NCBI RefSeq assembly: GCF_001904635.1
Contig: NZ_MRCB01000017.1
Location: 38,372 to 102,371 of the forward strand
Origin: Hydrococcus rivularis NIES-593
GTDB taxonomy: Bacteria > Cyanobacteriota > Cyanobacteriia > Cyanobacteriales > Microcystaceae
Direction: 5' to 3'
Length of the DNA: 64,000 nucleotides
Shown: positions 1-64,000 of the stretch, in pieces
How positions within the stretch are numbered: position 1 is the first letter of the stretch
Layout: each line of letters opens with the position of its first letter
Made by a program: the position numbers and the translations under genes
The notes under the pieces: generated by a model
What the model saw: only the letters and a program-made list of their open reading frames with translations
What the model was told of the DNA's origin: nothing
Databases searched by the model: none

Positions 1-254
1 TTAACTGCATCGAGGACAGCTAGCGTGATTTTGACGGTAATGATACCCAGAACAAAGAGTCCAATGACAATCAGGAATTGCTTGTTTTCGGTATAAAACT
101 GACCGATATAATCCGGAACTTTAGCAACCACCTCCATAACGGGTTCTACCCATTCTCGCCAAGGGCTATCGGTAGAAGGTGCTTTTTTTTCTATCTGTCC
201 TCCAGAGCCAAGCTTAATACCTAGATCCTGTTTTGTGCTTTCTTGGGATTCCAT
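1..254 (-). CDS. CAAD-domain thylakoid membrane protein (partial, cut by window edge)
   Basis: The reading frame starts at the ATG complementary to 252-254 and runs off the left edge, giving 84 visible residues. An acidic, Lys-rich N-terminal stretch is followed by a Trp-rich segment (PWREWVEPV) and a hydrophobic helix (FLIVIGLFVLGIITV) that continues to the edge. This layout matches the CAAD/CURT1 family, small membrane proteins of cyanobacteria and plastids that act in thylakoid curvature or are appended to aminoacyl-tRNA synthetases. The assignment rests on the N-terminal half only; the C-terminus is not visible. Confidence 0.65.
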   Translation of the reverse strand, partial: MESQESTKQDLGIKLGSGGQIEKKAPSTDSPWREWVEPVMEVVAKVPDYIGQFYTENKQFLIVIGLFVLGIITVKITLAVLDAV

Positions 255-467
255 ATTGACCTATCCTCAATGTAAGATTAGATATTTTATAACAAGAGTC
301 AGACAGACGCACTGACGAGCGAACTGACTGACTTTGCCCATATTATCAGACACTTTCGATCGCGCGATCGTTACAAGTCGCTAAGTATTTACAATTAGTT
401 AGTTAAAAGACACGAAAACCCAGAAGTCTCTGGATTTTCCTCCGCTTGCTCCCATCGAGTGTTTTAA

Positions 468-1850
468 CTAGCGAACGCTAGCAGGCAGATAGCTGTCAAT
501 GGCTTGACGAAATTCGCTCTTTTGCTTAACCCCTCTAAATTCTTTGAGCAATTCTTTGTCCTTAAACAATTGTACGGTTGGCGTTCCTACTACATGAGCG
601 GCTTTAGCAATTTCTGGGTCGGCTTCAATGTCAATTTCGACAAAGTGAATCTTGCCGTCGTACTCGTCTACCACTTTATCTAAAATTGGCTTAAGGGTGC
701 GACAAGGACCGCAGGTAGGGGAAACATACTTGACTACGATCAAGCGATCGCTTTCATGGAATAGCTTGCGCAGTGCAAATCCCCCGACGTGGCGCGTGGC
801 ATTGATGTCGAAGGTTTCTTCCGTATCTGCCACCGCTTCTTTCTCTTGTGTCTTGACAGGCTGTTCCGATTCGGGTTTTTGATGGTATTCCTGAATCAGA
901 TGATTGGCAGAGAGCCAGCGTTCTGCGGTTAGCGCCGCCATGCATCCAGTTCCCGCTGCCGTGATAGCTTGACGATATTCGTGGTCTTGCACGTCTCCAG
1001 CCGCATAGACTCCCTCGACGCTAGTTTCTACCGTACCGGGTTTGACGACAATGTACCCGACGGGATCTAACTCCAATTGTCCTTTGAATAGGGATGTATT
1101 GGGCGTATGACCGATGGCGTAGAATAATCCGCTTACGCGCAGTTCGCTTTCTTCACCCGTCTTATTATTGCGGATTTTTATCCCTTCCATGCGACCCTGG
1201 GTTCCGAAGACTTCGGTTGCTTCGGTATTCCAGTGAACCGTTATTTTAGGATTATTCATCACCCGATCTTGCATGGCTTTACTAGCTCGCATTTCCTCTC
1301 TACGTACCAACAGATGAACGTGAGAGCCGTATTTGGTCAAATACACGGCTTCTTCAGCCGCAGAGTCGCCGCCGCCGATAACGGCTAATTCTTCATTTCT
1401 AAAAATCGGGGTTGCGCCATCGCAAATCGCACACGCCGAAATCCCCTGACTCCAAAACTGTGTTTCACCGGGCAATCCCAACCGCTTCGCCGTCGCTCCC
1501 GTAGCGATGATGATACTATGAGTTTTAACTTCCCTCTCGCTCGATCGCACGGTGAAGGGACGCTGGCTGAGATCGACTGCAATTACATCTTCTGTATAGC
1601 ACTCCGTTCCCCAGCGTTCGGCTTGCGCCTTCATTCTTTCCATCAGTTGCGGTCCGGTGATTCCTTCGGGAAAGCCAGGGAAATTCTCTACTTCTGTCGT
1701 CGTCATCAGTTGTCCGCCTGGAATGCCTCCCGCCTGAAAACCTTCAAACATGACGGGTTTTAGATTGGCTCGCGCCGCATAGATGGCAGCAGTATAGCCA
1801 GCAGGACCGGAACCAATAATAACTAGATTCTCTACAGTTGGGTTTGCCAT
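468..1850 (-). CDS. NADPH-dependent thioredoxin reductase fused to thioredoxin (NTRC)
   Basis: This 460-residue flavoprotein passes electrons from NADPH through FAD to its own C-terminal thioredoxin, and in cyanobacteria and plastids it reduces 2-Cys peroxiredoxins and photosynthetic enzymes. The N-terminal part has the FAD motif [10 protein letters not shown] (residues 13-22), the redox pair Cys140/Cys143 (CAIC, where CATC is more usual) and an NADPH motif [11 protein letters not shown] linker of about 30 residues leads to a thioredoxin domain with CGPC (Cys380/Cys383). The length is that of the full NTRC family rather than a plain TrxB of about 320 residues. The start is the ATG at 1850. 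It stands alone: the next gene on this strand is a remnant. Confidence 0.95.
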
Positions 1851-1971
1851 TACCTGTAACTAAAACTCATAACGACTACGTTTAATAGTATAGCGAATTC
1901 CGCCACTTTCAGCACAAAATTTTTAAAAGCTGGGTTTACCTTTTATATATTGTTGATTCTAACCGAGTTGC

Positions 1972-2196
1972 TTACCCTATTCGTGCTTTTGCCCAAGCGC
2001 GAAAAGTACTCATTGCTTTATTTGTGCCCTCACTCTTGCAGCGATCGCTCTCATTGAGGGTTAACAAACAGATGATTTCTCTCAAGGGTAAATTAGGAAA
2101 GTTGGGACTAAATTCAGACTCGACCTCGACATACTTGCCGTTTCGCAACACTCGCCGTCCTGGCCGTACGGTCAAGCGTTTCAATTCCAATAACAT
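1972..2196 (-). pseudogene. Uma2-family (DUF820) nuclease-like protein, internally deleted remnant
   Basis: The 74-residue frame begins MLLELKRLTVRPGRRVL, the typical start of cyanobacterial Uma2 proteins, and jumps straight to RNGKYVEVESEFSPNFPNLP, which resembles the family's C-terminal end. It then ends in a FRAWAKARI tail like those of full-length members. The middle of about 120 residues, including the PD-(D/E)xK-type catalytic core, is absent, so the product cannot be an active nuclease. The frame is open, as expected of one in-frame deletion. Family recognition is from remembered sequence patterns, not a search. No partner gene lies beside it. Confidence 0.6.
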
Positions 2197-2227
2197 GTTT
2201 TTATCTCAATTTTTTTTGGTTTGAGAG

Positions 2228-2248
2228 AGGGCGGTCGCGACTCGCCCT
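2228..2248. terminator. GC-rich hairpin between the Uma2 remnant and the CpcT-type gene
   Basis: Arms AGGGCG (2228-2233) and CGCCCT (2243-2248) enclose the self-complementary GTCGCGAC. On the plus strand TTTTGTC follows. It lies just downstream of the lyase stop at 2256, but the minus-strand side has no good T-run, so its direction is unclear. Confidence 0.4.
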
Positions 2249-2255
2249 TTTGTCG

Positions 2256-2846
2256 CTAAATTTCTACTTCGTCGGCAAAACTATGCTTGCGGGTAAATTC
2301 AAAAGCTCCCGCGATCGACCCCCAAACCAGTTCGTCGGTTTCGGGATCTAAGCCGCGATCGATGCTAAACAATTTATGTTCGCTAACCTCGAAACTATTA
2401 TCGAGATAAGTTGTCTTGTCGTTGCGCACAACAATGCAGTTTTTTCCTGGCTTGATATATCCCTTGAAACTGCTGCCCGTCCAGTCAACAAACATATCGC
2501 AACCTTCCATTTTTTCTAAGCGATCGCTTGTCAGTTTTTGCAAGCGTTCCAAGTTACGAGAAGCCCCAAAAAATTCTTCTTCGTCTTTGACTTTATAGTT
2601 TTCTAATTCGATGCGATCGCCCACTACTGCTAATTTAAACACCCGCAAACGATAAGGGGTATCGAGCATAAAATCATAAGCTTGTTCCAGAAATAAGCTT
2701 GTTTGCCCCAACAAAGCCAGAGGCAATGGGCGCATGCAGACGCGAATGTGAGCAAACAGAGGAGGATTAGCCCAAGCTTGTTCTTGATTGCTGAAATCTG
2801 CTGCCATCCAGCGAGCAAGAGTTTTGATATCGGTTGCGTGAGACAT
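2256..2846 (-). CDS. cpcT: CpcT/CpeT-family phycobiliprotein chromophore lyase
   Basis: The 196-residue product has the length and signature segments of CpcT/CpeT lyases, for example the NPPLFAHIRVCMRPLP stretch near residue 28 and the C-terminal GSIAGAFEFTRK region. CpcT attaches phycocyanobilin to Cys-153 of phycocyanin beta; the CpeT branch acts on the matching Cys of phycoerythrin beta. The symbol is the best guess of the two branches. The gene is about 40 kb from the phycoerythrin cluster in this window, which mildly favours CpcT. The start ATG at 2846 is followed by a typical lyase N-terminus. It acts in the cytoplasm on nascent beta subunits. Confidence 0.8.
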   Translation of the reverse strand: MSHATDIKTLARWMAADFSNQEQAWANPPLFAHIRVCMRPLPLALLGQTSLFLEQAYDFMLDTPYRLRVFKLAVVGDRIELENYKVKDEEEFFGASRNLERLQKLTSDRLEKMEGCDMFVDWTGSSFKGYIKPGKNCIVVRNDKTTYLDNSFEVSEHKLFSIDRGLDPETDELVWGSIAGAFEFTRKHSFADEVEI

Positions 2847-2873
2847 AGTAATTTTGGATTTTAGATTGAGAAT

Positions 2874-4037
2874 TTACGCTCCGGTGAGACGAAATAGGAG
2901 AAATTGAGTGACTTGTTCGTTTTTAAAATTATCGTCGCTAACGACTACTAATGTTTGACTGCCGTCGGGTAATTTTGGTCCGAGGGTCATTCCTTCTAAA
3001 TTATCGAGGTCGATCCCCAATTCGCCTAAATCTAACAACAATTTTTTCTGTAAGGGGACAACTTTCGCGAGATTTCCTTGAAAACTGAGAAGGCGCGAGG
3101 TATCAGTCCCGTTGCTGTTGACGACTTGATAAATTTTTGCCCCAAAGCCAGATAAGCCTAAAGTTCTCTCTAGCGCGAGAAGATAGCCTTCCCTCTCTAG
3201 GGCTGTCAGTTCGCACAATCCATTGGCAAGCGTATCGTTTGAAGCCCCATCGAGCAAATACAAATTCTCTGACACTAAAACGGGTTCGCCGATGGGATTG
3301 ATAACGTAGTGCAACAGACGAATCCTGGCGTTTTCTTCGGGAGTTTTTGGCGGACTGTCTTGCAAGAGTGCCGATTCGGTGGCGGTAAACAAGCGGAAGG
3401 GATCGTCTTTCATGACGCTGTTTTGCCCTAGAGTGAGGGCTTCAAAGCCCAAATTATCCTGAATGCCGCGAGGTTCTGTCTCAGAAGCTTTCGAGTCTGC
3501 AAATAAAAACCGCTGAGGAATTCTTAAATTTTGCTGCAATTTTCCAGTTTTTAAGTCAAATTCGCCAATAAAAGGCTGTATATTTTGTCCGATCGCGCCT
3601 TCGCTAGAAATAAATAGAGTTCCTCGCGGAGAAAGGGCGATTCCTTCGAGGTCAATCGTTCCTGGGGGGTAAGTTTCTCCTCGTTCGTTTTTGAGAAAAG
3701 TAACTCCTTCGATCTCGATTTTGTCTATATTGACTTTCCCGGTTTCCGATCGATTGAGGTGGAGATTTAGGGTATAAAATCGAGCGGGAGCTAGTTGAGA
3801 GCGATCGTCAGAAATGGCATAGAAACGATTGGTTTGGCGATCGTAAGTTATGGCAGATAAACCGCCTATCGGCGTATCTTGAAACGTTTGTTTTGGGAGC
3901 TGATATTCTCCTAAAAACTCTAGGGAAAGATCGAGAAACATTCGTTGTTGGGCACTAACTCGCGGAAGCATTCCACAAGCTGACAATACGAAAATTAAAA
4001 TGATACTAAAAAACGATTTAAATAATAATTTCTTCAT
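2874..4037 (-). CDS. Esterase-like activity of phytase family lipoprotein
   Basis: The N-terminus has a positively charged start, a hydrophobic core and a lipobox LSAC with Cys21, so the protein is probably a membrane-anchored periplasmic lipoprotein. The mature part fits the beta-propeller phytase-like esterase family, with GGLSAITYDRQTNRFYAISDDR near the start, a DLEGIALSPRG segment in the middle and DNLEGMTLGPKLPDG near the end. Members may hydrolyse phosphate esters, but the substrate is not known and is not inferable here. The stop lies 27 bp from the start of the CpcT-type gene, so the two could share a transcript. Confidence 0.75.
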   Translation of the reverse strand: MKKLLFKSFFSIILIFVLSACGMLPRVSAQQRMFLDLSLEFLGEYQLPKQTFQDTPIGGLSAITYDRQTNRFYAISDDRSQLAPARFYTLNLHLNRSETGKVNIDKIEIEGVTFLKNERGETYPPGTIDLEGIALSPRGTLFISSEGAIGQNIQPFIGEFDLKTGKLQQNLRIPQRFLFADSKASETEPRGIQDNLGFEALTLGQNSVMKDDPFRLFTATESALLQDSPPKTPEENARIRLLHYVINPIGEPVLVSENLYLLDGASNDTLANGLCELTALEREGYLLALERTLGLSGFGAKIYQVVNSNGTDTSRLLSFQGNLAKVVPLQKKLLLDLGELGIDLDNLEGMTLGPKLPDGSQTLVVVSDDNFKNEQVTQFLLFRLTGA

Positions 4038-4094
4038 CGGATTAGTAGTTAGTAGTTGATGGTTACTCCTGGGACTTCCAAGTTCTGTCCTACA

Positions 4095-4544
4095 TTAAAA
4101 TTCCCATCCTAGATTTCTTGTCTTGTTTTCTGGAGATAGATCGGTAATGCCGCTGGTATAAGCTTCTTTAATTTTTTCAAAAATAAATTCATAAACTTCT
4201 TCAAATTGATTGAATTCATCCCAGAAAAGTTTAAATTCTTTTCCCCAAGGTAAAATCATCACGACATAATTATCCAATATTTTGTCTAAAGTTAAAGAAA
4301 CATTAACTCTTTCTGATGCAAACTTTTCTGGTTGGCTGAGATTTTCATATAAAGTAATCAAAATACTAAAATACATGATACCGCGTTCGTCGAAGCTAAT
4401 GTCTGTCTTTTCTACCGGGCACTGAAAATAGTCGCTCATTTTCCGAACGAAAGAGTTGACAAAATCCTGACGCATTTGCATCGACTCTAAATAGTCTTTT
4501 CGAGCAGCAGCATAAGCTTGACATAGTTCTTCAAATTTAGACAT
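4095..4544 (-). CDS. Conserved hypothetical protein, 149 aa
   Basis: I do not recognise a named family. The product is acidic and soluble, with no signal peptide or membrane segment. The first 40 residues are predicted helical (FEELCQAYAAARKDYLESMQM), the middle is strand-rich, and a helix rich in Phe, Glu and Lys follows before the C-terminal NLGWEF. Its start at 4544 and the start of the divergent TPR gene at 4595 are only 50 bp apart, so the two genes share a promoter region. The coherent composition and clean ATG make it probably real. Confidence 0.6.
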   Translation of the reverse strand: MSKFEELCQAYAAARKDYLESMQMRQDFVNSFVRKMSDYFQCPVEKTDISFDERGIMYFSILITLYENLSQPEKFASERVNVSLTLDKILDNYVVMILPWGKEFKLFWDEFNQFEEVYEFIFEKIKEAYTSGITDLSPENKTRNLGWEF

Positions 4545-4594
4545 GTCTGACTTTTCTAAGCTATGGTTAGGAAGATAGAATTAACTGATATCGG

Positions 4595-5815
4595 ATGAGC
4601 GATCGCACTTATTTTTCAAGGATACTAAATTTGGTCGTGGCTGTTGTTATCATTTTCTTGGAAACGGCGGTTATTCAAGAAGATAAAGCTTTAGCTCAGT
4701 CCGAGCAAACCAATCGCCCCGATCCCCTAGAGCAACCAATTGAAGACCCTTTGCTTCCTTCTCGGAGGCGATCGCTAACTCCTTTTGAAGTACGCCGACT
4801 CCGAGAAGCGTTAGATGCTTTGAATGCCGAAGCACAAGCGCAACTACAAGCAGGAGATGCCAACCAAGCTTTTGCAATTTGGTATCGCGAACTAAGATTG
4901 AGAAGAACTCTCGGTCGTCTAGAAGAAATCGACGCGCTAGGAAGAGTCGGACAGATTGCATGGGAGCGAGAACGCGGTCAGGACGTACAAACGATCGCAA
5001 AACGTTTAAATGTCGTGCAACAGGAAGCTGAAGCAGAAGCGTCTCTAAGTCCAGAATTATTAAAGGCATTCGCTACAGCTTATCAACAAGTCCATAATAT
5101 TAATAATTCTATTGATATTTATCAAAAAATTCTCGCCAACGCGCGTCAAGAAAAAGATACTAGCGCTGAAGAAGAAGCGTTAAAAAAACTTGGAGAGTTA
5201 TATTTAGCCAAGTTTGACTATCCTAATGCTGCAAAAATTTACGAAGAATTATTAAAGCGATCGCAATCTCGATCGAATAGCTACAATGAAGGGATTTATT
5301 TACAAAAACTAGCCGAAATTTATAGTCAAGCACTGCAAACTGAAAATGCAGTGCGAATTAAAGAACAACTAGCTGAAAACTCTCAGAACAATCAAATTAC
5401 TCTAGCGTTAGCCGAGTTAAAGCTGGAGATAGGAGCAGATTATGAAACTCTAAAACAACCCGAAAAAGCTTCTCAAAACTATCAAGAAGCTTTTTCATTA
5501 GCTTGGTCGCAGCAAGAATATGGAACCGCAGGAGATGCTTTAATAAAACTGGGCAATCTTTATCAAGCTTATCACCAAGATGACCATGCTCTGCAAATCT
5601 ATCAAGAGTTAATTAAAGTCGAGCAACAATCTTATAATTACTACGGATTGATGCAAACCTACGATCGCATCGGACAAATTTATTTAAAGCAAAAAAACTA
5701 TCCTCAAGCTTTAACAGCTTTTCAACAAGGTTTAGAAATTGCTAGAGCCTTAAAATATAGAGAAGATTATTTTCTCTCACAAATAAAGCAAATAAATAGT
5801 CAAACAATTCCTTAA
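4595..5815 (+). CDS. Secreted or membrane-anchored TPR-repeat protein
   Basis: The 406-residue product begins with a hydrophobic segment (LVVAVVIIFLETAVI) and an ALAQ-type cleavage site near residue 35, indicating export to the periplasm or lumen. From about residue 75 on there are repeated helical pairs with TPR signatures: Tyr/Ala/Pro patterns such as LAKFDYPNAAKIYEELL, GNLYQAYHQDDHALQIYQEL and GQIYLKQKNYPQALTAFQQGLEIA. TPR proteins hold multiprotein assemblies together; in cyanobacteria such exported forms often serve photosystem or envelope assembly. The partner is not identifiable here. The gene is divergent from the 149-residue gene. Confidence 0.75.
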   Translation: MSDRTYFSRILNLVVAVVIIFLETAVIQEDKALAQSEQTNRPDPLEQPIEDPLLPSRRRSLTPFEVRRLREALDALNAEAQAQLQAGDANQAFAIWYRELRLRRTLGRLEEIDALGRVGQIAWERERGQDVQTIAKRLNVVQQEAEAEASLSPELLKAFATAYQQVHNINNSIDIYQKILANARQEKDTSAEEEALKKLGELYLAKFDYPNAAKIYEELLKRSQSRSNSYNEGIYLQKLAEIYSQALQTENAVRIKEQLAENSQNNQITLALAELKLEIGADYETLKQPEKASQNYQEAFSLAWSQQEYGTAGDALIKLGNLYQAYHQDDHALQIYQELIKVEQQSYNYYGLMQTYDRIGQIYLKQKNYPQALTAFQQGLEIARALKYREDYFLSQIKQINSQTIP

Positions 5816-5836
5816 CTTTTAGCAATTTATTTTCTA

Positions 5837-5864
5837 AAGAAAAAACCTCGGTTACTAGCCGAGG
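5837..5864 (-). terminator. Rho-independent terminator of the Psb35-like operon
   Basis: On the minus strand, arms CCTCGG and CCGAGG (5846-5851, 5859-5864) with a 7-nt loop are followed by six T residues. It lies 41 bp past the stop of the Psb35-like gene. The convergent TPR gene ends at 5815. Confidence 0.75.
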
Positions 5865-5904
5865 CAAGAGGAGAACTCATTGTCTTTCAGGAGATAGCAA
5901 CGCT

Positions 5905-6132
5905 TTAGTTAGGCAGGTTGTTGCTAGTGTAAGCATCCATACTGTAGGCAGGTACGCGCTCTGCATAATTAATGTCGCGTCCGGTAACGGCTTTAGCGAG
6001 CTTTTCAAAAGATTCAGATTTCCAGTTGCGGTTATGAATTGGCTTGGTTTGTTCGCCGAGAAAATAAGCTTGGGTGCCAATGATAGATGCTGCAATCCAA
6101 CCAACTAAAAAGAGGCAAATTAAGATAGTCAT
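5905..6132 (-). CDS. Small thylakoid membrane protein, Psb35-like
   Basis: This 75-residue protein has one N-terminal membrane helix (ILICLFLVGWIAASIIGTQ) followed by a soluble tail with GEQTKPIHNRNW and ending in Asn-Leu-Pro-Asn. It resembles the Psb35 family (Synechocystis Ssl2148), which stabilises the CP47 assembly module of photosystem II and its high-light-inducible proteins. The ATG at 6132 has a strong AAGGAG Shine-Dalgarno sequence. It is the second gene after the 65-residue gene upstream (71 bp gap) and is followed by a clear terminator. The family call comes from overall architecture and remembered similarity, so it is moderate. Confidence 0.55.
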   Translation of the reverse strand: MTILICLFLVGWIAASIIGTQAYFLGEQTKPIHNRNWKSESFEKLAKAVTGRDINYAERVPAYSMDAYTSNNLPN

Positions 6133-6203
6133 TGTTTTTTCTCCTTGATTAATTGTGTTAATAGTTGAACGTCAAAAATTTAATAAGTTTTTACTAATAA
6201 CGT

Positions 6204-6401
6204 TTAAGCTAGCAAACCTAATTTCTTACCATTATTTTTTGCCAAACGAATTAGGTTTTGTCTTTCTTTAGATTCGAGTCCGAAACGATTGCAGAAAGCG
6301 GTGATAACTTGGGCGTGGAGTGCGATCGCTTTGCCGCGTAGTTGATTGAATTGAGCTTGTCCCATCCGATCGCGGAGCAACATGACCACAGGTGCAAACA
6401 T
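6204..6401 (-). CDS. Conserved small cyanobacterial protein, 65 aa
   Basis: This small basic protein (MFAPVVMLLRDRMG at the start, LIRLAKNNGKKLGLLA at the end) contains the block FNQLRGKAIALHAQVITAFC, a pattern I associate with a widespread cyanobacterial family of unknown function. It has no full membrane helix; the first 15 residues are mildly hydrophobic. It lies upstream of the Psb35-like gene on the same strand and probably shares its transcript, which hints at a role in the photosynthetic membrane. No function is assigned. Confidence 0.65.
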   Translation of the reverse strand: MFAPVVMLLRDRMGQAQFNQLRGKAIALHAQVITAFCNRFGLESKERQNLIRLAKNNGKKLGLLA

Positions 6402-6599
6402 TTTTAACTCCTCTGTTCTTTTGTTTGTTTCTCTATGTAAATAAATGTAACAATTTTATTAACTATTGTAAAGATGTATTGACAAAACATTTTCGATACT
6501 ATCTATAAGCTTTACTTATAAAAAATAGGAGAGAGGAAGAGAGAAAGTAACCAATCGCTATATAAACTGGAGCTATGTATCGCTTGTAAGCAAACAGCA

Positions 6600-8009
6600 A
6601 TGAATTTAGTCGATCTCGCTTTCACTCCAGCCTTAGAACAAGCGCGACTCATCCGCGATCGCCAGATTTCTCCCCTAGAATTGGTCGAGCTATATTTAGA
6701 TCGCATCGAGCAATACGACTCTCGATTGGGCAGCTACTTCAGCATTGCAGCCGAAACCGCTTTAGCCGAAGCGCAAGCCAAAACCGAACAGCTAGCCAAC
6801 CTCAGAGATCCTGATGCACTGCCTCCTTTTTTCGGCGTTCCTAGTGCAATAAAAGACCTCAATTCCGTTACGGGCATGCCTTTGACTTTGGGCGTGGCTG
6901 CCCTGAAAGATAAAATTGGTACCTATGATGATGGGGTAGTCGCGCGAATGAGGACGGCTGGATTTATTATCTTGGGGAAAACGGCTACCTCAGAACTGGG
7001 TTCTTTTCCCTACATCGAAGCGCCGGGATTTCCGCCGACTCGTAATCCTTGGAACCCAGATTACACGGCAGGGGGATCGAGTGGGGGAGCCGCAGCAGCC
7101 GTTGCTGCCGGATTGTGTCCTATCGCTCAAGGTTCTGATGGAGGCGGTTCGATAAGAGGTCCCGCTACTTGTTGCGGTATCGTTGGCATTAAACCTTCGC
7201 GAGGTCGAGTATCTTGCGCTCCTGTAGGCGATTATCTCAACGGCATTGCTACTAACGGTTCTTTGGCACGTACCGTCGCCGATGCCGCAGCGTTGTTAGA
7301 TGTTATGTCTGGATATACTACCGGAGATCCTTATTGGTTGCCCGAACCGGAAATGTCTTTTCTAGAAGCAACGCGTCAAAAACCGAAACGGCTGCGCATT
7401 GCTTTTTCTTCTGCATTAACGTCGTTTGGGGAAGCCGCAGACATCTTTCAGCAAGGCATTGAGCAGACAGTCAGGCATTTAGAAGCGATGGGACACATTT
7501 TAGAACCCGCCTGCCCCGACGTGAGAGATTTAGAGGAACCCTTCACAAAAATTTGGCAAGCCGGGGCTGCGTCAGTCGGAATTCCCTTAGAATTCCTAAG
7601 TCCGATTAGTCGCTGGAATATCGAAAAATCTGGGTCTGCGGGAGAATATTTACAGGCAGTCAGTCAGATGCAAATTATTTCTCGTCGGATTGTCGCTTTC
7701 TTTGAGCAATTCGATGCTCTCATACTGCCTGTCTATTTACATCAACCCATTCGGATTGGCGAGTGGGCAGAGTTATCGCCCCAAGAAACCCTAGACAAAA
7801 TTATTAACTGGATAGCTCCCTGTCCGCCGTTTAATGCGAGTGGCTTGCCGGCGATCGCCATTCCGACGGGTTTTGATGCCAATGGATTGCCAGCAGGCAT
7901 TCAAATCGTCGGCAAACCCGCAGCTGAAACGACGATAATTGCTCTAGCCGCTCGATTGGAGGAAGCGAATCCTTGGTTAACTCAGCGCCCGATCTTGTTT
8001 AGTGTTTAG
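6600..8009 (+). CDS. Amidase-signature family amidase
   Basis: The 469-residue enzyme belongs to the amidase signature family, which hydrolyses carboxylic amides with a Ser-cisSer-Lys triad. The catalytic Lys is in SAIKDLNSVTG, the Gly/Ser-rich core is in AGGSSGGAAAAVAAG, and the nucleophile Ser is in GSDGGGSIRGP. The length matches free-standing amidases. The close relative GatA needs gatB and gatC partners; it is not ruled out by motif, but the C-terminal sequence (PPFNASGLPAIAIPTGF) looks like a general amidase. The physiological amide is unknown. The start ATG at 6600 gives the typical LVDLAFTPALEQARLI N-terminus. Confidence 0.88.
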   Translation: MNLVDLAFTPALEQARLIRDRQISPLELVELYLDRIEQYDSRLGSYFSIAAETALAEAQAKTEQLANLRDPDALPPFFGVPSAIKDLNSVTGMPLTLGVAALKDKIGTYDDGVVARMRTAGFIILGKTATSELGSFPYIEAPGFPPTRNPWNPDYTAGGSSGGAAAAVAAGLCPIAQGSDGGGSIRGPATCCGIVGIKPSRGRVSCAPVGDYLNGIATNGSLARTVADAAALLDVMSGYTTGDPYWLPEPEMSFLEATRQKPKRLRIAFSSALTSFGEAADIFQQGIEQTVRHLEAMGHILEPACPDVRDLEEPFTKIWQAGAASVGIPLEFLSPISRWNIEKSGSAGEYLQAVSQMQIISRRIVAFFEQFDALILPVYLHQPIRIGEWAELSPQETLDKIINWIAPCPPFNASGLPAIAIPTGFDANGLPAGIQIVGKPAAETTIIALAARLEEANPWLTQRPILFSV

Positions 8010-8061
8010 TGTTTTTTGGGAATACTAAGGTTATCAGTGGTTTCCCATCTAGGAGACGGTA

Positions 8062-8295
8062 ATGCGTCCTAAAACTTTGTTAACGGGGCTGTTAGTTCTA
8101 GGATTGCTCTTTATTGCGGTTGGCGATCGCATCCTTCCCCAACCGCTTAGCGATGCGAGTCGAAACGCGCGGACAAGCATCAACCAAATGATGCTGGGAT
8201 TGTTTCCTAAATCTCGCACAGTCGAAAAACTTGAGAAACGAGAAAAAGAAGTGGAAAATCTCCTCGAGCAAAAAGCACGCCCTAAGTCCAATTAA
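8062..8295 (+). CDS. Small single-helix membrane protein, 77 aa
   Basis: The product has a signal-anchor helix (TLLTGLLVLGLLFIAVGD) followed by a polar, highly charged tail that should form a short coiled coil (VEKLEKREKEVENLLEQKA). The ATG at 8062 has a TAGGAGA Shine-Dalgarno sequence 6 bp upstream. It starts 52 bp after the amidase stop and may be co-transcribed with it. I recognise it as a cyanobacterial conserved hypothetical type but know no function. Confidence 0.65.
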   Translation: MRPKTLLTGLLVLGLLFIAVGDRILPQPLSDASRNARTSINQMMLGLFPKSRTVEKLEKREKEVENLLEQKARPKSN

Positions 8296-8309
8296 TTCTC
8301 ATTCATGAG

Positions 8310-8361
8310 AAGGGGGAAAGGGCAAAGGGCAAAGACATTTTCATTTTTCACCCTTTCCCTT
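8310..8361. repeat. G-run/C-run inverted repeat between convergent genes
   Basis: AAGGGGGAAAGGG (8310-8322) and CCCTTTCCCTT (8351-8361) can pair across the short gap between the 77-aa gene and folE. Purine-rich repeats of this kind are common in cyanobacterial spacers. It may act as a bidirectional terminator. Confidence 0.4.
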
Positions 8362-8376
8362 GTTTCTAAACAAAAA

Positions 8377-9105
8377 TTACATAAAATTGGGTCGATGACG
8401 AATTAAATTCAAGAATTCTTCGCGAGTTTTCTGATCCTCTTGAAAAACTCCCACCATAGCACTCGTGACCGTCCAAGAACCGGGCTTTTGCACGCCCCTC
8501 ATCACCATACACATATGGCTGGCTTCCATAACGACGGCAACGCCTTGAGGATCTAAAATGGTCTGAATTGCTTCGGCGATTTGACGAGTTAGGCGTTCTT
8601 GTACCTGGAGGCGGCGGGAGTACATTTCTACAATGCGAGCGAGTTTGCTCAAGCCCACCACTTTTTGATTGGGAATGTAGGCAACGTGCGCTCTGCCCAT
8701 AAAAGGTAGCATGTGGTGTTCGCAGAGGCTGAAGAAATCGATATCCCGTACCAACACCATCTCATTGTGTCCTTCGTCAAAGATGGCACCGTTGACCAGT
8801 TCTTCGAGGGATTGGGTATACCCCTGAGTCAGAAATTGCATCGCTTCTGCGACTCGCTTGGGCGTTTTCAGCAGTCCCTCCCGCTCTGGATCTTCGCCAA
8901 CTGATTCGAGCATCGTTCGCACTGCTTCTATCATTCTGTCTTGGTTTTCTGCGGAAGCAGCGTGGAATTGAGCTTCCTGACCGTCGTGAGTATTGCGGTC
9001 GGGCCTGCTCTTGACGCGTTCTATGAGATTGGGATTTAGAGCATTGGGACGATTCATGCTAGATGAATTGGGACGATTAAAACCGTTAGAAGATGTTATT
9101 GTCAT
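8377..9105 (-). CDS. folE: GTP cyclohydrolase I
   Basis: The enzyme converts GTP to 7,8-dihydroneopterin triphosphate, the first step of folate and pterin synthesis, and acts in the cytoplasm as a homodecamer. The zinc and substrate motifs are present: [19 protein letters not shown] in the middle and [12 protein letters not shown] towards the end. Residues 1 to about 50 are a low-complexity Asn/Ser-rich extension not needed for catalysis, so the true start may be internal, although the ATG at 9105 is plausible. The SDR gene upstream on the same strand ends 46 bp away and may be co-transcribed. Confidence 0.95.
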
Positions 9106-9151
9106 GATCGAGCTTTGATAAAAGGCTTACCTAGTTTTGAGATTGCGATCG

Positions 9152-9880
9152 CTACAAGGTTCCAGCGCTTGGCATGACGGTCATTTCTTCAATGACTGCT
9201 TCGGCTGGAAGTTGGGCTACATAAAGAATGGCGCGAGCGACGATATCTGGGTTTAGCATGGCTGCGCGATCGAAATCTGCCCGCACTGTCTCGCTATCCC
9301 AAAGTGGCGTATTTACCGCACCCGGATAGATGTTCGCAACTCGAATGCCGTTGGCTCTTTCTTCGGCTGCCAGCACTTTAGAAAAAGCGACTAAGCCAGC
9401 TTTGCTCGCACAGTAGGCTCCCCAACCAGGAAAGGGAGACTGAGCGGCAATAGAAGCCACGTTGATAATCAATCCATTAGCGCGATCGCGCATTCCCGGC
9501 AATACGCCAAGGATGCACTGAAAGACGCTAGAAAGATTGAGGTTAATGACCTGCTGCCAGTCAGCAAGCGTCGTTTCGCTCAGGGGTTTGGTGTAACCGA
9601 TTCCCGCACTGTTTACTAGGATATCGACCCCGCCAAAATCAGCAGCGATCGCTGCTATCTTTGGTTGTACCTCCTCAAGTTTCGCCAAGTCTAGGGAGTA
9701 TGCTTTAGCTTTAACTCCCACTTCTTTTGCTGCGATCGCGACTGCTTCTAACTTGTCTTGGGAGCGGCCGACTAAGGCTACGTCAATTCCGGCTTTGGCA
9801 AAGGCTAAAGCGGTTGCTCTGCCAATCCCGCTACTGGCTCCCACGATCGTGGCTCGTTTTCGGTTAGGAGGAGAATTCAT
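9152..9880 (-). CDS. Short-chain dehydrogenase/reductase (SDR)
   Basis: This classical SDR of 242 residues has the cofactor loop GASSGIGRA (residues 14-22), the NSAG motif and the active-site YxxxK as YCASK, with Ser upstream in NVASIAAQSPF. It oxidises or reduces a small alcohol or ketone with NAD(P). The substrate is not inferable; similar cyanobacterial enzymes are annotated as general SDR or clavaldehyde-dehydrogenase-like. The start ATG at 9880 has an AGGAGG Shine-Dalgarno sequence. Its position just upstream of folE suggests, but does not show, a link to pterin metabolism (some SDRs are sepiapterin- or dihydropteridine-reductase-like). Confidence 0.85.
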   Translation of the reverse strand: MNSPPNRKRATIVGASSGIGRATALAFAKAGIDVALVGRSQDKLEAVAIAAKEVGVKAKAYSLDLAKLEEVQPKIAAIAADFGGVDILVNSAGIGYTKPLSETTLADWQQVINLNLSSVFQCILGVLPGMRDRANGLIINVASIAAQSPFPGWGAYCASKAGLVAFSKVLAAEERANGIRVANIYPGAVNTPLWDSETVRADFDRAAMLNPDIVARAILYVAQLPAEAVIEEMTVMPSAGTL

Positions 9881-10360
9881 ATGATACTCCGAGCTACTAA
9901 AAACCTAATTTACCTGCAATTGCCATTCAGTCTAAAGTGACCTTCAAATAAGTTTGAAGGCAGGGTAAGACCTACCCAATCGCACCATTTTTGTGAGATT
10001 AGGGGATTAAGCGGTCAATCATTGAGCATAATGTAAATTCTTTGTTATCTCTCGATTAGGGTAAGGTTAACATCAGAACAAGAGAAAATCCTCCAAGTAC
10101 ACTAACCCTCTATAAAATTTGTCTTTAAATAGCGAGTTACTTGTCTTGCAGATAACGTCTGTTGACATTAATCATTGTTACAAAATGTTACCTCGGTCAT
10201 TATAACACTCACAGATTGTCTCTCGATAAACTTTTTTCGATCCGAGAACAAGACTTATCGCTCAGAATTAGCTGTTTTAGCATCATTGGACAGATCCTTA
10301 AAAAATGTATATGAAAATAGAGCTTTTTGACCTAATTACGCTACTTACTTTAAAATTGTA
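9881..10360. other. 480-bp divergent spacer between the SDR and DUF790 genes
   Basis: No gene is seen. Two adjacent small hairpins occur: CCTTCAAA/TTTGAAGG with loop TAAG (9941-9960) and GGGTA/TACCC (9963-9977). The rest is AT-rich and should hold the two divergent promoters. I could not define convincing -35/-10 pairs. Confidence 0.5.
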
Positions 10361-11584
10361 ATGCTTCCTTCTAATTTATTGATCTATCGATACAAAGGTG
10401 AAACAGTCATTCCTAAGAGATTGCCAATTAACGAGGTTTCGCTAAACTTAGCTAGCGATTGGATTGCCTGCTTTCAAGATGCTGTGGGGAATTCGCAAGG
10501 AGAACTCGATCGCCAACTGCAAGAATTAGAAGGCGATAGCCCAGACTACCGAGTCAAGCGGGGACTTGCCCACCTTCTTAAGAATAACTTTTCGACCTTT
10601 GAAGTCATCAGTCCTCTCGAACCTCAACTCCTGCGACAGCGAGTGTTTGAGCGTGCTGCGACTACAGCGACCATCCCTGAAAATCGCGATCGCGCTCTAG
10701 AATCTTTAGCCAGTCATCTGAGCCAAGAACTCAATCGCGAAGTTCTACCCAACGAAATCGAAAAAGGACTGTACGCCGACTTACAAGAAAATCGCATCTT
10801 TACCCAGTTCGATCCGCCAGCACCAGAAGCCCTGATCCACCTCTACAATCTTTCCCAAGTTCAAGGGATTTTCTATCGCGCCAGTCACATCGTTATCAAC
10901 GCCCATCGCAACGATCCCGGAAAATATAAATTACTCTTTCGCTATCTCAAACTCTTTCAGTTAATGGCATATATTGAGGGCGATGCCGATACTGGATTTA
11001 CTATTACTATTGACGGACCGACCAGCTTATTTAAAGCCAGCACGCGCTATGGCTTGGCATTGGCTAAGATGATTCCTGCCTTACTCCACGTCAGCAAATG
11101 GAGTTTGAAGGCAAAATTGCAAAGTCGCGATTTTTATACAAATGGCATCAAAACTGGCTATTTTGACTTAGATGATAAGTGCGGTCTAGTCACTCACTAT
11201 CCGCCAGGAAAAACCTATGACTCTATGTTAGAGGCTTCCTTTGCCAAGAGTTGGTCGAAACTAAAAACTGACTGGCGTTTGGAAAGGGAAGTCGATTTAG
11301 TTCCGCTGCCAGGCAGCGTCATGATCCCAGATTTTCGCCTCGTTCATCCCGACGGACGCGATTTTTTATTAGAAATTGTTGGCTATTGGCGACCGGAATA
11401 TTTGCAAAAGAAGTTTTATCAAGTTCGTCGCGCCGGTGCCGATAATCTAATTTTAGCAGTTTCAGAACGGTTAAATCTAGAAAAAGCAGGAATTAAATTT
11501 ACCGATCTGCCAGCAAGGATTATTTGGTTTAAAGACAAGTTATCTCCTCAAGCTGTGTTAAAAATTTTAGATAAAAATATATAA
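10361..11584 (+). CDS. DUF790 (Bax1-like) nuclease-family protein
   Basis: The 407-residue protein matches the DUF790 family, which includes archaeal Bax1, a nuclease partner of the XPB helicase. It starts LPSNLLIYRYKGETVIPKRLP, typical for the family. A restriction-endonuclease-like core lies in the last third: MIPDFRLVHPDG followed by FLLEIVGYWRPEYLQKK, i.e. PD ... E-x-V where a Lys is usual in PD-(D/E)xK enzymes, as in other DUF790 members. No XPB-type helicase is adjacent in this window, so a partner would have to be elsewhere. A role in DNA repair is an inference from the family. Confidence 0.8.
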   Translation: MLPSNLLIYRYKGETVIPKRLPINEVSLNLASDWIACFQDAVGNSQGELDRQLQELEGDSPDYRVKRGLAHLLKNNFSTFEVISPLEPQLLRQRVFERAATTATIPENRDRALESLASHLSQELNREVLPNEIEKGLYADLQENRIFTQFDPPAPEALIHLYNLSQVQGIFYRASHIVINAHRNDPGKYKLLFRYLKLFQLMAYIEGDADTGFTITIDGPTSLFKASTRYGLALAKMIPALLHVSKWSLKAKLQSRDFYTNGIKTGYFDLDDKCGLVTHYPPGKTYDSMLEASFAKSWSKLKTDWRLEREVDLVPLPGSVMIPDFRLVHPDGRDFLLEIVGYWRPEYLQKKFYQVRRAGADNLILAVSERLNLEKAGIKFTDLPARIIWFKDKLSPQAVLKILDKNI

Positions 11585-11675
11585 GTTTTGTTTTCTATAA
11601 TTACTCAGAAAATAATAGGTTAAAAATGTTGCGATCGCAGCTATTCGATCGGATTAAATTATTAGGATTTTGGGA

Positions 11676-11713
11676 AAGCAGAAAGCTTTGCGCGATCGAC
11701 CTTTTGCTTTTTT
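11676..11713 (+). terminator. Rho-independent terminator after the DUF790 gene
   Basis: AAGCAGAAAG (11676-11685) pairs with CCTTTTGCTT (11700-11709) with one mismatch and one wobble, and a T-run follows to 11713. It sits between convergent genes, 90 bp past the DUF790 stop. Confidence 0.6.
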
Positions 11714-11808
11714 GTTTCGATCCAAACCTATTAAGTCTTATATTAATTATCCACCCCCCACGCTCCCTACAATCTCTCCATCTGTAGCAAGATTAAAAAG
11801 AAACGATA

Positions 11809-12213
11809 TTAGCCATCGCTGTTAACAACCTGATTACAAGAAGCTTTGATGAGCTGTTTCACCGTGTAAGTGAATTCTGCCTTGGTTACTGGTTTGGTGA
11901 GGTAGGCATCGGCTCCCTGCTTCAGTCCCCAATAAAAATCGACATTTTCTCCTTTAGAAGAACACATCACTATAGGCACCTGTCGGGTGGTAGGATTGTT
12001 CTTCAAGCGACGGCAAAGTTCATAGCCGTTCGGACCTGGCAGAATAATATCTAAAACAATTAGATCTGGTAGTTGGCGCTCGATTTTTTCTAGGGCTTCT
12101 TTTCCATTTTTAGCGGTTATAATCTCAAAATTCTCTTTTGATAAATAGCCCCAGAGAATTTCTAGATCGGTTAGGGAGTCTTCAACGATTAAAACTGTCT
12201 GCATACTCTTCAT
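11809..12213 (-). CDS. Single-domain CheY-like response regulator
   Basis: The 134-residue protein is a lone receiver domain. The acidic pair is in VLIVEDSLTD, the phosphoacceptor Asp in LPDLIVLDIILPGPNG, and the conserved Thr/Ser and Lys in VPIVMCSSKG and YLTKPVT. There is no output domain, so it signals by protein contact, as PilH-, PatA- and CheY-type receivers do in cyanobacterial motility or kinase relays. No kinase is adjacent. The first ATG (12213) and the fourth codon ATG are both possible starts. Confidence 0.88.
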   Translation of the reverse strand: MKSMQTVLIVEDSLTDLEILWGYLSKENFEIITAKNGKEALEKIERQLPDLIVLDIILPGPNGYELCRRLKNNPTTRQVPIVMCSSKGENVDFYWGLKQGADAYLTKPVTKAEFTYTVKQLIKASCNQVVNSDG

Positions 12214-12872
12214 CTTGAGAAGATTAAATTGAATTTTGAGTAGGATTTTTTGAAACTTTAACGGGAGAAATTAGACTTCCCAATTTTAAGTCAAAATCGC
12301 TGCTGCGATCGCCTCTCGATCGAAAAAATTTTTAGAAATTCTTCTCAAGAAGAGAAAATAAATTTAATTTGCATTGCATCAAAAATACGATTTCGATATT
12401 TATCAACTTTCTGGTTTTTCCCTAATGAATTTTTAAGTCTTAATGAGGAATTGTTTAGCTAGCCAGCCACCTCAAGAAAAAAATAAGACGCGATCGATGG
12501 AGCTTGGAGAGATTTTGGAAATCGGGCGGGTCGCCTCGTCTTGCCAGCTGGGCGCGTGCGCTTGTGGCATGAAGCAGAGATCTCAAACGGCGGTCAGCTA
12601 GATGCTGTCAATTTGGAAAAATTTAAGGTTTGGAGCGATGGAATTTCAGGAATTTCATCTCTGCAGCCGTCGGTTACTCTGCTGAAGTTAGAAAATTAAT
12701 TTAGAAGGGGACTTATGCGTTTTAGCTTTCCTGTTACCCTGTCAGCTTGTTGCTTATTGCACCTCTCCACCGAAGGATAAGTACGGAAATCCGAATTCTT
12801 GTTGAAGTGTGGATCGGGTCGCGATCGGTCAAAATCGGTAATTAGGATACGTTAATCTTAAGAGAAAGCGCT
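12214..12872. other. 659-bp spacer upstream of htpG with an orphan open frame
   Basis: Plus-strand codons 12487-12699 form 70 uninterrupted codons, closed upstream by TAA at 12484 and ending in TAA at 12697, with no ATG. The translation looks protein-like (VRLWHEAEISNGGQLDAVNL, then VWSDGISGISSLQPS) and this stretch is GC-richer than its flanks. It could be the tail of a decayed gene; I do not recognise the family. The remaining DNA presumably carries the htpG promoter. Confidence 0.35.
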
Positions 12873-14879
12873 ATGACCGTACTCGAAAAAGGCAATATTA
12901 CTATTCATACCGAGAATATCTTTCCCATTATCAAGAAATCGCTCTACACCGACCATGAAATTTTCCTGCGAGAGCTGATTTCTAATGCGGTAGATGCCAT
13001 CTCCAAACTAAAAATGGCATCCCTGGCAGGAGAGGTCAAGGGCGAACTCAGCGAACCCGAAATTGTCATTACCGTTGACAAAGAGAACAAAACCCTCTCG
13101 GTTTCCGATAATGGCATTGGCATGACCGCCGAGGAAGTTAAGAAATATATTAATCAGGTTGCTTTTTCTAGCGCAGAAGACTTTATTCAAAAGTATCAAA
13201 AATCGGCAAACGATCTCATCGGTCACTTCGGACTGGGTTTCTATTCTGCTTTCATGGTTGCCAAGAAAGTCGAAATCGATACCCTTTCCTATAAAAAAGG
13301 CGCTAAACCCGTACATTGGTCGTGCGATGGTTCGCCTGAATTTGAATTGAGCGAATCTTCCCGCACCCAAATCGGAACTACCATCACTCTCACCTTGATG
13401 GACGAGGAACTAGAATATCTCGAACCTGCCCGGATCAAACAATTGGTGAAAACCTATTCCGATTTCGTGTCCGTGCCCATCAAGTTTGAGAACGAAGCGA
13501 TCAACAAACAACGGGCATTGTGGAAGGAATCGCCTCAAAATCTCACCAAAGAAGATTATTTAGAGTTCTATCGCTACCTCTATCCCTTCCAAGAAGATCC
13601 CCTGCTCTGGGTACACTTGAGTACAGATTATCCTTTCCTGCTCAACGGCATTCTCTACTTCCCAAAACTTCGACCCGATGTCGATGTGAGTAAAGGACAC
13701 ATTAAACTCTTCTGCAATCAGGTATTTGTTAACGACCACTGCGAAGAGATTATCCCCGAATTTCTCAGACCGCTACGGGGAGTTATTGACAGTCCCGACA
13801 TTCCCCTCAACGTCTCTCGCAGTGCCCTAACCAACGATCGCACCGTCCGCCGCATTGCCGATTTCATCGCCAAAAAAATTGCCGATCGCCTCAAGTCTCT
13901 TTACAACGAAAATGTTGAAGAGTACATTCACTGTTGGCAAGATGTCGGCAATTTTATCAAATTCGGTTCTCTCAAAGACGACAAATTCAGAAAGCAAGTC
14001 GAAGACATCCTGATCTATCGCACTACCTACAAAAGTGCCGAAACCGAACAAAAAGCAGACAGTGGGATTCCTACCGTTGAAGTGCAAACAGAGGAAGATA
14101 TCTGGCAAGACGTAACCCCCCAACAAAAAGAATCGGGCAGTTCTCCATCTACTTACGAACAAGCCGGATATACTACCCTGAAAGCCTATCTAGAACGCAA
14201 TAAAGACCGCCACGAAAATCGCGTCTTTTATTGTACCGATGAAGCTACTCAGGCAACCTATGTCGAACTGTATAAAAAACAAGGTCTAGAAGTCCTATTT
14301 ATGGACTCCTTCATCGACACCAATTACTATATCCCCTTCCTCGAATTCGACTACTCCAATGTTAAATTCTCCCGCGTCGATGCGGAACTGGATAAAACTT
14401 TACTCGAACAAGATAAAAGCAGCGAAATCGTCGATCCTACTACCAATAAAACTCGCAGCCAACAGATTAAGGAACTGTTCGAGAAAGCTATCAATAAGCC
14501 CAAAGTTAATATTCGCACCGAAGCCCTAAAATCTGACAATCCTCAAGGAACGCCTTCCGCGATGGTACTTTTGCCCGAATCCATGCGGCGATTGCGGGAA
14601 TTGACGGCTTTGACGCAGCAACAAGAGATGGGATTCCCAGAAGAACACATTTTGTTGATTAATACTTCTCATCCTCTAATTCAAAAGATTGCCCAACTCG
14701 CTCAGGGAAGCATCGTGCAAGGGACGGGAGAATCCCCCTCTGGCGAATTGGCGAAGATGCTGTGTCGCCATGTTTATGATTTGGCATTGATAGCACAGAA
14801 AGGCTTCGATGCCGAAGGCATGAAAGCTTTTGTGGAACGATCCAATCAGGTGTTAACGAAACTGATGGAGAAAATTTAG
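12873..14879 (+). CDS. htpG: Chaperone HtpG (Hsp90)
   Basis: The bacterial Hsp90 homologue is an ATP-driven dimeric chaperone of the cytoplasm; in cyanobacteria it protects against heat and oxidative stress and supports phycobilisome and tetrapyrrole enzymes. The GHKL ATPase motifs are in order: ELISNAVDAISKLK, then VSDNGIGMT, then GHFGLGFYSAFMVA near residue 120. The middle domain has SRSALTNDRTVRRIADFI. At 668 residues the length is normal. The ATG at 12873 follows an AAGAGAAAG purine stretch. The long upstream spacer fits a stress-regulated promoter, but no CIRCE element was seen. Confidence 0.95.
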   Translation: MTVLEKGNITIHTENIFPIIKKSLYTDHEIFLRELISNAVDAISKLKMASLAGEVKGELSEPEIVITVDKENKTLSVSDNGIGMTAEEVKKYINQVAFSSAEDFIQKYQKSANDLIGHFGLGFYSAFMVAKKVEIDTLSYKKGAKPVHWSCDGSPEFELSESSRTQIGTTITLTLMDEELEYLEPARIKQLVKTYSDFVSVPIKFENEAINKQRALWKESPQNLTKEDYLEFYRYLYPFQEDPLLWVHLSTDYPFLLNGILYFPKLRPDVDVSKGHIKLFCNQVFVNDHCEEIIPEFLRPLRGVIDSPDIPLNVSRSALTNDRTVRRIADFIAKKIADRLKSLYNENVEEYIHCWQDVGNFIKFGSLKDDKFRKQVEDILIYRTTYKSAETEQKADSGIPTVEVQTEEDIWQDVTPQQKESGSSPSTYEQAGYTTLKAYLERNKDRHENRVFYCTDEATQATYVELYKKQGLEVLFMDSFIDTNYYIPFLEFDYSNVKFSRVDAELDKTLLEQDKSSEIVDPTTNKTRSQQIKELFEKAINKPKVNIRTEALKSDNPQGTPSAMVLLPESMRRLRELTALTQQQEMGFPEEHILLINTSHPLIQKIAQLAQGSIVQGTGESPSGELAKMLCRHVYDLALIAQKGFDAEGMKAFVERSNQVLTKLMEKI

Positions 14880-14894
14880 CATCCCTTTTTTGGT

Positions 14895-14916
14895 GGGGCA
14901 AGGGATTCCTTGTCCC
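14895..14916 (+). terminator. Hairpin after htpG
   Basis: GGGGCAAGG and CCTTGTCCC pair around GATT (one G-T wobble), with T-runs shortly downstream at 14921-14933. It ends the htpG transcript before rpmB. Confidence 0.6.
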
Positions 14917-14999
14917 TACTTTTGGGCTTTTTTATTCAAAACTCAGGTTAAACTAGAAAGGTTGGAAATTGGGTAGAAAACAGATACAGGAGAAATTTT

Positions 15000-15236
15000 A
15001 TGTCTCGCAGATGTCAGTTAACTGGCAAAAAGGCGAATAATGCCTATGCCATTTCTCACTCCCACCGTCGCACCAAGAAGCTACAGCAGGCGAACTTGCA
15101 GTGGAAGCGGATTTGGTGGCCCGAAGGCAATCGCTGGGTGAGGTTGCGCCTTTCGACAAAAGCTATCAAAACGTTAGAGAAGAAAGGAATAGACGCGATG
15201 GCAAAAGAAGCTGGTATTAATCTCAATAAATTTTAA
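15000..15236 (+). CDS. rpmB: 50S ribosomal protein L28
   Basis: The 78-residue basic protein starts [27 protein letters not shown], the hallmark of L28, and ends with the usual Lys-rich tail. L28 binds near the tRNA exit site of the large subunit. Cyanobacterial L28 proteins have this same length. An AGGAGA Shine-Dalgarno sequence precedes the ATG at 15000. It is a single gene, as is usual for cyanobacteria. Confidence 0.96.
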
Positions 15237-15240
15237 CCAG

Positions 15241-15270
15241 GTAGGGGCAGGTTTTGAGACCCGCCCTTAC
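15241..15270. repeat. GTAGGGGC-type inverted repeat, copy 1 (compact)
   Basis: GTAGGGGCAGGTTT and AGACCCGCCCTTAC form an imperfect hairpin with a 2-nt centre. It lies between convergent rpmB and the S9 peptidase gene and includes the peptidase stop codon (15267-15269). Related arms recur at 23768-23837 and 61182-61248. Confidence 0.6.
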
Positions 15271-17198
15271 AAGTTATCGATCGCGATTGGCGCGATCGCG
15301 TCGGCAGGCTCGAATCCAAACACGCGAGAATAAAAGTAAAATTCCCCATCTAAGGCGCGTTTGATATTTTCGGCACGACGAAAACCGTGTTGTTCGCCCT
15401 CAAAGGGAACGTAAGCGACGGGTAATCCTTTCTTTTTCAAAACGTCCACCATCATTTCCGCTTGATTGGGAGGGACGACTCGATCTTCTAGTCCTTGGAA
15501 AAAGATAACGGGACAGGAAAGGCGATCGATATGATGAATGGGCGAGCGCGTTTCGTAAATGGCTTTCTGTTCGGGATATTTACCAACTAAGCGATCGAGG
15601 TAGCGCGATTCAAATTTATGAGTATCTTTTACCAATGCCTCTAGATCGCTAACTCCATAATAACTGGCTCCGGCTTTAAAGGTATCTTTGAAAGTAAGGG
15701 CGGCTAGGGTGGTATATCCCCCCGCACTACCGCCGGAAATCGCCATGCGATTTCCGTCCGCTTTTCCTTGTCGGACGAGATATTTTGCCGCATTAACGCA
15801 GTCGTCTACGTCCACAATTCCCCAGTTTCTATCCAACCGTTGGCGATATTCTCGTCCGTAACCCGTACTTCCTCCATAGTTAACGTCCAAATAGGCAAAT
15901 CCGCGACTCGTCCAATACTGAACCTTTAAGCTTAAGCTAGCTGAGGCAGCAGCAGTCGGACCGCCATGACTTTTGACCAGTAGAGGAGGTAATTCTCCTT
16001 CTGGTGCGACGTAATCTTTATTTTTGGGCGGATAATACCAAGCGTAGGCAGTTAGACCGTTCTTTGTCGGAAATGCGATCGCTTCTGGGATAGATAAATA
16101 TCCAGGATCGATTTCTAGATCGCTCGATCGTTTGAGAATCTCTGTTTTCCCCCTACCCAAGTCCAGTATAACTACTGCCGTTTGTTGTGTTGGCGAACCG
16201 CCGATGAAGGCAATTTTATTTCCCCGTACCTGAAGCGAGGAAATGTTATTGTAAGGCGTATTGATAGGTTGGAGTTGTTTGGTATTGGCATCCAAACTAG
16301 CTAAATACCAACTTCCATTTTGGGTATAGGTGCAAATAATTCGAGATTCAGAGGCAAATCCGTAGTTAGAAAGTCCAAACACCCAATGAGGGTAGGCAAA
16401 CTCTGCCTCCATTTCGCACAGAGATTCGATCGTGCCATCTCGATTGTAGCGATAGAGATTCCACCAACCCGTGCGATCGCTAGAAAAATATAACCTCCCG
16501 TCGGGCGACCATCGCGGTTCGCAAATAGATTCTTCGGTTCCTCCGGCAATACATGTTGCTTCGCCAAGCGAACCATCGGCATTGATGGTTGCAATCCATA
16601 GTTGCGACTCATCCCAAGGCATATTGGGATGATTCCAACTTATCCATGCTAAATGTGTACCATTGGTACACAAACGGGGAGAAGAATAGAAATCGCTGCC
16701 CGAAACTAATACCCGAACTTCACCCGTATCTAAATCGACGCTGACTATTGTATTTTCTGGTTCTCTATCTGCTTGCGTATGGTCTTCGCAGATACAAATC
16801 AAGCGATTTCGTTGCGAGTCAATGATTGCATCTGCGTAGCGTCGCTTTGATTCTGGCGTCAATGGTTGCGGTTGGGAACCTCGCGTTTGTTTATAAATCC
16901 GTTGGTCGGCAAAATTGGAAAAGTAAATCGTGCCATCGACTATTAGGTATGAACCGCCGCCGTATTCGTGGACGCGAGTACGCACGTTAAAAGGTTGCGG
17001 CGTAATATCTGTTACGGTTCCATCAGGAGTGCGCCTGACGAGTACGTTTCTTCCTTCTTCCGTCGGTCGTCCTTCTAACCAATAAATATCCTCGCCATCA
17101 AAAGCAACGCCTCCGAGTCCAATCGTTCCCGCGACGATGAGATCTGAGGTAATCGGCGATTTCCAAGAACCATAGGGTGCGGTTTGAGGGAATGTCAT
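15267..17198 (-). CDS. S9-family prolyl oligopeptidase-like serine peptidase
   Basis: The 643-residue enzyme has a beta-propeller front half with repeated [17 protein letters not shown] blades and a C-terminal alpha/beta-hydrolase domain. The nucleophile Ser is in [11 protein letters not shown], the Asp in the [11 protein letters not shown] segment and the His in [12 protein letters not shown]. This matches dipeptidyl-peptidase / acylaminoacyl-peptidase relatives that cut short peptides in the cytoplasm. No signal peptide is present. It stands alone on its strand, with the peptidase stop lying inside a repeat hairpin. Confidence 0.9.
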
Positions 17199-17325
17199 GG
17201 TGTAGATGTCTCGATGACGGTTTCGTATTTTCTACTATTGTTCCAGATTCTAGAGACAGATGGTTCGGGTTCTTGGTGTTCTTGTAAACCATTGTTTATT
17301 GGCCTTAGACGATTAGGTTAAGCCA

Positions 17326-17598
17326 ATGAAATAATTGACGTTAGCTTTCTCGAAGACCTTACCTATTATTGGGTAGGCAGCAGTAAAAACTAATAGAAAA
17401 ATTTCACTGCGCCTTTTATCTCTGGTGGAAGAGATTAGGCGAAATCCTTTTATAGGAACTGGAAAACCAGAACGGTTGAAGTATCAGGATGGAAATGTTT
17501 GGTCGCGCCGTCTGACGGAAAAGGATCGTCTTGTATATATGGTTAGCGACGATCGCATTGATTTTCTTCAAGCTCGATATCACTATAGCGATCGCTGA
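17326..17598 (+). pseudogene. YoeB-family toxin, frameshifted remnant
   Basis: Reading across two frames gives a near-complete YoeB toxin. ATG AAA at 17326 would continue as LIDVSFLEDLTYYWV if one T had been lost after codon two. The frame then shifts again near 17390 into TNRKISLRLLSLVEEIRRNP, and on through GTGKPERLKYQDGNVWSRRL, LVYMVSDD and the C-terminal ARYHY typical of YoeB. YoeB is a ribosome-dependent mRNA nuclease normally paired with a YefM/Phd antitoxin. No antitoxin is recognisable upstream. At least two frame disruptions make it non-functional. Confidence 0.75.
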
Positions 17599-17611
17599 GT
17601 TAACCTGATAC

Positions 17612-18856
17612 CTAATGCTGTGCTAATTGTGGCTTTCGCCCCTTCAAACCCGTCATTAATTGAAGGGCAAAAATTTTCAACGGTGGCAGATGGTGCAGCA
17701 TCAATAACCCCAGACGACGTACCGCTACGATGGGCAACCAGTTATTAGAAAATAGCCGATCTAAGAAATCTGTAAATCCTAAAATGGTCAAATTCTCTGG
17801 CTTGCGCCAGCGTTCGTAGCGTTTTAAGACGCGAATATCGCCAATATCTTCTTCTTTCTCGCGTGCCTCTTTTAAAACTTGTGCTAGCGCCGCCGCATCT
17901 CGGATGCCGAGATTTAATCCTTGTCCGCCGACGGGATGGCAGCAGTGCGCTGCATCGCCAATTAAAGCCAGTCTGGATTTCGTATAGCGATCGCACTGCA
18001 TTAACTGTACCGGAAACAAATAGCGATCGCTTGCCATTTCCAATCGCCCCAGCAATCCACCCGTATGATATTCCAGTTTTGCCAAAAATTCCTTTTCGTC
18101 CAATTCTTGTAAAGCTTTTGCTCGATCGTGGGGTGCCGTCCAAACAATTTGACAGCGATTTCCGGGTAGGGGTAGAATGCCCATCGGTCCCGCGGGCCAA
18201 AAACGTTCAAAAGCCGTCTCGTTAGCAGTAGCTTGGTGTTTAATCGTAAAAGTGACGCAGGATTGCCAATATTTCCAGCCTTTTGTTTTAATTCCTGCCA
18301 AAGAACGAATTCGCGATCGCGCTCCGTCTGCCCCCACTACTAATTTTGTCCTAATTTGTTGCTGTTCGCCTTCGACTTTTACTGATATTGTCGCGCCAGA
18401 GTGTTGATAATCGACTGCTATCACTTCTGCCGGACGCAACCAGCTAACGTTAGAACAGTTGGCGATAAATTCTTGCAAAGCTTTTAAGACAACGTGATGT
18501 TCGGCAACGTATCCTAGATATTCCGTCCCTAAATCGCTGGTGTGAAATTTGACTATGCCGGGATAATCGGCATCAGACAAGCGAATGTGACAAAATTTAC
18601 CAATATAAGGAAATATCTCTTTCCAAACGCCGATTCCCTCAAAAACTCGACCAGAAAGCACGGAAAGCGCGTAAGCTTGTCTCCTTGCGGCTGCGACTTT
18701 AAAAGGTTGCGCTTCGATTAAGAGGATTTTGAGCTTAGAATCTTTTAAAGCGGCAGCTAGCGTTGCTCCGACAATTCCTCCGCCAACGATCGCCAAATCG
18801 CAATCAAAATTTAAATCGAGGCTCTCCCTTAAATGACTTTGCCGTTCTAACGTCAT
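17612..18856 (-). CDS. UbiH/COQ6-family FAD-dependent hydroxylase
   Basis: The 414-residue flavoprotein monooxygenase has the N-terminal FAD motif DLAIVGGGIVGATLAAAL, the middle VVGADGARSRIR motif and the C-terminal GDAAHCCHPVGGQGLNLGIRD motif. Members hydroxylate quinone rings; in cyanobacteria a ring hydroxylase for plastoquinone or related prenylquinones is the likely role, but this is inferred from the family. It acts at the membrane face without a transmembrane helix. The next gene on this strand is unrelated. Confidence 0.88.
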   Translation of the reverse strand: MTLERQSHLRESLDLNFDCDLAIVGGGIVGATLAAALKDSKLKILLIEAQPFKVAAARRQAYALSVLSGRVFEGIGVWKEIFPYIGKFCHIRLSDADYPGIVKFHTSDLGTEYLGYVAEHHVVLKALQEFIANCSNVSWLRPAEVIAVDYQHSGATISVKVEGEQQQIRTKLVVGADGARSRIRSLAGIKTKGWKYWQSCVTFTIKHQATANETAFERFWPAGPMGILPLPGNRCQIVWTAPHDRAKALQELDEKEFLAKLEYHTGGLLGRLEMASDRYLFPVQLMQCDRYTKSRLALIGDAAHCCHPVGGQGLNLGIRDAAALAQVLKEAREKEEDIGDIRVLKRYERWRKPENLTILGFTDFLDRLFSNNWLPIVAVRRLGLLMLHHLPPLKIFALQLMTGLKGRKPQLAQH

Positions 18857-19132
18857 TTTTTAACGATTTTTTTAGAAAATAAACAAAAATTCATTCTTCT
18901 TTGATTGTAAGTTTCTTTGCCTACTTTTTTCAACAGGCAGCACCCAATGCTCAATTGAGACAGATATGTATTTGAGGCACTCTGGCAGCTACCAAGAACG
19001 ATTGTAGACACCGAATTTAAGCATTGCGATCGCGTAGCGTGTCGAAGGCAATTTTGCAGATAATAAAGTTAATCTCCTGGTAGCAACCAGGGGATATATA
19101 AAAACTTTTGCACCTAACAGGAGTTTACCAAA

Positions 19133-19516
19133 ATGTCGAATACACCGATACAAATCACGACCGACCTCAGTAAAGCGCTCGAACAAATTAATCAGAAACT
19201 AGATAAGATAGATGAAAAGTTCGAGGCGAAGTTTGACAAGATAGACGAACGTCTTAACAAGCTGGAAATAGGACAAACTCGTACAGAAGAAAAATTGTCT
19301 GGGCAAATTAATGCTGTAGACGAAAGATTGAGCGGGCAAATTAATGCTGTAGACGAAAAATTGAGCGGTCAAATTAATACGCTTGATGAAAAAGTTAGTG
19401 GGCTGAGCAAGCGGATTGATAGCGTAGATTTTATTAATCGTGGGGTATTTGTAGCTTTAATCATTGCTATCCTTGGCGGATTTGCAAAAATATTTGGATT
19501 TATTGGGAGACCTTAG
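19133..19516 (+). CDS. Tail-anchored coiled-coil protein with 11-residue repeats
   Basis: The 127-residue product is almost entirely helical. Heptad-like LDKIDEKFEAKFDKIDERL is followed by three near-identical 11-residue repeats (KLSGQINAVDE, RLSGQINAVDE, KLSGQINTLDE) and a diverged fourth (KVSGLSKRIDS). A C-terminal hydrophobic helix (VFVALIIAILGGFAKIFGFI) is a probable tail anchor. At DNA level the repeat unit is 33 bp (about 19306-19404). Proteins of this kind occur widely in cyanobacteria without assigned function. The ATG at 19133 follows a CAGGAG Shine-Dalgarno sequence. Repeat number may vary between strains. Confidence 0.75.
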   Translation: MSNTPIQITTDLSKALEQINQKLDKIDEKFEAKFDKIDERLNKLEIGQTRTEEKLSGQINAVDERLSGQINAVDEKLSGQINTLDEKVSGLSKRIDSVDFINRGVFVALIIAILGGFAKIFGFIGRP

Positions 19517-19536
19517 ACCGAGAAATCAATAACCAA

Positions 19537-21072
19537 CTAGAACTCAAAAGTTGTTCTAACTGTTAAGACGACAAGATCGCTATTGACAAGATCGCTATTA
19601 TTGTTATTGTGGTTAGGGGCTGTAATCCAAATTAAACCAGGAGTAATCGAAAGATTGTCTCTTATCTGATGTCGGTAAAAAGTTTCTACGTGCAGCGACG
19701 TGTCTGGATCGTTTCTTCTACCATTAATAAGAAAACCACTCGTACCAGTTAATTTGGGTTCTTGACCGACGATAACGCCGAGGAGATTTCCTTCTTTGCC
19801 GAGATCGGGGAAAACGAGAGTGAGAGCATAGTTCCAAACATCAGCTTTACCGAGATCGATCGCGGTTGCATTGGTCAATCCTACCCAACCTCCAATGGCA
19901 AATTTGGGAGCAAGTCGCCAAGACGCTTCTAAACTATAGGAGTTACCGACTACTGGGCGATCGAGATCGAGTTGAGACCTCAGACTACCCGTTCCTGTTT
20001 TTAGGTTTGAATCATTATAAGAGTGAATGTAAAGTAACCCTAGCTTGAAATTTTCGGTCGGTTCAAACTCTAGCTTGGCAGAAGCACTATAGTTACCATT
20101 AAATAAGCCCTCTCCCGCTTCGCTACTTTCTGCCTTCCCATTGTAATATCCCAAACTCAGGGTTAATTCATCGCTCAATTCATATTCCAGTCCGATCCCG
20201 CCACTTTCAACCAGTCTGTAGATGGGATTCTGGCAACCAAAACGAGAAATCGAACCCGTCCCCCTGTCACGAAAAAATGGATTGGTCGCACCGACATCAT
20301 CGCCTTCAGGCGCAATCAAGAGGTTAACGCGATCGCTGATGGGAAATTGATAAGATAAATTACTTAGTTCAATCCGATTATCTGAGTCGGTATCGAATCC
20401 CAAGCGCCCTTCATTGGTAAGATTCTCTACGTAGGAAAATTGTTTGACGTTGCCACTTCTAAGCGTAATTCTCAATTTATCTTCGCCTGTGAAACTGGCT
20501 CTCAAGCTAAGCTGAGTGCGTTGTTGCAAAGCTAGGTTATTGTTTGTGCCACCTCCAAAATCATCGCTAATGGCAAGAATGACTTCACCCGTTAGATTGG
20601 CGGTGGGGGAAAATTGACGGTTTTCCAGTTGGGCAACGCGAGTTTCAAGGGAGTAGACACGAAGATTTAACATCCCTAGTTCTGCCGAAAATTCTGTTTG
20701 CAGTCTTTTGGCAATAACTAAATCTTCGCGATCGATTTTCTGTGTTTTTATATGTTGTTGGAGAGAAGTCAGAAAAGTATTCAACGTCGTAGCGAATTCG
20801 TAGCGAGATATTGCTCGATTTCCCTGAAATGTTTTACTGGGATAACCAGTGAGAATAGGGTAACGTTGAATTAAAGATTGCAGTTCTTGAAATGCCCAAT
20901 CAGTCGGTTTTACGTCCGATAGTTGAGAAACAGACGGAACCCGATCCATTGGTTTGTCCACTAGGGAATCAATGGGAAGCGATCGCGTCTGTTGAGAAGA
21001 AAGTTCTGTTAAAATTGGCTCAGTTGTAAAGACTAAAGAATCGGCGAGCTGAAAAAGAGCTAGAAATAACAT
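19537..21072 (-). CDS. SLH-domain OprB-type outer-membrane porin (iron-uptake porin family)
   Basis: The 511-residue protein has an S-layer-homology domain after the leader (DVKPTDWAFQELQSLIQRYPILTGYPS and RAISRYEFATTLNTFL), a short coiled coil, then a beta-rich OprB-like barrel ending in aromatic Phe (TFEF), the signature of outer-membrane insertion. Cyanobacterial proteins of this layout are the dominant porins, and some carry inorganic ions including iron. The SLH part binds peptidoglycan-linked pyruvylated polymers. The hydrophobic N-terminus (MLFLALFQLADSLVF) probably is the export signal, though it is short; an earlier start is not visible. Confidence 0.88.
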   Translation of the reverse strand: MLFLALFQLADSLVFTTEPILTELSSQQTRSLPIDSLVDKPMDRVPSVSQLSDVKPTDWAFQELQSLIQRYPILTGYPSKTFQGNRAISRYEFATTLNTFLTSLQQHIKTQKIDREDLVIAKRLQTEFSAELGMLNLRVYSLETRVAQLENRQFSPTANLTGEVILAISDDFGGGTNNNLALQQRTQLSLRASFTGEDKLRITLRSGNVKQFSYVENLTNEGRLGFDTDSDNRIELSNLSYQFPISDRVNLLIAPEGDDVGATNPFFRDRGTGSISRFGCQNPIYRLVESGGIGLEYELSDELTLSLGYYNGKAESSEAGEGLFNGNYSASAKLEFEPTENFKLGLLYIHSYNDSNLKTGTGSLRSQLDLDRPVVGNSYSLEASWRLAPKFAIGGWVGLTNATAIDLGKADVWNYALTLVFPDLGKEGNLLGVIVGQEPKLTGTSGFLINGRRNDPDTSLHVETFYRHQIRDNLSITPGLIWITAPNHNNNNSDLVNSDLVVLTVRTTFEF

Positions 21073-21153
21073 TTTTTCTTGAGTTAAATGAAATTAGTCT
21101 GGCGATAGCTATTAATAGCAAGCGAACTTGGCAAATTCTTATTAGAAACATAT

Positions 21154-21183
21154 AAAAAAGGGACAGCTTTTGCAAAGTGTCCC
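21154..21183 (-). terminator. Rho-independent terminator of the glycan cluster
   Basis: On the minus strand GGGACA and TGTCCC (21160-21183) with an inner CTTT/AAAG pairing are followed by six T residues. It lies about 115 bp past the stop of the GT4-GT2 gene, the last gene of the cluster. Confidence 0.8.
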
Positions 21184-21298
21184 CAGCAACTTAATATTTT
21201 AACCAGCTTTAAACTCTAGATGAATCTAAAGATATTACCATTGAATCATCTCATCCTTGAGACGATCCTCAATAAATTCTTTGTCTGTAAACTATCGT

Positions 21299-23740
21299 TT
21301 AATGCTTTAGCGAGGCTAAATCTTTTGGCCGTTCTGGGGTTGAAGATAGAGCGATCTGGGTTAAAACCTGATTTTTTGAAGGTTGAAGGTGCTTGCGAGC
21401 ATAGCGATCGCACAGATAGCGATTCAGTACTTTTTCCCAAGAAAAGAGACGTTCTTTTAAGGATTGGTAGTCTAATCCAAATAGGTTACTGAGTCTTTTG
21501 CTAATGGGTTTGACAATGGTGTTTTTGCGTCGCCAACCTAACTTCTTATATTTATTTTTGAAGTAGCCATCTTCGGCTAAATTCCATTTTTCTTTCATGT
21601 AATTTAAACTTTTTAGTGTCCAATCATCGCTCCAACGCAACATAAAGAAGTGCATATCCGTCCACTCTAAAAACTTTCCAGGAACATAAGTGGCGATACT
21701 GGTTGGCTCAAAATAAATCTTACCGCCAGCTTGAGAGACTAGCATACAAAAATCTAAATGTTCTTTAGTGTTGAAAAATCCTTCGTCAAATTTGCCGACG
21801 CGATCGAAAATTTCTCTACGAACTAGCATCAAGTGAAACTCAGTTAATTCGGTTTCAGTTCGTTGCAATTGGTCGTAAACTTCAGGAACTTGTTGACCTT
21901 GGCGATACATTTTCTCGCGTATATGTCTTTTGCCGTAGATATCGGTGACGATGTGGGATTCTCCTCCGGCAAAGTGAATTCTCTGATGTAAGGGCAGCTT
22001 TTCGCACATTAAGGGACCAACGACGGCAGCATCAGTTTCTTCGGCACAATTCACTAAAGCTTCTAACCATCCTGGAGTGACGATGACATCATTATCGAAA
22101 AAGACGACATATTTGGTGTCAACGTAATTTAAACCGATATTGCGGGCGTGGTTGGGGGAGAGATAATAATCTGTCCTTATCAGTTGAAAATTCTTTTCCT
22201 GCGCCATTTTTTCGAGGTAGCGGCGGATTTTTGCAGGGGAATTCCCATCGACGTAAACTAATTTGAAGGGATATTGCGTCTGTTCGTAGATGCTTTCTAA
22301 GGATTGCTGGGTGTAGCTAAAGCGTTCGCGAGGGACGACAACGATAGTTACTTGGGGTTGTTGCATGGTTGATATCTCCTTTTGTTTGTAAAATTTGGTT
22401 TGTTTGATCTGACGCACAGGAGGCACTCTATATGCGCCCGCAGGTGGCGCATATAGAGTGCCGTCGCGCAAAGGCGCAGAGGGAGGAAGGGGAGAGGTTT
22501 TTGCTGAAGGCAAGAGGTTTTGATAGATTTGGACGAGTTCGTCGTTGAGTTTTTCCATGTCGTATTTTTCTTCGACGCGGCGACGACCTAAAGAACCCAT
22601 TTGCTCCCAGAGTTGGGGGTGTTCGATGAGGTATGCTAGTTTTTGGGCGATCGCGTCTGCATCTTTTTCTGATACGAGGAAACCGGAAACGCCATCTTCT
22701 ACGAGTTCGGGAATGCCGCCGTGGTAGGTGCTGATGACGGGCAACCCCATCGCCATTGCTTCTTTTAAGGTGTTGACGGGTGCATCTTGATTGCCATCGG
22801 CAGATGTGACGCTGGGGGCAAGGAAAATATGACAGGTGTCGAGAATTTCAATAATTTCTTGTTGTTGTTTCCAACCTAAGAGTTTAATTAGGTGAGTGAG
22901 GTTGAGTTGTTGAATTAGCTTCTCGAAATCCTGTTTTAAAGGGCCGTCGCCAATGATGTTAAATTCAATATCGGGATAAGTTTGAGCGAGTTTTGCGATC
23001 GCGCGAATGCAATATTCGATTCCTTTTTTTTCTACCAGGCGACCTGTCGTGGCGATGCGAATGCAACCGTCAGCAGGAAAATAACGAGGTTTGAAGGCAA
23101 ATTTCCGACAGTCGATCCCCGAACCGTGGACGACAATTTTCTGGGGATTGCAGCCTAATTGAATCGCTTTTTGGCGGAAAAATTCGCAGTTTGCTAAGAA
23201 AAAGTCTCCTTCGGCAAAGAGTTGGTCGTAAACCTTTTCGCCCTTTTCTTGCACGTAGCGACTGATATCGATGCCGCGAAAGGTTACGATTAGTTTTCCT
23301 GGTAGAATTCCTAAGTCTCGAAATAGCAGCCCCATCGCGCTGAGAGTGCCAAACTGACAGTGAATAATGTCGTATTCCTCGCGTTCTAGGAAAAGCATGG
23401 CGCGATAAAGCCATTTTAAAGACAAAACTTCGTGGTTATATTTGAATAGTTTTGGGATTTGTAGAAGGGATAAAGATCCTCGATGCAGATTTTTTAGGAG
23501 TAACCTTAATCCTTTGAGATATCTGTGCAAAAGATTTTCAGGTCGAGTGGGAGGATAATAGGTGCGATCGAACAGGTTGTATTGTTCTACGAGGGGATGA
23601 ATTTTCGATAGATTATCGGGTTTGCCATTGAGAGGGTAAATGTGAACTTCGTGTCCGCGATCGAGCAAACCGATAATTTGATTGAGGATAAAGGGTTCGG
23701 ATACAACCGGAAAGCGCCAAACTAGGAATGCAATTTTCAT
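21299..23740 (-). CDS. Fused glycosyltransferase, GT4 followed by GT2
   Basis: The 813-residue frame holds two enzymes. Residues 1 to about 420 are a GT4 retaining glycosyltransferase (AFLVWRFPVVSEPFILNQ at the start; ATTGRLVEKKGIEYCIRAI and EAMAMGLPVISTYHGGIPELV in the sugar-nucleotide domain). Residues 459-813 are a GT2 enzyme (TIVVVPRERFSYTQQSLESI; FFDNDVIVTPGWLE carries the metal-binding Asp pair). The joining stretch, residues about 421-458, reads like translated spacer: it contains a perfect 17-bp hairpin repeat, and Met459 is preceded by AAGGAG at good spacing. The two halves may therefore be made both as a fusion and separately. This is the last gene of the glycan cluster. Confidence 0.85.
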   Translation of the reverse strand: MKIAFLVWRFPVVSEPFILNQIIGLLDRGHEVHIYPLNGKPDNLSKIHPLVEQYNLFDRTYYPPTRPENLLHRYLKGLRLLLKNLHRGSLSLLQIPKLFKYNHEVLSLKWLYRAMLFLEREEYDIIHCQFGTLSAMGLLFRDLGILPGKLIVTFRGIDISRYVQEKGEKVYDQLFAEGDFFLANCEFFRQKAIQLGCNPQKIVVHGSGIDCRKFAFKPRYFPADGCIRIATTGRLVEKKGIEYCIRAIAKLAQTYPDIEFNIIGDGPLKQDFEKLIQQLNLTHLIKLLGWKQQQEIIEILDTCHIFLAPSVTSADGNQDAPVNTLKEAMAMGLPVISTYHGGIPELVEDGVSGFLVSEKDADAIAQKLAYLIEHPQLWEQMGSLGRRRVEEKYDMEKLNDELVQIYQNLLPSAKTSPLPPSAPLRDGTLYAPPAGAYRVPPVRQIKQTKFYKQKEISTMQQPQVTIVVVPRERFSYTQQSLESIYEQTQYPFKLVYVDGNSPAKIRRYLEKMAQEKNFQLIRTDYYLSPNHARNIGLNYVDTKYVVFFDNDVIVTPGWLEALVNCAEETDAAVVGPLMCEKLPLHQRIHFAGGESHIVTDIYGKRHIREKMYRQGQQVPEVYDQLQRTETELTEFHLMLVRREIFDRVGKFDEGFFNTKEHLDFCMLVSQAGGKIYFEPTSIATYVPGKFLEWTDMHFFMLRWSDDWTLKSLNYMKEKWNLAEDGYFKNKYKKLGWRRKNTIVKPISKRLSNLFGLDYQSLKERLFSWEKVLNRYLCDRYARKHLQPSKNQVLTQIALSSTPERPKDLASLKH
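22422..22462. repeat. Perfect 17-bp inverted repeat inside the GT4-GT2 frame
   Basis: GGCACTCTATATGCGCC (22422-22438) and its exact reverse complement (22446-22462) flank a 7-nt loop. It is translated in frame as residues about 427-440. Flanking DNA (CTCTGCGCCTTTGCGCG on the minus strand) resembles dispersed cyanobacterial spacer repeats. Confidence 0.85.
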
Positions 23741-23767
23741 TGTTAGTTAGTAGTTAGGAGTTGGGAA

Positions 23768-23837
23768 GTAGGGGCAGGTTTAACGGTAAAAACGACCTAT
23801 CTTGTTATCTAGCAACTAGCATCGAACCTGCCCGTAC
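23768..23837. repeat. GTAGGGGC-type inverted repeat, copy 2
   Basis: Left arm GTAGGGGCAGGTTT (23768-23781) and right arm GAACCTGCCCGTAC (23824-23837) pair with two mismatches across 42 nt. The right arm encodes part of the C-terminus of the histidine phosphatase and the element spans its stop codon (23805). Confidence 0.65.
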
Positions 23838-25004
23838 AGAAATATCAATATTCATCGCCCGGAGAATGGGTGGGTGTTCTGAGTCAGGATAGTGTAAGAT
23901 ACTGATGGTTCCTGGATGTAGGTGCAAGCGCCAGAGTCGATCGCGATTCATTCCTAATACTTGCCCTAGAAAGCTTTGAATAACGCGATCGCGTGCTACG
24001 ATCGATCCAGTCAGCGATCGACTGGAATTCATCTTATTTCTGACGTTAATTGCTTGTTGCCACAGTTGAGGAAAGTCTTCTCGCAATACCTGTAACTGTA
24101 CGGTTGTGGGATGGTGTTGTAGAATCTGCTCGGTAATCAAATGGGAGTTATCGAGGTCGCCACTGATACTAAAGTCGATCGCGATGTCTTTGAGTAATTG
24201 GGCGAGTTGTTGAATTTGTTCGGGATTTTCGGTTTCGGCAGGTATCAATAACAGTCGCAAACCATTTTCGCTCTTCGGTAACTTTTCGCCAACATGAGTG
24301 GCGCGATTCATCGCTTCGAGTTGTCCTGACTCAAGACAACCGTCGGGAAAATTTAGAATACTTATAGCGCAGTTAGATTGCTCGATGCTGTGATAATGTG
24401 CGGGCGATACGCTGAGTGCGGTGCTAATTAAGGCGCGATTCGTGCCGCCGTGACTGACGATTAGGATGGTTTGACCGATATGGCGGGGTAATATTTCTTG
24501 CCAAAATTTTTGTATGCGATCGTATAAATCTAAAGCAGGAAAGCAATATTGCTTCGTTTTAAGTGTTTCGATTGGCAATTGAAAATTGGAATCATTTTGA
24601 ATTGCCAAAGGAATTTCCATGCGAAACTCGTGGGGACGTTGCTTCCAGCAGCGATATTCTTCAGGAAATTGTTCTTTGACGAATTGGAAGGAAAGACCCT
24701 GCCATGCAGGAAGTTCGGTTTCTCGCAGATGTGGGACAATATGAATGGTAGGGTAGGCATCTTGCGTGCGCGATCGCACTACTGCTTTTGCGGTTTCTTT
24801 TGCCCGTTGTAGGGGACTCGCATAAATCGCATCGAAGGGTATTCCTTTGAGAAATTCACCCGTGAGTTGTGCCTGCTGACGACCGAGTTCGGTTAAATTG
24901 GGGCGATCGCTACTTCCTTGATACAATCCCAGTGCGTTGTAAGTACTCTGTCCGTGACGCAGCAGGATAACGCGAGTGTTGCGACCTTTAAGCTTGGATT
25001 GCAT
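23805..25004 (-). CDS. Histidine phosphatase family protein (two-part)
   Basis: The N-terminal half has the catalytic RHG motif (VILLRHGQSTYNALGLYQGSSD) and the second His in VSHGGTNRALI, defining a phosphoglycerate-mutase-like phosphatase. The remaining ~170 residues form a second, less conserved domain lacking RHG. Targets in this superfamily range from sugar phosphates to phosphoserine; a sugar-phosphate role would fit the surrounding glycan genes, but this is inference. I chose the ATG at 25004 because AAGGAG lies about 9 bp upstream; the frame is open to 25067. It overlaps the end of the ABC gene by 17 bp, so the two are translationally coupled. The last residues are encoded by a repeat arm. 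Confidence 0.85.
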   Translation of the reverse strand: MQSKLKGRNTRVILLRHGQSTYNALGLYQGSSDRPNLTELGRQQAQLTGEFLKGIPFDAIYASPLQRAKETAKAVVRSRTQDAYPTIHIVPHLRETELPAWQGLSFQFVKEQFPEEYRCWKQRPHEFRMEIPLAIQNDSNFQLPIETLKTKQYCFPALDLYDRIQKFWQEILPRHIGQTILIVSHGGTNRALISTALSVSPAHYHSIEQSNCAISILNFPDGCLESGQLEAMNRATHVGEKLPKSENGLRLLLIPAETENPEQIQQLAQLLKDIAIDFSISGDLDNSHLITEQILQHHPTTVQLQVLREDFPQLWQQAINVRNKMNSSRSLTGSIVARDRVIQSFLGQVLGMNRDRLWRLHLHPGTISILHYPDSEHPPILRAMNIDISVRAGSMLVAR

Positions 25005-26838
25005 GACGCTCTTCTCCTTGGGTAACGGCGTTTTGGAGTTGGTAGAGTGCGGCATAGCGACCGCCAAAGCGGATCAGTTCGGGATGAGTGCCGCGTTCTA
25101 AAATTTGTCCGCCTTCTACATAGAGAATTAAATCTGCATCTTCGACCGATCTGAGATTGTGAGAGATGAGAAAGGTTGTCCGTCCTTGTGTGAGTCGATT
25201 GAGTGCTTTATTGACTGCCTGTTCGCTGGCATTATCTAACCCCGTAGTGGGTTCGTCGAGGATGACGATGGGTGCTTTGCGAATGGCAGCGCGCGCGATC
25301 GCAATTCGCTGTCTTTGTCCACCCGACAGTGTACATCCTCTCTCCCCTAAAACTGTCTCGTAACCATCGGGCAGGTTCATAATAAAGTCGTGAGCATTTG
25401 CTATTTTTGCTGCTTGCTCTATTTCTGCATCCGTTGCACCCAATTTCCCGTAGGCAATGTTTTCGCGGATGCTGGCGGCAAATAAGATACTCTCTTGCAG
25501 GACGACACCGATCTGCTGTCGCAGGGAGTCGAGAGTATATTCGCGCAAATCTTGTCCGTCGATGAGGATGCGACCAGAATTGGGATCGTAGAGGCGGAGA
25601 ATGAGACTGATTAGGGTTGATTTGCCGCCTCCAGAAGCACCGACGACGGCAACTTTTTGACCGGGTTGTGCTTCAAAAGAGATGTTCTGTAAAATTGCCT
25701 TGCCAGATTCGTAAGCGAAGGTCACATTCTCGAAACGTACCGCACCGAAGAAGGAATGCGCGGGTTTGGCACGAGGCAAGTTGCGAACGTGGGGTTCGTA
25801 GTCGAGAACGTCGATAATTCTTTCTCCAGAAGCGGTTGCTTTGGCAATCTCGCTAAATTGATTGGACAGTTTGCGTATTGGTTCAAAAGCGTTTTTCAGG
25901 TAGGTGATAAAGACTAGCAAATCGCCAGGAGTTAAGGTTTTTTGGATGACTAGGTGCGATCCTCGCCACAAAACTAGGGCAATAGTCAGCGCAATCAAAA
26001 TCTGTACGGTGCGTTGGAGAACTGCTGAGAGTTTGAGAGATTTTGCCCCATGATTGAGGGTTATAGTGTTTTGTTGCTCAAAGATGTCTTCGAGTTGGTT
26101 ATGCAAAGAAAGTGCTTGTACGACTTCGATCGCACCAATGGTTTCGCTGGTGGTTGCTGCTAAGATCCCTTGAAACTTTCGATGTTCGCGGCTAACATGG
26201 CGAATGCGACCGATTAAGCGCATCATGGAAAAGTAAAATAGGGGAAATATTGTCAGCGCGATCGCAAATAATTCCCAATTCATCCAACTCATAACGACTA
26301 ACATGCCGACTAAAGTGACAATATTCGTTACTAAAGGAAGAATGACTTTGACGATAGTAAGTTTGATGCGATCGATATCGGCAGTCACGCGGGTAATTAA
26401 ATCCCCACTTTTGTGCTGCATGTGAAAGGTAAGCGATAAGCGCTGTAGATGACTGTAAAGATCGCTGCGAATGTCGGTTAATATCTGCACCGATGCTAGC
26501 GCCATGCCAAAAGTACTCAAATATGCAGCAAAACTACCCAGCACAGAAATGACTACGATTGATAGCGCTAGAAGCGCCAGCAGCAGCATCGGATCGATTC
26601 CGTGACCTACTATAACTTTTAAAGAATCGTTATTCGTTTCTGTTACTAGAACATGGTCAAAAACGAATTTCAGAGGCCAAGGTTCTAGTAATCGGAACCC
26701 AGTTTCGACGAGAAGGGCTAAAAATGAACCCGCAATTAATAATTTTCGCTTGCCAATGTAGGGCAAAAATCTGCGACCAATGCGCATCATTCCTGGCATA
26801 ACTTTTTTCAAATCTTTTTCTTTGGTGCGATCGCTCAT
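24988..26838 (-). CDS. ABC transporter, fused permease/ATPase (MsbA-like exporter)
   Basis: The half-transporter has six membrane helices in its first ~320 residues and a nucleotide-binding domain with Walker A GASGGGKST, signature LSGGQRQR, Walker B IVILDEPTTGLDN and the H-loop in LISHNLRS. It works as a homodimer in the inner membrane. Between glycosyltransferases, export of a lipid-linked glycan or glycolipid is the natural guess. The frame is open to a TTG at 26901, but the first ATG at 26838 gives a normal N-terminus (MSDRTKEKDLKK) and I prefer it. The upstream GT gene ends at 26902. Confidence 0.9.
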   Translation of the reverse strand: MSDRTKEKDLKKVMPGMMRIGRRFLPYIGKRKLLIAGSFLALLVETGFRLLEPWPLKFVFDHVLVTETNNDSLKVIVGHGIDPMLLLALLALSIVVISVLGSFAAYLSTFGMALASVQILTDIRSDLYSHLQRLSLTFHMQHKSGDLITRVTADIDRIKLTIVKVILPLVTNIVTLVGMLVVMSWMNWELFAIALTIFPLFYFSMMRLIGRIRHVSREHRKFQGILAATTSETIGAIEVVQALSLHNQLEDIFEQQNTITLNHGAKSLKLSAVLQRTVQILIALTIALVLWRGSHLVIQKTLTPGDLLVFITYLKNAFEPIRKLSNQFSEIAKATASGERIIDVLDYEPHVRNLPRAKPAHSFFGAVRFENVTFAYESGKAILQNISFEAQPGQKVAVVGASGGGKSTLISLILRLYDPNSGRILIDGQDLREYTLDSLRQQIGVVLQESILFAASIRENIAYGKLGATDAEIEQAAKIANAHDFIMNLPDGYETVLGERGCTLSGGQRQRIAIARAAIRKAPIVILDEPTTGLDNASEQAVNKALNRLTQGRTTFLISHNLRSVEDADLILYVEGGQILERGTHPELIRFGGRYAALYQLQNAVTQGEERHAIQA

Positions 26839-26901
26839 ATTAGTTATCAGTGACCAGATCCCAGCTTTAGAGTGAAAAATTAGGTAATTGTAGACCGCCA
26901 A

Positions 26902-28098
26902 TTAAGCAGCAGCAAAAACAGATTTTTCAAATAATTCTTCTTTCAAAAAGATAGTGGTTTTTTCTGCGCCTTGAAGATCGAAGAGATCATTTGCTTTTGG
27001 ATCTGACTTTTTAGTCAAACAGTCCATAATTTTTTGGGCTAGATAAGCTGGCTCTAAATTTTCAGGCTCGATAACCTCAACAATTCCTAACTTTTCTAAT
27101 TTCTTGGTTCTAATTACTTGCTCTTTGTCGTAACTGTAGTGACCGATAGGAACGACTAGCGAACGAACCCCAGTTCTGAGAATATTCATAGTTGTGTTAT
27201 ATCCGGTCAAACTAATGGAAAGGTCGGCTTTTCTCATGTAAGCTATCAGATTTGAGGTATATCTTTGTAAGGTCACATTACTTTTACTCAAAGCAGCTTG
27301 CTTGAGTTGTAAGAATTGCTCTTCTGGCATGAAAGGACCAGTGAATATTTGGATATGATGGGGCATTTTTTTTTGCAAAATAGAACTGGATTGAATAACA
27401 GATTTTAGTAGCTCATATCCAATTCTTCCGCCGCCAATACTAACTAATATCATTGGTTCTTTTCGGTTTAGATTAGCCAAATCAAACTCGCTCAAGTCAT
27501 TATTTTCTGGTATTGATTGAGCTACAAATCCCGTGTATTTTACTTTGCAATTTAGTTCCTTAACTCTAGAAAAGCTTTCTTCTAGTTTCTGAAACTTAGG
27601 ATCGGAATGGAATAAAATGCAATTAAAATATTTGCTGGTTAATTGACAGATAGTTTCTTCTTCTTTATCGAGATCGGTTCTGCCAACAATATCTCTGACA
27701 CTACAGATAATTTTGGTTGAAGGGGCAACAGCTTTGATATGGTCTAAAAGAGGAATTAATTCAAAGAAAAGTTTGTGCCTACCGAATGGAAAGAATTCTG
27801 TAATTAAACAATCGGGTTTAAATCGATCGAACAAGTTAATTAATGCATTTCGCCTAGCTTCTTTCACCTCTTCAATATTAGCAAAACCATCAGTGACTTG
27901 AAGTTGTCCGTTTTCTATCCAAAGAGGCGGTAACGTAGCTATTTCTACTTGAGAAGGAATTTCAAATCCAGGTACAGTTGGACCTCCATTGATAAAACAA
28001 ACTTGAAAGTCTTTAACCAATTGGCGCACAATTTCTGTACTCCGAACCAGATGACCCATTCCCGTTAGATATTGGCAGTAGAACAAAATCTTTTTCAT
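26902..28098 (-). CDS. COG4671-type predicted glycosyltransferase (GT-B fold)
   Basis: The 398-residue protein begins KILFYCQYLTGMGHLVRSTEIVRQL, with the GxGH loop typical of MurG-like GT-B enzymes. It carries a donor-site region ILVSIGGGRIGYELLKSVI and the segment MRKADLSISLTGYNTTMNILRTG near residue 300, where family members bind the nucleotide sugar. COG4671 enzymes are poorly characterised. Its neighbour upstream is a diverged relative, suggesting ancient duplication or successive sugar additions. A 13-bp gap separates the two genes, so they form one transcript. Confidence 0.8.
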   Translation of the reverse strand: MKKILFYCQYLTGMGHLVRSTEIVRQLVKDFQVCFINGGPTVPGFEIPSQVEIATLPPLWIENGQLQVTDGFANIEEVKEARRNALINLFDRFKPDCLITEFFPFGRHKLFFELIPLLDHIKAVAPSTKIICSVRDIVGRTDLDKEEETICQLTSKYFNCILFHSDPKFQKLEESFSRVKELNCKVKYTGFVAQSIPENNDLSEFDLANLNRKEPMILVSIGGGRIGYELLKSVIQSSSILQKKMPHHIQIFTGPFMPEEQFLQLKQAALSKSNVTLQRYTSNLIAYMRKADLSISLTGYNTTMNILRTGVRSLVVPIGHYSYDKEQVIRTKKLEKLGIVEVIEPENLEPAYLAQKIMDCLTKKSDPKANDLFDLQGAEKTTIFLKEELFEKSVFAAA

Positions 28099-28111
28099 CT
28101 TTCATCCCTCC

Positions 28112-29362
28112 TTAATTAACTGAAATTAAAGACTTTTTTGTCGGATTGAAGGAAAAAAAACGAGTGCGATCGCCTACAACTTTACCAAACACTAATTCCA
28201 AGATATATTCTTGAATTCTTGGCAAAGCATTTAGATCGATTCGAGCAACAGCGGGGAGATAATTACTATTGCGATTTAATTGTTCTAAAACTGAATTTAT
28301 GAGATAATGAGGTGTTAGCTTGCTAGGATGAATGGTTTTAAATAGACCGAATTCTGCCATTTTTTGGGCGCGAATCCATTGTTCTTGTACGGGTTTAATT
28401 CGAGGAACCACAACCGCTCTTTTACTCAGAGAAAGAACCTCGCAGATGGTGTTGTATCCTCCCATACAAACCACAGCATCGGCAGCCTCCATGTAGCTAG
28501 CAATATCATCAGTAAACTCGGACATTTGTACGTGGGAAAACTGTTGGACGATCTGGGATAATTCCTGGGTTCGATCTTGTGGCATTTCGGGACCAGAAAT
28601 AATCAGGCTTTTGATTTTATGCTTGGCGGAAAGCTGCCTTAATCCCTGTAGATAAGTCTCGACTAAGTAATAGCCATCGCCTCCGCCGCCCGGAGTAACT
28701 AAAACCAATTTTTCCTTGGATTTTACTTTCAGTTCTTGACGAACTAATTGAGCAGGTTTGCATCCGTATTCTCTACGAATATAGCCACAAAAATTTGTTT
28801 TCTTGGATAGAGAAATAGGAAATCGATATTCTTTTGTGACATCAAAAATTTCTGGCATTCCGACGACTAAAATTTGGTCGTAATAACTTTGAAGTGCATG
28901 ATAATAATCGTTTTGATGCCAGTTCTTAATCGTTACTTCTGGTGCATCGAGGATATCGCGCAGAAGTAATACCAGTTTGGTTGCGGAAAAATGTTGTTTT
29001 AAATAAGTTAGAGTAGATTTTAATTCTCCTTGCAACCCGTAAGGTTTTTTATCGACAAGAATTAGATCGGGTTCAAAGTTGACAACTGCCGTTCTAATAA
29101 TCTCAGAACGCAATTTTGTTACTTCTTGAGGATCTTTTCTCAGGTATTTGGCAGATAGTTCGCCAGTGTCACTGCGTCCCAGACAAGGTAGTTTCATGTA
29201 ATCTAGTCCCTGTGGCATCCGAAAACTATGTAATACCGGAGAACCAGAGATTAGTAAGATCGAAAGTTCTGGTACGCTATCTAACAGGTACTTGCAAATA
29301 GCAAGCATTCTGCGAATATTACCAAGACCATAGGCATCGTGTGAGTAAACTATCAGCCTCAT
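28112..29362 (-). CDS. COG4671-type predicted glycosyltransferase (first gene of glycan cluster)
   Basis: The 416-residue protein shares layout with its downstream neighbour: an N-terminal RLIVYSHDAYGLGNIRRMLAI loop (GxG, here followed by Asn rather than His), a LVLLLRDILDAPEVT segment, VLVTPGGGGDGYYLVETYL at the donor domain, and EAADAVVCMGGYNTICEVLS towards the end. This suggests a GT-B glycosyltransferase with an unknown acceptor. It heads a five-gene minus-strand run ending at the terminator near 21160. Upstream lie three 11-bp direct repeats that may be a response-regulator site. Confidence 0.8.
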   Translation of the reverse strand: MRLIVYSHDAYGLGNIRRMLAICKYLLDSVPELSILLISGSPVLHSFRMPQGLDYMKLPCLGRSDTGELSAKYLRKDPQEVTKLRSEIIRTAVVNFEPDLILVDKKPYGLQGELKSTLTYLKQHFSATKLVLLLRDILDAPEVTIKNWHQNDYYHALQSYYDQILVVGMPEIFDVTKEYRFPISLSKKTNFCGYIRREYGCKPAQLVRQELKVKSKEKLVLVTPGGGGDGYYLVETYLQGLRQLSAKHKIKSLIISGPEMPQDRTQELSQIVQQFSHVQMSEFTDDIASYMEAADAVVCMGGYNTICEVLSLSKRAVVVPRIKPVQEQWIRAQKMAEFGLFKTIHPSKLTPHYLINSVLEQLNRNSNYLPAVARIDLNALPRIQEYILELVFGKVVGDRTRFFSFNPTKKSLISVN

Positions 29363-29679
29363 TGTTTCAAGTCCTTAGTTGCTTTCGGTATCTATACCGT
29401 TAATACTTATCTTCGGATTTCCTTATGAAGTGCTCGTCAAGTGTTTATGAAGCAATTTAAGAAAATCATGAGAGTTTTCTCATCGAATTTATAAGAAATT
29501 AAGTATGATTTTTTAACCTTTAAAATTAGGTAAAAAATTCAGATTGAGTTAATCATAAAAAGTTTTTCTATATTTGAGAGCAAGACCAATGGATTGCTAT
29601 AAAAAAATTAGCTATCAGCTAGGGGTTAATGGTTGATAACTGTTAGCTAACAGCCAAACAATTTTTTTGAGAATTATGC
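29363..29679. other. 317-bp spacer upstream of the glycan cluster
   Basis: No gene is seen. It contains a 14-bp palindrome CGGTATCTATACCG (29386-29399), the three 11-bp direct repeats listed separately, and a run of TTAGCTAACAG-like short repeats near 29616-29660. The promoter of the glycan cluster should lie here. Confidence 0.55.
29423..29452. promoter_or_regulatory. Three 11-bp direct repeats, candidate OmpR-type operator
   Basis: TTATGAAG (29423), TCGTCAAG (29434) and TTATGAAG (29445) start exactly 11 bp apart and share the pattern TNNTNAAG. Direct repeats at 11-bp spacing are the typical binding arrangement for OmpR/PhoB-class regulators. The site lies 60-90 bp upstream of the glycan cluster's first gene, and an OmpR-class regulator is encoded 0.6 kb away. 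Confidence 0.45.
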
Positions 29680-29976
29680 TTATTTCATCAAACTCGAACT
29701 GAGATGATTGCGAACTCGCGCTAGCAAATCTTGAAAGCGAAAAGGCTTGGTTAAGTAGTCATTCGCCCCATATTGTAACCCTGCCTTTTTTTCTGCAACG
29801 TCATCGCGAGTGGTTACGATAATGATGGGAAGTTGTTTTCCTTGCTGGCGAAGTTCTGCTAGTACCGTCCACCCATCTTTGACGAGAAGCCCTAAATCCA
29901 ACAAAAGCAGATCAAATTTATCGCTTTGAGCCATCAGCACTGCCTGTTCTCCATCTGTAGCGATCGTTGATGAAAT
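29680..29976 (-). pseudogene. Truncated receiver domain, degenerate paralogue of the adjacent regulator
   Basis: The open frame runs from just after TAA at 29977-29979 to the stop at 29680. It matches the neighbouring OmpR regulator closely (FDLLLLDLGL, DGWTVLAELRQQG, YLTKPFRFQDLLARVR) but lacks the first ~35 residues with the acidic pair and has no DNA-binding domain. A start GTG at 29940 is the only obvious initiator. It keeps the phosphoacceptor Asp and Lys, yet without strand beta-1 the fold is unlikely to work. This looks like a decayed tandem duplicate. Confidence 0.7.
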
Positions 29977-30002
29977 TTAAGACATTAAATTTGGAGGCGA
30001 TC

Positions 30003-30677
30003 TCATCCTCGCAATCGATAGCCCATACCTCTAACCGTCTCGATTGAGTCGCTGCCTAACTTTTTGCGCAAATAACCCACGTATACATCAACAATATTCG
30101 AGCCGGGATCGTAATCATAACCCCAAACGCGATCGAGCAGTTGCTCTCGACTCATCACTTGTCCTTGATGACGAAGCAAAGTTTCTAAAAGGCTAAACTC
30201 TCGCGCCGATAGTTCGACATCTTTTCCCGCAACCTGTACTTTGCGGGTACGCAAATTGAGAACGATTTCGCCAATCTTCAATTCCATTTCTTCTTTGATG
30301 GCGACTCGCTGCTGACTTCGCAGGCGCAAGCGAATGCGTGCCAGCAGTTCTTCAAAGCGAAATGGCTTGGTCATGTAGTCATCTGCGCCGCCTTCGAGTC
30401 CGGCTACTTTATCATTGATATCGTCGCGGGCGGTGAGGATAATAATCGGTATGGTTGCCCCTTGACCGCGCAATTCTTCGAGTACCGACAAACCATCTTT
30501 GCCAGGAAGTCCCAAGTCCAACAGCAGCAAATCGAAATTATCGCCCAATGCCATCGAGATAACTTCATCGGCATTAGTGGCAACTACGGTAGTAAATCCG
30601 TTGGCACGCAATCCTTTTTCAATAAAAGCAACGATGCGCGGTTCGTCTTCTGCAATGAGAATGCGATTCATATTCAT
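30003..30677 (-). CDS. OmpR-family response regulator
   Basis: The 224-residue protein has a receiver domain (acidic pair in ILIAEDEPRI, phosphoacceptor in FDLLLLDLGLPGKDG, Lys in YMTKPFRFEELLARI) and a winged-helix DNA-binding domain (VELSAREFSLLETLL, REQLLDRVWGYDYDPGSNIVDVYVGYLRKKL). It should act as a phosphorylation-dependent transcription factor. Its ATG overlaps the TGA of the kinase gene by 4 bp (ATGA), so the pair is translationally coupled. The regulated genes are unknown; the 11-bp repeats at 29423 are a candidate target. Confidence 0.93.
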   Translation of the reverse strand: MNMNRILIAEDEPRIVAFIEKGLRANGFTTVVATNADEVISMALGDNFDLLLLDLGLPGKDGLSVLEELRGQGATIPIIILTARDDINDKVAGLEGGADDYMTKPFRFEELLARIRLRLRSQQRVAIKEEMELKIGEIVLNLRTRKVQVAGKDVELSAREFSLLETLLRHQGQVMSREQLLDRVWGYDYDPGSNIVDVYVGYLRKKLGSDSIETVRGMGYRLRG

Positions 30678-32182
30678 TTTCTCCTGAATTTCTCTTGAGG
30701 AGGTTCTAGGGGCAACACGAGGGTAAAGGTCGAACCAATTCCTAGTTGGCTAACCAGTTCCACTCGACCGCCATGTGCCTGTGCGATCGCTTTTACAATA
30801 GATAATCCCAACCCCGAACCATCCGAACGTCGGCGGCTGTTGCTAGCGCGGGCAAAGCGTTCAAAAATTCGTTCTCGATCGCACTCAGCAATTCCGACTC
30901 CGGTATCGCGCACCCACAGGCGAACGTAGTTGGATCCGATCGCGGTTCCGATGGCAATGGTATCCGTTTCAGTCGTATACTGGACGGCATTTTCAGTCAA
31001 ATTCATCACTGCTTGCGTCAGGCGCTGGCGATCGCCGACAATGAGACCTGTCGCTTGTGCGTCCAGTTGCCAGTTACGATCGGCTAGGGCAGTGGCTTTG
31101 GTGTAGAGTTCCTGCGTCAGCAAGCTAATGTCAATTGTCTCCAATTGGAGACAATCGGGGCGTTCTGACTTTGCCAATAAGATTAAGTCATCGACTATGC
31201 GGTTCATGCGATCCAACTCATCGATTACTAATTCGATGGTTTCCCGTTGTTCTTGGGGATCGTCGCCTATGAGTTCTAGATGACCTCGAACGATCGCGAT
31301 CGGGGTTCGCAGTTCGTGTCCCGCATCATTAATAAAGGCTTTCTGAGTCGTCAAAGCAGCTTGAAGGCGATCGAGCATTTTATTAAAGGTTGTCGCTAGT
31401 TCCCCCATTTCTCCACTGCTTTGTACGGGAATTCTTTTATTGAGATTTGACTCGCTAATCAAACGGGCTGTAGAGGCGATCGATCGCAGGGGTACTAATA
31501 TCTTTCCAGAAGCTGCCCACGCCAGAATTAAAGCCAAGACTAAACCCACCAGCAAGACATAACAGACAATAATAATGACTTCCGTAGCTTCTTGAATTTC
31601 TCCCGCTGTCGTATGGGCAATTACCAACGCGCCTCTTGCCTGTCCGTCAATTATGACAGGTGTAGCCAAATAGAGAATGTTGCCGAGTTCTGGATCTGAG
31701 GTTTTCTCTTCGCCTTGCTCTTTTTTGGTCAATTTTGCCCAACGTCGCATCAGTTCAGACTCTTCCTGCAACAGTTCGGGTCGTCCTCTAGGGCTGGATC
31801 GGTAGAATCGACCGTTGAGAAACGTAATCAAAAAGGTATCGTCTTCAGGAATCTGGCGGTAGAGAAATTCTTGGAAAATTTTCTTAAGATCTCCTTCGGT
31901 AAATGTGTCCGAGTCTGAAGATCGTTGTGCTACGAAACTCTCAAAGGTTTCTAGTTCCTCGACTAAATCTTCTCGAACTCGCGTATCTACTCTATTGAAG
32001 ACCAACTCGGAAAAGATGGGGACTGAGATTCCGATAAAACCTGTCATGAGGATGCCATACCAGGCAAAAATGCGATTTCGCGTCTCCCAAAGAAATCCTC
32101 GCTCTCGGATCGTTCGCTTTTCTTTTGCTTTCTTTGTTAGAAAATCGCGCCTGTTAGCAGACTCGTTTGCCCCTACCGTCAT
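30674..32182 (-). CDS. Membrane sensor histidine kinase with HAMP domain
   Basis: The 502-residue kinase has a first membrane helix (FAWYGILMTGFIGISVPIF), an extracytoplasmic sensor region of about 130 residues, a second helix (VIIIVCYVLLVGLVLALILA), a HAMP linker, the phosphorylated H-box FINDAGHELRTPIAIVRGH and a GHKL ATPase with N-box LTENAVQYT, G1 VRDTGVGI and G2 GSGLGLSIVKAIA. It should phosphorylate the overlapping OmpR-type regulator. The external signal is not inferable. The ATG at 32182 is the first in the frame. Confidence 0.93.
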   Translation of the reverse strand: MTVGANESANRRDFLTKKAKEKRTIRERGFLWETRNRIFAWYGILMTGFIGISVPIFSELVFNRVDTRVREDLVEELETFESFVAQRSSDSDTFTEGDLKKIFQEFLYRQIPEDDTFLITFLNGRFYRSSPRGRPELLQEESELMRRWAKLTKKEQGEEKTSDPELGNILYLATPVIIDGQARGALVIAHTTAGEIQEATEVIIIVCYVLLVGLVLALILAWAASGKILVPLRSIASTARLISESNLNKRIPVQSSGEMGELATTFNKMLDRLQAALTTQKAFINDAGHELRTPIAIVRGHLELIGDDPQEQRETIELVIDELDRMNRIVDDLILLAKSERPDCLQLETIDISLLTQELYTKATALADRNWQLDAQATGLIVGDRQRLTQAVMNLTENAVQYTTETDTIAIGTAIGSNYVRLWVRDTGVGIAECDRERIFERFARASNSRRRSDGSGLGLSIVKAIAQAHGGRVELVSQLGIGSTFTLVLPLEPPQEKFRRK

Positions 32183-32334
32183 GACTTTCCCTGTTTTTCG
32201 ATGTCGTCGGGTTTTAGTCTATATGGTAAAGGCATGAATGGGGGATGTCAGTCCCATCGAACCATGCCGACAAGACTCGTATTGAGAATTTCACTTCGGC
32301 AATAAGGAAAATAGTAGAAATAAGTGGAATAAAA

Positions 32335-33438
32335 TCACCGGATTGGCTTCGGAGTGCGAGAAGAACTCAATAATACTAGACCGCTATACAGTTGGAAGGT
32401 GTTATCCCAGTCGGTTTCTTCTCGACGAAATAGATCGATCTGCGGATCGATGAGTTTGAGCGTATCTGAAAAATCTCTTGCCATGTCTGCAAAAGCTTTA
32501 AAGTCTGACCAGACAGGAATGGTTGCAAGTTGCTGCTGCAAAAATTGCATTAGACGATCCCACTTTTGGATCAGCGTCGTTTGTCCGTCGACAGACTGTT
32601 GTCGATCGAAAACGATTATCCCTTCGTGAAACTGATATCCTCGATCCCATAGCCGCACAATGGTATTTTTCCCTGGTAAATGTAGGTCGCAGACTTTGAC
32701 GTAATCCTGAATCTGCGTTTTGCGTATAAGTCTACCCCTGACATCGCGATCGACGCATTTTTCAAATAAGGGAAGTAATGCTTCTACTCGCTGACTCACT
32801 TGCGACCAATCGAAATCGATCGCTACCGAGCGACCATTTTTATCTTGACAAATAACCGTAGGTGTGGTATAGACGGATTGAAAGTATCGAGCCTTGTAGA
32901 CTGCGATCGCGTTAATTCGGCTAATTGGCAGGCAGAAACAGGGAATTTCTGCGGCTGCGATTGCAGTACTATAAAATCGCAGTTCTCCCATAGAACCCGT
33001 GCGATATAACCGCCAAGAGCGAGTCGGCAGTTGTAAGCGAGCGATATAGGGGTCGAGATTCATAATTTTGGCAAATTTTTTGGCAGCGCTTTGCCTCAAT
33101 TCGGGGTCGATCGCTTCTAGCACTAACACGCCTGGTTCTTGACTCCCCGGTTCTGCCATGGCGCGATCGCGTTCTTGCTGTCGTTGTTGCCGTTCGATTT
33201 GGACTAACCGCTCGATCCCCTGACGAGCTTGGGAGATAATTTTAGGGTTGGTAGCATTGCACAACACTTCCCGATATCCTTGCTCTGCGACCGCTAGATT
33301 GCCGCTAGCTTCCGCTAGGCGAGCGCTATAAAATGCAATCCAAGGATGATCCGGTTCCTGCTGTTTTAGGTCTTGTAGTAATCGGTCGGCACGTTCGCAA
33401 TCTCGACGCTCGATCGCCTCGACAACTCGTTCAAGCAT
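32335..33438 (-). CDS. Cyanobacterial conserved protein with N-terminal TPR-like helices
   Basis: Residues 1 to about 80 form TPR-like helical pairs (ADRLLQDLKQQEPDHPWIAFYSARLAEASGN). A charged linker and a ~250-residue domain without a familiar signature follow; it begins RQSAAKKFAKIMNLDPYIAR and is rich in aromatic and basic residues. No signal peptide or membrane helix is present, so it is probably cytoplasmic. It starts 18 bp after the rsmE stop on the same strand and is probably co-transcribed with it. I recognise the general type as a conserved cyanobacterial hypothetical; no function is known to me. Confidence 0.7.
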   Translation of the reverse strand: MLERVVEAIERRDCERADRLLQDLKQQEPDHPWIAFYSARLAEASGNLAVAEQGYREVLCNATNPKIISQARQGIERLVQIERQQRQQERDRAMAEPGSQEPGVLVLEAIDPELRQSAAKKFAKIMNLDPYIARLQLPTRSWRLYRTGSMGELRFYSTAIAAAEIPCFCLPISRINAIAVYKARYFQSVYTTPTVICQDKNGRSVAIDFDWSQVSQRVEALLPLFEKCVDRDVRGRLIRKTQIQDYVKVCDLHLPGKNTIVRLWDRGYQFHEGIIVFDRQQSVDGQTTLIQKWDRLMQFLQQQLATIPVWSDFKAFADMARDFSDTLKLIDPQIDLFRREETDWDNTFQLYSGLVLLSSSRTPKPIR

Positions 33439-33456
33439 GGGGTTAGTCGTTAGTAG

Positions 33457-34185
33457 TTACTGGTTAGTTATGGGTTGCTCGACACTAGCAGCAACGACAG
33501 ACACAGCCACAATCGGAGCGGTTATAGCTCTTAGGATCCGACGACCGAGAGAAACTGGAGCAAAACCAGCCGCGATCGCTCCTTTTACTTCTGCTTCCGT
33601 CCATCCGCCTTCGGGCCCGGTGGCAATGACGAGATTGTTTTTTGGCGGTTTCTCCCGAAGGTGGGTTAGTAAGTGGTTGGCTTCTATGCGAGTAACACAA
33701 ATATAGCGATCGGTTTCTAAATCGTCCACTTCTATTAAAGCTTTGGCAAAGTCAATCGGATCTAAAACCACTGGAACGATTTGCCTCTCCGACTGTTCGG
33801 CGGCTTCGGTGGCGATTTTGCGCCAGCGTTCCAATTTATTCGTGCTGGGGTTGAGTAACGTGCGATCGCTAATAGTTGGCATAAAAGCCGTTGTCCCCAA
33901 TTCGGTGCAGCAGCGCACGATCTCCTCAAATCCATTGCCTTTGGGCAAGGCTGTCATTAGAGTTACGGCAATGGGTAATTCTGTAGACTCGCTCAAAGGT
34001 TCGATAATCTGTGCCGACATTCCCACCAATCGAGCGATCCAAGATTTTCCCCGTCCGTCCATTGCCACAAAGCGATCGCCCTCCCGCAATCGCAAAACTC
34101 GACTGAGGTAATGTTGCTGTTGGGAAGTGAGATGAATTTGCTCGTTTTGTTGTTGTGCGGGGTCAATAACTAAGCGATAAACCAT
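33457..34185 (-). CDS. rsmE: 16S rRNA (uracil-1498-N3)-methyltransferase
   Basis: RsmE methylates U1498 of 16S rRNA in the 30S subunit using SAM. The 242-residue product has the N-terminal PUA-like part (LTSQQQHYLSRVLRLREGDRF), the SPOUT-fold GPEGGWTEAEV motif and the knotted C-terminal SLGRRILRAITAPI. The length is normal. Its stop is 18 bp from the TPR-like protein gene that follows, and the terminator of mdh lies just upstream, so it begins a separate transcription unit. Confidence 0.93.
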   Translation of the reverse strand: MVYRLVIDPAQQQNEQIHLTSQQQHYLSRVLRLREGDRFVAMDGRGKSWIARLVGMSAQIIEPLSESTELPIAVTLMTALPKGNGFEEIVRCCTELGTTAFMPTISDRTLLNPSTNKLERWRKIATEAAEQSERQIVPVVLDPIDFAKALIEVDDLETDRYICVTRIEANHLLTHLREKPPKNNLVIATGPEGGWTEAEVKGAIAAGFAPVSLGRRILRAITAPIVAVSVVAASVEQPITNQ

Positions 34186-34214
34186 CGAAAATTCTGCTGC
34201 GCGAGTTCAAAAAA

Positions 34215-34248
34215 TGTGGCTCGATCGCAATCTTGCGATCGAGCCACA
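34215..34248 (-). terminator. Rho-independent terminator after mdh
   Basis: TGTGGCTCGATCGCA (34215-34229) and its perfect complement (34234-34248) flank a 4-nt loop, followed on the minus strand by six T residues. It lies 29 bp past the mdh stop. The stem contains the HIP1 core GATCGC. Confidence 0.9.
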
Positions 34249-34276
34249 AATACCATCTTAGTATCTATGTTTTGTT

Positions 34277-35281
34277 TTATCCCAAGACTTCCATCGCTAC
34301 CTTAATGTTCTGGCGAACCGAGTCAGCCGAAGCGTGCAATGCCTTTTGTTCTTCATCAGTCAGCTTTACTTCTAAAATACTCTCAACCCCGCGACATCCC
34401 AGGCGACAGGGAACGCCGAGGAAAATATCGTCTAAACCATATTGTCCTTGGAGATAGGCAGCCGCCGGGAGAAGGCGAGACCGATCGCGCAAAATTGCCT
34501 CTACCATCAAGCAACCAGAAGAGGCAGGGGCATAGTAAGCCCCTCCAGTTTGCAATAACTTGACAACTTCTGCGCCGCCATGACGAGTTCGTTCTACTAA
34601 CCGTTCGATCGTTTCTTCATCCATCAGTTCGGCAATAGGAACGCCTCTGACGGTACAGTAACGAGTCAAGGGTAGCATTAAATCCCCGTGTCCTCCCAGT
34701 ACCATCGTACTGACATCGGCGGTACAGACTCCCAGTTCCATGGCAATAAAGGTTTGCAAGCGAGAAGAGTCGAGCACTCCTGCCATTCCCATCACTTGAG
34801 AAGCGGGAAGCCCAGTCGCTTTCCACGTCAGATAGGTCATCGCGTCTAAAGGATTGGTGATGACGATAAACTGAGCGTTGGGGGAATATTGAATGGCTTT
34901 TTTGGCTACGTCGGCTACGATCTTGGCATTGGTTTGGATGAGATCGTCCCGACTCATTCCTGGTTTGCGAGCAAGACCTGCGGTGATAACTACAATATCA
35001 GAACCGACAGTATCCTCATAGTTATTAGTGCCGATAATCTTACTGTCGTGTAATTCTATCCCTTGGGCTGCCATTAAATCTAGGGCTATTCCCTGGGGCA
35101 ATCCTTCGACGATATCGATCAGGACGACATCTGCTAGATTTTTTTCGGCAATTCGCTGAGTTAAAGTTCTCCCCACGTTACCAGCACCGATAACGGTCAC
35201 GAGAGGAGATTTGCAATGAGGTGGGGTGTATGAGGAAGAGGAAGCGTTCATAAGTCCGATTGATGATGAGTTAATACTCAT
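34277..35281 (-). CDS. mdh: NAD-dependent malate dehydrogenase
   Basis: The enzyme interconverts malate and oxaloacetate in the cytoplasm. The LDH-like malate dehydrogenase motifs are in order: [38 protein letters not shown] (substrate-binding Arg), [17 protein letters not shown] and the catalytic-His segment [14 protein letters not shown]. Residues 1 to about 26 are a Ser-rich extension before the family start, so an internal ATG at codon 11 is possible. The ATG at 35281 overlaps the ndhO stop by 4 bp (ATGA), coupling its translation to an NDH-1 subunit. Confidence 0.93.
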
Positions 35282-35496
35282 TCAGTTAGTTCTAATTGAT
35301 CGATGCGAAACCAAATGTTCGGTGTCGGTACGTAGAACTTAACCAGGGCATATTCTTCATTAAGATCGACAACTTCACCCTTACTTTCAAAAATGTATGA
35401 GGGAAAGCGCGTATCGCTTGCTTTTGCCTCTAGGCTATTTTCTAGTGTTTCCCGAACAACACGAACTAAAGCACCTTTTTTGATCTTACTTGCCAT
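35278..35496 (-). CDS. ndhO: NAD(P)H-quinone oxidoreductase subunit O
   Basis: NdhO is a small peripheral subunit of the cyanobacterial/plastid NDH-1 complex, on the cytoplasmic side near the ferredoxin-binding arm, and influences cyclic electron flow. The 72-residue product matches the family closely: [45 protein letters not shown] and a C-terminal LDQLEL-like end (IDQLELTE). I chose the ATG at 35496 because family members begin Met-Ala-x-Lys-Ile-Lys; the frame has another ATG three codons upstream at 35505. It overlaps mdh by 4 bp. Confidence 0.93.
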
Positions 35497-35505
35497 AGTT
35501 GTCAT

Positions 35506-35929
35506 CGATTGGATGTTGCTAATTGTCTAATCTAAATTTTTGCATAAAAAAGTTAAGATATTCTACAAATAAATAATGGGAATTCCGATTTAACTGGAAT
35601 TCGGCGATTGTAAATCTTAGTGACAACAAGTTTTTCTGAGAAAATTGCCGATAAAATTTAATAATTAATTGCAAAATTTAATCTTTATTTGAATTGATAG
35701 GATAGCGAACAATTTTCTTATGTAATACGAAGTCTAACCGATCGCATCCTTAATCATCAAACAGAAGCGATCGGGAAAAACAGTGTAATACTATTTCCCC
35801 CTAACAATTACGAATTAAGGGCGAACCTAGATAAATGTTCCCGCCGCCAAGAAAGTTGAGCGAGTGCGGTCTTGGGGGGTTTCCCATGAACAACTCGCGT
35901 CGCCCTCCAAGAATTGTTTCGATCGCCGA
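35506..35929. other. 424-bp spacer upstream of ndhO
   Basis: No gene is seen. The first part is AT-rich and should hold the ndhO promoter. Around 35830-35920 the composition changes: G- and C-runs (GTCTTGGGGGGTTTCCC, AACTCGCGTCGCCCTCC) can pair in several ways and look like dispersed cyanobacterial spacer repeat DNA. A structured RNA is not excluded but I see no known motif. Confidence 0.4.
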
Positions 35930-36310
35930 TCAGCCGCCCGGTTTACAGACGTTATAATCTTCGTGAGAAACCACTGCTTCTGGTGCTAGAAAGTTGCCGC
36001 AATCTCGGCAGAGCAATCGGTAATTGCGAGTAACGGGGATACTGATAACAAAGCGATCGTGCCTCAATCGCTTGCCGCGAAAGTCCCGGTAATTTCTTTG
36101 ATTGGCCAGCCCTTGCATAATTTCGCGGGCTTTAACGACCACATTTTTAGGTAACGCCCTCAAATCGATGGGATCGCCGTCGAAAGTTGCATCCCAAGCA
36201 TTTTTTTGCTGTCTTTTTTGTTCCCGTTCGACTTGCTCTCTGGCACATCTATGGCAAACTTGACCGTAGCCTCGATGACCGCAGGGGAAGATCTTTTTTC
36301 GTCTTGACAT
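35930..36310 (-). CDS. Small zinc-finger-like protein, 126 aa
   Basis: The product has an N-terminal Cys/His cluster (FPCGHRGYGQVCHRCAREQ) and a C-terminal Cys pair (LLCRDCGNFLAPE), eight or so metal-ligand candidates that suggest one zinc site joining the two ends. The middle is basic (RLRHDRFVISIPVTRNYRLL). It is probably a cytoplasmic nucleic-acid-binding or scaffold protein, though no partner is evident. I recall similar uncharacterised zinc-binding proteins in cyanobacteria. Confidence 0.65.
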   Translation of the reverse strand: MSRRKKIFPCGHRGYGQVCHRCAREQVEREQKRQQKNAWDATFDGDPIDLRALPKNVVVKAREIMQGLANQRNYRDFRGKRLRHDRFVISIPVTRNYRLLCRDCGNFLAPEAVVSHEDYNVCKPGG

Positions 36311-36655
36311 AGAACTGCGTGCGAGTAGAATCCGGTATTTTTTCTAGCTCATTAGCTGTTTTAACGGCTGCATCAGTTTTGACTGACAGACGCAAGCAAT
36401 TAGTTCGATTTTCGGCACAATGAATGCGATTTCGACATTGAGCGATCGCTCAATGTCCGATTCATCCCAGTTGAAAAAAGCTATATCTCTAGGATACAAG
36501 TTGCGATAGTCGATCGCTTGCGCAAAAATGCCAGATTGTAGATCGCAAAGCAATTCTCATTGTGAAATAACTTGATGAAAAGCTCGACAAACAGCTTTGA
36601 GCCTTCTAATGTTATGTTTAATTGGGTAGACAAACTCGAACGCTAAATTGACGCT
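36311..36655. other. 345-bp spacer between the zinc protein and the M1 peptidase
   Basis: A minus-strand frame at 36344-36553 (69 codons, TTG start only) is open but has no recognisable family, no Shine-Dalgarno sequence and unremarkable composition. I treat the region as non-coding. It should contain the divergent promoters of both flanking genes. Confidence 0.4.
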
Positions 36656-39235
36656 ATGTTACGCTCCTACTTCGATACGGAAGATAACGAACGCAGACCC
36701 TTCGAGTTACCGGGGGCAAAACCGCACTACAATCCAGATCGCCCCGGACAAGTCAACCATATTTTCCTAGATTTAGCCCTCGATATTCCCAACAAAAGCG
36801 TTGGGGGAACTTGTACCATCACCTTAATTCCCGTGAGAGAGGGAATTAACCAGCTAACCCTCGATGCAGTCGATTTACAAATTGACTCGGTATTGGTCGA
36901 TAATGTCAGTCAACCCTTCGACTACGATAGACAACAGCTAACCATTCGCCTCCTCAATCCCACAGAGAATAAACCGATTCAAATTGCGATCGCCTACCGC
37001 GTCGAAAATCCCCGACGCGGACTCTATTTTATCTCCCCAGACGAACATTACCCCAACAAACCCATCCAAGTTTGGACGCAAGGGGAAGATGAAGACTCTC
37101 GTTTCTGGTTCCCCTGTTTCGATTATCCTGGTCAATTAGCCACCTCAGAAATTCGCGTTCGCGTCCCCAAACAATTCCTTGCCATTTCTAACGGAGGACT
37201 CGTTGGTGTAGAAGAAGTCGGGGAAGACAAAATTTATCACTGGTCGCAAAAACAAGTCCATCCTACCTATTTGATGACCCTGGCAGTAGGCGATTTTGCT
37301 CAAATAGAAGACAAATGGCACGGGATTCCCGTCACCTACTACGTAGAAAAAGGACGGGAAGCAGACGGTCTTCGCAGCATGGGAAAAACCCCTCGCGCGA
37401 TCGAGTTTTTCTCTCAAAAATTTGGCTATCCCTATCCCTATCCCAAGTACGCCCAAGTCTGCGTGGATGACTTTATTTTTGGCGGGATGGAAAATACTTC
37501 TACGACTCTACTGACCGATCGCTGTTTGTTGGACGAACGCGCTGCGATCGACAACCGCAATACAGAAAGTTTAGTCGTTCACGAACTCGCCCATCAATGG
37601 TTTGGAGATTTGGTCGTCATCAAGCATTGGTCGCACGCTTGGATTAAAGAAGGAATGGCGACTTACTCGGAGGTTTTGTGGACGGAATCCGAATACGGGA
37701 AAGACGATGCCGCTTACTATCTGTTGGGAGAGGCGAGGAACTATATCGATGAAGATTCCTCTCGCTATCGTCGTCCTATCGTCACTCACGTCTATCGAGA
37801 CGCGATCGAACTGTACGACCGCCATTTGTATGAAAAAGGGGCTTGCGTCTATCATATGATTCGCACGATTTTGGGCGATGAATTATTTGAGAAAGCCATT
37901 CATACGTTTGTGCGAGATAACGCCCACAAGACAGTAGAAACGGTCGATTTGTTGCGGGCGATCGAAAAGGCAACCGGATATAATTTAATGTTCCTTTTCG
38001 ATCAATATGTCTTCCGAGGCGGTCATCCCGATTATAAAGTTGCCTATGCTTGGGATGGAGACAGTAATTTAGCCAAACTAACAGTAACTCAAACCCAAGC
38101 CAAAGAAAATAAAAATGCCAGCAAAAGCGAATTATTCGACCTAAAAATTCCCATTGGTTTTGGCTATATTAATAATCCAGTGCAATTGAAAACTTTTACC
38201 CTACGCATCCATGAGAAAGAACAAAGTTTTTATTTTCCGCTAGAGAAAAAACCCGATTTCGTTAGCTTTGATGCCGGAAATAACTTCCTCAAAACCGTCA
38301 CTTTAGAGTATCCAATTCCTGAATTAAAAGCCCAACTCAAATACGATCCCGATCCGATTTCGCGGATTCATGCGGCGGCAGCTTTGGCAAAAAAAGGCGG
38401 ATTAGAAGTGATTGAAGCCCTCTGTGATGCCTTGACTCAAGATCCTGTTTGGGGCGTTCGCGTAGAAGCGGCCAAACAGTTAGCTAAAGTCAAATTAGAC
38501 CAAGCAGGAACGGCTTTAATGAAAGGATTGCAAGATGAAAATGCCAGGGTGCGTCGCGCGGTAGTCGAAGCATTAGGAGAAATTAAAACGCCCGAATGCT
38601 ATGAAGCCTTAAAAAATGTATTAGAGAAAGGCGATGCCAGTTATTATGTTGAAGCGTCAGCCGCCCGCAGTTTAGGAGGAATAATATCGGGAACTTTCAA
38701 AGAAAAGGAAGGGGAAGTTATTGACTTACTCAAGAAAGTTTTAGAAGAACGTTCCGGTTGGAATCAAGTTGTAACTTCCGGTGCAATTGGTGGATTAAGT
38801 AATCTCAAAACTTCTTCTGCCGCTGTCGATATTATTCTCGACTATACCAAACTTGGAATTCCTCAACCTTTGCGATTGGCTTCTATTCGTGCGTTAGGCG
38901 CAATTTCTGTCGGTCAAACTCCCGATAAAGTCGAGGCAATTTTAGAACGATTAGAAGCGATTTCTAAGGAAAGTTTCTTCTTGACTCAAGTTGCGGTTAC
39001 TTCTGCTTTGGGACAAATGGAAACGCCTAAAGCTATTGGGATCCTTCAATCTTTGGCAGAACAAACGTCTGATGGAAGAGTCCGTCGCCTGGCAGAAGAA
39101 GCTGTTGAAAAAGTGCAGAAAAACTTGGGTTCCGATAAAGCCATTAAAGAATTGCGGGAGGAATTAGAAAAAATTAAACAAGAAAATCAAGAACTCAAAA
39201 GTCGCGTCGCCGAATTAGAAGCAAAAGCAAAATAA
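36656..39235 (+). CDS. M1-family metallo-aminopeptidase with C-terminal HEAT repeats
   Basis: The 859-residue zinc aminopeptidase has the substrate-anchoring GGMEN motif and the zinc site HELAHQW (His309, His313) with a downstream Glu in HAWIKEGMATYSE. Residues from about 560 are HEAT-like repeats (RIHAAAALAKKGGLEVIEALCDAL, WGVRVEAAKQLAKVK, ARVRRAVVEALGEIK), and the last ~35 residues are a coiled coil (LREELEKIKQENQELKSRVAELE). It removes N-terminal residues from peptides in the cytoplasm. The HEAT part is a recruiting or shape module seen in some M1 relatives. No signal peptide is present. Confidence 0.92.
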   Translation: MLRSYFDTEDNERRPFELPGAKPHYNPDRPGQVNHIFLDLALDIPNKSVGGTCTITLIPVREGINQLTLDAVDLQIDSVLVDNVSQPFDYDRQQLTIRLLNPTENKPIQIAIAYRVENPRRGLYFISPDEHYPNKPIQVWTQGEDEDSRFWFPCFDYPGQLATSEIRVRVPKQFLAISNGGLVGVEEVGEDKIYHWSQKQVHPTYLMTLAVGDFAQIEDKWHGIPVTYYVEKGREADGLRSMGKTPRAIEFFSQKFGYPYPYPKYAQVCVDDFIFGGMENTSTTLLTDRCLLDERAAIDNRNTESLVVHELAHQWFGDLVVIKHWSHAWIKEGMATYSEVLWTESEYGKDDAAYYLLGEARNYIDEDSSRYRRPIVTHVYRDAIELYDRHLYEKGACVYHMIRTILGDELFEKAIHTFVRDNAHKTVETVDLLRAIEKATGYNLMFLFDQYVFRGGHPDYKVAYAWDGDSNLAKLTVTQTQAKENKNASKSELFDLKIPIGFGYINNPVQLKTFTLRIHEKEQSFYFPLEKKPDFVSFDAGNNFLKTVTLEYPIPELKAQLKYDPDPISRIHAAAALAKKGGLEVIEALCDALTQDPVWGVRVEAAKQLAKVKLDQAGTALMKGLQDENARVRRAVVEALGEIKTPECYEALKNVLEKGDASYYVEASAARSLGGIISGTFKEKEGEVIDLLKKVLEERSGWNQVVTSGAIGGLSNLKTSSAAVDIILDYTKLGIPQPLRLASIRALGAISVGQTPDKVEAILERLEAISKESFFLTQVAVTSALGQMETPKAIGILQSLAEQTSDGRVRRLAEEAVEKVQKNLGSDKAIKELREELEKIKQENQELKSRVAELEAKAK

Positions 39236-39429
39236 GTTTCAAGTTTCACTCACCTCAAGCGGCTGCTATCTCGATCGCAATTCTTAATAACTTAATTAAA
39301 AACTAGCGCTTCGATCTTCTAAATGTCTATCTTTCCTAAGATAGATTAGTGCAGTTTGCCATAAATCTAATATCAATGTATCGTGTTAATTTGAGAATGG
39401 CTTAAGATTTATAGCGGCACATCTAGCTC

Positions 39430-40380
39430 ATGAGTCAAATTTCTTCAACTACTACCAAAAATCTCTTACAAAATCCTATTTTGTGGCTACACAGTCTTTG
39501 GAAATTTTCTCGTCCTCATACCATTATTGGTACTAGCCTTAGCGTTCTTGCTTTATATATAATCGCGATCGCAAACCTTGAGAATTCTGTTAAATTAGAA
39601 AATTTATGGCAACTTTTAGGAACTTGGATTGCTTGTTTGTGCGGCAATGTCTATATTGTGGGATTAAATCAACTAGAAGATGTTGCTATTGACGAAATTA
39701 ATAAACCTCACCTCCCGATTGCCGCAGGAGAATTTTCTCGAAAACAAGGACAGTTGATTGTGGGGATTACGGGGATATTGGCGTTAATTTTAGCGGTATG
39801 GTTGGGAAGTTGGTTATTAGCAACGGTTAGTATTAGTTTAGTTATTGGTACGGCTTATTCTTTAGCGCCAATTCGCTTAAAAAGATTTCCTTTTTGGGCA
39901 GCATTATGTATTTTTACCGTGCGAGGAGTAATCGTTAATTTAGGACTTTTTTTGCATTTTAGGAAAACTTTACAAGGGCAAGAATCGATCCTTCCTTCTG
40001 TGTGGGTATTGACGTTATTTATTTTGGTATTTACCGTAGCGATCGCAATCTTTAAAGATGTCCCAGACATGGAAGGAGATAAGCAATATAACATCACGAC
40101 TTTTACATTACTTTTGGGCAAGCAAGCCGTATTTAACCTCGCTCGTTGGGTAATTACCCTATGTTATTTGGGAACGATCCTAGCTGGAATTGGACGAATT
40201 CCGGGCGTAAATCCAGGGTTTCTCGTTCTTAGTCATGGAGGCTTGTTAATATTGCTGTGGTGGCGGAGTTGGGAGGTAGACTTGGAAAATAAAAACGCGA
40301 TCGCGCAATTTTATCAATTTATTTGGAAGCTATTTTTCCTGGAATACTTATTCTTTCCTATTGCTTGTCTTTTGCAATGA
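39430..40380 (+). CDS. Homogentisate phytyltransferase
   Basis: This membrane prenyltransferase (UbiA family) joins homogentisate to phytyl diphosphate, the committed step of tocopherol synthesis. The 316-residue product has the first Asp-rich motif NQLEDVAIDEINKPHLPIA and the second KDVPDMEGDKQYNI, with about eight hydrophobic helices and the SRPHTIIGT N-terminal hallmark. Cyanobacterial members of the slr1736/VTE2 type have this length. Its stop overlaps the ATG of the next gene (ATGA at 40377-40380), so the two are translationally coupled. Confidence 0.9.
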   Translation: MSQISSTTTKNLLQNPILWLHSLWKFSRPHTIIGTSLSVLALYIIAIANLENSVKLENLWQLLGTWIACLCGNVYIVGLNQLEDVAIDEINKPHLPIAAGEFSRKQGQLIVGITGILALILAVWLGSWLLATVSISLVIGTAYSLAPIRLKRFPFWAALCIFTVRGVIVNLGLFLHFRKTLQGQESILPSVWVLTLFILVFTVAIAIFKDVPDMEGDKQYNITTFTLLLGKQAVFNLARWVITLCYLGTILAGIGRIPGVNPGFLVLSHGGLLILLWWRSWEVDLENKNAIAQFYQFIWKLFFLEYLFFPIACLLQ

Positions 40381-42647
40381 AAATTCAATACTATTGCTTA
40401 GCCATCTTAGCATCGATCGTTGGCGGTTCTAAAGCTCCTGCATCCAACGCGATCGATACAACGAAACTATCGGGAAATATTAGCTTAACCCTGGAAAAGG
40501 GATTATGGAAACCTTGGCAGGAAAAACCCACTTATCAGAATATAACCATAGATCTGGCTTGCGACAGAGGTCAGTGCGAATCGGAAGCTTGGGCATATGC
40601 CCCTCAATTCAATCAAGATGTGGATCATCAGGGAACGGTTGAAGTTACCCGTTTAGATAATGTTTGGCAACTGAAAGTCAAGCTGAAAATTCAATCTCAT
40701 CCCTGGCAAAAAACTCCCTTTCAAGAAGCCGATTATATTATCGAACTAATTCCCCATCAAGGCAAACTCATCGGCAGTTACGCGGGCAAGTTCAACAATC
40801 GTTCTCTGGGCGGCAAAGTCAGCGGCACGACTGCTCCCCATTGGCCCAAACCCATTGCCAACTTTCAGCCAGTTCGTCCTCAAGAACATCCCCGATTAGT
40901 TTTCCGCAGCGACGAACTGCCAGCCCTGCGAGAGAAAGCAAAAACTCCTACAGGGCAAGCAATTCTGGCTCAACTAAAACGAACCCTCGCTCGACAAACA
41001 ATTTATTATGAAGGTTACGTCCCCAATGGCGGGTATCACGCGGCAGGATACTGTTTCCTGTCTTTGTTAAATCAGGACAAACAAGCAGCGGAAAGCGCTT
41101 GGCAAATCGTGGAAAATTCCATGAAAACGCCGGGGAAGAGATTATTTGAACAGGGTCCCATCGTCGCGGGAGTCGCGATCGCCTACGACCTCTGTTACAA
41201 TACTTGGAGTAAAGAACACCTCAAAAAAGTTACCCGTTGGCTAGCAGGTCAGTCAGTCTGGCTACTTGAGGGAGACACGCCCAAAAGGGGTTGGAACAGT
41301 AATGATTGGAGCAATTGGAGCGCTAGAGCGCGGAGTGCAGGCGGATTAGCCGCCTTAGCGATTCTCTACGAACCTGACGAATTTTTCTCTAGATTTCTCG
41401 ACGTTCGACGACTATCAAAGATAGCAGAACGCCGGATCGCGCGTTATCTGACCATTGCCGTTGGCGATCGCGCCTTTGGAACCGAAGGCGATCACTATAC
41501 AACGGAACCTTGGGTTTTAAGCCTTCTCCCCTACCTACAAGCTTACCGCAATGTCGTCGGCAAAGACCTAGTGAAAGGGTCGAATGCCGAATGGTTTTTG
41601 GCGCAATACATGATGCGGATAGTTGAAAGAGGGAACGAGTTAGCCGTCCCCACCTATGGGCGGAGTCGTCGCTATGCAGGCGAATCGATATTTGCTCTGG
41701 GAATGGGAACTGTCCCAGAACGATTTCTGCCGGGAGTGAAATGGATGTTCGGTCGCCACTTTGGCATGGAGGGGAATAAAACCTTCGGCATCAGCAGTCC
41801 CTGCGAAGCTGCTTTTGTTCTCAAAGGATATCGAGAAGATATTTCTGCTAAAAATCCTGGAGAAATTTTGGATCGCGTCTTGGCAGACGAACAAAAAGGC
41901 TTCTATGTCTTCCGCAACCAATGGCAAGACAGCAAGGATTTTGTTGCCAGTATCTATCTCAAGCGACAACCATTGAGGGGTTCTTGGTCGTTTCCCGATG
42001 TAGGAAGTTTTCGGATTTGGGGGTTAGGGGGACGTTGGGCAAATCCCGGCATTTCCGATAAGGACGGTCAATGGACGGATGAAAATGTGGTAGTCATGCC
42101 CGACACGAGACCGTGGAATTCTGCTCAACCGACTTTCTTTCTTTCTAGCGACAACGGTTCGGGAATCGTCAGCTTGAGAAGTGACGATAACGTGCTTGAA
42201 AATAGCAACCCTCCCGTAGGGATTGGCTTAGTGCGATCGTTTGCTGTCGATTATAGCGGTTCGTCGGGAGCGCCCGGACTATTTGCAGTAGTAGATAAGT
42301 TTGTCGGGTCGCCAGAAGCAAAGGAATTTCAGAATAAAATTTGGGTGATGCATACGGAAGGAAAGGCAAAGATTGAAGATCGCACCTTTACTATTGAGGC
42401 TGCCAATGGCGCGACCATGAAAGGAACTTTTGTTGCACCTTCGCAAGTAAAAATCTCCTATGAAAAAACCAAATCTGGCGGGAAAATTTTGGCGACGGGC
42501 GGCAATGAGTTCTTTGTCGTGATGACGGTTCGGAAAGGTCAAGCCCCGCCAGTAAAGATTTCTGGAGAGGGGTTAGATGCGATGGTTCGCATTGGCAAGC
42601 AAACCGTTCACTTCGGGCGCGATCGCATTTTTTTGGGAGTCTTTTAA
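40377..42647 (+). CDS. Secreted heparinase II/III-like (alpha/alpha-toroid) polysaccharide lyase candidate
   Basis: The ATG at 40377 gives a signal peptide (IQYYCLAILASIVGG, Ala-rich cleavage region). A beta domain follows, then an alpha/alpha-toroid region (HPRLVFRSDELPALREKAKTP, DLCYNTWSKEHLKKVTRWLA, GWNSNDWSNWSARARSAGGLA), then beta-rich domains, as in heparinase II/III and alginate-lyase-like proteins. The substrate is unknown; family members cleave acidic polysaccharides by beta-elimination. A frame start at 40323 is only a TTG. Translational coupling to the tocopherol gene is unexpected. The product is 756 residues. Confidence 0.7.
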   Translation: MKIQYYCLAILASIVGGSKAPASNAIDTTKLSGNISLTLEKGLWKPWQEKPTYQNITIDLACDRGQCESEAWAYAPQFNQDVDHQGTVEVTRLDNVWQLKVKLKIQSHPWQKTPFQEADYIIELIPHQGKLIGSYAGKFNNRSLGGKVSGTTAPHWPKPIANFQPVRPQEHPRLVFRSDELPALREKAKTPTGQAILAQLKRTLARQTIYYEGYVPNGGYHAAGYCFLSLLNQDKQAAESAWQIVENSMKTPGKRLFEQGPIVAGVAIAYDLCYNTWSKEHLKKVTRWLAGQSVWLLEGDTPKRGWNSNDWSNWSARARSAGGLAALAILYEPDEFFSRFLDVRRLSKIAERRIARYLTIAVGDRAFGTEGDHYTTEPWVLSLLPYLQAYRNVVGKDLVKGSNAEWFLAQYMMRIVERGNELAVPTYGRSRRYAGESIFALGMGTVPERFLPGVKWMFGRHFGMEGNKTFGISSPCEAAFVLKGYREDISAKNPGEILDRVLADEQKGFYVFRNQWQDSKDFVASIYLKRQPLRGSWSFPDVGSFRIWGLGGRWANPGISDKDGQWTDENVVVMPDTRPWNSAQPTFFLSSDNGSGIVSLRSDDNVLENSNPPVGIGLVRSFAVDYSGSSGAPGLFAVVDKFVGSPEAKEFQNKIWVMHTEGKAKIEDRTFTIEAANGATMKGTFVAPSQVKISYEKTKSGGKILATGGNEFFVVMTVRKGQAPPVKISGEGLDAMVRIGKQTVHFGRDRIFLGVF

Positions 42648-42751
42648 GTTTCTCTGGAAAACTCCAATCCTGGTTGAGTTGTTCAGAGCAATCGAGTTTT
42701 ATATGCAAGCGATCGCATTACTACGAATCATACCCTGATTCAGCAAGTCCT

Positions 42752-42850
42752 AAATTAGTAGTTATGGTGCAATGGGGCTGGAACTATTTCACTCGCGGAC
42801 GCGGCGCTCGTCTGGTTACGGGAGAAGATACTTTACTAGCTCTAAAGCAG
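42752..42850 (+). pseudogene. C-terminal remnant of a type II NADH dehydrogenase
   Basis: In frame, the DNA encodes KLVVMVQWGWNYFTRGRGA and RLVTGED, the characteristic membrane-binding tail of NDH-2 enzymes (pattern W-x-W-x-Y-x-T-x-x-R-G-x-R-L-x-T). Nothing upstream resembles the FAD and NADH domains, and the only initiator in frame is a distant TTG at 42674. This is a decayed gene end left between the heparinase-like gene and the phycoerythrin cluster. Confidence 0.6.
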
Positions 42851-42945
42851 TGCATCCTACTCATCGAGTATCTTTTTAGAAAATCTAGAGGAAATGCTCA
42901 AGGAAGGTTTTGATGTGTTATGATATTAAGAATTATAAATAACTT

Positions 42946-42976
42946 ATAGCATGACTTGACAAAAACGTCATGTTAT
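42946..42976. promoter_or_regulatory. Dyad with embedded TTGACA upstream of the phycoerythrin lyase gene
   Basis: ATAGCATGAC (42946-42955) and GTCATGTTAT (42967-42976) form a 10-bp inverted repeat with one mismatch, and TTGACA occupies the centre. A plausible -35 element inside an operator would allow repressor control. The -10 is uncertain: TATACA follows at too short a spacing. Confidence 0.4.
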
Positions 42977-43010
42977 ACACCGACAAAATAAGAATGAGGT
43001 TCTATCTATC

Positions 43011-43550
43011 ATGACATCCGTGCCGCTCGATCGATTATCCTTAGAATTATCAGTCGTTGAGTTTTTCGGGCAATCTGCTGGAAGATGGAAATCCCAACGA
43101 CGGTACTATACCCTCAAGCAGGATGTCGAACCTCAAGAAGTCGTCAGTCTTCTAACCATTCGGTTTTTAGATCGAGGAGCGCCCGAACTGATCGAATTGG
43201 CGCAATTGCACGAACTAGAAGATGAAACCTCCCTGATTTGCGGAACCGAAGTAACTTGGGAAAGTAATTACACCAGAACCGTTCGCAAGCCATCGGTTGG
43301 GTCTACTATCTTCGGCGTAAAGGGAAATATTTTATATCGCGATCGCGGTTTTGCAACTACCGAACCCGTCATCGCTACCTATTCTTTTGTCAATCCTAAA
43401 ACGCTGTGCTTGAGAACTGAATATGGCGGATCGGTCTTCGAGGAAGAGATCAAGCTGATTGGCAATAATTACAGAACTCGACAGACAATTATTTCGCGCT
43501 CCGGACAAGAACTCACCATCGGTCAATATCTGGAGAAACGAATCGCTTAA
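43011..43550 (+). CDS. CpcS/CpeS-family phycobiliprotein lyase
   Basis: The 179-residue protein starts its core with SVVEFFGQSAGRWKSQRRYYTL, the usual opening of CpcS/CpeS lyases, which are lipocalin-like barrels that deliver bilins to Cys-82 of phycobiliproteins. The remainder (TYSFVNPKTLCLRTEYGGSVFEEEI, RTRQTIISRSGQELTIGQYLEKRI) matches the family's C-terminal half. Position directly upstream of cpeB and cpeA suggests attachment of phycoerythrobilin to their Cys-82, i.e. the CpeS role, or a CpeU-type relative. It has its own promoter dyad, and a 181-bp leader separates it from cpeB. Confidence 0.85.
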   Translation: MTSVPLDRLSLELSVVEFFGQSAGRWKSQRRYYTLKQDVEPQEVVSLLTIRFLDRGAPELIELAQLHELEDETSLICGTEVTWESNYTRTVRKPSVGSTIFGVKGNILYRDRGFATTEPVIATYSFVNPKTLCLRTEYGGSVFEEEIKLIGNNYRTRQTIISRSGQELTIGQYLEKRIA

Positions 43551-43606
43551 GCGTTTAAAAGTCTCAAAGCCAGTCTGAGCCTTCAAGATCCTAAAGATTA
43601 CAGATT

Positions 43607-44286
<680 letters not shown>

Positions 44287-44339
44287 GTCAATGCTAATAG
44301 CGATCGACCAATTGAATTGAAACAAACTGTCAAAAATAA

Positions 44340-44855
<516 letters not shown>

Positions 44856-44902
44856 GGAAGCGGCTCGATCGATCTAAATAGTCAGGTTTAATTCAGTACT
44901 TG

Positions 44903-44959
44903 AGGACTCTCAGTCGGTTGCTCTGCCTTAATCGGGTTGTGCGATCGACCAAGAGTCCT
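44903..44959 (+). terminator. Long hairpin between cpeA and cpeZ, terminator or attenuator
   Basis: AGGACTCT (44903-44910) pairs with AGAGTCCT (44952-44959), with a second internal helix GTCGGT/ATCGAC. A TTTAATTGTGTT tract follows. It probably ends most cpeBA transcripts while allowing some read-through to cpeZ. Confidence 0.6.
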
Positions 44960-45019
44960 TTAATTGTGTTGTAACTTATAAGTTATGAGTCATCACTAAT
45001 AACAAACAACAAATAACCA

Positions 45020-45628
45020 ATGACAGATTCTCTATTTGAACAACTAAAACACCCCAACCCCCACATGCGAGAACGGGCAATGCGAGAACTTGCCGAAAAC
45101 CGCGATGAAAATACAATTTCTCGCTTGATGGGCATTCTCGGCGATGAAGACGTGCCCTATCGACGAGCTGCGGTAGTGGCATTGGGCGCGATCGGCATGG
45201 ATGCCGTACCTTCCCTGGTCGAGTCCTTGCTCAATAGCGACAATGCAACTATTCGGGGCAGTTGTGCCAAAGCTTTGGCACAAATCGCCGTCAACCATTC
45301 AGACGTTCCTTTCCCCAGCGAAGGCTTGCAGGGATTAAAAAAAGCTATTAATGACCCCAATCCAGTGGTTCATATCGCCTCCGTGATGGCTCTGGGCGAG
45401 ATTGGTTCTCCTGCTTTCGATATTTTGGTTGAAGCCCTCAAAACTACAGATAACCCTGCGGTAGCGGTGACAATCGTCAACGCACTCGGTTCCATGGGAG
45501 ACGAACGGGCAACAGAAGTCCTGGCGACCCTGAGCAAGGATGAATCTGCCGATTCCTACGTTCGCGAGTCAGCAACAAGCGCTTTATCCCGTTTGGAGAT
45601 GGTAGGTAAATATCGGGGCGCGAATTAA
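45020..45628 (+). CDS. cpeZ: HEAT-repeat phycoerythrin lyase/chaperone CpeZ
   Basis: The 202-residue protein is an all-helical HEAT-repeat scaffold (repeats beginning HPNPHMRERAMRELAE, DVPYRRAAVVALGAIG, NATIRGSCAKALAQIA, NPVVHIASVMALGEIG and SYVRESATSALSRL). Its length and position after cpeBA identify CpeZ, which helps CpeY attach phycoerythrobilin and stabilises phycoerythrin beta. CpeY itself is not in the window. The gene starts 164 bp after cpeA, beyond a strong hairpin, so its expression should be lower than that of the subunits. Confidence 0.88.
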   Translation: MTDSLFEQLKHPNPHMRERAMRELAENRDENTISRLMGILGDEDVPYRRAAVVALGAIGMDAVPSLVESLLNSDNATIRGSCAKALAQIAVNHSDVPFPSEGLQGLKKAINDPNPVVHIASVMALGEIGSPAFDILVEALKTTDNPAVAVTIVNALGSMGDERATEVLATLSKDESADSYVRESATSALSRLEMVGKYRGAN

Positions 45629-45787
45629 CACTTCCACGACAGCACTCACTAAGTATTCGCTTCGTCCGTTAAAGTCGCAACCAAGCGGTTACTCATCAGT
45701 TAATAATAACTGCTTCTATTTGCCTGGTGTAACCCTCTGGTGTATCTTGATGAACATCATCATGCGATCGGGCATCAAAAAAGACTT

Positions 45788-46921
45788 ATGGAACGTCGAG
45801 AGTTATTAAAAACGGTAGCTTATGGAGCGCTTGGAGCTACGACAGCAGGAGTAGTTGCCGGATGCAATCGAGCAGCACAAACCAATGCGCCTACAACCAC
45901 TGCGGATGCTTCCTTGCCTACTATCGAGTGGCAGATGGCAACAAGCTGGCCCGTATCCCTCGATACTATTTATGGTGGAGCCAAAACAATTGCCGATCGC
46001 GTCGCAGCAATGACAGGCGGTAAATTTAAGATCGTACCCCGTGCGGCTGGCGAATTGGCTCCTCCACTCGAAGTATTGAACGTAGTATCTCAGGGCGCAG
46101 TGCAATGCGGTCATACTGCCGCTTATTACTATGTCGGGAGAAGCCCGTTTACCGCCTTTGGTACATCTGTGCCATTTGGGTTGACCGCCCAGCAGCAAAA
46201 CGCCTGGCTGTACGAAGGTGGCGGGCTGAAACTATTGCAGGAACTGTACGCTAAAAAGTTCGGTCTCATACAGTTTCCGGCAGGCAACAGCGGCACGCAG
46301 ATGGGGGGATGGTTTCGCAAGGAGATCTCAACACCAAGCGACTTGCAAGGACTCAAAATGCGCATCCCCGGACTCGGCGGGCAGGTAATGGGCAGACTCG
46401 GCGTGACGGTGCAGAATTTACCTGGCGGCGAAATCTTCCAAGCGCTACAAACAGGAGCGATTGACGCGGCTGAGTGGGTAGGTCCCTACGATGACGAAAA
46501 GTTAGGATTGAACCGAGTTGCTAAGTTCTATTACTATCCGGGTTGGTGGGAACCCGGTTCCACTTTTGAGGTGCAAGTCAACCTCAATGAATGGAAAAAG
46601 CTGCCAGTGGTCTATCAAGAAATCTTCAAGTCAGCAGCTTATGAAGCCAACACGACCATGTTGGCTCGCTACGATGCTCTCAACAATGAAGCACTGCAAC
46701 GGTTGCTAAAAAGCGGCGTTCAACTGCGCCCGTATAGCGACGAGATCATGGCAGCAGCAGAAAAAGCGGCGTTTGAGTTGTATGATGAATTCGCTGCCAA
46801 AGATGCCGATTTCAAGACGGTTTATGATGAGTGGAAAGCATTCCGCGATCGCATCTACGCATGGAATAATCGCAATCAATCGAGTTACGAGCGCTTTGTT
46901 TACTCTAAGCTCAAGTCGTGA
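45788..46921 (+). CDS. Tat-exported TRAP transporter substrate-binding protein
   Basis: The protein is a DctP/TakP-type solute-binding protein. The N-terminus has a twin-arginine signal ([20 protein letters not shown]) ending in a Cys (VVAGC) that could be lipidated. Family segments are [61 protein letters not shown] and [19 protein letters not shown]. TakP-type members bind 2-oxo acids or other monocarboxylates. I chose the ATG at 45788 over the GTG at 45740 because the Arg pair falls at the right place. No DctQ or DctM membrane subunits are nearby, so it is an orphan component here. Confidence 0.85.
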
Positions 46922-46937
46922 GTTGTTCTCTGTTGCT

Positions 46938-48878
46938 CTAGTTTTCAGATTCTGTCGAACTCATGTTGTTTATCCTTCGCTTTTTGGAAACACCCCTCTT
47001 GGTTTTTGACTGAGAAGATTTGGGAGGATAAGCGAGAAGAAGTTGTTGAAGACAGGCGATTCCTTCAGAAGTCCAATAGTATCGCTTTCTGGCATCGATA
47101 TAATAATGGCTTCCTTCGATAAATTGAGAGGAGTATTTCGCTTTGGTCTGAATAATCCACTCAGGAGTCACCTTCATGCGTCGGCTAACTTCTTTAGTTG
47201 GCAATGAAGATGGTGGGATAGGATCGGCTTTCTGCTCTGAATGCAAGCGGTGTAGTTGGCGAATGCCTGCCTTCGTCCAGCGAATTGCGCCTTCATCGTC
47301 TTTAAAATAATGAGTTCCTTGACAAAATCGGTCTGAGAACCGATAGCGTTGACGATGACACCAGGTTGCGGAACAACCGAGTTGAGAGGCGATTTCGTGA
47401 GTTGTCCAAGTTTTCGGTTCGAGCTGAGTTTTCAGTCTTTCGATCAGATCCTCAAGAGCATCAGTTAGCTTTAACTGGAACGCCTGAAACTGCTCAATCC
47501 CTCTCCGATATGCAAGGGTAGAAGTTTGCTGTAAATCTCCCCTAGTTTTCTCAACCCAACTTAGGAAGTTATCGGCTTTTTTCTCGATCGCAGTTTTGCT
47601 CTCAGTAGGCGGAGAATTTACTAAGATCTGAGTCTGAGGCGAGCTAGCTTTATAAGGACGAGGATCCCATCTTAGCGCCTTGTTTGATGAGGGAGTTGGC
47701 GAGCGAAGTTCGGGAGCTAATATTTCTTCGGTCTTCTCCTCAGACTTTTGCTCTGTATCAAGGGCAGAAATTAACCTTTCCTTACCAGTGTGATGAGAGG
47801 TATTCCGAGATAACCAATCTTTTCCTTTCTGCCAAAGAAGCAAGGGATTAATCGGGGAGGGCGAATTAAGATTTAGTTTCTCAGATAAGTCTTCTCTTCG
47901 ATGCAAAACTATCGATTCGTCGTTCGATAAAACTCGTGCGAGAGAAGGAATTTTTCTAAACTCTTTTACCTGACAAATTGTTTTTAATTTCTTGGCTAAA
48001 GTAGGAAGCGGAGCAGAAAGATGGGACAGGGATTTAAAGATTTCTGCTTGCTGAGGATTTTGGAAATCCGAACGAGAAAATAGCAGCCCTTCTCGCTCGT
48101 CTAGTCGATACATTTCCCATAGTTTCTTATCTTCTGCCAAAGCCAAAATAGAAAGATAGATAACTAGCTGAGAGAAAAAATCAATTTCTAGACATCTTTT
48201 TTCTAGCGATTTTCTCAGAGGATGCTGATAATCAGAAAGCCCTTTAATATTGTCATCAGAAGTATCTCCCGAAAAGTAAAGGCTATCATAATCGATTAAT
48301 TTAAGCGTCAAGCCATCAAAGCGATTAACTATTAGAATATTTCCGTGCTGCAAATCTCCATGAGCGATACCACTCTCTAAAAAGTCTTGAGATAGCTTTA
48401 ACCAGCGATCGGCTAAAGATTTTAAAAGGTGCTTTTTACCCAGATTTGCTTTAAGAAATTTTTTGAGATTCTCGCCTTCTACCCATTCCATTTTAAGAAT
48501 AGGATAGACATTGCCAAGAACTCTAATTCCCTCTTCTAAAAGAGAAAAATCGACAAAATAAGAGTGACAAGCGTTATTTTTTAGACGGCTCAGCGCTTTT
48601 TTGTAATGATTTATCGCATCAAAATTACTGCGATAGAAGCATCTAATTGCCCAGACTTTTCTAGGAGAAAAAGTTTCATATTTAAAGGCTATGGCAAAAC
48701 TCCCAGAAGCCGACCAAATCTCTCTAGTTCCGTCGGGTTTAATTCTTTCTACTGCTTTTCCTGCTATTAAACTCGAATCCAGGTCTCGCTCGATTAGCGT
48801 TCTCGGATCTTTTTTGCGAAAGGCAAACTGAGGATTGCGAATCGAACTAAAGTAATCCGAACGACTTGGATATTTCAT
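46938..48878 (-). CDS. Protein kinase with twin C-terminal helix-turn-helix modules (triad member 3)
   Basis: The kinase fold spans about residues 30-300. The catalytic loop HGDLQHGN has Asp175 and Asn180 and the DFG-equivalent is DYD (Asp196). The usual VAIK lysine position reads Arg79 in WAIRCF. A disordered, Pro/Ser-rich linker leads to two tandem ~54-residue repeats (492-545 and 560-613) that align without gaps: EIASQLGCSATWCHR with EVSRRMKVTPEWIIQ, and IRWTKAGIRQL with YYWTSEGIACL. They look like winged HTH domains. The last ~30 residues are basic. I chose the ATG at 48878 for its GAGGGG Shine-Dalgarno sequence; ATG codons at 48905 and 48911 are alternatives. It is the third gene of the vWA-PP2C-kinase triad. 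Confidence 0.8.
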   Translation of the reverse strand: MKYPSRSDYFSSIRNPQFAFRKKDPRTLIERDLDSSLIAGKAVERIKPDGTREIWSASGSFAIAFKYETFSPRKVWAIRCFYRSNFDAINHYKKALSRLKNNACHSYFVDFSLLEEGIRVLGNVYPILKMEWVEGENLKKFLKANLGKKHLLKSLADRWLKLSQDFLESGIAHGDLQHGNILIVNRFDGLTLKLIDYDSLYFSGDTSDDNIKGLSDYQHPLRKSLEKRCLEIDFFSQLVIYLSILALAEDKKLWEMYRLDEREGLLFSRSDFQNPQQAEIFKSLSHLSAPLPTLAKKLKTICQVKEFRKIPSLARVLSNDESIVLHRREDLSEKLNLNSPSPINPLLLWQKGKDWLSRNTSHHTGKERLISALDTEQKSEEKTEEILAPELRSPTPSSNKALRWDPRPYKASSPQTQILVNSPPTESKTAIEKKADNFLSWVEKTRGDLQQTSTLAYRRGIEQFQAFQLKLTDALEDLIERLKTQLEPKTWTTHEIASQLGCSATWCHRQRYRFSDRFCQGTHYFKDDEGAIRWTKAGIRQLHRLHSEQKADPIPPSSLPTKEVSRRMKVTPEWIIQTKAKYSSQFIEGSHYYIDARKRYYWTSEGIACLQQLLLAYPPKSSQSKTKRGVSKKRRINNMSSTESEN

Positions 48879-48933
48879 CCCTTTTAACCCCTCACGCGAT
48901 CGCATTAACATCAAGATCGTTATTCAATCTTAA

Positions 48934-49755
48934 TTAATCAGATTCCGCAGATGGCTCCAGGGTTGCAATGTCTTGCCAAATATCTATCTCTTGGCGAACC
49001 TCTTCAAGAATCTTAATTAATGCCATCGTTGTATCGTCGTTTTTAATCAGATTTTTTTGTCTGAGCTGAGCGATCGCCCTGATAAAATCATTTTGTTCTT
49101 TTAGCTCAAAACATTTTTTCCATGCTTCGCCTCGCTCTTCATAATCTGTCAGAAGCCACTGGGAAAATGCATCCGTCGCCAGCAAAAAAATATCTCCATT
49201 CTCATAGCTGCCTTCTTCAAATTGAGGAGGAAATGAAGAGTATTCGGGAAGGCTTTCAAAACATTGAGTCGTTCTCTTAAACGATTGAGAACTCTTGAGG
49301 GGAAAGGCGAGGAGATTATCCCCATTTCTATCTAGCTTAAATAAACAACTATCTCCCACAGCTACGGCTTGCCATTTTCCCCCGCCTGAAGCCTTCGATT
49401 TTTGCAGCCTTAACCCAATGAAAGTAGCAGAACCCCGATTTTTAATTTGCGATCCCCCTTGCCACCATGCCCGATTGGGAGACTTGAGTTTCGCCAAATA
49501 GTATTGTCGCCATTGCTCTTGGGCTGGTTTTAACCATTCCTGATAAGACTGCTGAATCTGTTCGATAGGATCGTCCTGACTTTGACAGAAAGATTTAACC
49601 AAAATTTCTGCCCACTGACTCGGATATAAAGAAGACCCAGCTCCATCTGAGAGGGCAATTAAACTCCCATCCGGGCTGGTTTCAAATCGATCTTGATTGG
49701 TTTTCTCAGCTTCCCCAATTTTCGGCAGAGAAAACGCTAAAATTTCATGGCTCAT
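48934..49755 (-). CDS. PP2C-like Ser/Thr protein phosphatase (triad member 2)
   Basis: The 273-residue protein has the metal-binding motifs of PP2C phosphatases: NQDRFE near residue 20, LSDGAGSSLYP, GSATFIGL, AVGDSCLFKL, LATDAFSQWL and the late NDDTTMAL. It should remove phosphate from Ser/Thr residues set by the adjacent kinase. It lacks membrane segments. Its start is 6 bp after the vWA gene stop, so the two are tightly co-translated, and the kinase gene follows 55 bp downstream. This arrangement fits the TerY-P type triad. Confidence 0.85.
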   Translation of the reverse strand: MSHEILAFSLPKIGEAEKTNQDRFETSPDGSLIALSDGAGSSLYPSQWAEILVKSFCQSQDDPIEQIQQSYQEWLKPAQEQWRQYYLAKLKSPNRAWWQGGSQIKNRGSATFIGLRLQKSKASGGGKWQAVAVGDSCLFKLDRNGDNLLAFPLKSSQSFKRTTQCFESLPEYSSFPPQFEEGSYENGDIFLLATDAFSQWLLTDYEERGEAWKKCFELKEQNDFIRAIAQLRQKNLIKNDDTTMALIKILEEVRQEIDIWQDIATLEPSAESD

Positions 49756-49761
49756 GAAATC

Positions 49762-50613
49762 TCATCCGCGAAACTCCGCTTTCGTCCCGATTTCTAACAA
49801 TTGAATCAGGGTTTCTAGTTTAGCTTTATAGACGAAGCCTCTGGCATAGGGCGAAGGGTTCCATCCGGCAGCGGCAGCTCGTTCTAGCATCAGTGGAGGC
49901 AATTCGCTGGAAATCTCAAACAAAAAGCGGGCGTAGCTATCTCCCTTGGGTAACTGTTCGGGAGAGGCGGGGAGGATGACTTCCGCTTCTGCCCCGTCAG
50001 AAATATGGGCGTTGAGTAACAAGGTTTTTCCATCTTCTGTCTCTAGCTGAGCTAGGGCTTCGGCAGCCGCTTTCGCCTTGGGGAGAGAGTTAGCTTCTCC
50101 ATCGGTAATGTTAATTACTACAGGAGGAAAGCTTGACGGATGACCGTTAATCCACTCGCGGACTAATGTGCCAGCCATGGCAAACGCTTCCGCCATCGGA
50201 GTTTCTCCAACTGCTGCTGGTTCGATCCAGATGGGAAATTGGTCGTCGATTTCTACTAATCCCCCAGCCCCATCCGAAACTTTCCGTTTGATAGTTTCTA
50301 TTCGCAGACAGTGTTCGGTTAATTCTTGTATAGTTACCACTGGCTTAGTAGCTAGCGCTCCCGAAAACGCATTGACGACGGGTTCTTCCATCTGTCCGTA
50401 ACCCAAAACGGAGATGTCGCAGCTATTTTTGATTTCTTCTCCGTCAGTACAAGCTAAGACGGTCTCTCGGAGGACGCGATTAACTGCTGTGGCACATTCT
50501 TTAGCTTTGGTTCCCGCCCCCGGTCCGAATGGGTAACACATGGAAAAAGAGCGATCGATGAGGATAACTAGGTATCCTGGCGTTGCTCGACTGATTTCTT
50601 GGATATAAGGCAT
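49762..50613 (-). CDS. vWA-domain protein, TerY-like (triad member 1)
   Basis: The 283-residue protein is a von Willebrand factor A domain with an intact metal-ion-dependent adhesion site: DRSFSM (D-x-S-x-S), the Thr in AVGETPMAEA and the Asp in VINITDGEAN. vWA domains of the TerY group sit in a conserved triad with PP2C and kinase genes, and often near tellurite- or stress-response genes; none of those ter genes is in this window. It is the first gene of the triad, 6 bp ahead of the phosphatase. It is cytoplasmic, with no signal peptide. Confidence 0.85.
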   Translation of the reverse strand: MPYIQEISRATPGYLVILIDRSFSMCYPFGPGAGTKAKECATAVNRVLRETVLACTDGEEIKNSCDISVLGYGQMEEPVVNAFSGALATKPVVTIQELTEHCLRIETIKRKVSDGAGGLVEIDDQFPIWIEPAAVGETPMAEAFAMAGTLVREWINGHPSSFPPVVINITDGEANSLPKAKAAAEALAQLETEDGKTLLLNAHISDGAEAEVILPASPEQLPKGDSYARFLFEISSELPPLMLERAAAAGWNPSPYARGFVYKAKLETLIQLLEIGTKAEFRG

Positions 50614-50770
50614 GGCAGTAGCACGTCTTGTCTGTTACGCTTCTGGGAAGAGGTAAGTTATTATCTTCCTAGTAGTCAGAAATTGAGTCAAATTTACTAC
50701 TTTTTGTTCCATTCCTATCAATCAGACCCCGATCGCGCCGAACGATTAATTGATAGAATCTAACAGCTAA

Positions 50771-52741
50771 TTGCTCGCTCCTGCATTTACATTGAGTCAG
50801 TCTCCGTTTGCTCGATTTCAACCTATAGCCGCGATCGCAACTACTCCTAAAGCGGCTCAACTTCTACAAACTCTCTCTCAAAGCACGGGTGCAACCCTTT
50901 GGGTACCCGGATCTCTCGCTTCTATAGAAAACGCCCAGATTTATACGAGTTCGCTCAAAGACCAGATTGCCTCAATTTGGCACGAATATCGAGCTTTTGT
51001 CTTTTGTCTCGCGACTGGGGCAGTCGTGCGAGCGATCGCGTCTTTAGTTGAGGATAAATCCCGCGATCCGGCTGTTATCGTCATCGATCGAGACAGTCGT
51101 TTTGTCATCAGTTTGTGTAGCGGTCATCAAGGCGGTGCTGACGAACTCGCTCGATTAATTGCCCATCAGCTAGACGCAACTCCCGTTTTAACGGGCGCGT
51201 CGGCTAGTTTAAATTTGCCAGGAATCGATATTTTGGGATTGCCGTTTGGGTGGCGCCAAGGCAGTGGCGATTGGACAAAGGTAAGTGCCGCAATTTCTCG
51301 CCGGGAAACGGTACAAGTCATCCAGGAAGTCGGTTCGACCCTGTGGCAAGCGCATTTGCCACAGGGTCATTCTTTCTATTTCGGCTTTCCAGACGATCGC
51401 GAATCGATTTCGCCCAAAGCGCGCGTCTGGATTAGCGCCACGAAACGACAATTTTCTCCCGATGCAGACATTCCCAAAGTGCAATGGCATCCCAGAGTCT
51501 TATGGGTAGGGATAGGATGCGAGCGAGGAACGTCGAGACAACTGATTGAAGTGGCGATCGCGCAAGTCTGCCAGCACTATCATTTAGCCACCGAAGCGAT
51601 CGCTGGAATTGCGACTATCGATCTCAAAGCCGACGAACCGGGAATATTAGAATACTGCCGCGATCGCAATTTGCCCTTAAAAACCTTTCCTGCCGATAGC
51701 CTCCGCCAGGTTAGCACTCCCAACCCTTCTAGTATAGTCGAGCGAGAAGTCGGAACTCCTAGCGTAGCCGAAGCCGCAGCCATTTTGGGAGGACTTGGGG
51801 AAGTCGGAAGTCGGAGGACGGAGGACAAGGGGACTAGGAGACGGGGAAACGGGGAGACGGGGAGACAATTAACTACTAACTACTCCAAAATCCAAAATCC
51901 TCTAATCGTTCCCAAGCAAATCGTTAAATTAGAGGGCGAACCGGGAGCAGTTACAGTCGCGATCGCGCTTTCGGAACTAGAATATACCGGGCGCACGGGG
52001 CAATTATTGCTGGTTGGGACTGGCCCGGGCAATTTAGAGCAAATGACGCCAGCCGCCAAAACAGCCGTAACTGGCGCAGATGCAGTCATTGGCTACTCTC
52101 TCTATCTCGAACTCATTCAACCGCTGCTGCGTCCCGGACAAATCGTCGAATCGCTTCCCATTACCCAAGAAAAACAGCGGGCACAACGGGCGATCGAATT
52201 GGCGCAGTGGGGATTAACGGTTGCCGTCGTCTCCTCTGGGGATTGCGGGATTTATGGGATGGCAGGATTGGTGATGGAAGAACTGCAAGCGCTAGGATGG
52301 AATGGTAAGATACCCAAAGTAGAAGTTTTTCCGGGAATTACGGCTGTCGTTGCCGCAGCAGCTAGGGTAGGCGCGCCGCTAATGCACGATTTTTGCACGA
52401 TTAGCTTAAGCGACCTTTTGACTCCTTGGGATGTTATCGAAAAGCGCCTCGAAGCCGCTGCCGCAGGCGATTTTGTCACGGCGCTGTACAATCCGCGATC
52501 GCAAACTCGCACTCAACAAATTATTACCGCTCGAGGGATTTTCTTGAAACACCGCAATCCCAATACACCAGTCGCCCTAGTACGTTCGGTTTATCGTTCC
52601 GACGAACAGATCTCCCTGACAACCTTAGATAAAATGTTAGAGTTTCCAATCGACATGTTGACAACTGTTATTATTGGCAACCGCAGCACTCGCCGCCATG
52701 CCGATTGGATGATTACTCCGCGAGGCTATTCAGTCAGCTGA
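50771..52741 (+). CDS. cobJ: CbiG-CobJ fusion, precorrin-3B C17-methyltransferase
   Basis: The N-terminal ~330 residues are CbiG-like (FVFCLATGAVVRAIASLVEDK, SGHQGGADELARLIAH, WVGIGCERGTSRQLIEVAI), the enzyme that opens the lactone ring of cobalt-precorrin-5A in anaerobic cobalamin synthesis. The C-terminal ~260 residues are CobJ/CbiH (GTGPGNLEQMTP, ITQEKQRAQRAIELA, VSSGDCGIYGMAGL, TALYNPRSQTR). Such fusions are usual in cyanobacteria. The joining stretch (residues ~343-378) is translated low-complexity repeat DNA. No ATG starts the frame; TTG at 50771 is the most upstream initiator and another TTG lies at 50792. No B12 riboswitch is seen upstream. Confidence 0.9.
   Translation: MLAPAFTLSQSPFARFQPIAAIATTPKAAQLLQTLSQSTGATLWVPGSLASIENAQIYTSSLKDQIASIWHEYRAFVFCLATGAVVRAIASLVEDKSRDPAVIVIDRDSRFVISLCSGHQGGADELARLIAHQLDATPVLTGASASLNLPGIDILGLPFGWRQGSGDWTKVSAAISRRETVQVIQEVGSTLWQAHLPQGHSFYFGFPDDRESISPKARVWISATKRQFSPDADIPKVQWHPRVLWVGIGCERGTSRQLIEVAIAQVCQHYHLATEAIAGIATIDLKADEPGILEYCRDRNLPLKTFPADSLRQVSTPNPSSIVEREVGTPSVAEAAAILGGLGEVGSRRTEDKGTRRRGNGETGRQLTTNYSKIQNPLIVPKQIVKLEGEPGAVTVAIALSELEYTGRTGQLLLVGTGPGNLEQMTPAAKTAVTGADAVIGYSLYLELIQPLLRPGQIVESLPITQEKQRAQRAIELAQWGLTVAVVSSGDCGIYGMAGLVMEELQALGWNGKIPKVEVFPGITAVVAAAARVGAPLMHDFCTISLSDLLTPWDVIEKRLEAAAAGDFVTALYNPRSQTRTQQIITARGIFLKHRNPNTPVALVRSVYRSDEQISLTTLDKMLEFPIDMLTTVIIGNRSTRRHADWMITPRGYSVS
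51800..51900. repeat. Spacer-type low-complexity repeats inside the CbiG-CobJ frame
   Basis: The tract contains AAGTCGGAAGTCGG, GGGGAGACGGGGAGAC, AACTACTAACTACT and CCAAAATCCAAAATCC in succession. The same motif types occur in the non-coding DNA at 61260-61335 (as GACTTCC and CTCCCC runs on the other strand). Here they are translated in frame. Confidence 0.75.
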
Positions 52742-52841
52742 TGGAATGACTAAGTCTACAATGAAATAAAAGCAACGATCGCAAGGATCGTCAGAGAACA
52801 AATATCGTTTATCAAGCTGGTAACTGGTAACTGTTAACTGG

Positions 52842-53798
52842 ATGACCGAAACCTCTCAAATAATTCAATTGCCCAGTAGTGAAAGCGCAATCTCCTTAGC
52901 CGGAATTAAAGACGAAAATCTAAAATTTCTCTCTCGTCATACGGGAGCCAATTTAGTGTTGCGAGGTCAAGAATTGCTCGTTTATGGCGAAGAAAAACTG
53001 GTAGAACGCGCCCTGCAAATCGTGCGATCGCTCAAACCTTATTGGCAAGAAGCCAAAACCATCTCTCAACCCGATCTGATAACTGCCTTTCAAGCGCTGG
53101 ATACGGGACGGACAGAAGAATATCAGGACTTACAACAAAATGTCCTCGCTCGCACGCGACGGGGAGAATTAATTCGAGCCAAAACCTTTCGCCAGCGCCA
53201 GTATATCAAAGCGATTCAAACCCACGATATCACGTTTTGCATCGGTCCGGCGGGGACGGGAAAAACTTTTCTAGCAGCCGTTTTAGCGGTACAAGCACTG
53301 CTGAACAATCAATGCGATCGCCTGATTCTCACTCGTCCGGCAGTAGAAGCGGGAGAAAAACTGGGTTTCCTGCCGGGAGATTTGCAACAGAAAGTCAATC
53401 CTTTTTTACGTCCTCTCTACGATGCGCTTTATGAATTCATCGATCCCGAAAAAATTCCCGATCTCATCGAAAGAGGCAAAATTGAGGTCGCACCGCTTGC
53501 CTACATGCGGGGACGCACATTAAGCAACGCTTTTGTCATCGTCGATGAAGCACAAAATACCACGCCAGCACAACTGAAAATGGTGCTAACTCGGCTGGGA
53601 TTTGGTTCGCGGATGGTGGTGACGGGAGATATTACCCAAATCGATTTACCCAGCCATCAAGATTCGGGATTAGTTGTGGCAAGTAGAATTCTGCGATCGG
53701 TAGAAGGCATCGCTTTCTGTCAATTCACGCAAGCAGATGTGGTTCGCCATCCTTTGGTGCAAAGAATCGTCGAAGCTTACGAAAAATATGAAAAGTAA
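52842..53798 (+). CDS. PhoH family ATPase
   Basis: The 318-residue protein has a small N-terminal KH-like region (LKFLSRHTGANLVLRGQELLVYG) and a P-loop ATPase domain with Walker A GPAGTGKTF and Walker B VIVDEAQN. PhoH proteins are RNA-linked ATPases, sometimes induced by phosphate starvation. The length agrees with cyanobacterial members. The ATG at 52842 follows a run of TAACTG repeats. No phosphate-regulatory site was recognised upstream. Confidence 0.9.
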   Translation: MTETSQIIQLPSSESAISLAGIKDENLKFLSRHTGANLVLRGQELLVYGEEKLVERALQIVRSLKPYWQEAKTISQPDLITAFQALDTGRTEEYQDLQQNVLARTRRGELIRAKTFRQRQYIKAIQTHDITFCIGPAGTGKTFLAAVLAVQALLNNQCDRLILTRPAVEAGEKLGFLPGDLQQKVNPFLRPLYDALYEFIDPEKIPDLIERGKIEVAPLAYMRGRTLSNAFVIVDEAQNTTPAQLKMVLTRLGFGSRMVVTGDITQIDLPSHQDSGLVVASRILRSVEGIAFCQFTQADVVRHPLVQRIVEAYEKYEK

Positions 53799-53859
53799 GA
53801 AGAAATAAAAACTATCAAGGCTTTCCTGAGATTCCTGGTTATGCCTTATGGTATTACTT

Positions 53860-54096
53860 TCAAACTAATAATGAATGCTCAATAAGAAGATTCAGCGATC
53901 GCTTATCGTAGAGTTGTGCTGACTTGAAGCGAATAGCACAGTCAGTCAGAGCGAAGGTTAAAAAAGCGATCGGCGAAATCAGTATCTTGAGAGTTGGATC
54001 GGCAACGAGATAAGTATGGGTACTAGATTCGCGATCGAAGAGTTGGCGGAATAGCATCATGAGTTGCCAGTTATCAGGAATTCTACCATTTTTCAT
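53860..54096 (-). pseudogene. Truncated start of an MBL-fold hydrolase (ETHE1-like)
   Basis: Residues 14-36 of this frame (53989-54057) read MLFRQLFDRESSTHTYLVAD, the usual beginning of cyanobacterial ETHE1/persulfide-dioxygenase-like MBL hydrolases. The sequence then loses similarity before the metal motif HxHxDH, and no such motif occurs in the remaining 42 residues. It is therefore a remnant, not an enzyme. The extension before residue 14 is also unlike the family. Confidence 0.55.
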
Positions 54097-54135
54097 TCAT
54101 TAATGACACAGATAGTCGATCGCCCTCACCCCTAA

Positions 54136-54160
54136 CCCCTCTCCCTATTTGGGAGAGGGG
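54136..54160. repeat. Hairpin repeat with perfect 10-bp stem
   Basis: CCCCTCTCCC (54136-54145) and GGGAGAGGGG (54151-54160) flank the loop TATTT. Upstream CCCTCACCCCTAA completes a spacer repeat common in cyanobacterial genomes; the same C-rich start recurs at the window's right edge near 63973. Confidence 0.7.
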
Positions 54161-54320
54161 AGAAGAATGTAGATCGTGACTAATGAAAACTGGTATTAGT
54201 TGACTGGAGTAACAAGTTTTTTTCTTTATATCACTATATTGCTATATAGCAATAAGAAATAGATTTTGCCTACCTGAAAAAGACTTTACGGTTCTCCAGA
54301 CAAGATGAGAGGATAAAACC

Positions 54321-55118
54321 GTGCATAACTCTCAAAGCTACTTGTACTCGATGATACCTGCCAAAACGTTTACAGTCGATGCCCTCTCGGTATGCGTTTA
54401 TAATTCTGAATCCGAACTAGCCCAAGGGGCAGCCCGGATCGGAAAAGAATATTTGCAAGCAGTTTTAGGGCAAAAAGAAACGGCTGCCGTTATTTTAGCC
54501 ACGGGAAATTCACAGATTCAGTTTTTGAAGGCATTAATTGCTTTGGGAGGAGTAGACTGGAGTCGCATTATCCTGTTTCATTTGGACGAATATTTAGGAA
54601 TTGAAGCCGACTCGACTGGCAGTTTTCGTTATTACTTGCGCGAAAGGGTAGAAAAGCAAGTTAAACCCGCACAATTTCACTACATTCAAGGCGATGCGCT
54701 AGAACCGTTAGCCGAGTGCGATCGCTATGCGAAACTATTGATGGCACAACCGATCGACCTTTGTTTATTGGGAGTCGGACAAAACGGACACCTCGCTTTC
54801 AACGAACCAGAGGTCGCAGATTTTCACGATCCTCGCCGAGTCAAATTGGTTAAGTTAGCCCTCCAGACGCGCCTAGCGCAAGTAAAGCAAAGATACTTCC
54901 CCTATCTCGAAGCCGTACCGCAGTACGCTTTCACCGTGACTATTCCCATGTTGGCTTCGGCACAAAAAATTATCTGTCTTGCCCCTGGCTTGGACAAAGC
55001 TTCTATAATCAAGAAAATGCTCACAGAATCGATAAGTCCAGCTTGTCCCGCTTCAGTCCTTCGTCAACACGCCAACGCTAGCCTATTTCTAGAGAAGAAT
55101 TTAGCCAGTTTACTTTGA
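54321..55118 (+). CDS. nagB: Glucosamine-6-phosphate deaminase family protein (NagB-like)
   Basis: The NagB/6PGL-fold protein of 265 residues has ATGNSQIQFLKAL at the phosphate site, the general-base loop FHLDEYLG (Asp89) and GVGQNGHLAFNEPEV with His157 and Glu162. E. coli NagB has Asp141 where this protein has Asn155, so full deaminase activity is not assured. NagB converts glucosamine-6-phosphate to fructose-6-phosphate and ammonia. The GTG at 54321 has a GAGAGG Shine-Dalgarno sequence; an ATG at codon 11 (54351) is an alternative. No other amino-sugar gene is adjacent. Confidence 0.8.
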   Translation: MHNSQSYLYSMIPAKTFTVDALSVCVYNSESELAQGAARIGKEYLQAVLGQKETAAVILATGNSQIQFLKALIALGGVDWSRIILFHLDEYLGIEADSTGSFRYYLRERVEKQVKPAQFHYIQGDALEPLAECDRYAKLLMAQPIDLCLLGVGQNGHLAFNEPEVADFHDPRRVKLVKLALQTRLAQVKQRYFPYLEAVPQYAFTVTIPMLASAQKIICLAPGLDKASIIKKMLTESISPACPASVLRQHANASLFLEKNLASLL

Positions 55119-55191
55119 ATGTTGAGAGTTAGTGGTTAATGGTTATTAGTTAGTAGTTAATCGTTTTGTTAGCCTGTTATCCTGCCCAAAT

Positions 55192-55695
55192 CTAAAATTC
55201 ATAGTAAGGATTGTATGGAAGATCGGTATTTCCATAATCAATTCCCATTTTGTGTAGCTCTGAGGTTATTTGACTTCTATGATGTGTTTGATGGTTAAAC
55301 ATTTGCACGTAATAGAAGGCTCTGGATACTCTTCTATTTCTATTCAATCTCTCACTCCAAAACTCAAAGATCTCATCGAGCCAAGCCTGAGAACATCCTT
55401 GAGATTCTTTAACAAGTTTTTCGTCAAACTCAAAACGTGCAGATTTTAATTTACTATACTCAGGATATGGGATGAAGTTTGGATCGAATTTGGGAAGAGT
55501 TTTCGTATAAATGAAAGAATGAATAGTTTCATCTACATTAATAATGTGATTCAGAGTTTTAAAGATTGAATCGAAAAACATTTCCCTATTCAAACGGAGT
55601 CGATCGTCACTCAACTCATCACAAATTTTAAAAAGGCTTTCGTTCTGCCACTTGTTATATAGAGCCATTATTTCTAAGAAGTTTGAAGTAATCAT
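55192..55695 (-). CDS. DinB family protein
   Basis: This four-helix-bundle protein has the metal-binding His residues of the DinB fold: one in KTLNHIINVDE and two in MFNHQTHHRSQITSELH. DinB-like proteins include thiol transferases and damage-induced proteins; a specific role is not inferable. The ATG at 55695 is chosen over the TTG at 55704. It is isolated, with long TTAGTGG-type spacer repeats on its left side. Confidence 0.85.
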   Translation of the reverse strand: MITSNFLEIMALYNKWQNESLFKICDELSDDRLRLNREMFFDSIFKTLNHIINVDETIHSFIYTKTLPKFDPNFIPYPEYSKLKSARFEFDEKLVKESQGCSQAWLDEIFEFWSERLNRNRRVSRAFYYVQMFNHQTHHRSQITSELHKMGIDYGNTDLPYNPYYEF

Positions 55696-55875
55696 GATTC
55701 TCAATCTACGAAGACCCCATAATGCTAATCTACATTTTCAACAAACAGCCTACTTCTCCGACTTCGTTAAATGACTCCCATAGATAATTTCCAGCCTACT
55801 GCCCTCGCCCAGAACCTAAAGGCTAACTAGCCACTAACCACTAACAAATAACCAAAAACATCGCTTCTTAAAAAA

Positions 55876-56805
55876 ATGATCGACAATAACTCCCTCCGAA
55901 TTATTTCATTGCTTCCCAGCGCGACGGAAATTGTGGCAGCTTTAGGTTTAGTGGATGCATTAGTCGGACGTTCCCACGAATGCGACCACCCCCCAGTAGT
56001 CCAAAATCTCCCCGTTTGTACGGAAGCTAGACTCAACTCTCACAAACCAAGCGCTCAAATCGATACAGACGTTCGCTCCCTCCTCAAGTCTGCTTTGAGT
56101 ATCTATCAGCTTAAAATCGAAGTAATCGAACAACTTCAGCCTACGCATATCGTCACTCAAGACCAATGCGATGTCTGTGCCGTAAGCTTTCCAGAGGTAG
56201 AAAGAGCGATTGCTCAACTCATTTGCAGCCAACCTCAAGTCATTTCCTTACAACCCAATCGACTTGTAGAAGTTTGGGCAGACATAGAAAGAGTTGCGCA
56301 GGCTGTAGGCGTTGATGCCGAGCCAGTTTTAAGCGAGTTACAGGCGCGGGTTAACGCGATCGCCCAAAAAACCAAAACACTAGAACGCGATCGCGCCACC
56401 GCAGTTGCCCTAGAATGGACGGAACCCCTTATGGGAGCGGGGAATTGGATTCCAGAACTAATCGAAATTGCAGGCGGTCAGTCACTGCTGGGTAATTTTG
56501 GACGACACTCTCCTTATTTAAGATGGGAAGATTTACTCGCAGCCGACCCAGAATTTATTATTATCATGCCCTGTGGATTCGATCTCGATCGCACTCACAA
56601 AGAATCTCAAGTCCTAAAGCAGCACCCCACTTGGTCGCGCCTACAAGCGGTTAGAAACGGCAAGGTTTTCATTACTGACGGAAATGCCTATTTCAATCGT
56701 CCCGGTCCTCGCTTGGTCGATTCTCTAGAGATTCTGGCAGAAATTTTTCATCCCAAATGGTTTAACTTTGGTTATCGAGGCAGGGGTTGGGAATCATTTC
56801 AGTAA
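55876..56805 (+). CDS. BtuF-like cobalamin-binding protein, without signal peptide
   Basis: The 309-residue protein has the two-lobe periplasmic-binding fold of BtuF/TroA: IISLLPSATEIVAALGLVDALVGRS at the start, THIVTQDQCDVCAVSFPEVE in the middle and YFNRPGPRLVDSLEILAEIF at the end. BtuF binds vitamin B12 for import, but here there is no export signal and no btuC or btuD neighbour, as in a cyanobacterial/plant group of cytoplasmic homologues. The role is thus open. Cys-rich QDQCDVC is notable and could bind a metal. It converges with the downstream GT4 gene. Confidence 0.8.
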   Translation: MIDNNSLRIISLLPSATEIVAALGLVDALVGRSHECDHPPVVQNLPVCTEARLNSHKPSAQIDTDVRSLLKSALSIYQLKIEVIEQLQPTHIVTQDQCDVCAVSFPEVERAIAQLICSQPQVISLQPNRLVEVWADIERVAQAVGVDAEPVLSELQARVNAIAQKTKTLERDRATAVALEWTEPLMGAGNWIPELIEIAGGQSLLGNFGRHSPYLRWEDLLAADPEFIIIMPCGFDLDRTHKESQVLKQHPTWSRLQAVRNGKVFITDGNAYFNRPGPRLVDSLEILAEIFHPKWFNFGYRGRGWESFQ

Positions 56806-56842
56806 TTCGTTATTTTTTGCACATAGCCGCGATCGATAGTCT

Positions 56843-57910
56843 TTATTCAATTCCAATTCCCAAAATATCTCGAAACCAGGCTTCGGTGCGATCGCCCATT
56901 GCCCAGAGCGAGTATTCTTCCTCGGCTTGTCGGCGACAGGAGTCGCGATCGATCTCATTGAGTCGTTTGATGGCTTCTACTAGCCCCGTGACGCTATCTG
57001 GCTCGACTAAAAACCCCGTTTCTCCATCTCGAACGATTTCGGCAGGACCGCCGCGACGGTAGGCAATGACGGGAACTCCGCAGGCTAAGGCTTCAATTGC
57101 CACGTTACCAAAAGCTTCTACCCAACGAGGAGTCATCACTAAGGCACGACATTGACGCAATTGTTGCTGCAATTCATGGGTCGGTAAAAAGCCAACATAT
57201 TCCATCGGAGCATTGGGATAATCCCGACAAATTTTTTCCCAATAATCTCGATCTTGTAGCTTACCAAAAATTCGCAGAGAAATTCCTGATATTTGAGCGG
57301 CTGCCACTGCATCTTCTAGGGCTTTTTCTGGTGCGATGCGACCGATCCACGCTAGATTGGGCGTGGGATTTTTGCAGAATTGATACTCGCACAGATCGAT
57401 CGCATTTCCCAAACACCGACAGGAGTCAGCCAAGCCAAAAGTAGCCGCTTGCGCCCGACTATGAAAAGCAACTTGCACTGGAAATCGAGCGATCGTCTGT
57501 TGGATAATCCGATCCATCGCCGCCGTCACCGATGCCATGCTGACTAAATGGGCGACGGGACGGCTAAAAAAGGGAGTGAGATAAAAAGGCAACCAATCGT
57601 AAGCAAAATTCAGAATTAAGTCATAATCGTTTTGAACTTGTCGCGCGTACTCCCACATATTTGCCAAGACAGAATTATCTGGCAGGCAAATCGGCGCTTT
57701 TCTGTTTTGGGTTTGGGCTGGAATTTGTAAATTTCCTGTGATTTCTGTAAGAGGAATACCTGCTAAAACCGATCCCGACGGGGCAACGACTCGAACTTGA
57801 TGCCCTCGATGCATCATTGCCAAGGCGATATTTTTTAACGTCAGTTCGACTCCTCCCCCTAACCCAGAACCTAGAGATCCAACTGAAGTTGAAAGGAAAA
57901 GTAGTTTCAT
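56843..57910 (-). CDS. Glycosyltransferase family 4
   Basis: The 355-residue GT-B enzyme starts MKLLFLSTSVGSLGSGLGGG (acceptor-side Gly loop) and has the donor-site blocks LAWIGRIAPEKALEDAVAAA and EAFGNVAIEALACGVPVIAYRRGG, including the E-x7-E motif. It transfers a sugar from a nucleotide sugar with retention of configuration; the acceptor is unknown. No membrane helix is present. The stop is 38 bp from that of the convergent BtuF-like gene. It is unrelated in position to the glycan cluster at 21-29 kb. Confidence 0.88.
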   Translation of the reverse strand: MKLLFLSTSVGSLGSGLGGGVELTLKNIALAMMHRGHQVRVVAPSGSVLAGIPLTEITGNLQIPAQTQNRKAPICLPDNSVLANMWEYARQVQNDYDLILNFAYDWLPFYLTPFFSRPVAHLVSMASVTAAMDRIIQQTIARFPVQVAFHSRAQAATFGLADSCRCLGNAIDLCEYQFCKNPTPNLAWIGRIAPEKALEDAVAAAQISGISLRIFGKLQDRDYWEKICRDYPNAPMEYVGFLPTHELQQQLRQCRALVMTPRWVEAFGNVAIEALACGVPVIAYRRGGPAEIVRDGETGFLVEPDSVTGLVEAIKRLNEIDRDSCRRQAEEEYSLWAMGDRTEAWFRDILGIGIE

Positions 57911-57991
57911 TATCTAATTTGCCTGCCCAGAGTAGCTAAGATAGCAGCTACAACAGAATATTTCATTTTTGCTTTTTTCCTTTTACCTTTT

Positions 57992-59092
57992 TTATGGCAT
58001 TGTTTCGTTTTGCTTCATCGGCAGCAGATCCAACCTCGTAGGAGTCATCTGAAGATTTAACTGATTAAGCGCCCACTTGGCCGTTTCTTGAACTTCTACG
58101 TCCGAGTCATCCATCGCATGGCGTAACATCTGGCTAATCTGAGACATGAGGTCGTAAATTCTGGTTAGATCGCGAATCGCATTTTTGCGTACCTGGGGAT
58201 TTTTATCTTGCAAGGAGAGAGCTAGGGCTTGATTCATTGGCTTGAGGGTGCGTATGCTGATTTGAGAGAGGGCTTCTAAAATCAGACTGCGCTCTTGGGA
58301 ATCCGAGTCAATCATCAGATCGACTAGGGGTTTCATCGCACGCGAATCGCCTTTTTGTGCTAGTTCCCAAATAGCCTTCCGTCGCTTTTTCGGATCGGGT
58401 TCTTGGAGATCTTTAACCAATTCATTGATAATATCCAAATTGGGCAGGCGAGTAGGCGTTTGTAGTGGAATGGAACTATCGTCGTCGCCCGTCTTTGTTT
58501 TTGAATTAGCCTCGCCAAAAAGATTTTGGGATTTTTCTGAGGGAAGGGAATTCAGTGAAAATTTCTCCTCTGGTTCGTAGTCAGATTCTGATTCTGCAAG
58601 CTCGTGTTCTTCCCGTTCCCAGTCGGGACTTCTACGCAGCAGCCCAGAAAAGAAAAATACGCCTCCGCCAACGACGAAGGCAAGTCCTGCTCCTAATGAT
58701 AGCCACCACCAATCCGATAAAGGATTATTTTTGGCCTGCTCGTTTTTGAGCAGGGTTTCGCTATTTTGGATGGCTTGGCGAGCATAAATATCGTTGGGAC
58801 GTTCGGCTAAGGCTTTTTGAAAATTTTCTATCGCTGCTTGATAATTTTTATTGTCGAAGGCTTCGTACCCCGCCCTCATGTAGCGATCGTAGGTGGAGTT
58901 GCTGGCACTCGGAGATGCTGATTTTAGCTTCCCTGTTGTTGATGCTTGAGCTATCGATTTGGTAATGGTCGGATTGCTATGAGAATTTGAGAGAGCTAGC
59001 GCCAAATCTCGGCGATCGCGATTCCCAACCAACCCTAATAGACTAATAGTAACGATAGCAAAAAGTATAGGAAAACGATAGTACATCATCAT
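57992..59092 (-). CDS. Membrane protein with TPR unit and C-terminal HEAT repeats
   Basis: The order is: N-terminal hydrophobic helix (FPILFAIVTISLLGLVG), a Ser/Thr-rich linker, one TPR pair (YEAFDNKNYQAAIENFQKALAERPNDIYA), a second helix (WWLSLGAGLAFVVGGGVFFF), an acidic linker, then HEAT repeats (KRRKAIWELAQKGD, ERSLILEALSQIS, PQVRKNAIRDLTRI, VEVQETAKWALNQL). This layout suggests a membrane scaffold with TPR outside and HEAT inside. I chose the first ATG at 59092; the frame is open to a TTG at 59143. It lies between GT4 and nadB with no operon partner. Confidence 0.72.
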   Translation of the reverse strand: MMMYYRFPILFAIVTISLLGLVGNRDRRDLALALSNSHSNPTITKSIAQASTTGKLKSASPSASNSTYDRYMRAGYEAFDNKNYQAAIENFQKALAERPNDIYARQAIQNSETLLKNEQAKNNPLSDWWWLSLGAGLAFVVGGGVFFFSGLLRRSPDWEREEHELAESESDYEPEEKFSLNSLPSEKSQNLFGEANSKTKTGDDDSSIPLQTPTRLPNLDIINELVKDLQEPDPKKRRKAIWELAQKGDSRAMKPLVDLMIDSDSQERSLILEALSQISIRTLKPMNQALALSLQDKNPQVRKNAIRDLTRIYDLMSQISQMLRHAMDDSDVEVQETAKWALNQLNLQMTPTRLDLLPMKQNETMP

Positions 59093-59348
59093 TAAATACT
59101 TGGGGGAATGAGCTTCTAGTAAGGGGGACGAACTTTTAGCCAATTTAATTTTCTAACATTACTTTAATTTAAATTGCATCCTGCTCCTTCTGTTCTCAAT
59201 GTTCCCCATTTAGATTGATTCGTTTGCTTCAGGCGAAACTAATTTTTTTTATAATTGACCTCTACGATCTAACATATTAATTGGCTATCTGCAAGACAAG
59301 ATCTCGATCGGTTTTAGCATGGTAGCCAATCGACGGCTGGATGCATGA

Positions 59349-61064
59349 CTATTTGTTCGATCCGACTGTCGATTCTTTAGCGTTTAATAGTGGCGCTGTT
59401 TGCCATGTTTCGCCTCGTACCAACGTATGAACTTGCCAGTCCTCTAAAGTCTGAGGATAGTCGGTGCGGTAGTGACCGCCTCGACTTTCAGTCCGAAAAG
59501 CGGCACTTTTAAGAATTAGATAGCCGATATCTAATAAATTTAAAGTTTCTGCACAAATTCGCAAGTGCTGCTCGGCTAAGGATGAAGCCAAAATGACGCG
59601 ATCGCTAGGAGATAATTTGAGAATATGGCGAGCGATCGCGAAATTGGCTAGTTCTTGTCGCCAACGATTGACCTGTGCGATCGCAGCTTCCAAAACTTCT
59701 TGCGATCGACAAATCCCAGCACTCTGCCACATCAGAGACGGCAAAGTTTGTCGAACGAGGGTAATTTTTTCTATTTCCTCTTCCCAATCTCCCTCTTCCG
59801 TAACCACAGACAAAGCCTCTTCTGAAAACGGCTGGGTTTCTACTTCAATCTGAGATAATTGTGCCGCAAAAACGATACATTCCAACAGAGAATTACTCGC
59901 CAAACGATTCGCGCCGTGAACGCCAGTACTTGCCGTTTCGCCAATAGCATACAACCGGGCAATCGAAGTGCGACACATCAGATCGGTAGCGATTCCTCCC
60001 ATCCAATAATGAGCCGCCGGAGCCACGGGGATCGGCTCGCAAAAAACATCGATCCCCCACTGTTGGCAGACTTTAATGATATTGGGAAAGCGATGGCGAA
60101 TCCGTTCCGGTTCGATCGGTCGCAGATCTAAATAGACGTGAGCTTGGGCAGGATCGGAGGCAGTTTTTTGTAGATGGCTGAAAATTGCCCGACTAACAAT
60201 ATCTCTGGGGGCTAATTCGCCTGCCGGATGGTAATCGAAGGCAAAACGCCTGCCTCGGTCATCGATTAAATGTGCTCCTTCGCCGCGTACCGCTTCGCTA
60301 ATCAGGAAACGAGGAGCGCCAGGGATGGTTAATGCCGTTGGATGAAATTGAACGAATTCTAGATCTCGCAAAACCGCGCCAGCACGCCAAGCGAGGGCCA
60401 CGCCATCACCGGTACTGACGGCTGGATTGGTCGTTTGGGCAAAGACTTGACCGCCGCCTCCGGTGGCTAAAATAACCGCAGCAGCTTTAATCCAATTAAT
60501 CTGACCTCCATAGAGGAGACTAATTCCCTGGCATCGTCCGGTTTGCGAGTCGATCCACAGACTCAAGGCTACCCCTTGAGAGATGACCTGAATGTTGGGG
60601 CGTTCTAACACTCTAGCCGCGATCGTGCCGACGATCGCTTTCCCCGTAGTATCCGCCGCGTGGAGAACGCGCGGACGAGAATGGGCGGCTTCCAGAGTCA
60701 TTGCCAGACGATTTCCCTGGCGATCGAAAGCTACGCCCATCTCTAATAGCGATTGGATTGCCGAGGCAGCATGTTCGACGAGAAACTCGACGGCAGCGCG
60801 ATCGCAAAGTCCGGCTCCTGCCTTTAAAGTATCTTCCAAATGCAACTTTGGCGAATCAGACGAATCGATCGCGGCAGCAATGCCTCCCTGCGCCCAGTCA
60901 CTTGCCCCCGTTTTTAGAGTATCTTTGGTCACCAGACCAACTCGCAAATGGTTAGGAAGACACAAAGCCGCATAAAGCCCAGCCGCTCCTGAACCGACCA
61001 CCAAAACGTCAAACTGGGAAGGAAGATTAGGGGACGATGCAGAATAACGAGAAAATGAAGTCAA
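59349..61064 (-). CDS. nadB: L-aspartate oxidase
   Basis: NadB oxidises aspartate to iminoaspartate, the first step of NAD synthesis; the product goes to NadA. The 571-residue flavoprotein has the FAD-binding VVGSGAAGLYAALCLP, the GASDWAQGGIAAAI and TGGGGQVFAQTTNP loops, VQFHPTAL, and the substrate site HGANRLASNSLLECIVFAAQ. The only sensible initiator is TTG at 61064, since no ATG precedes the FAD motif. It stands alone; the upstream spacer holds two repeat families. Confidence 0.93.
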   Translation of the reverse strand: MTSFSRYSASSPNLPSQFDVLVVGSGAAGLYAALCLPNHLRVGLVTKDTLKTGASDWAQGGIAAAIDSSDSPKLHLEDTLKAGAGLCDRAAVEFLVEHAASAIQSLLEMGVAFDRQGNRLAMTLEAAHSRPRVLHAADTTGKAIVGTIAARVLERPNIQVISQGVALSLWIDSQTGRCQGISLLYGGQINWIKAAAVILATGGGGQVFAQTTNPAVSTGDGVALAWRAGAVLRDLEFVQFHPTALTIPGAPRFLISEAVRGEGAHLIDDRGRRFAFDYHPAGELAPRDIVSRAIFSHLQKTASDPAQAHVYLDLRPIEPERIRHRFPNIIKVCQQWGIDVFCEPIPVAPAAHYWMGGIATDLMCRTSIARLYAIGETASTGVHGANRLASNSLLECIVFAAQLSQIEVETQPFSEEALSVVTEEGDWEEEIEKITLVRQTLPSLMWQSAGICRSQEVLEAAIAQVNRWRQELANFAIARHILKLSPSDRVILASSLAEQHLRICAETLNLLDIGYLILKSAAFRTESRGGHYRTDYPQTLEDWQVHTLVRGETWQTAPLLNAKESTVGSNK

Positions 61065-61181
61065 CGTCGCTCGAGCAATTTGTATGTAAATTCAATACAT
61101 TCTAGCGTTTAGTTAGAATTTAGGAGTTAGGAGTCAGTTATTTGATGAAAGGATTTTAGATTTTGGATTGAGGAGTAGTTA

Positions 61182-61248
61182 GTAGGGGCGGGTTTATCTA
61201 AAAACGCTAGAGATTCACCTACAGTTACTGTCAAAAACCCGCCCGTAC
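61182..61248. repeat. GTAGGGGC-type inverted repeat, copy 3
   Basis: GTAGGGGCGGGTTT (61182-61195) and AAACCCGCCCGTAC (61235-61248) match over 13 of 14 bases in opposite orientation with 39 nt between them. It is the same family as the copies at 15241 and 23768. Confidence 0.7.
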
Positions 61249-61259
61249 AGGAATTAGTA

Positions 61260-61335
61260 ACTTCCCCTGCCTCCCCAGTCTCCCCATTTCCCCACACTCC
61301 CCACTTCCGACTTCCAAGTTCCGACTTCCGACTTC
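61260..61335. repeat. Low-complexity spacer repeats, GACTTCC and CTCCCC runs
   Basis: The tract has CTCCCCAGTCTCCCC, then CCGACTTCCAAGTTCCGACTTCC. On the minus strand it reads as the AAGTCGG/GGGGAGAC series that is translated inside the CbiG-CobJ gene at 51800-51900. Confidence 0.7.
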
Positions 61336-61357
61336 TTAAAGACTTCCTCCTTCTGCC

Positions 61358-62014
61358 TCAAACCTGCGAACTCTTTAACTCCTCCCTCAAAACCCTTTTA
61401 TAAATCTGGGATAAGTAGGGACTCATGGAGTTGGATTCTATGCCGTATCCCAAACTCGTCCAAGTCCCGGATAGCAGGCGCAAAACTTCTTCTAATTCCC
61501 CCTCTCTCAGGCGCTGGGAAATATCGACTCCCCACGCCTGGGGATCGGACAGCCAAGCGTATACGACAGCATCTTGATATTTTGGCTCAAAACTGTAGGA
61601 TTGCCACCACAAAAGATTTGACGGGTTGGGATGATAGCGTTCGGCTTTTTCGTACCAAGTGATATTGAGAAACTGATAACGTCCTGCGGCAGTCGAGCAC
61701 TGACCGATATTCGGTCCCGTTACGATGGGGACGCAGCGATTGGGGTGGTCGCTCAAATCCGCCACGTATTTACCGCCATAGAGAACGTGGTAAGGTTGGG
61801 CGACATTAGCTTCGCTAGCGGTAATCGTGCGCATCAGGGCGCGAATATAAGGGTCGCCGCCTTTCATGACTAGCGGTTGAGTTTTGTAAATGTTTTGGGA
61901 TCTGGGCAGTTGGCGACCGCCGCGTTCGTCACTCCTGAAATTAACCCACCAAATCGGCAGAGCGATCGCGCCGAACAGACCAAGAAGTTTCCAGCCAGCT
62001 AAGCGATTAGCCAA
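61358..62014 (-). CDS. Lambda-endolysin-like (GH104) lysozyme with membrane anchor
   Basis: The 218-residue protein has an N-terminal hydrophobic helix (LLGLFGAIALPIWWV) and a catalytic domain resembling phage lambda R transglycosylase: RALMRTITASEANVAQPYH (catalytic Glu), VADLSDHPNRC and QCSTAAGRYQFLNITWYE. It should cleave peptidoglycan in the periplasm. It is not beside phage genes, so it appears domesticated. The initiator is TTG at 62014 with GAGGAAAT as Shine-Dalgarno sequence. Confidence 0.82.
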   Translation of the reverse strand: MANRLAGWKLLGLFGAIALPIWWVNFRSDERGGRQLPRSQNIYKTQPLVMKGGDPYIRALMRTITASEANVAQPYHVLYGGKYVADLSDHPNRCVPIVTGPNIGQCSTAAGRYQFLNITWYEKAERYHPNPSNLLWWQSYSFEPKYQDAVVYAWLSDPQAWGVDISQRLREGELEEVLRLLSGTWTSLGYGIESNSMSPYLSQIYKRVLREELKSSQV

Positions 62015-62161
62015 TGCTTATTTCCTCTTTCTACTCAACATTTTTTCTACTTTACGTCGCATTTGAACTCAATTGCTACTCCTTCTCCGGTCAGAGCGCA
62101 AAAATCAGCCTATGTCCTAGAATAGACAAAGACATAGGTAATTTTTATATTTAGGCTTGTT

Positions 62162-63241
62162 ATGTCAGTTTTGGCAGCGATCGCAGTCTTGGCGCTTTTA
62201 ATTGTCGTTCACGAATTAGGTCATTTTGCAGCAGCACGGTTTCAAGGCATTCGCGTCAATCGTTTCTCCATCGGTTTCGGTCCGGTTCTCCTCAAATACC
62301 AAGGCCCCGAAACCGAATATGCCATCCGCGCCTTTCCTCTCGGCGGTTATGTCGGTTTTCCCGATGACGACCCCGATAGCGAAATCCCTGCCGATGACCC
62401 CAACTTGCTTCGCAATCGTCCGGTTCTCGATCGAGCGATCGTCATTAGCGCGGGAGTTATCGCCAATCTAGTCTTCGCTTATTTCCTCCTGGTCGGTCAA
62501 GTAGCCACCGTAGGCATACAAGACTTTCAAGCAGGCGTTGCCGTTCCCCAAGTCCTGCCAGAAACTGCCTCTGTGGCTGTCAAGGCTGGAATTCAAGCAG
62601 GCGACATCATTGTATCGGTTAACGGGCGAGATCTCGGTGCAACGCCGGATGCGATTACTTCCCTCAGAGAAACCATTCAGAATTCTCCTAATATACCGCT
62701 TAATCTAATAGTTCAAAGAGGTCAAGAAACCTTAGCCCTAACCGTAGAACCAGAACTCGGTAGCGACGGCAAAGGAAAAATTGGAGTAATGCTATCGCCA
62801 AATGTAGGGACTCGTCGTCCTCAAGGGATTGGTGAAGTGCTTGTCTTGAGTGCCGATGCTTATCAAAACCTTGCCAGTTTAACCGCTAAAGGATTTTGGC
62901 AGTTAATTAGTAACTTTAAGGAAAATGCCGAGCAAGTGGCAGGTCCCGTCAAAATTGTCGAATATGGTGCTAATATTGCTCGTAACGATGCAGGAAATCT
63001 TTTTCAATTTGCAGCGCTAATTAGTATTAACCTGGCAATTATCAATATCTTACCCCTACCCGCTCTCGACGGCGGTCAGTTGGTATTTTTGCTAGTTGAA
63101 GGATTACGCGGTAAACCTCTGCCAAGAACGATTCAGGAGGGAATTATGCAAACCGGATTGGTTCTCTTGTTGAGTTTGGGCGTTTTTCTCATCGTTCGGG
63201 ATACTGCCAATTTAGCCTTTTTTCAGGAATTGTTTCAATAG
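62162..63241 (+). CDS. rseP: RIP zinc metalloprotease RseP (site-2 protease)
   Basis: This intramembrane protease has HELGH (His17, Glu18, His21) in its first helix, a PDZ domain in the middle (VKAGIQAGDIIVSVNGRDLG) and the third zinc ligand in NILPLPALDGGQLVFLL, followed by the C-terminal helix. Such proteases cut membrane anchors of regulators, for example anti-sigma factors. At 359 residues it is of normal size. The ATG is at 62162. nth starts 6 bp after the stop, so the two genes form one transcript. Confidence 0.93.
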   Translation: MSVLAAIAVLALLIVVHELGHFAAARFQGIRVNRFSIGFGPVLLKYQGPETEYAIRAFPLGGYVGFPDDDPDSEIPADDPNLLRNRPVLDRAIVISAGVIANLVFAYFLLVGQVATVGIQDFQAGVAVPQVLPETASVAVKAGIQAGDIIVSVNGRDLGATPDAITSLRETIQNSPNIPLNLIVQRGQETLALTVEPELGSDGKGKIGVMLSPNVGTRRPQGIGEVLVLSADAYQNLASLTAKGFWQLISNFKENAEQVAGPVKIVEYGANIARNDAGNLFQFAALISINLAIINILPLPALDGGQLVFLLVEGLRGKPLPRTIQEGIMQTGLVLLLSLGVFLIVRDTANLAFFQELFQ

Positions 63242-63247
63242 GTAGCC

Positions 63248-63955
63248 GTGGCAAGTATTACGCGCAAATTTGCCTCGAAAAAACAACGGGCATTGGAGAT
63301 TCTCGTTTTACTCAAACACCTCTATCCCGATGCTACCTGTAGCCTAACCTATGCAAGCCCAGTCCAATTGTTAGTGGCTACGATTCTGTCGGCTCAATGT
63401 ACCGACGAACGAGTCAATCAAGTAACTCCAGCGCTATTTGCTCGCTTTCCCGATGCGGTTTCTTTGGCAAATGCCGATCGCGAAGAACTAGAAAACCTAA
63501 TCCGTTCGACGGGATTTTATCGCAATAAAGCCAAAAACATCCAAGGAGCCTGTCAAAAAATTATCGATGAATTTGGCGGCGAAGTCCCGCAACAGATGGA
63601 AAAGCTACTATCGCTTCCCGGCGTTGCCAGAAAGACGGCAAATGTCGTCCTCGCTCATGCCTACGGGATTAAGCAAGGCGTAACCGTCGATACTCATGTC
63701 AAACGTTTGAGCAGGCGGCTAGGTTTGACGAAAGAAACCGACCCAGTCAAGATCGAACGAGATTTAATGAAGCTTTTGCCCCAACCCGATTGGGAAGATT
63801 TTTCCATTAGAATGATTTACCACGGTCGAGCAGTCTGTAAAGCGAGAAACCCTAATTGCAGGGCATGCAAATTGGCTCACTTATGTCCTTCCGCCGAGAC
63901 GTTCGAGCCGACACTAACTCAGAAAGCACCTACACTGCTGGCAGATATCGGGTAA
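63248..63955 (+). CDS. nth: Endonuclease III
   Basis: Nth is a bifunctional DNA glycosylase/AP lyase that removes oxidised pyrimidines. The helix-hairpin-helix LSLPGVARKTANVVLAHAYG contains the catalytic Lys, the catalytic Asp is in TVDTHVKRLSRRLG, and the 4Fe-4S cluster ligands are CKARNPNCRACKLAHLC near the end. Family segments SAQCTDERVNQVTPALF and STGFYRNKAKNIQGA are present. The initiator is GTG at 63248. It is coupled to rseP with a 6-bp gap. The protein is complete; the window ends 45 bp after the stop. Confidence 0.95.
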   Translation: MASITRKFASKKQRALEILVLLKHLYPDATCSLTYASPVQLLVATILSAQCTDERVNQVTPALFARFPDAVSLANADREELENLIRSTGFYRNKAKNIQGACQKIIDEFGGEVPQQMEKLLSLPGVARKTANVVLAHAYGIKQGVTVDTHVKRLSRRLGLTKETDPVKIERDLMKLLPQPDWEDFSIRMIYHGRAVCKARNPNCRACKLAHLCPSAETFEPTLTQKAPTLLADIG

Positions 63956-64000
63956 GGTTCGAGGGTCGCCCCTCTCCCCTCCCCTAAGAACGGAACGTGA

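Follow-up and report, generated by a model that had tools for sequence, protein, structure and literature searches.

TerY-P triads, in which a TerY-like vWA protein, a PP2C phosphatase and a protein kinase are encoded side by side, are widespread, and some of them protect against phages. What is the kinase of such a triad brought to? A locus of Hydrococcus rivularis NIES-593 raises this question in a tangible form, since its kinase ends in two tandem modules that are predicted to be winged helix-turn-helix (wHTH) units: where would such a tail take the enzyme? The window analysed here is a 64,000-nt stretch of contig NZ_MRCB01000017.1 (positions 38,372-102,371, forward strand), and all coordinates below are window positions.

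The triad lies on the minus strand and consists of genes for the vWA protein (49762..50613, 283 aa), the PP2C-type phosphatase (48934..49755, 273 aa) and the kinase (46938..48878, 646 aa). The PADLOC TerY profile matches residues 1-279 of the vWA protein (E 5.6e-66) and the PADLOC PP2C profile residues 8-249 of the phosphatase (E 5.9e-26), which also scores above the cut-off of Pfam PP2C_2 (E 3.6e-9). The STK_OB profile matches ORF residues 69-332 of the kinase (E 6.9e-54), that is, the kinase domain only, with just positions 41-297 of the 562 in the profile aligned. Coordinates and PADLOC matches thus agree with the preliminary description of three tightly spaced minus-strand genes of the TerY-P kind: a TerY-like vWA protein with a MIDAS, a PP2C phosphatase and a kinase adjoin on one strand, in a compact operon. 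The kinase ORF as listed begins at a TTG (46938-48914, 658 aa), 12 residues upstream; because homologues begin MKYPSR or MQYPSR, the start is most likely the ATG at 48878. The kinase has a single match within its own genome at E <= 0.001.

The MIDAS residues of the vWA protein, the acidic residues of the phosphatase and the catalytic Asp and Asn of the kinase are all in place. The MIDAS motif DxSxS...T...D, as given in PMC11090510, is represented by D20, S22, S24, T138 and D171, invariant in 12/12 aligned vWA proteins, and D22, D37-G38, D195 and N239-D240-D241 of the phosphatase are invariant in 11/11. The kinase domain (ORF residues 13-326; 47937..48878, minus strand) retains the HGDLQHGN and IDYDS motifs, with D187, N192 and D208 unchanged in 38/38 aligned rows. 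Residue 91, which we took as the beta-3 Lys position, is Arg in the window; across the family it is Arg in 29 and Lys in 13 of 42 kinases.

The two modules occupy ORF residues 503-557 (47244..47408; signature WCHxQRY) and 571-625 (47040..47204), both on the minus strand. Aligned without gaps they score 85 with BLOSUM62, whereas shuffling gives a mean of 21.1 (sd 4.1) and 0/20,000 shuffles score as high. Applied to seven of the 42 homologues, the same test gave 0/5,000 every time. With hhalign the two repeat profiles match at a probability of 98.9 over 52 columns. The two gapless repeats of about 54 residues described earlier at the kinase C-terminus are real, and chance is ruled out as their origin. 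AF2 models the tail as two helix-helix-strand-strand-helix units (mean pLDDT 88.7; 92.5 for module 2 alone). Among the solved folds nearest to the predicted modules, a RacA-DNA complex ranks first in both comparisons (1.5 and 1.0 Angstrom), several are bound to DNA, and most are presumably MerR-superfamily domains, as assigned by title or family. Both modules are predicted to fold as MerR/RacA-type wHTH domains, and the features that define the MerR-superfamily form (HTH, beta wing and following helix) are seen in the predicted models only. The HTH-like and wing-like patterns noted in the repeats are supported by structure prediction, which returns an HTH for both. Profile searches gave a more divided answer to the suggested comparison with MerR and antirepressor models: the KilAC/ANT antirepressor profile weakly matches 6/22 tails (best E 2.9e-4) and not the tail of the window, and Pfam MerR has no match in the window tail either, with PF00376 found in 1/22 tails only (E 0.069).

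Eighteen columns are invariant in 22 aligned tails. In module 1 the invariant residues include W518, C, R523 and Y524 (ORF numbering) of the second helix and Y, D, W and T of the hairpin; in module 2, H, Y, Y, W and T of the hairpin region. The tail carries a net charge of at least +1 in 42/42 HTH-tailed kinases (median +7, median pI 9.6). Its dN/dS is 0.17 and 0.08 in two close pairs; the kinase domain gives 0.14 (window/L124) and 0.07 (L121/L123), and the hypervariable linker that separates domain and tail (ORF residues 327-502; 47409..47936, minus strand) gives 0.78 and 0.60 for the same two pairs, with 21.8-29.5% identity to L121, L122 and L125. In two close pairs, then, the tail is under purifying selection and the linker is not, and the possibility raised at the outset, that homologues would reveal the tail to be a variable linker, did not come true. 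Within the linker a short W-D-P-R motif (residues 416-419; 47658..47669, minus strand) stands out: W[DNESK]P[RK] occurs in 40/42 HTH-tailed kinases, compared with a mean of 1.1 and a maximum of 4 in 200 shufflings of those tails. Past module 2 lies a basic C-terminal extension (46941..47039, minus strand; net +6), weakly constrained at a dN/dS of 0.71 (window/L124). It reaches 8 aa or more in 28/42 homologues, with a net positive charge in 27 of these; in the other 14, where it is shorter, the charge is mostly near zero.

The proposed survey for kinases with such a tail was productive: 42 of the 120 nearest listed carry it. In a FastTree tree of 109 rows all 42 fall inside a single starred clade of 60 rows; the FastTree output warns of long branches, and the starred branches require at least four changes of the HTH label. 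The triad is whole in the related loci L121-L125, as it is in the window. A survey by genome comprised 28 matching ones, with regions fetched for all but G461, G504, G078, G502, G564, G584 and G618; absence of the tail in 19 genomes was read from the matched query range. Within the order, tandem wHTH pairs were seen in family groups f1, f3 and f11 and, without a kinase, in a fourth, f53. Outside kinases, the pair was found here only in L128, L129 and the relatives P0121-P0127, proteins of 343-373 aa, of which the three named ones are from Prochloraceae. These share the tandem module with the window kinase but lack a kinase domain and have N- and C-terminal parts of their own, and no triad gene was detected in the two regions fetched. 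Four further small proteins from the profile search, P0128-P0131, were set aside as independent tandem-HTH proteins, as they look like pieces of tailed kinases: P0128 and P0129 start in linker-like sequence with WDPR, P0130 upstream of the modules and P0131 within module 2.

The triad itself reaches much further. At 69/79 loci from many phyla the three genes are grouped on one strand in the order TerY, PP2C, kinase; these loci are a sample among the matches listed, with no more than 10 candidates scored per genome. Kinases of the same triad carry many other tail types, including lectin, TPR, WD40, zinc-ribbon, OB and hydrophobic ones. Among 49 triad kinases searched with Pfam, the first 25 families were mostly WD40 models; of ten tails then examined singly, those of L084 and L088 had no Pfam family, yet CxxC pairs were counted in both.

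How does the window triad compare with known systems? The antiphage TerY-P whose kinase, STK_OB, carries an OB fold (Gao et al. 2020, as cited in PMC11090510) has the same three genes, whose PADLOC models match the window proteins, for STK_OB in its kinase part, but ends in an OB fold where the window kinase has two predicted wHTH units (residues 503-625). For TerY-P kinases already described, contact of the OB or zinc-ribbon tail with nucleic acid has been suggested (PMC11090510). The zinc-ribbon TerY-P of CoCoNuT/ter systems, as set out there, shares the triad architecture; unlike it, the window kinase has no CxxC after the kinase domain, the genome has no TerD, and no McrBC model is among those matched by neighbours of related loci. 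A trio of the same three enzymes, its kinase with a zinc ribbon or TM segment, lies beside GAP1-N2 GTPases (PMC7159879), where it is an actinobacterial theme around a GTPase core, whereas the window trio is cyanobacterial with a wHTH tail. RacA and other MerR-superfamily DNA-binding domains have the same predicted fold as the window modules, which differ in forming a tandem pair at a kinase C-terminus and in being hardly matched by Pfam MerR. A wHTH-tailed TerY-P kinase was not found in the portions of the literature available to us.

The tail gives little hint of a mobile origin. It has no match at E <= 0.01 among 50,697 phage records, none of 44 pattern stretches in a viral contig scan was confirmed, and the two plasmid records with relatives (Acaryochloris and Calothrix) match in the kinase part only. 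A search for an empty site demonstrates no insertion, since in both G632 and G621 the flanking gene pair is split between contigs. PHROG 23341, annotated as of unknown function, matches the tail (E 9.2e-7).

We consider it likely that the wHTH pair would tether the vWA/PP2C/kinase switch to DNA. Both units would bind double-stranded DNA. Their specificity is probably low or distributed, since the search for an operator at the operon yielded none, and the long, fast-changing linker could bring the kinase domain to proteins that sit on the bound DNA or close to it. The vWA protein, with its MIDAS intact, may sense a metal or a peptide and turn the kinase on or off, perhaps through the WDPR motif of the linker, and the PP2C phosphatase would reset the switch. 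As its output in stress or phage infection, the kinase might phosphorylate proteins bound to DNA or itself let go of the DNA. A docking role, in which the pair brings the kinase to a protein partner or substrate and never touches DNA, has a precedent in the MerR-like CbpM; we hold it to be unlikely, given that the tails are basic throughout, that W, C, R and Y are retained on the second helix of module 1, and that many near folds are DNA-bound regulators. If the repeats were merely idle, or decaying at the end of an otherwise ordinary kinase, this could account for at least one close relative without the tail (L126) and for a kinase gene in two pieces (L127). The selection test largely refutes this reading, the 18 invariant columns and the spread over four family groups also speak against it, and we give it next to no credence.

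MerR-type regulators are usually operator-specific, so the kinase might double as a transcription factor on its own promoter. The compact operon would suit such a reader, and one imperfect inverted repeat lies about 50 bases upstream of the window TerY gene. This repeat is, however, missing in L124 of the same genus, L125 has two distinct inverted repeats, neither of them shared, and an alignment and inverted-repeat scan of 320 bases upstream of seven loci (with L121 and L122 offset by some bases, their start codons being slightly upstream of the aligned TerY start) gave no common motif beyond sharing among same-genus loci. We regard own-promoter control as very doubtful. Slightly less so, if still improbable, is a tail that binds RNA or single strands and makes the kinase a sensor triggered by phage nucleic acid. 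The OB tail at the equivalent position of antiphage TerY-P (PMC11090510) speaks for it, as does a TerY-P that protects Pseudomonas from Autographiviridae and leaves most cells alive (PMC10889362); the nearest folds, in contrast, bind double-stranded DNA, and the neighbours surveyed do not point to a defence island. The survey for neighbouring defence genes proposed in the preliminary description covered 33 ORFs of L121, L122, L124 and L125 (L124 standing in for the window's own neighbours; L123 and L127 omitted as the same genus as L121) and gave no positive sign of such an island. Tallied by family, 21 PADLOC families, including helicase-, HEAT- and TIR-named models but none of McrBC, were each matched by one member, and among the 53 Pfam families matched, the first 25 look mostly housekeeping-like. 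The accompanying statement that no ter gene is adjacent stands for TerD, the only ter family searched, which is absent from the whole genome.

The tail of a TerY-P kinase could serve as the address label of the switch, with DNA as the address here and other partners where the tail is of the TPR, WD40, zinc-ribbon, OB or hydrophobic kind. More tentatively, exchangeable tails may address a widespread vWA/PP2C/kinase switch in general, with two RacA-like winged helices anchoring the kinase of this lineage to chromosomal or invading DNA, so that it signals without a separate transcription factor. We know of no defence test of the wHTH-tailed form. The predicted DNA-binding pair makes the idea that the tail is the address directly testable, and triad tails ranging from lectin to WD40 to wHTH are a natural domain-swap series. 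If the idea is true, this would be a bacterial Ser/Thr kinase sitting on DNA.

Three closely spaced minus-strand genes span 46938-50613 of the window, and the TerY-P arrangement proposed for them in the preliminary description is borne out: a TerY-like vWA protein (49762-50613, 283 aa) matches PADLOC TerY over nearly its full length, and is accompanied by a PP2C phosphatase (48934-49755, 273 aa) and a kinase (46938-48914) whose catalytic part matches PADLOC STK_OB. Since homologues open with MKYPSR or MQYPSR, the most likely start codon of the kinase gene is the ATG at 48878. A search of the whole genome returned this kinase as the single match and gave no match to TerD. Judging by the Pfam families and gene order around L124, the locus from the same genus, the triad would be flanked on the right by a CbiG/CobJ-like gene (50771, plus strand) and on the left by one for a DctP-type binding protein (45740, plus strand). 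The G+C content of the kinase (41.2%) and PP2C (42.9%) genes is below that of TerY and five nearby genes (47.0-52.7%) and of the window (45.0%).

The catalytic and metal-site residues are well kept: the HGD Asp, the Asn and the DYD Asp of the kinase are invariant in 38/38, TerY D20, S22, S24, T138 and D171 are retained in 12/12, and the PP2C acidic residues in 11/11. Of the 42 listed HTH-tailed kinases, 29 have Arg and 13 Lys at the putative beta-3 Lys position (residue 91, 48642-48644), and Arg is also present in 80/108 domains from loci L012-L090, the rest having Lys. Because Arg prevails in both sets, it is a family habit across phyla.

The two gap-free repeats noticed at the kinase C-terminus are genuine: the ungapped alignment of residues 503-557 with 571-625 scores 85 (shuffles 21 ± 4, 0/20,000 as high), their profiles match each other with a probability of 98.9, and both are predicted to adopt a winged helix-turn-helix (wHTH) fold. 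The tail is present in 42 of the best 120 of 971 kinase homologues; among these listed matches both modules occur in 41/42 (P0044 has module 1 only), and the tandem region is basic in 42/42 (net charge between +1 and +14 with a median of +7; median pI 9.6). The C-terminal end is positive in 27/28 listed homologues in which it comprises at least 8 residues, and mostly neutral or -1 in the 14 with shorter ends. Aligning the window tail with 21 of the 42 yields 18 invariant columns. In module 1 these include W, C, R and Y of the second helix and Y, D, W and T of the hairpin, whereas those of module 2 all lie in the hairpin region, with none in the second helix; the two modules may therefore differ in their job. 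The module-2 region (46941-47447) is also matched, at E 9.2e-7, by the uncharacterized phage family PHROG 23341.

Were the tail merely a variable, unconserved linker, it should have diverged as such, and it has not: besides the invariant columns, dN/dS between the window and L124 is 0.14 for the kinase, 0.78 for the linker (residues 327-502) and 0.17 for the tail, and the congeneric loci L121 and L123 give 0.07, 0.60 and 0.08 for the same three parts. Thus, in close pairs constraint on the tail nearly matches that on the kinase, while the linker lacks it. With the more distant L122 and L125, where synonymous sites are near saturation, the window gives 0.21 and 0.31 for the tail and 0.66 and 0.40 for the linker. 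A short linker motif, W[DN]PR, is retained in 40/42 listed tailed kinases, against a mean of 1.1 and a maximum of 4 after shuffling; that it serves in docking or phosphorylation is a guess.

The survey of cyanobacterial genomes proposed earlier was run on the order and on the phylum. The kinase model matches in 28/388 genomes of the order, seven of which carry an HTH-tailed kinase (G000, G595, G477, G487, G550, G554 and G515); in G515 its gene is split into two separate open frames next to whole TerY and PP2C genes (L127 9005-11283(+)). In G396 and G410 the tandem modules sit in a separate protein, and in the remaining 19 the match has no tail. Across an even phylum-wide sample of 386 genomes, scored for up to 10 candidates each, both modules occur only in the window's own genome and single-module matches in five others. 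In a FastTree tree of 109 kinase domains, all 42 HTH-tailed kinases among the matches listed fall within one starred 60-row clade (the rest being 11 short or cut and 7 other rows), which adjoins a group with many DUF1036-tailed kinases. On this tree the HTH label requires 8 changes (33.7 when labels are shuffled), of which starred branches impose at least 4. The simplest reading is that the tail was gained once and later lost or truncated.

Several related proteins lack part of this architecture. In a close relative (L126 8477-9991(+)) the kinase stops in the linker past WNPR and no tail is detectable. The tandem wHTH pair occurs without a kinase in proteins of 373 and 343 aa (L128 8283-9404(+), L129 5595-6626(+)) with similar N- and C-terminal parts; 7 such proteins were found, the three named ones from Prochloraceae. 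A single module-2-like wHTH is found in proteins of the window's own family (L005 994-2001(+), L006 898-1992(+)), whose flanking parts appear to resemble those of L128 and L129.

The order TerY, PP2C, kinase on one strand recurs in 69 of 79 loci listed, from many phyla, with widely varying kinase tails: a double zinc ribbon (L065), TPR (L036, L058, L060), WD40 (3/49 kinases, including L063), a ricin-type lectin (L082), DUF1036 (L014, and 18 of the best 120 of 971 homologues by precomputed Pfam domains) and, at many loci, hydrophobic segments. Given this variety, we take the tail to be an exchangeable address and not part of the catalytic core. The PP2C frame is 461-545 aa in other cyanobacterial triads (L130-L137, L140), about twice the 256-273 aa found beside HTH-tailed kinases, and intermediate in L138 (358 aa) and L139 (323 aa). 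In many triads of the Bacteroidota type, two or three kinase genes follow one another, one short (~333-360 aa) and the others longer (L021-L025, L037, L038, L048, L050, L055, L061, L072, L089).

We regard the set as probably a DNA-tethered phosphorylation switch, in which the vWA protein would be sensor or adaptor, the kinase and PP2C would act as opposing writers on a target, and the wHTH tail would be a DNA anchor on a flexible arm. Of this picture, the genes, the repeats with their conservation and the selection on them, and the exchange of tails are shown by the data; the fold is a prediction, and DNA binding, phosphorylation of targets and the physiological role are inferences. As no shared operator was seen in the seven upstream regions compared, we prefer low-specificity DNA binding over operator binding. 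The OB-tailed form of TerY-P acts as an antiphage system (PMC11090510), TerY-P opposes T7-like phages (PMC7699616), and a Pseudomonas TerY-P confers protection from Autographiviridae under which most cells survive (PMC10889362); by analogy with these relatives, the window set may serve in phage defence. It resembles TerY-P in its three genes, but its kinase tail sets it apart from both the OB and the zinc-ribbon subtypes. The accessible literature yielded no description of a wHTH tail on a TerY-P kinase; the original description by Anantharaman et al. (2012) may mention one. As binding of nucleic acid has already been suggested for the OB and zinc-ribbon tails (PMC11090510), the wHTH would be the third tail of this type at that position, which agrees with that idea and sharpens it.
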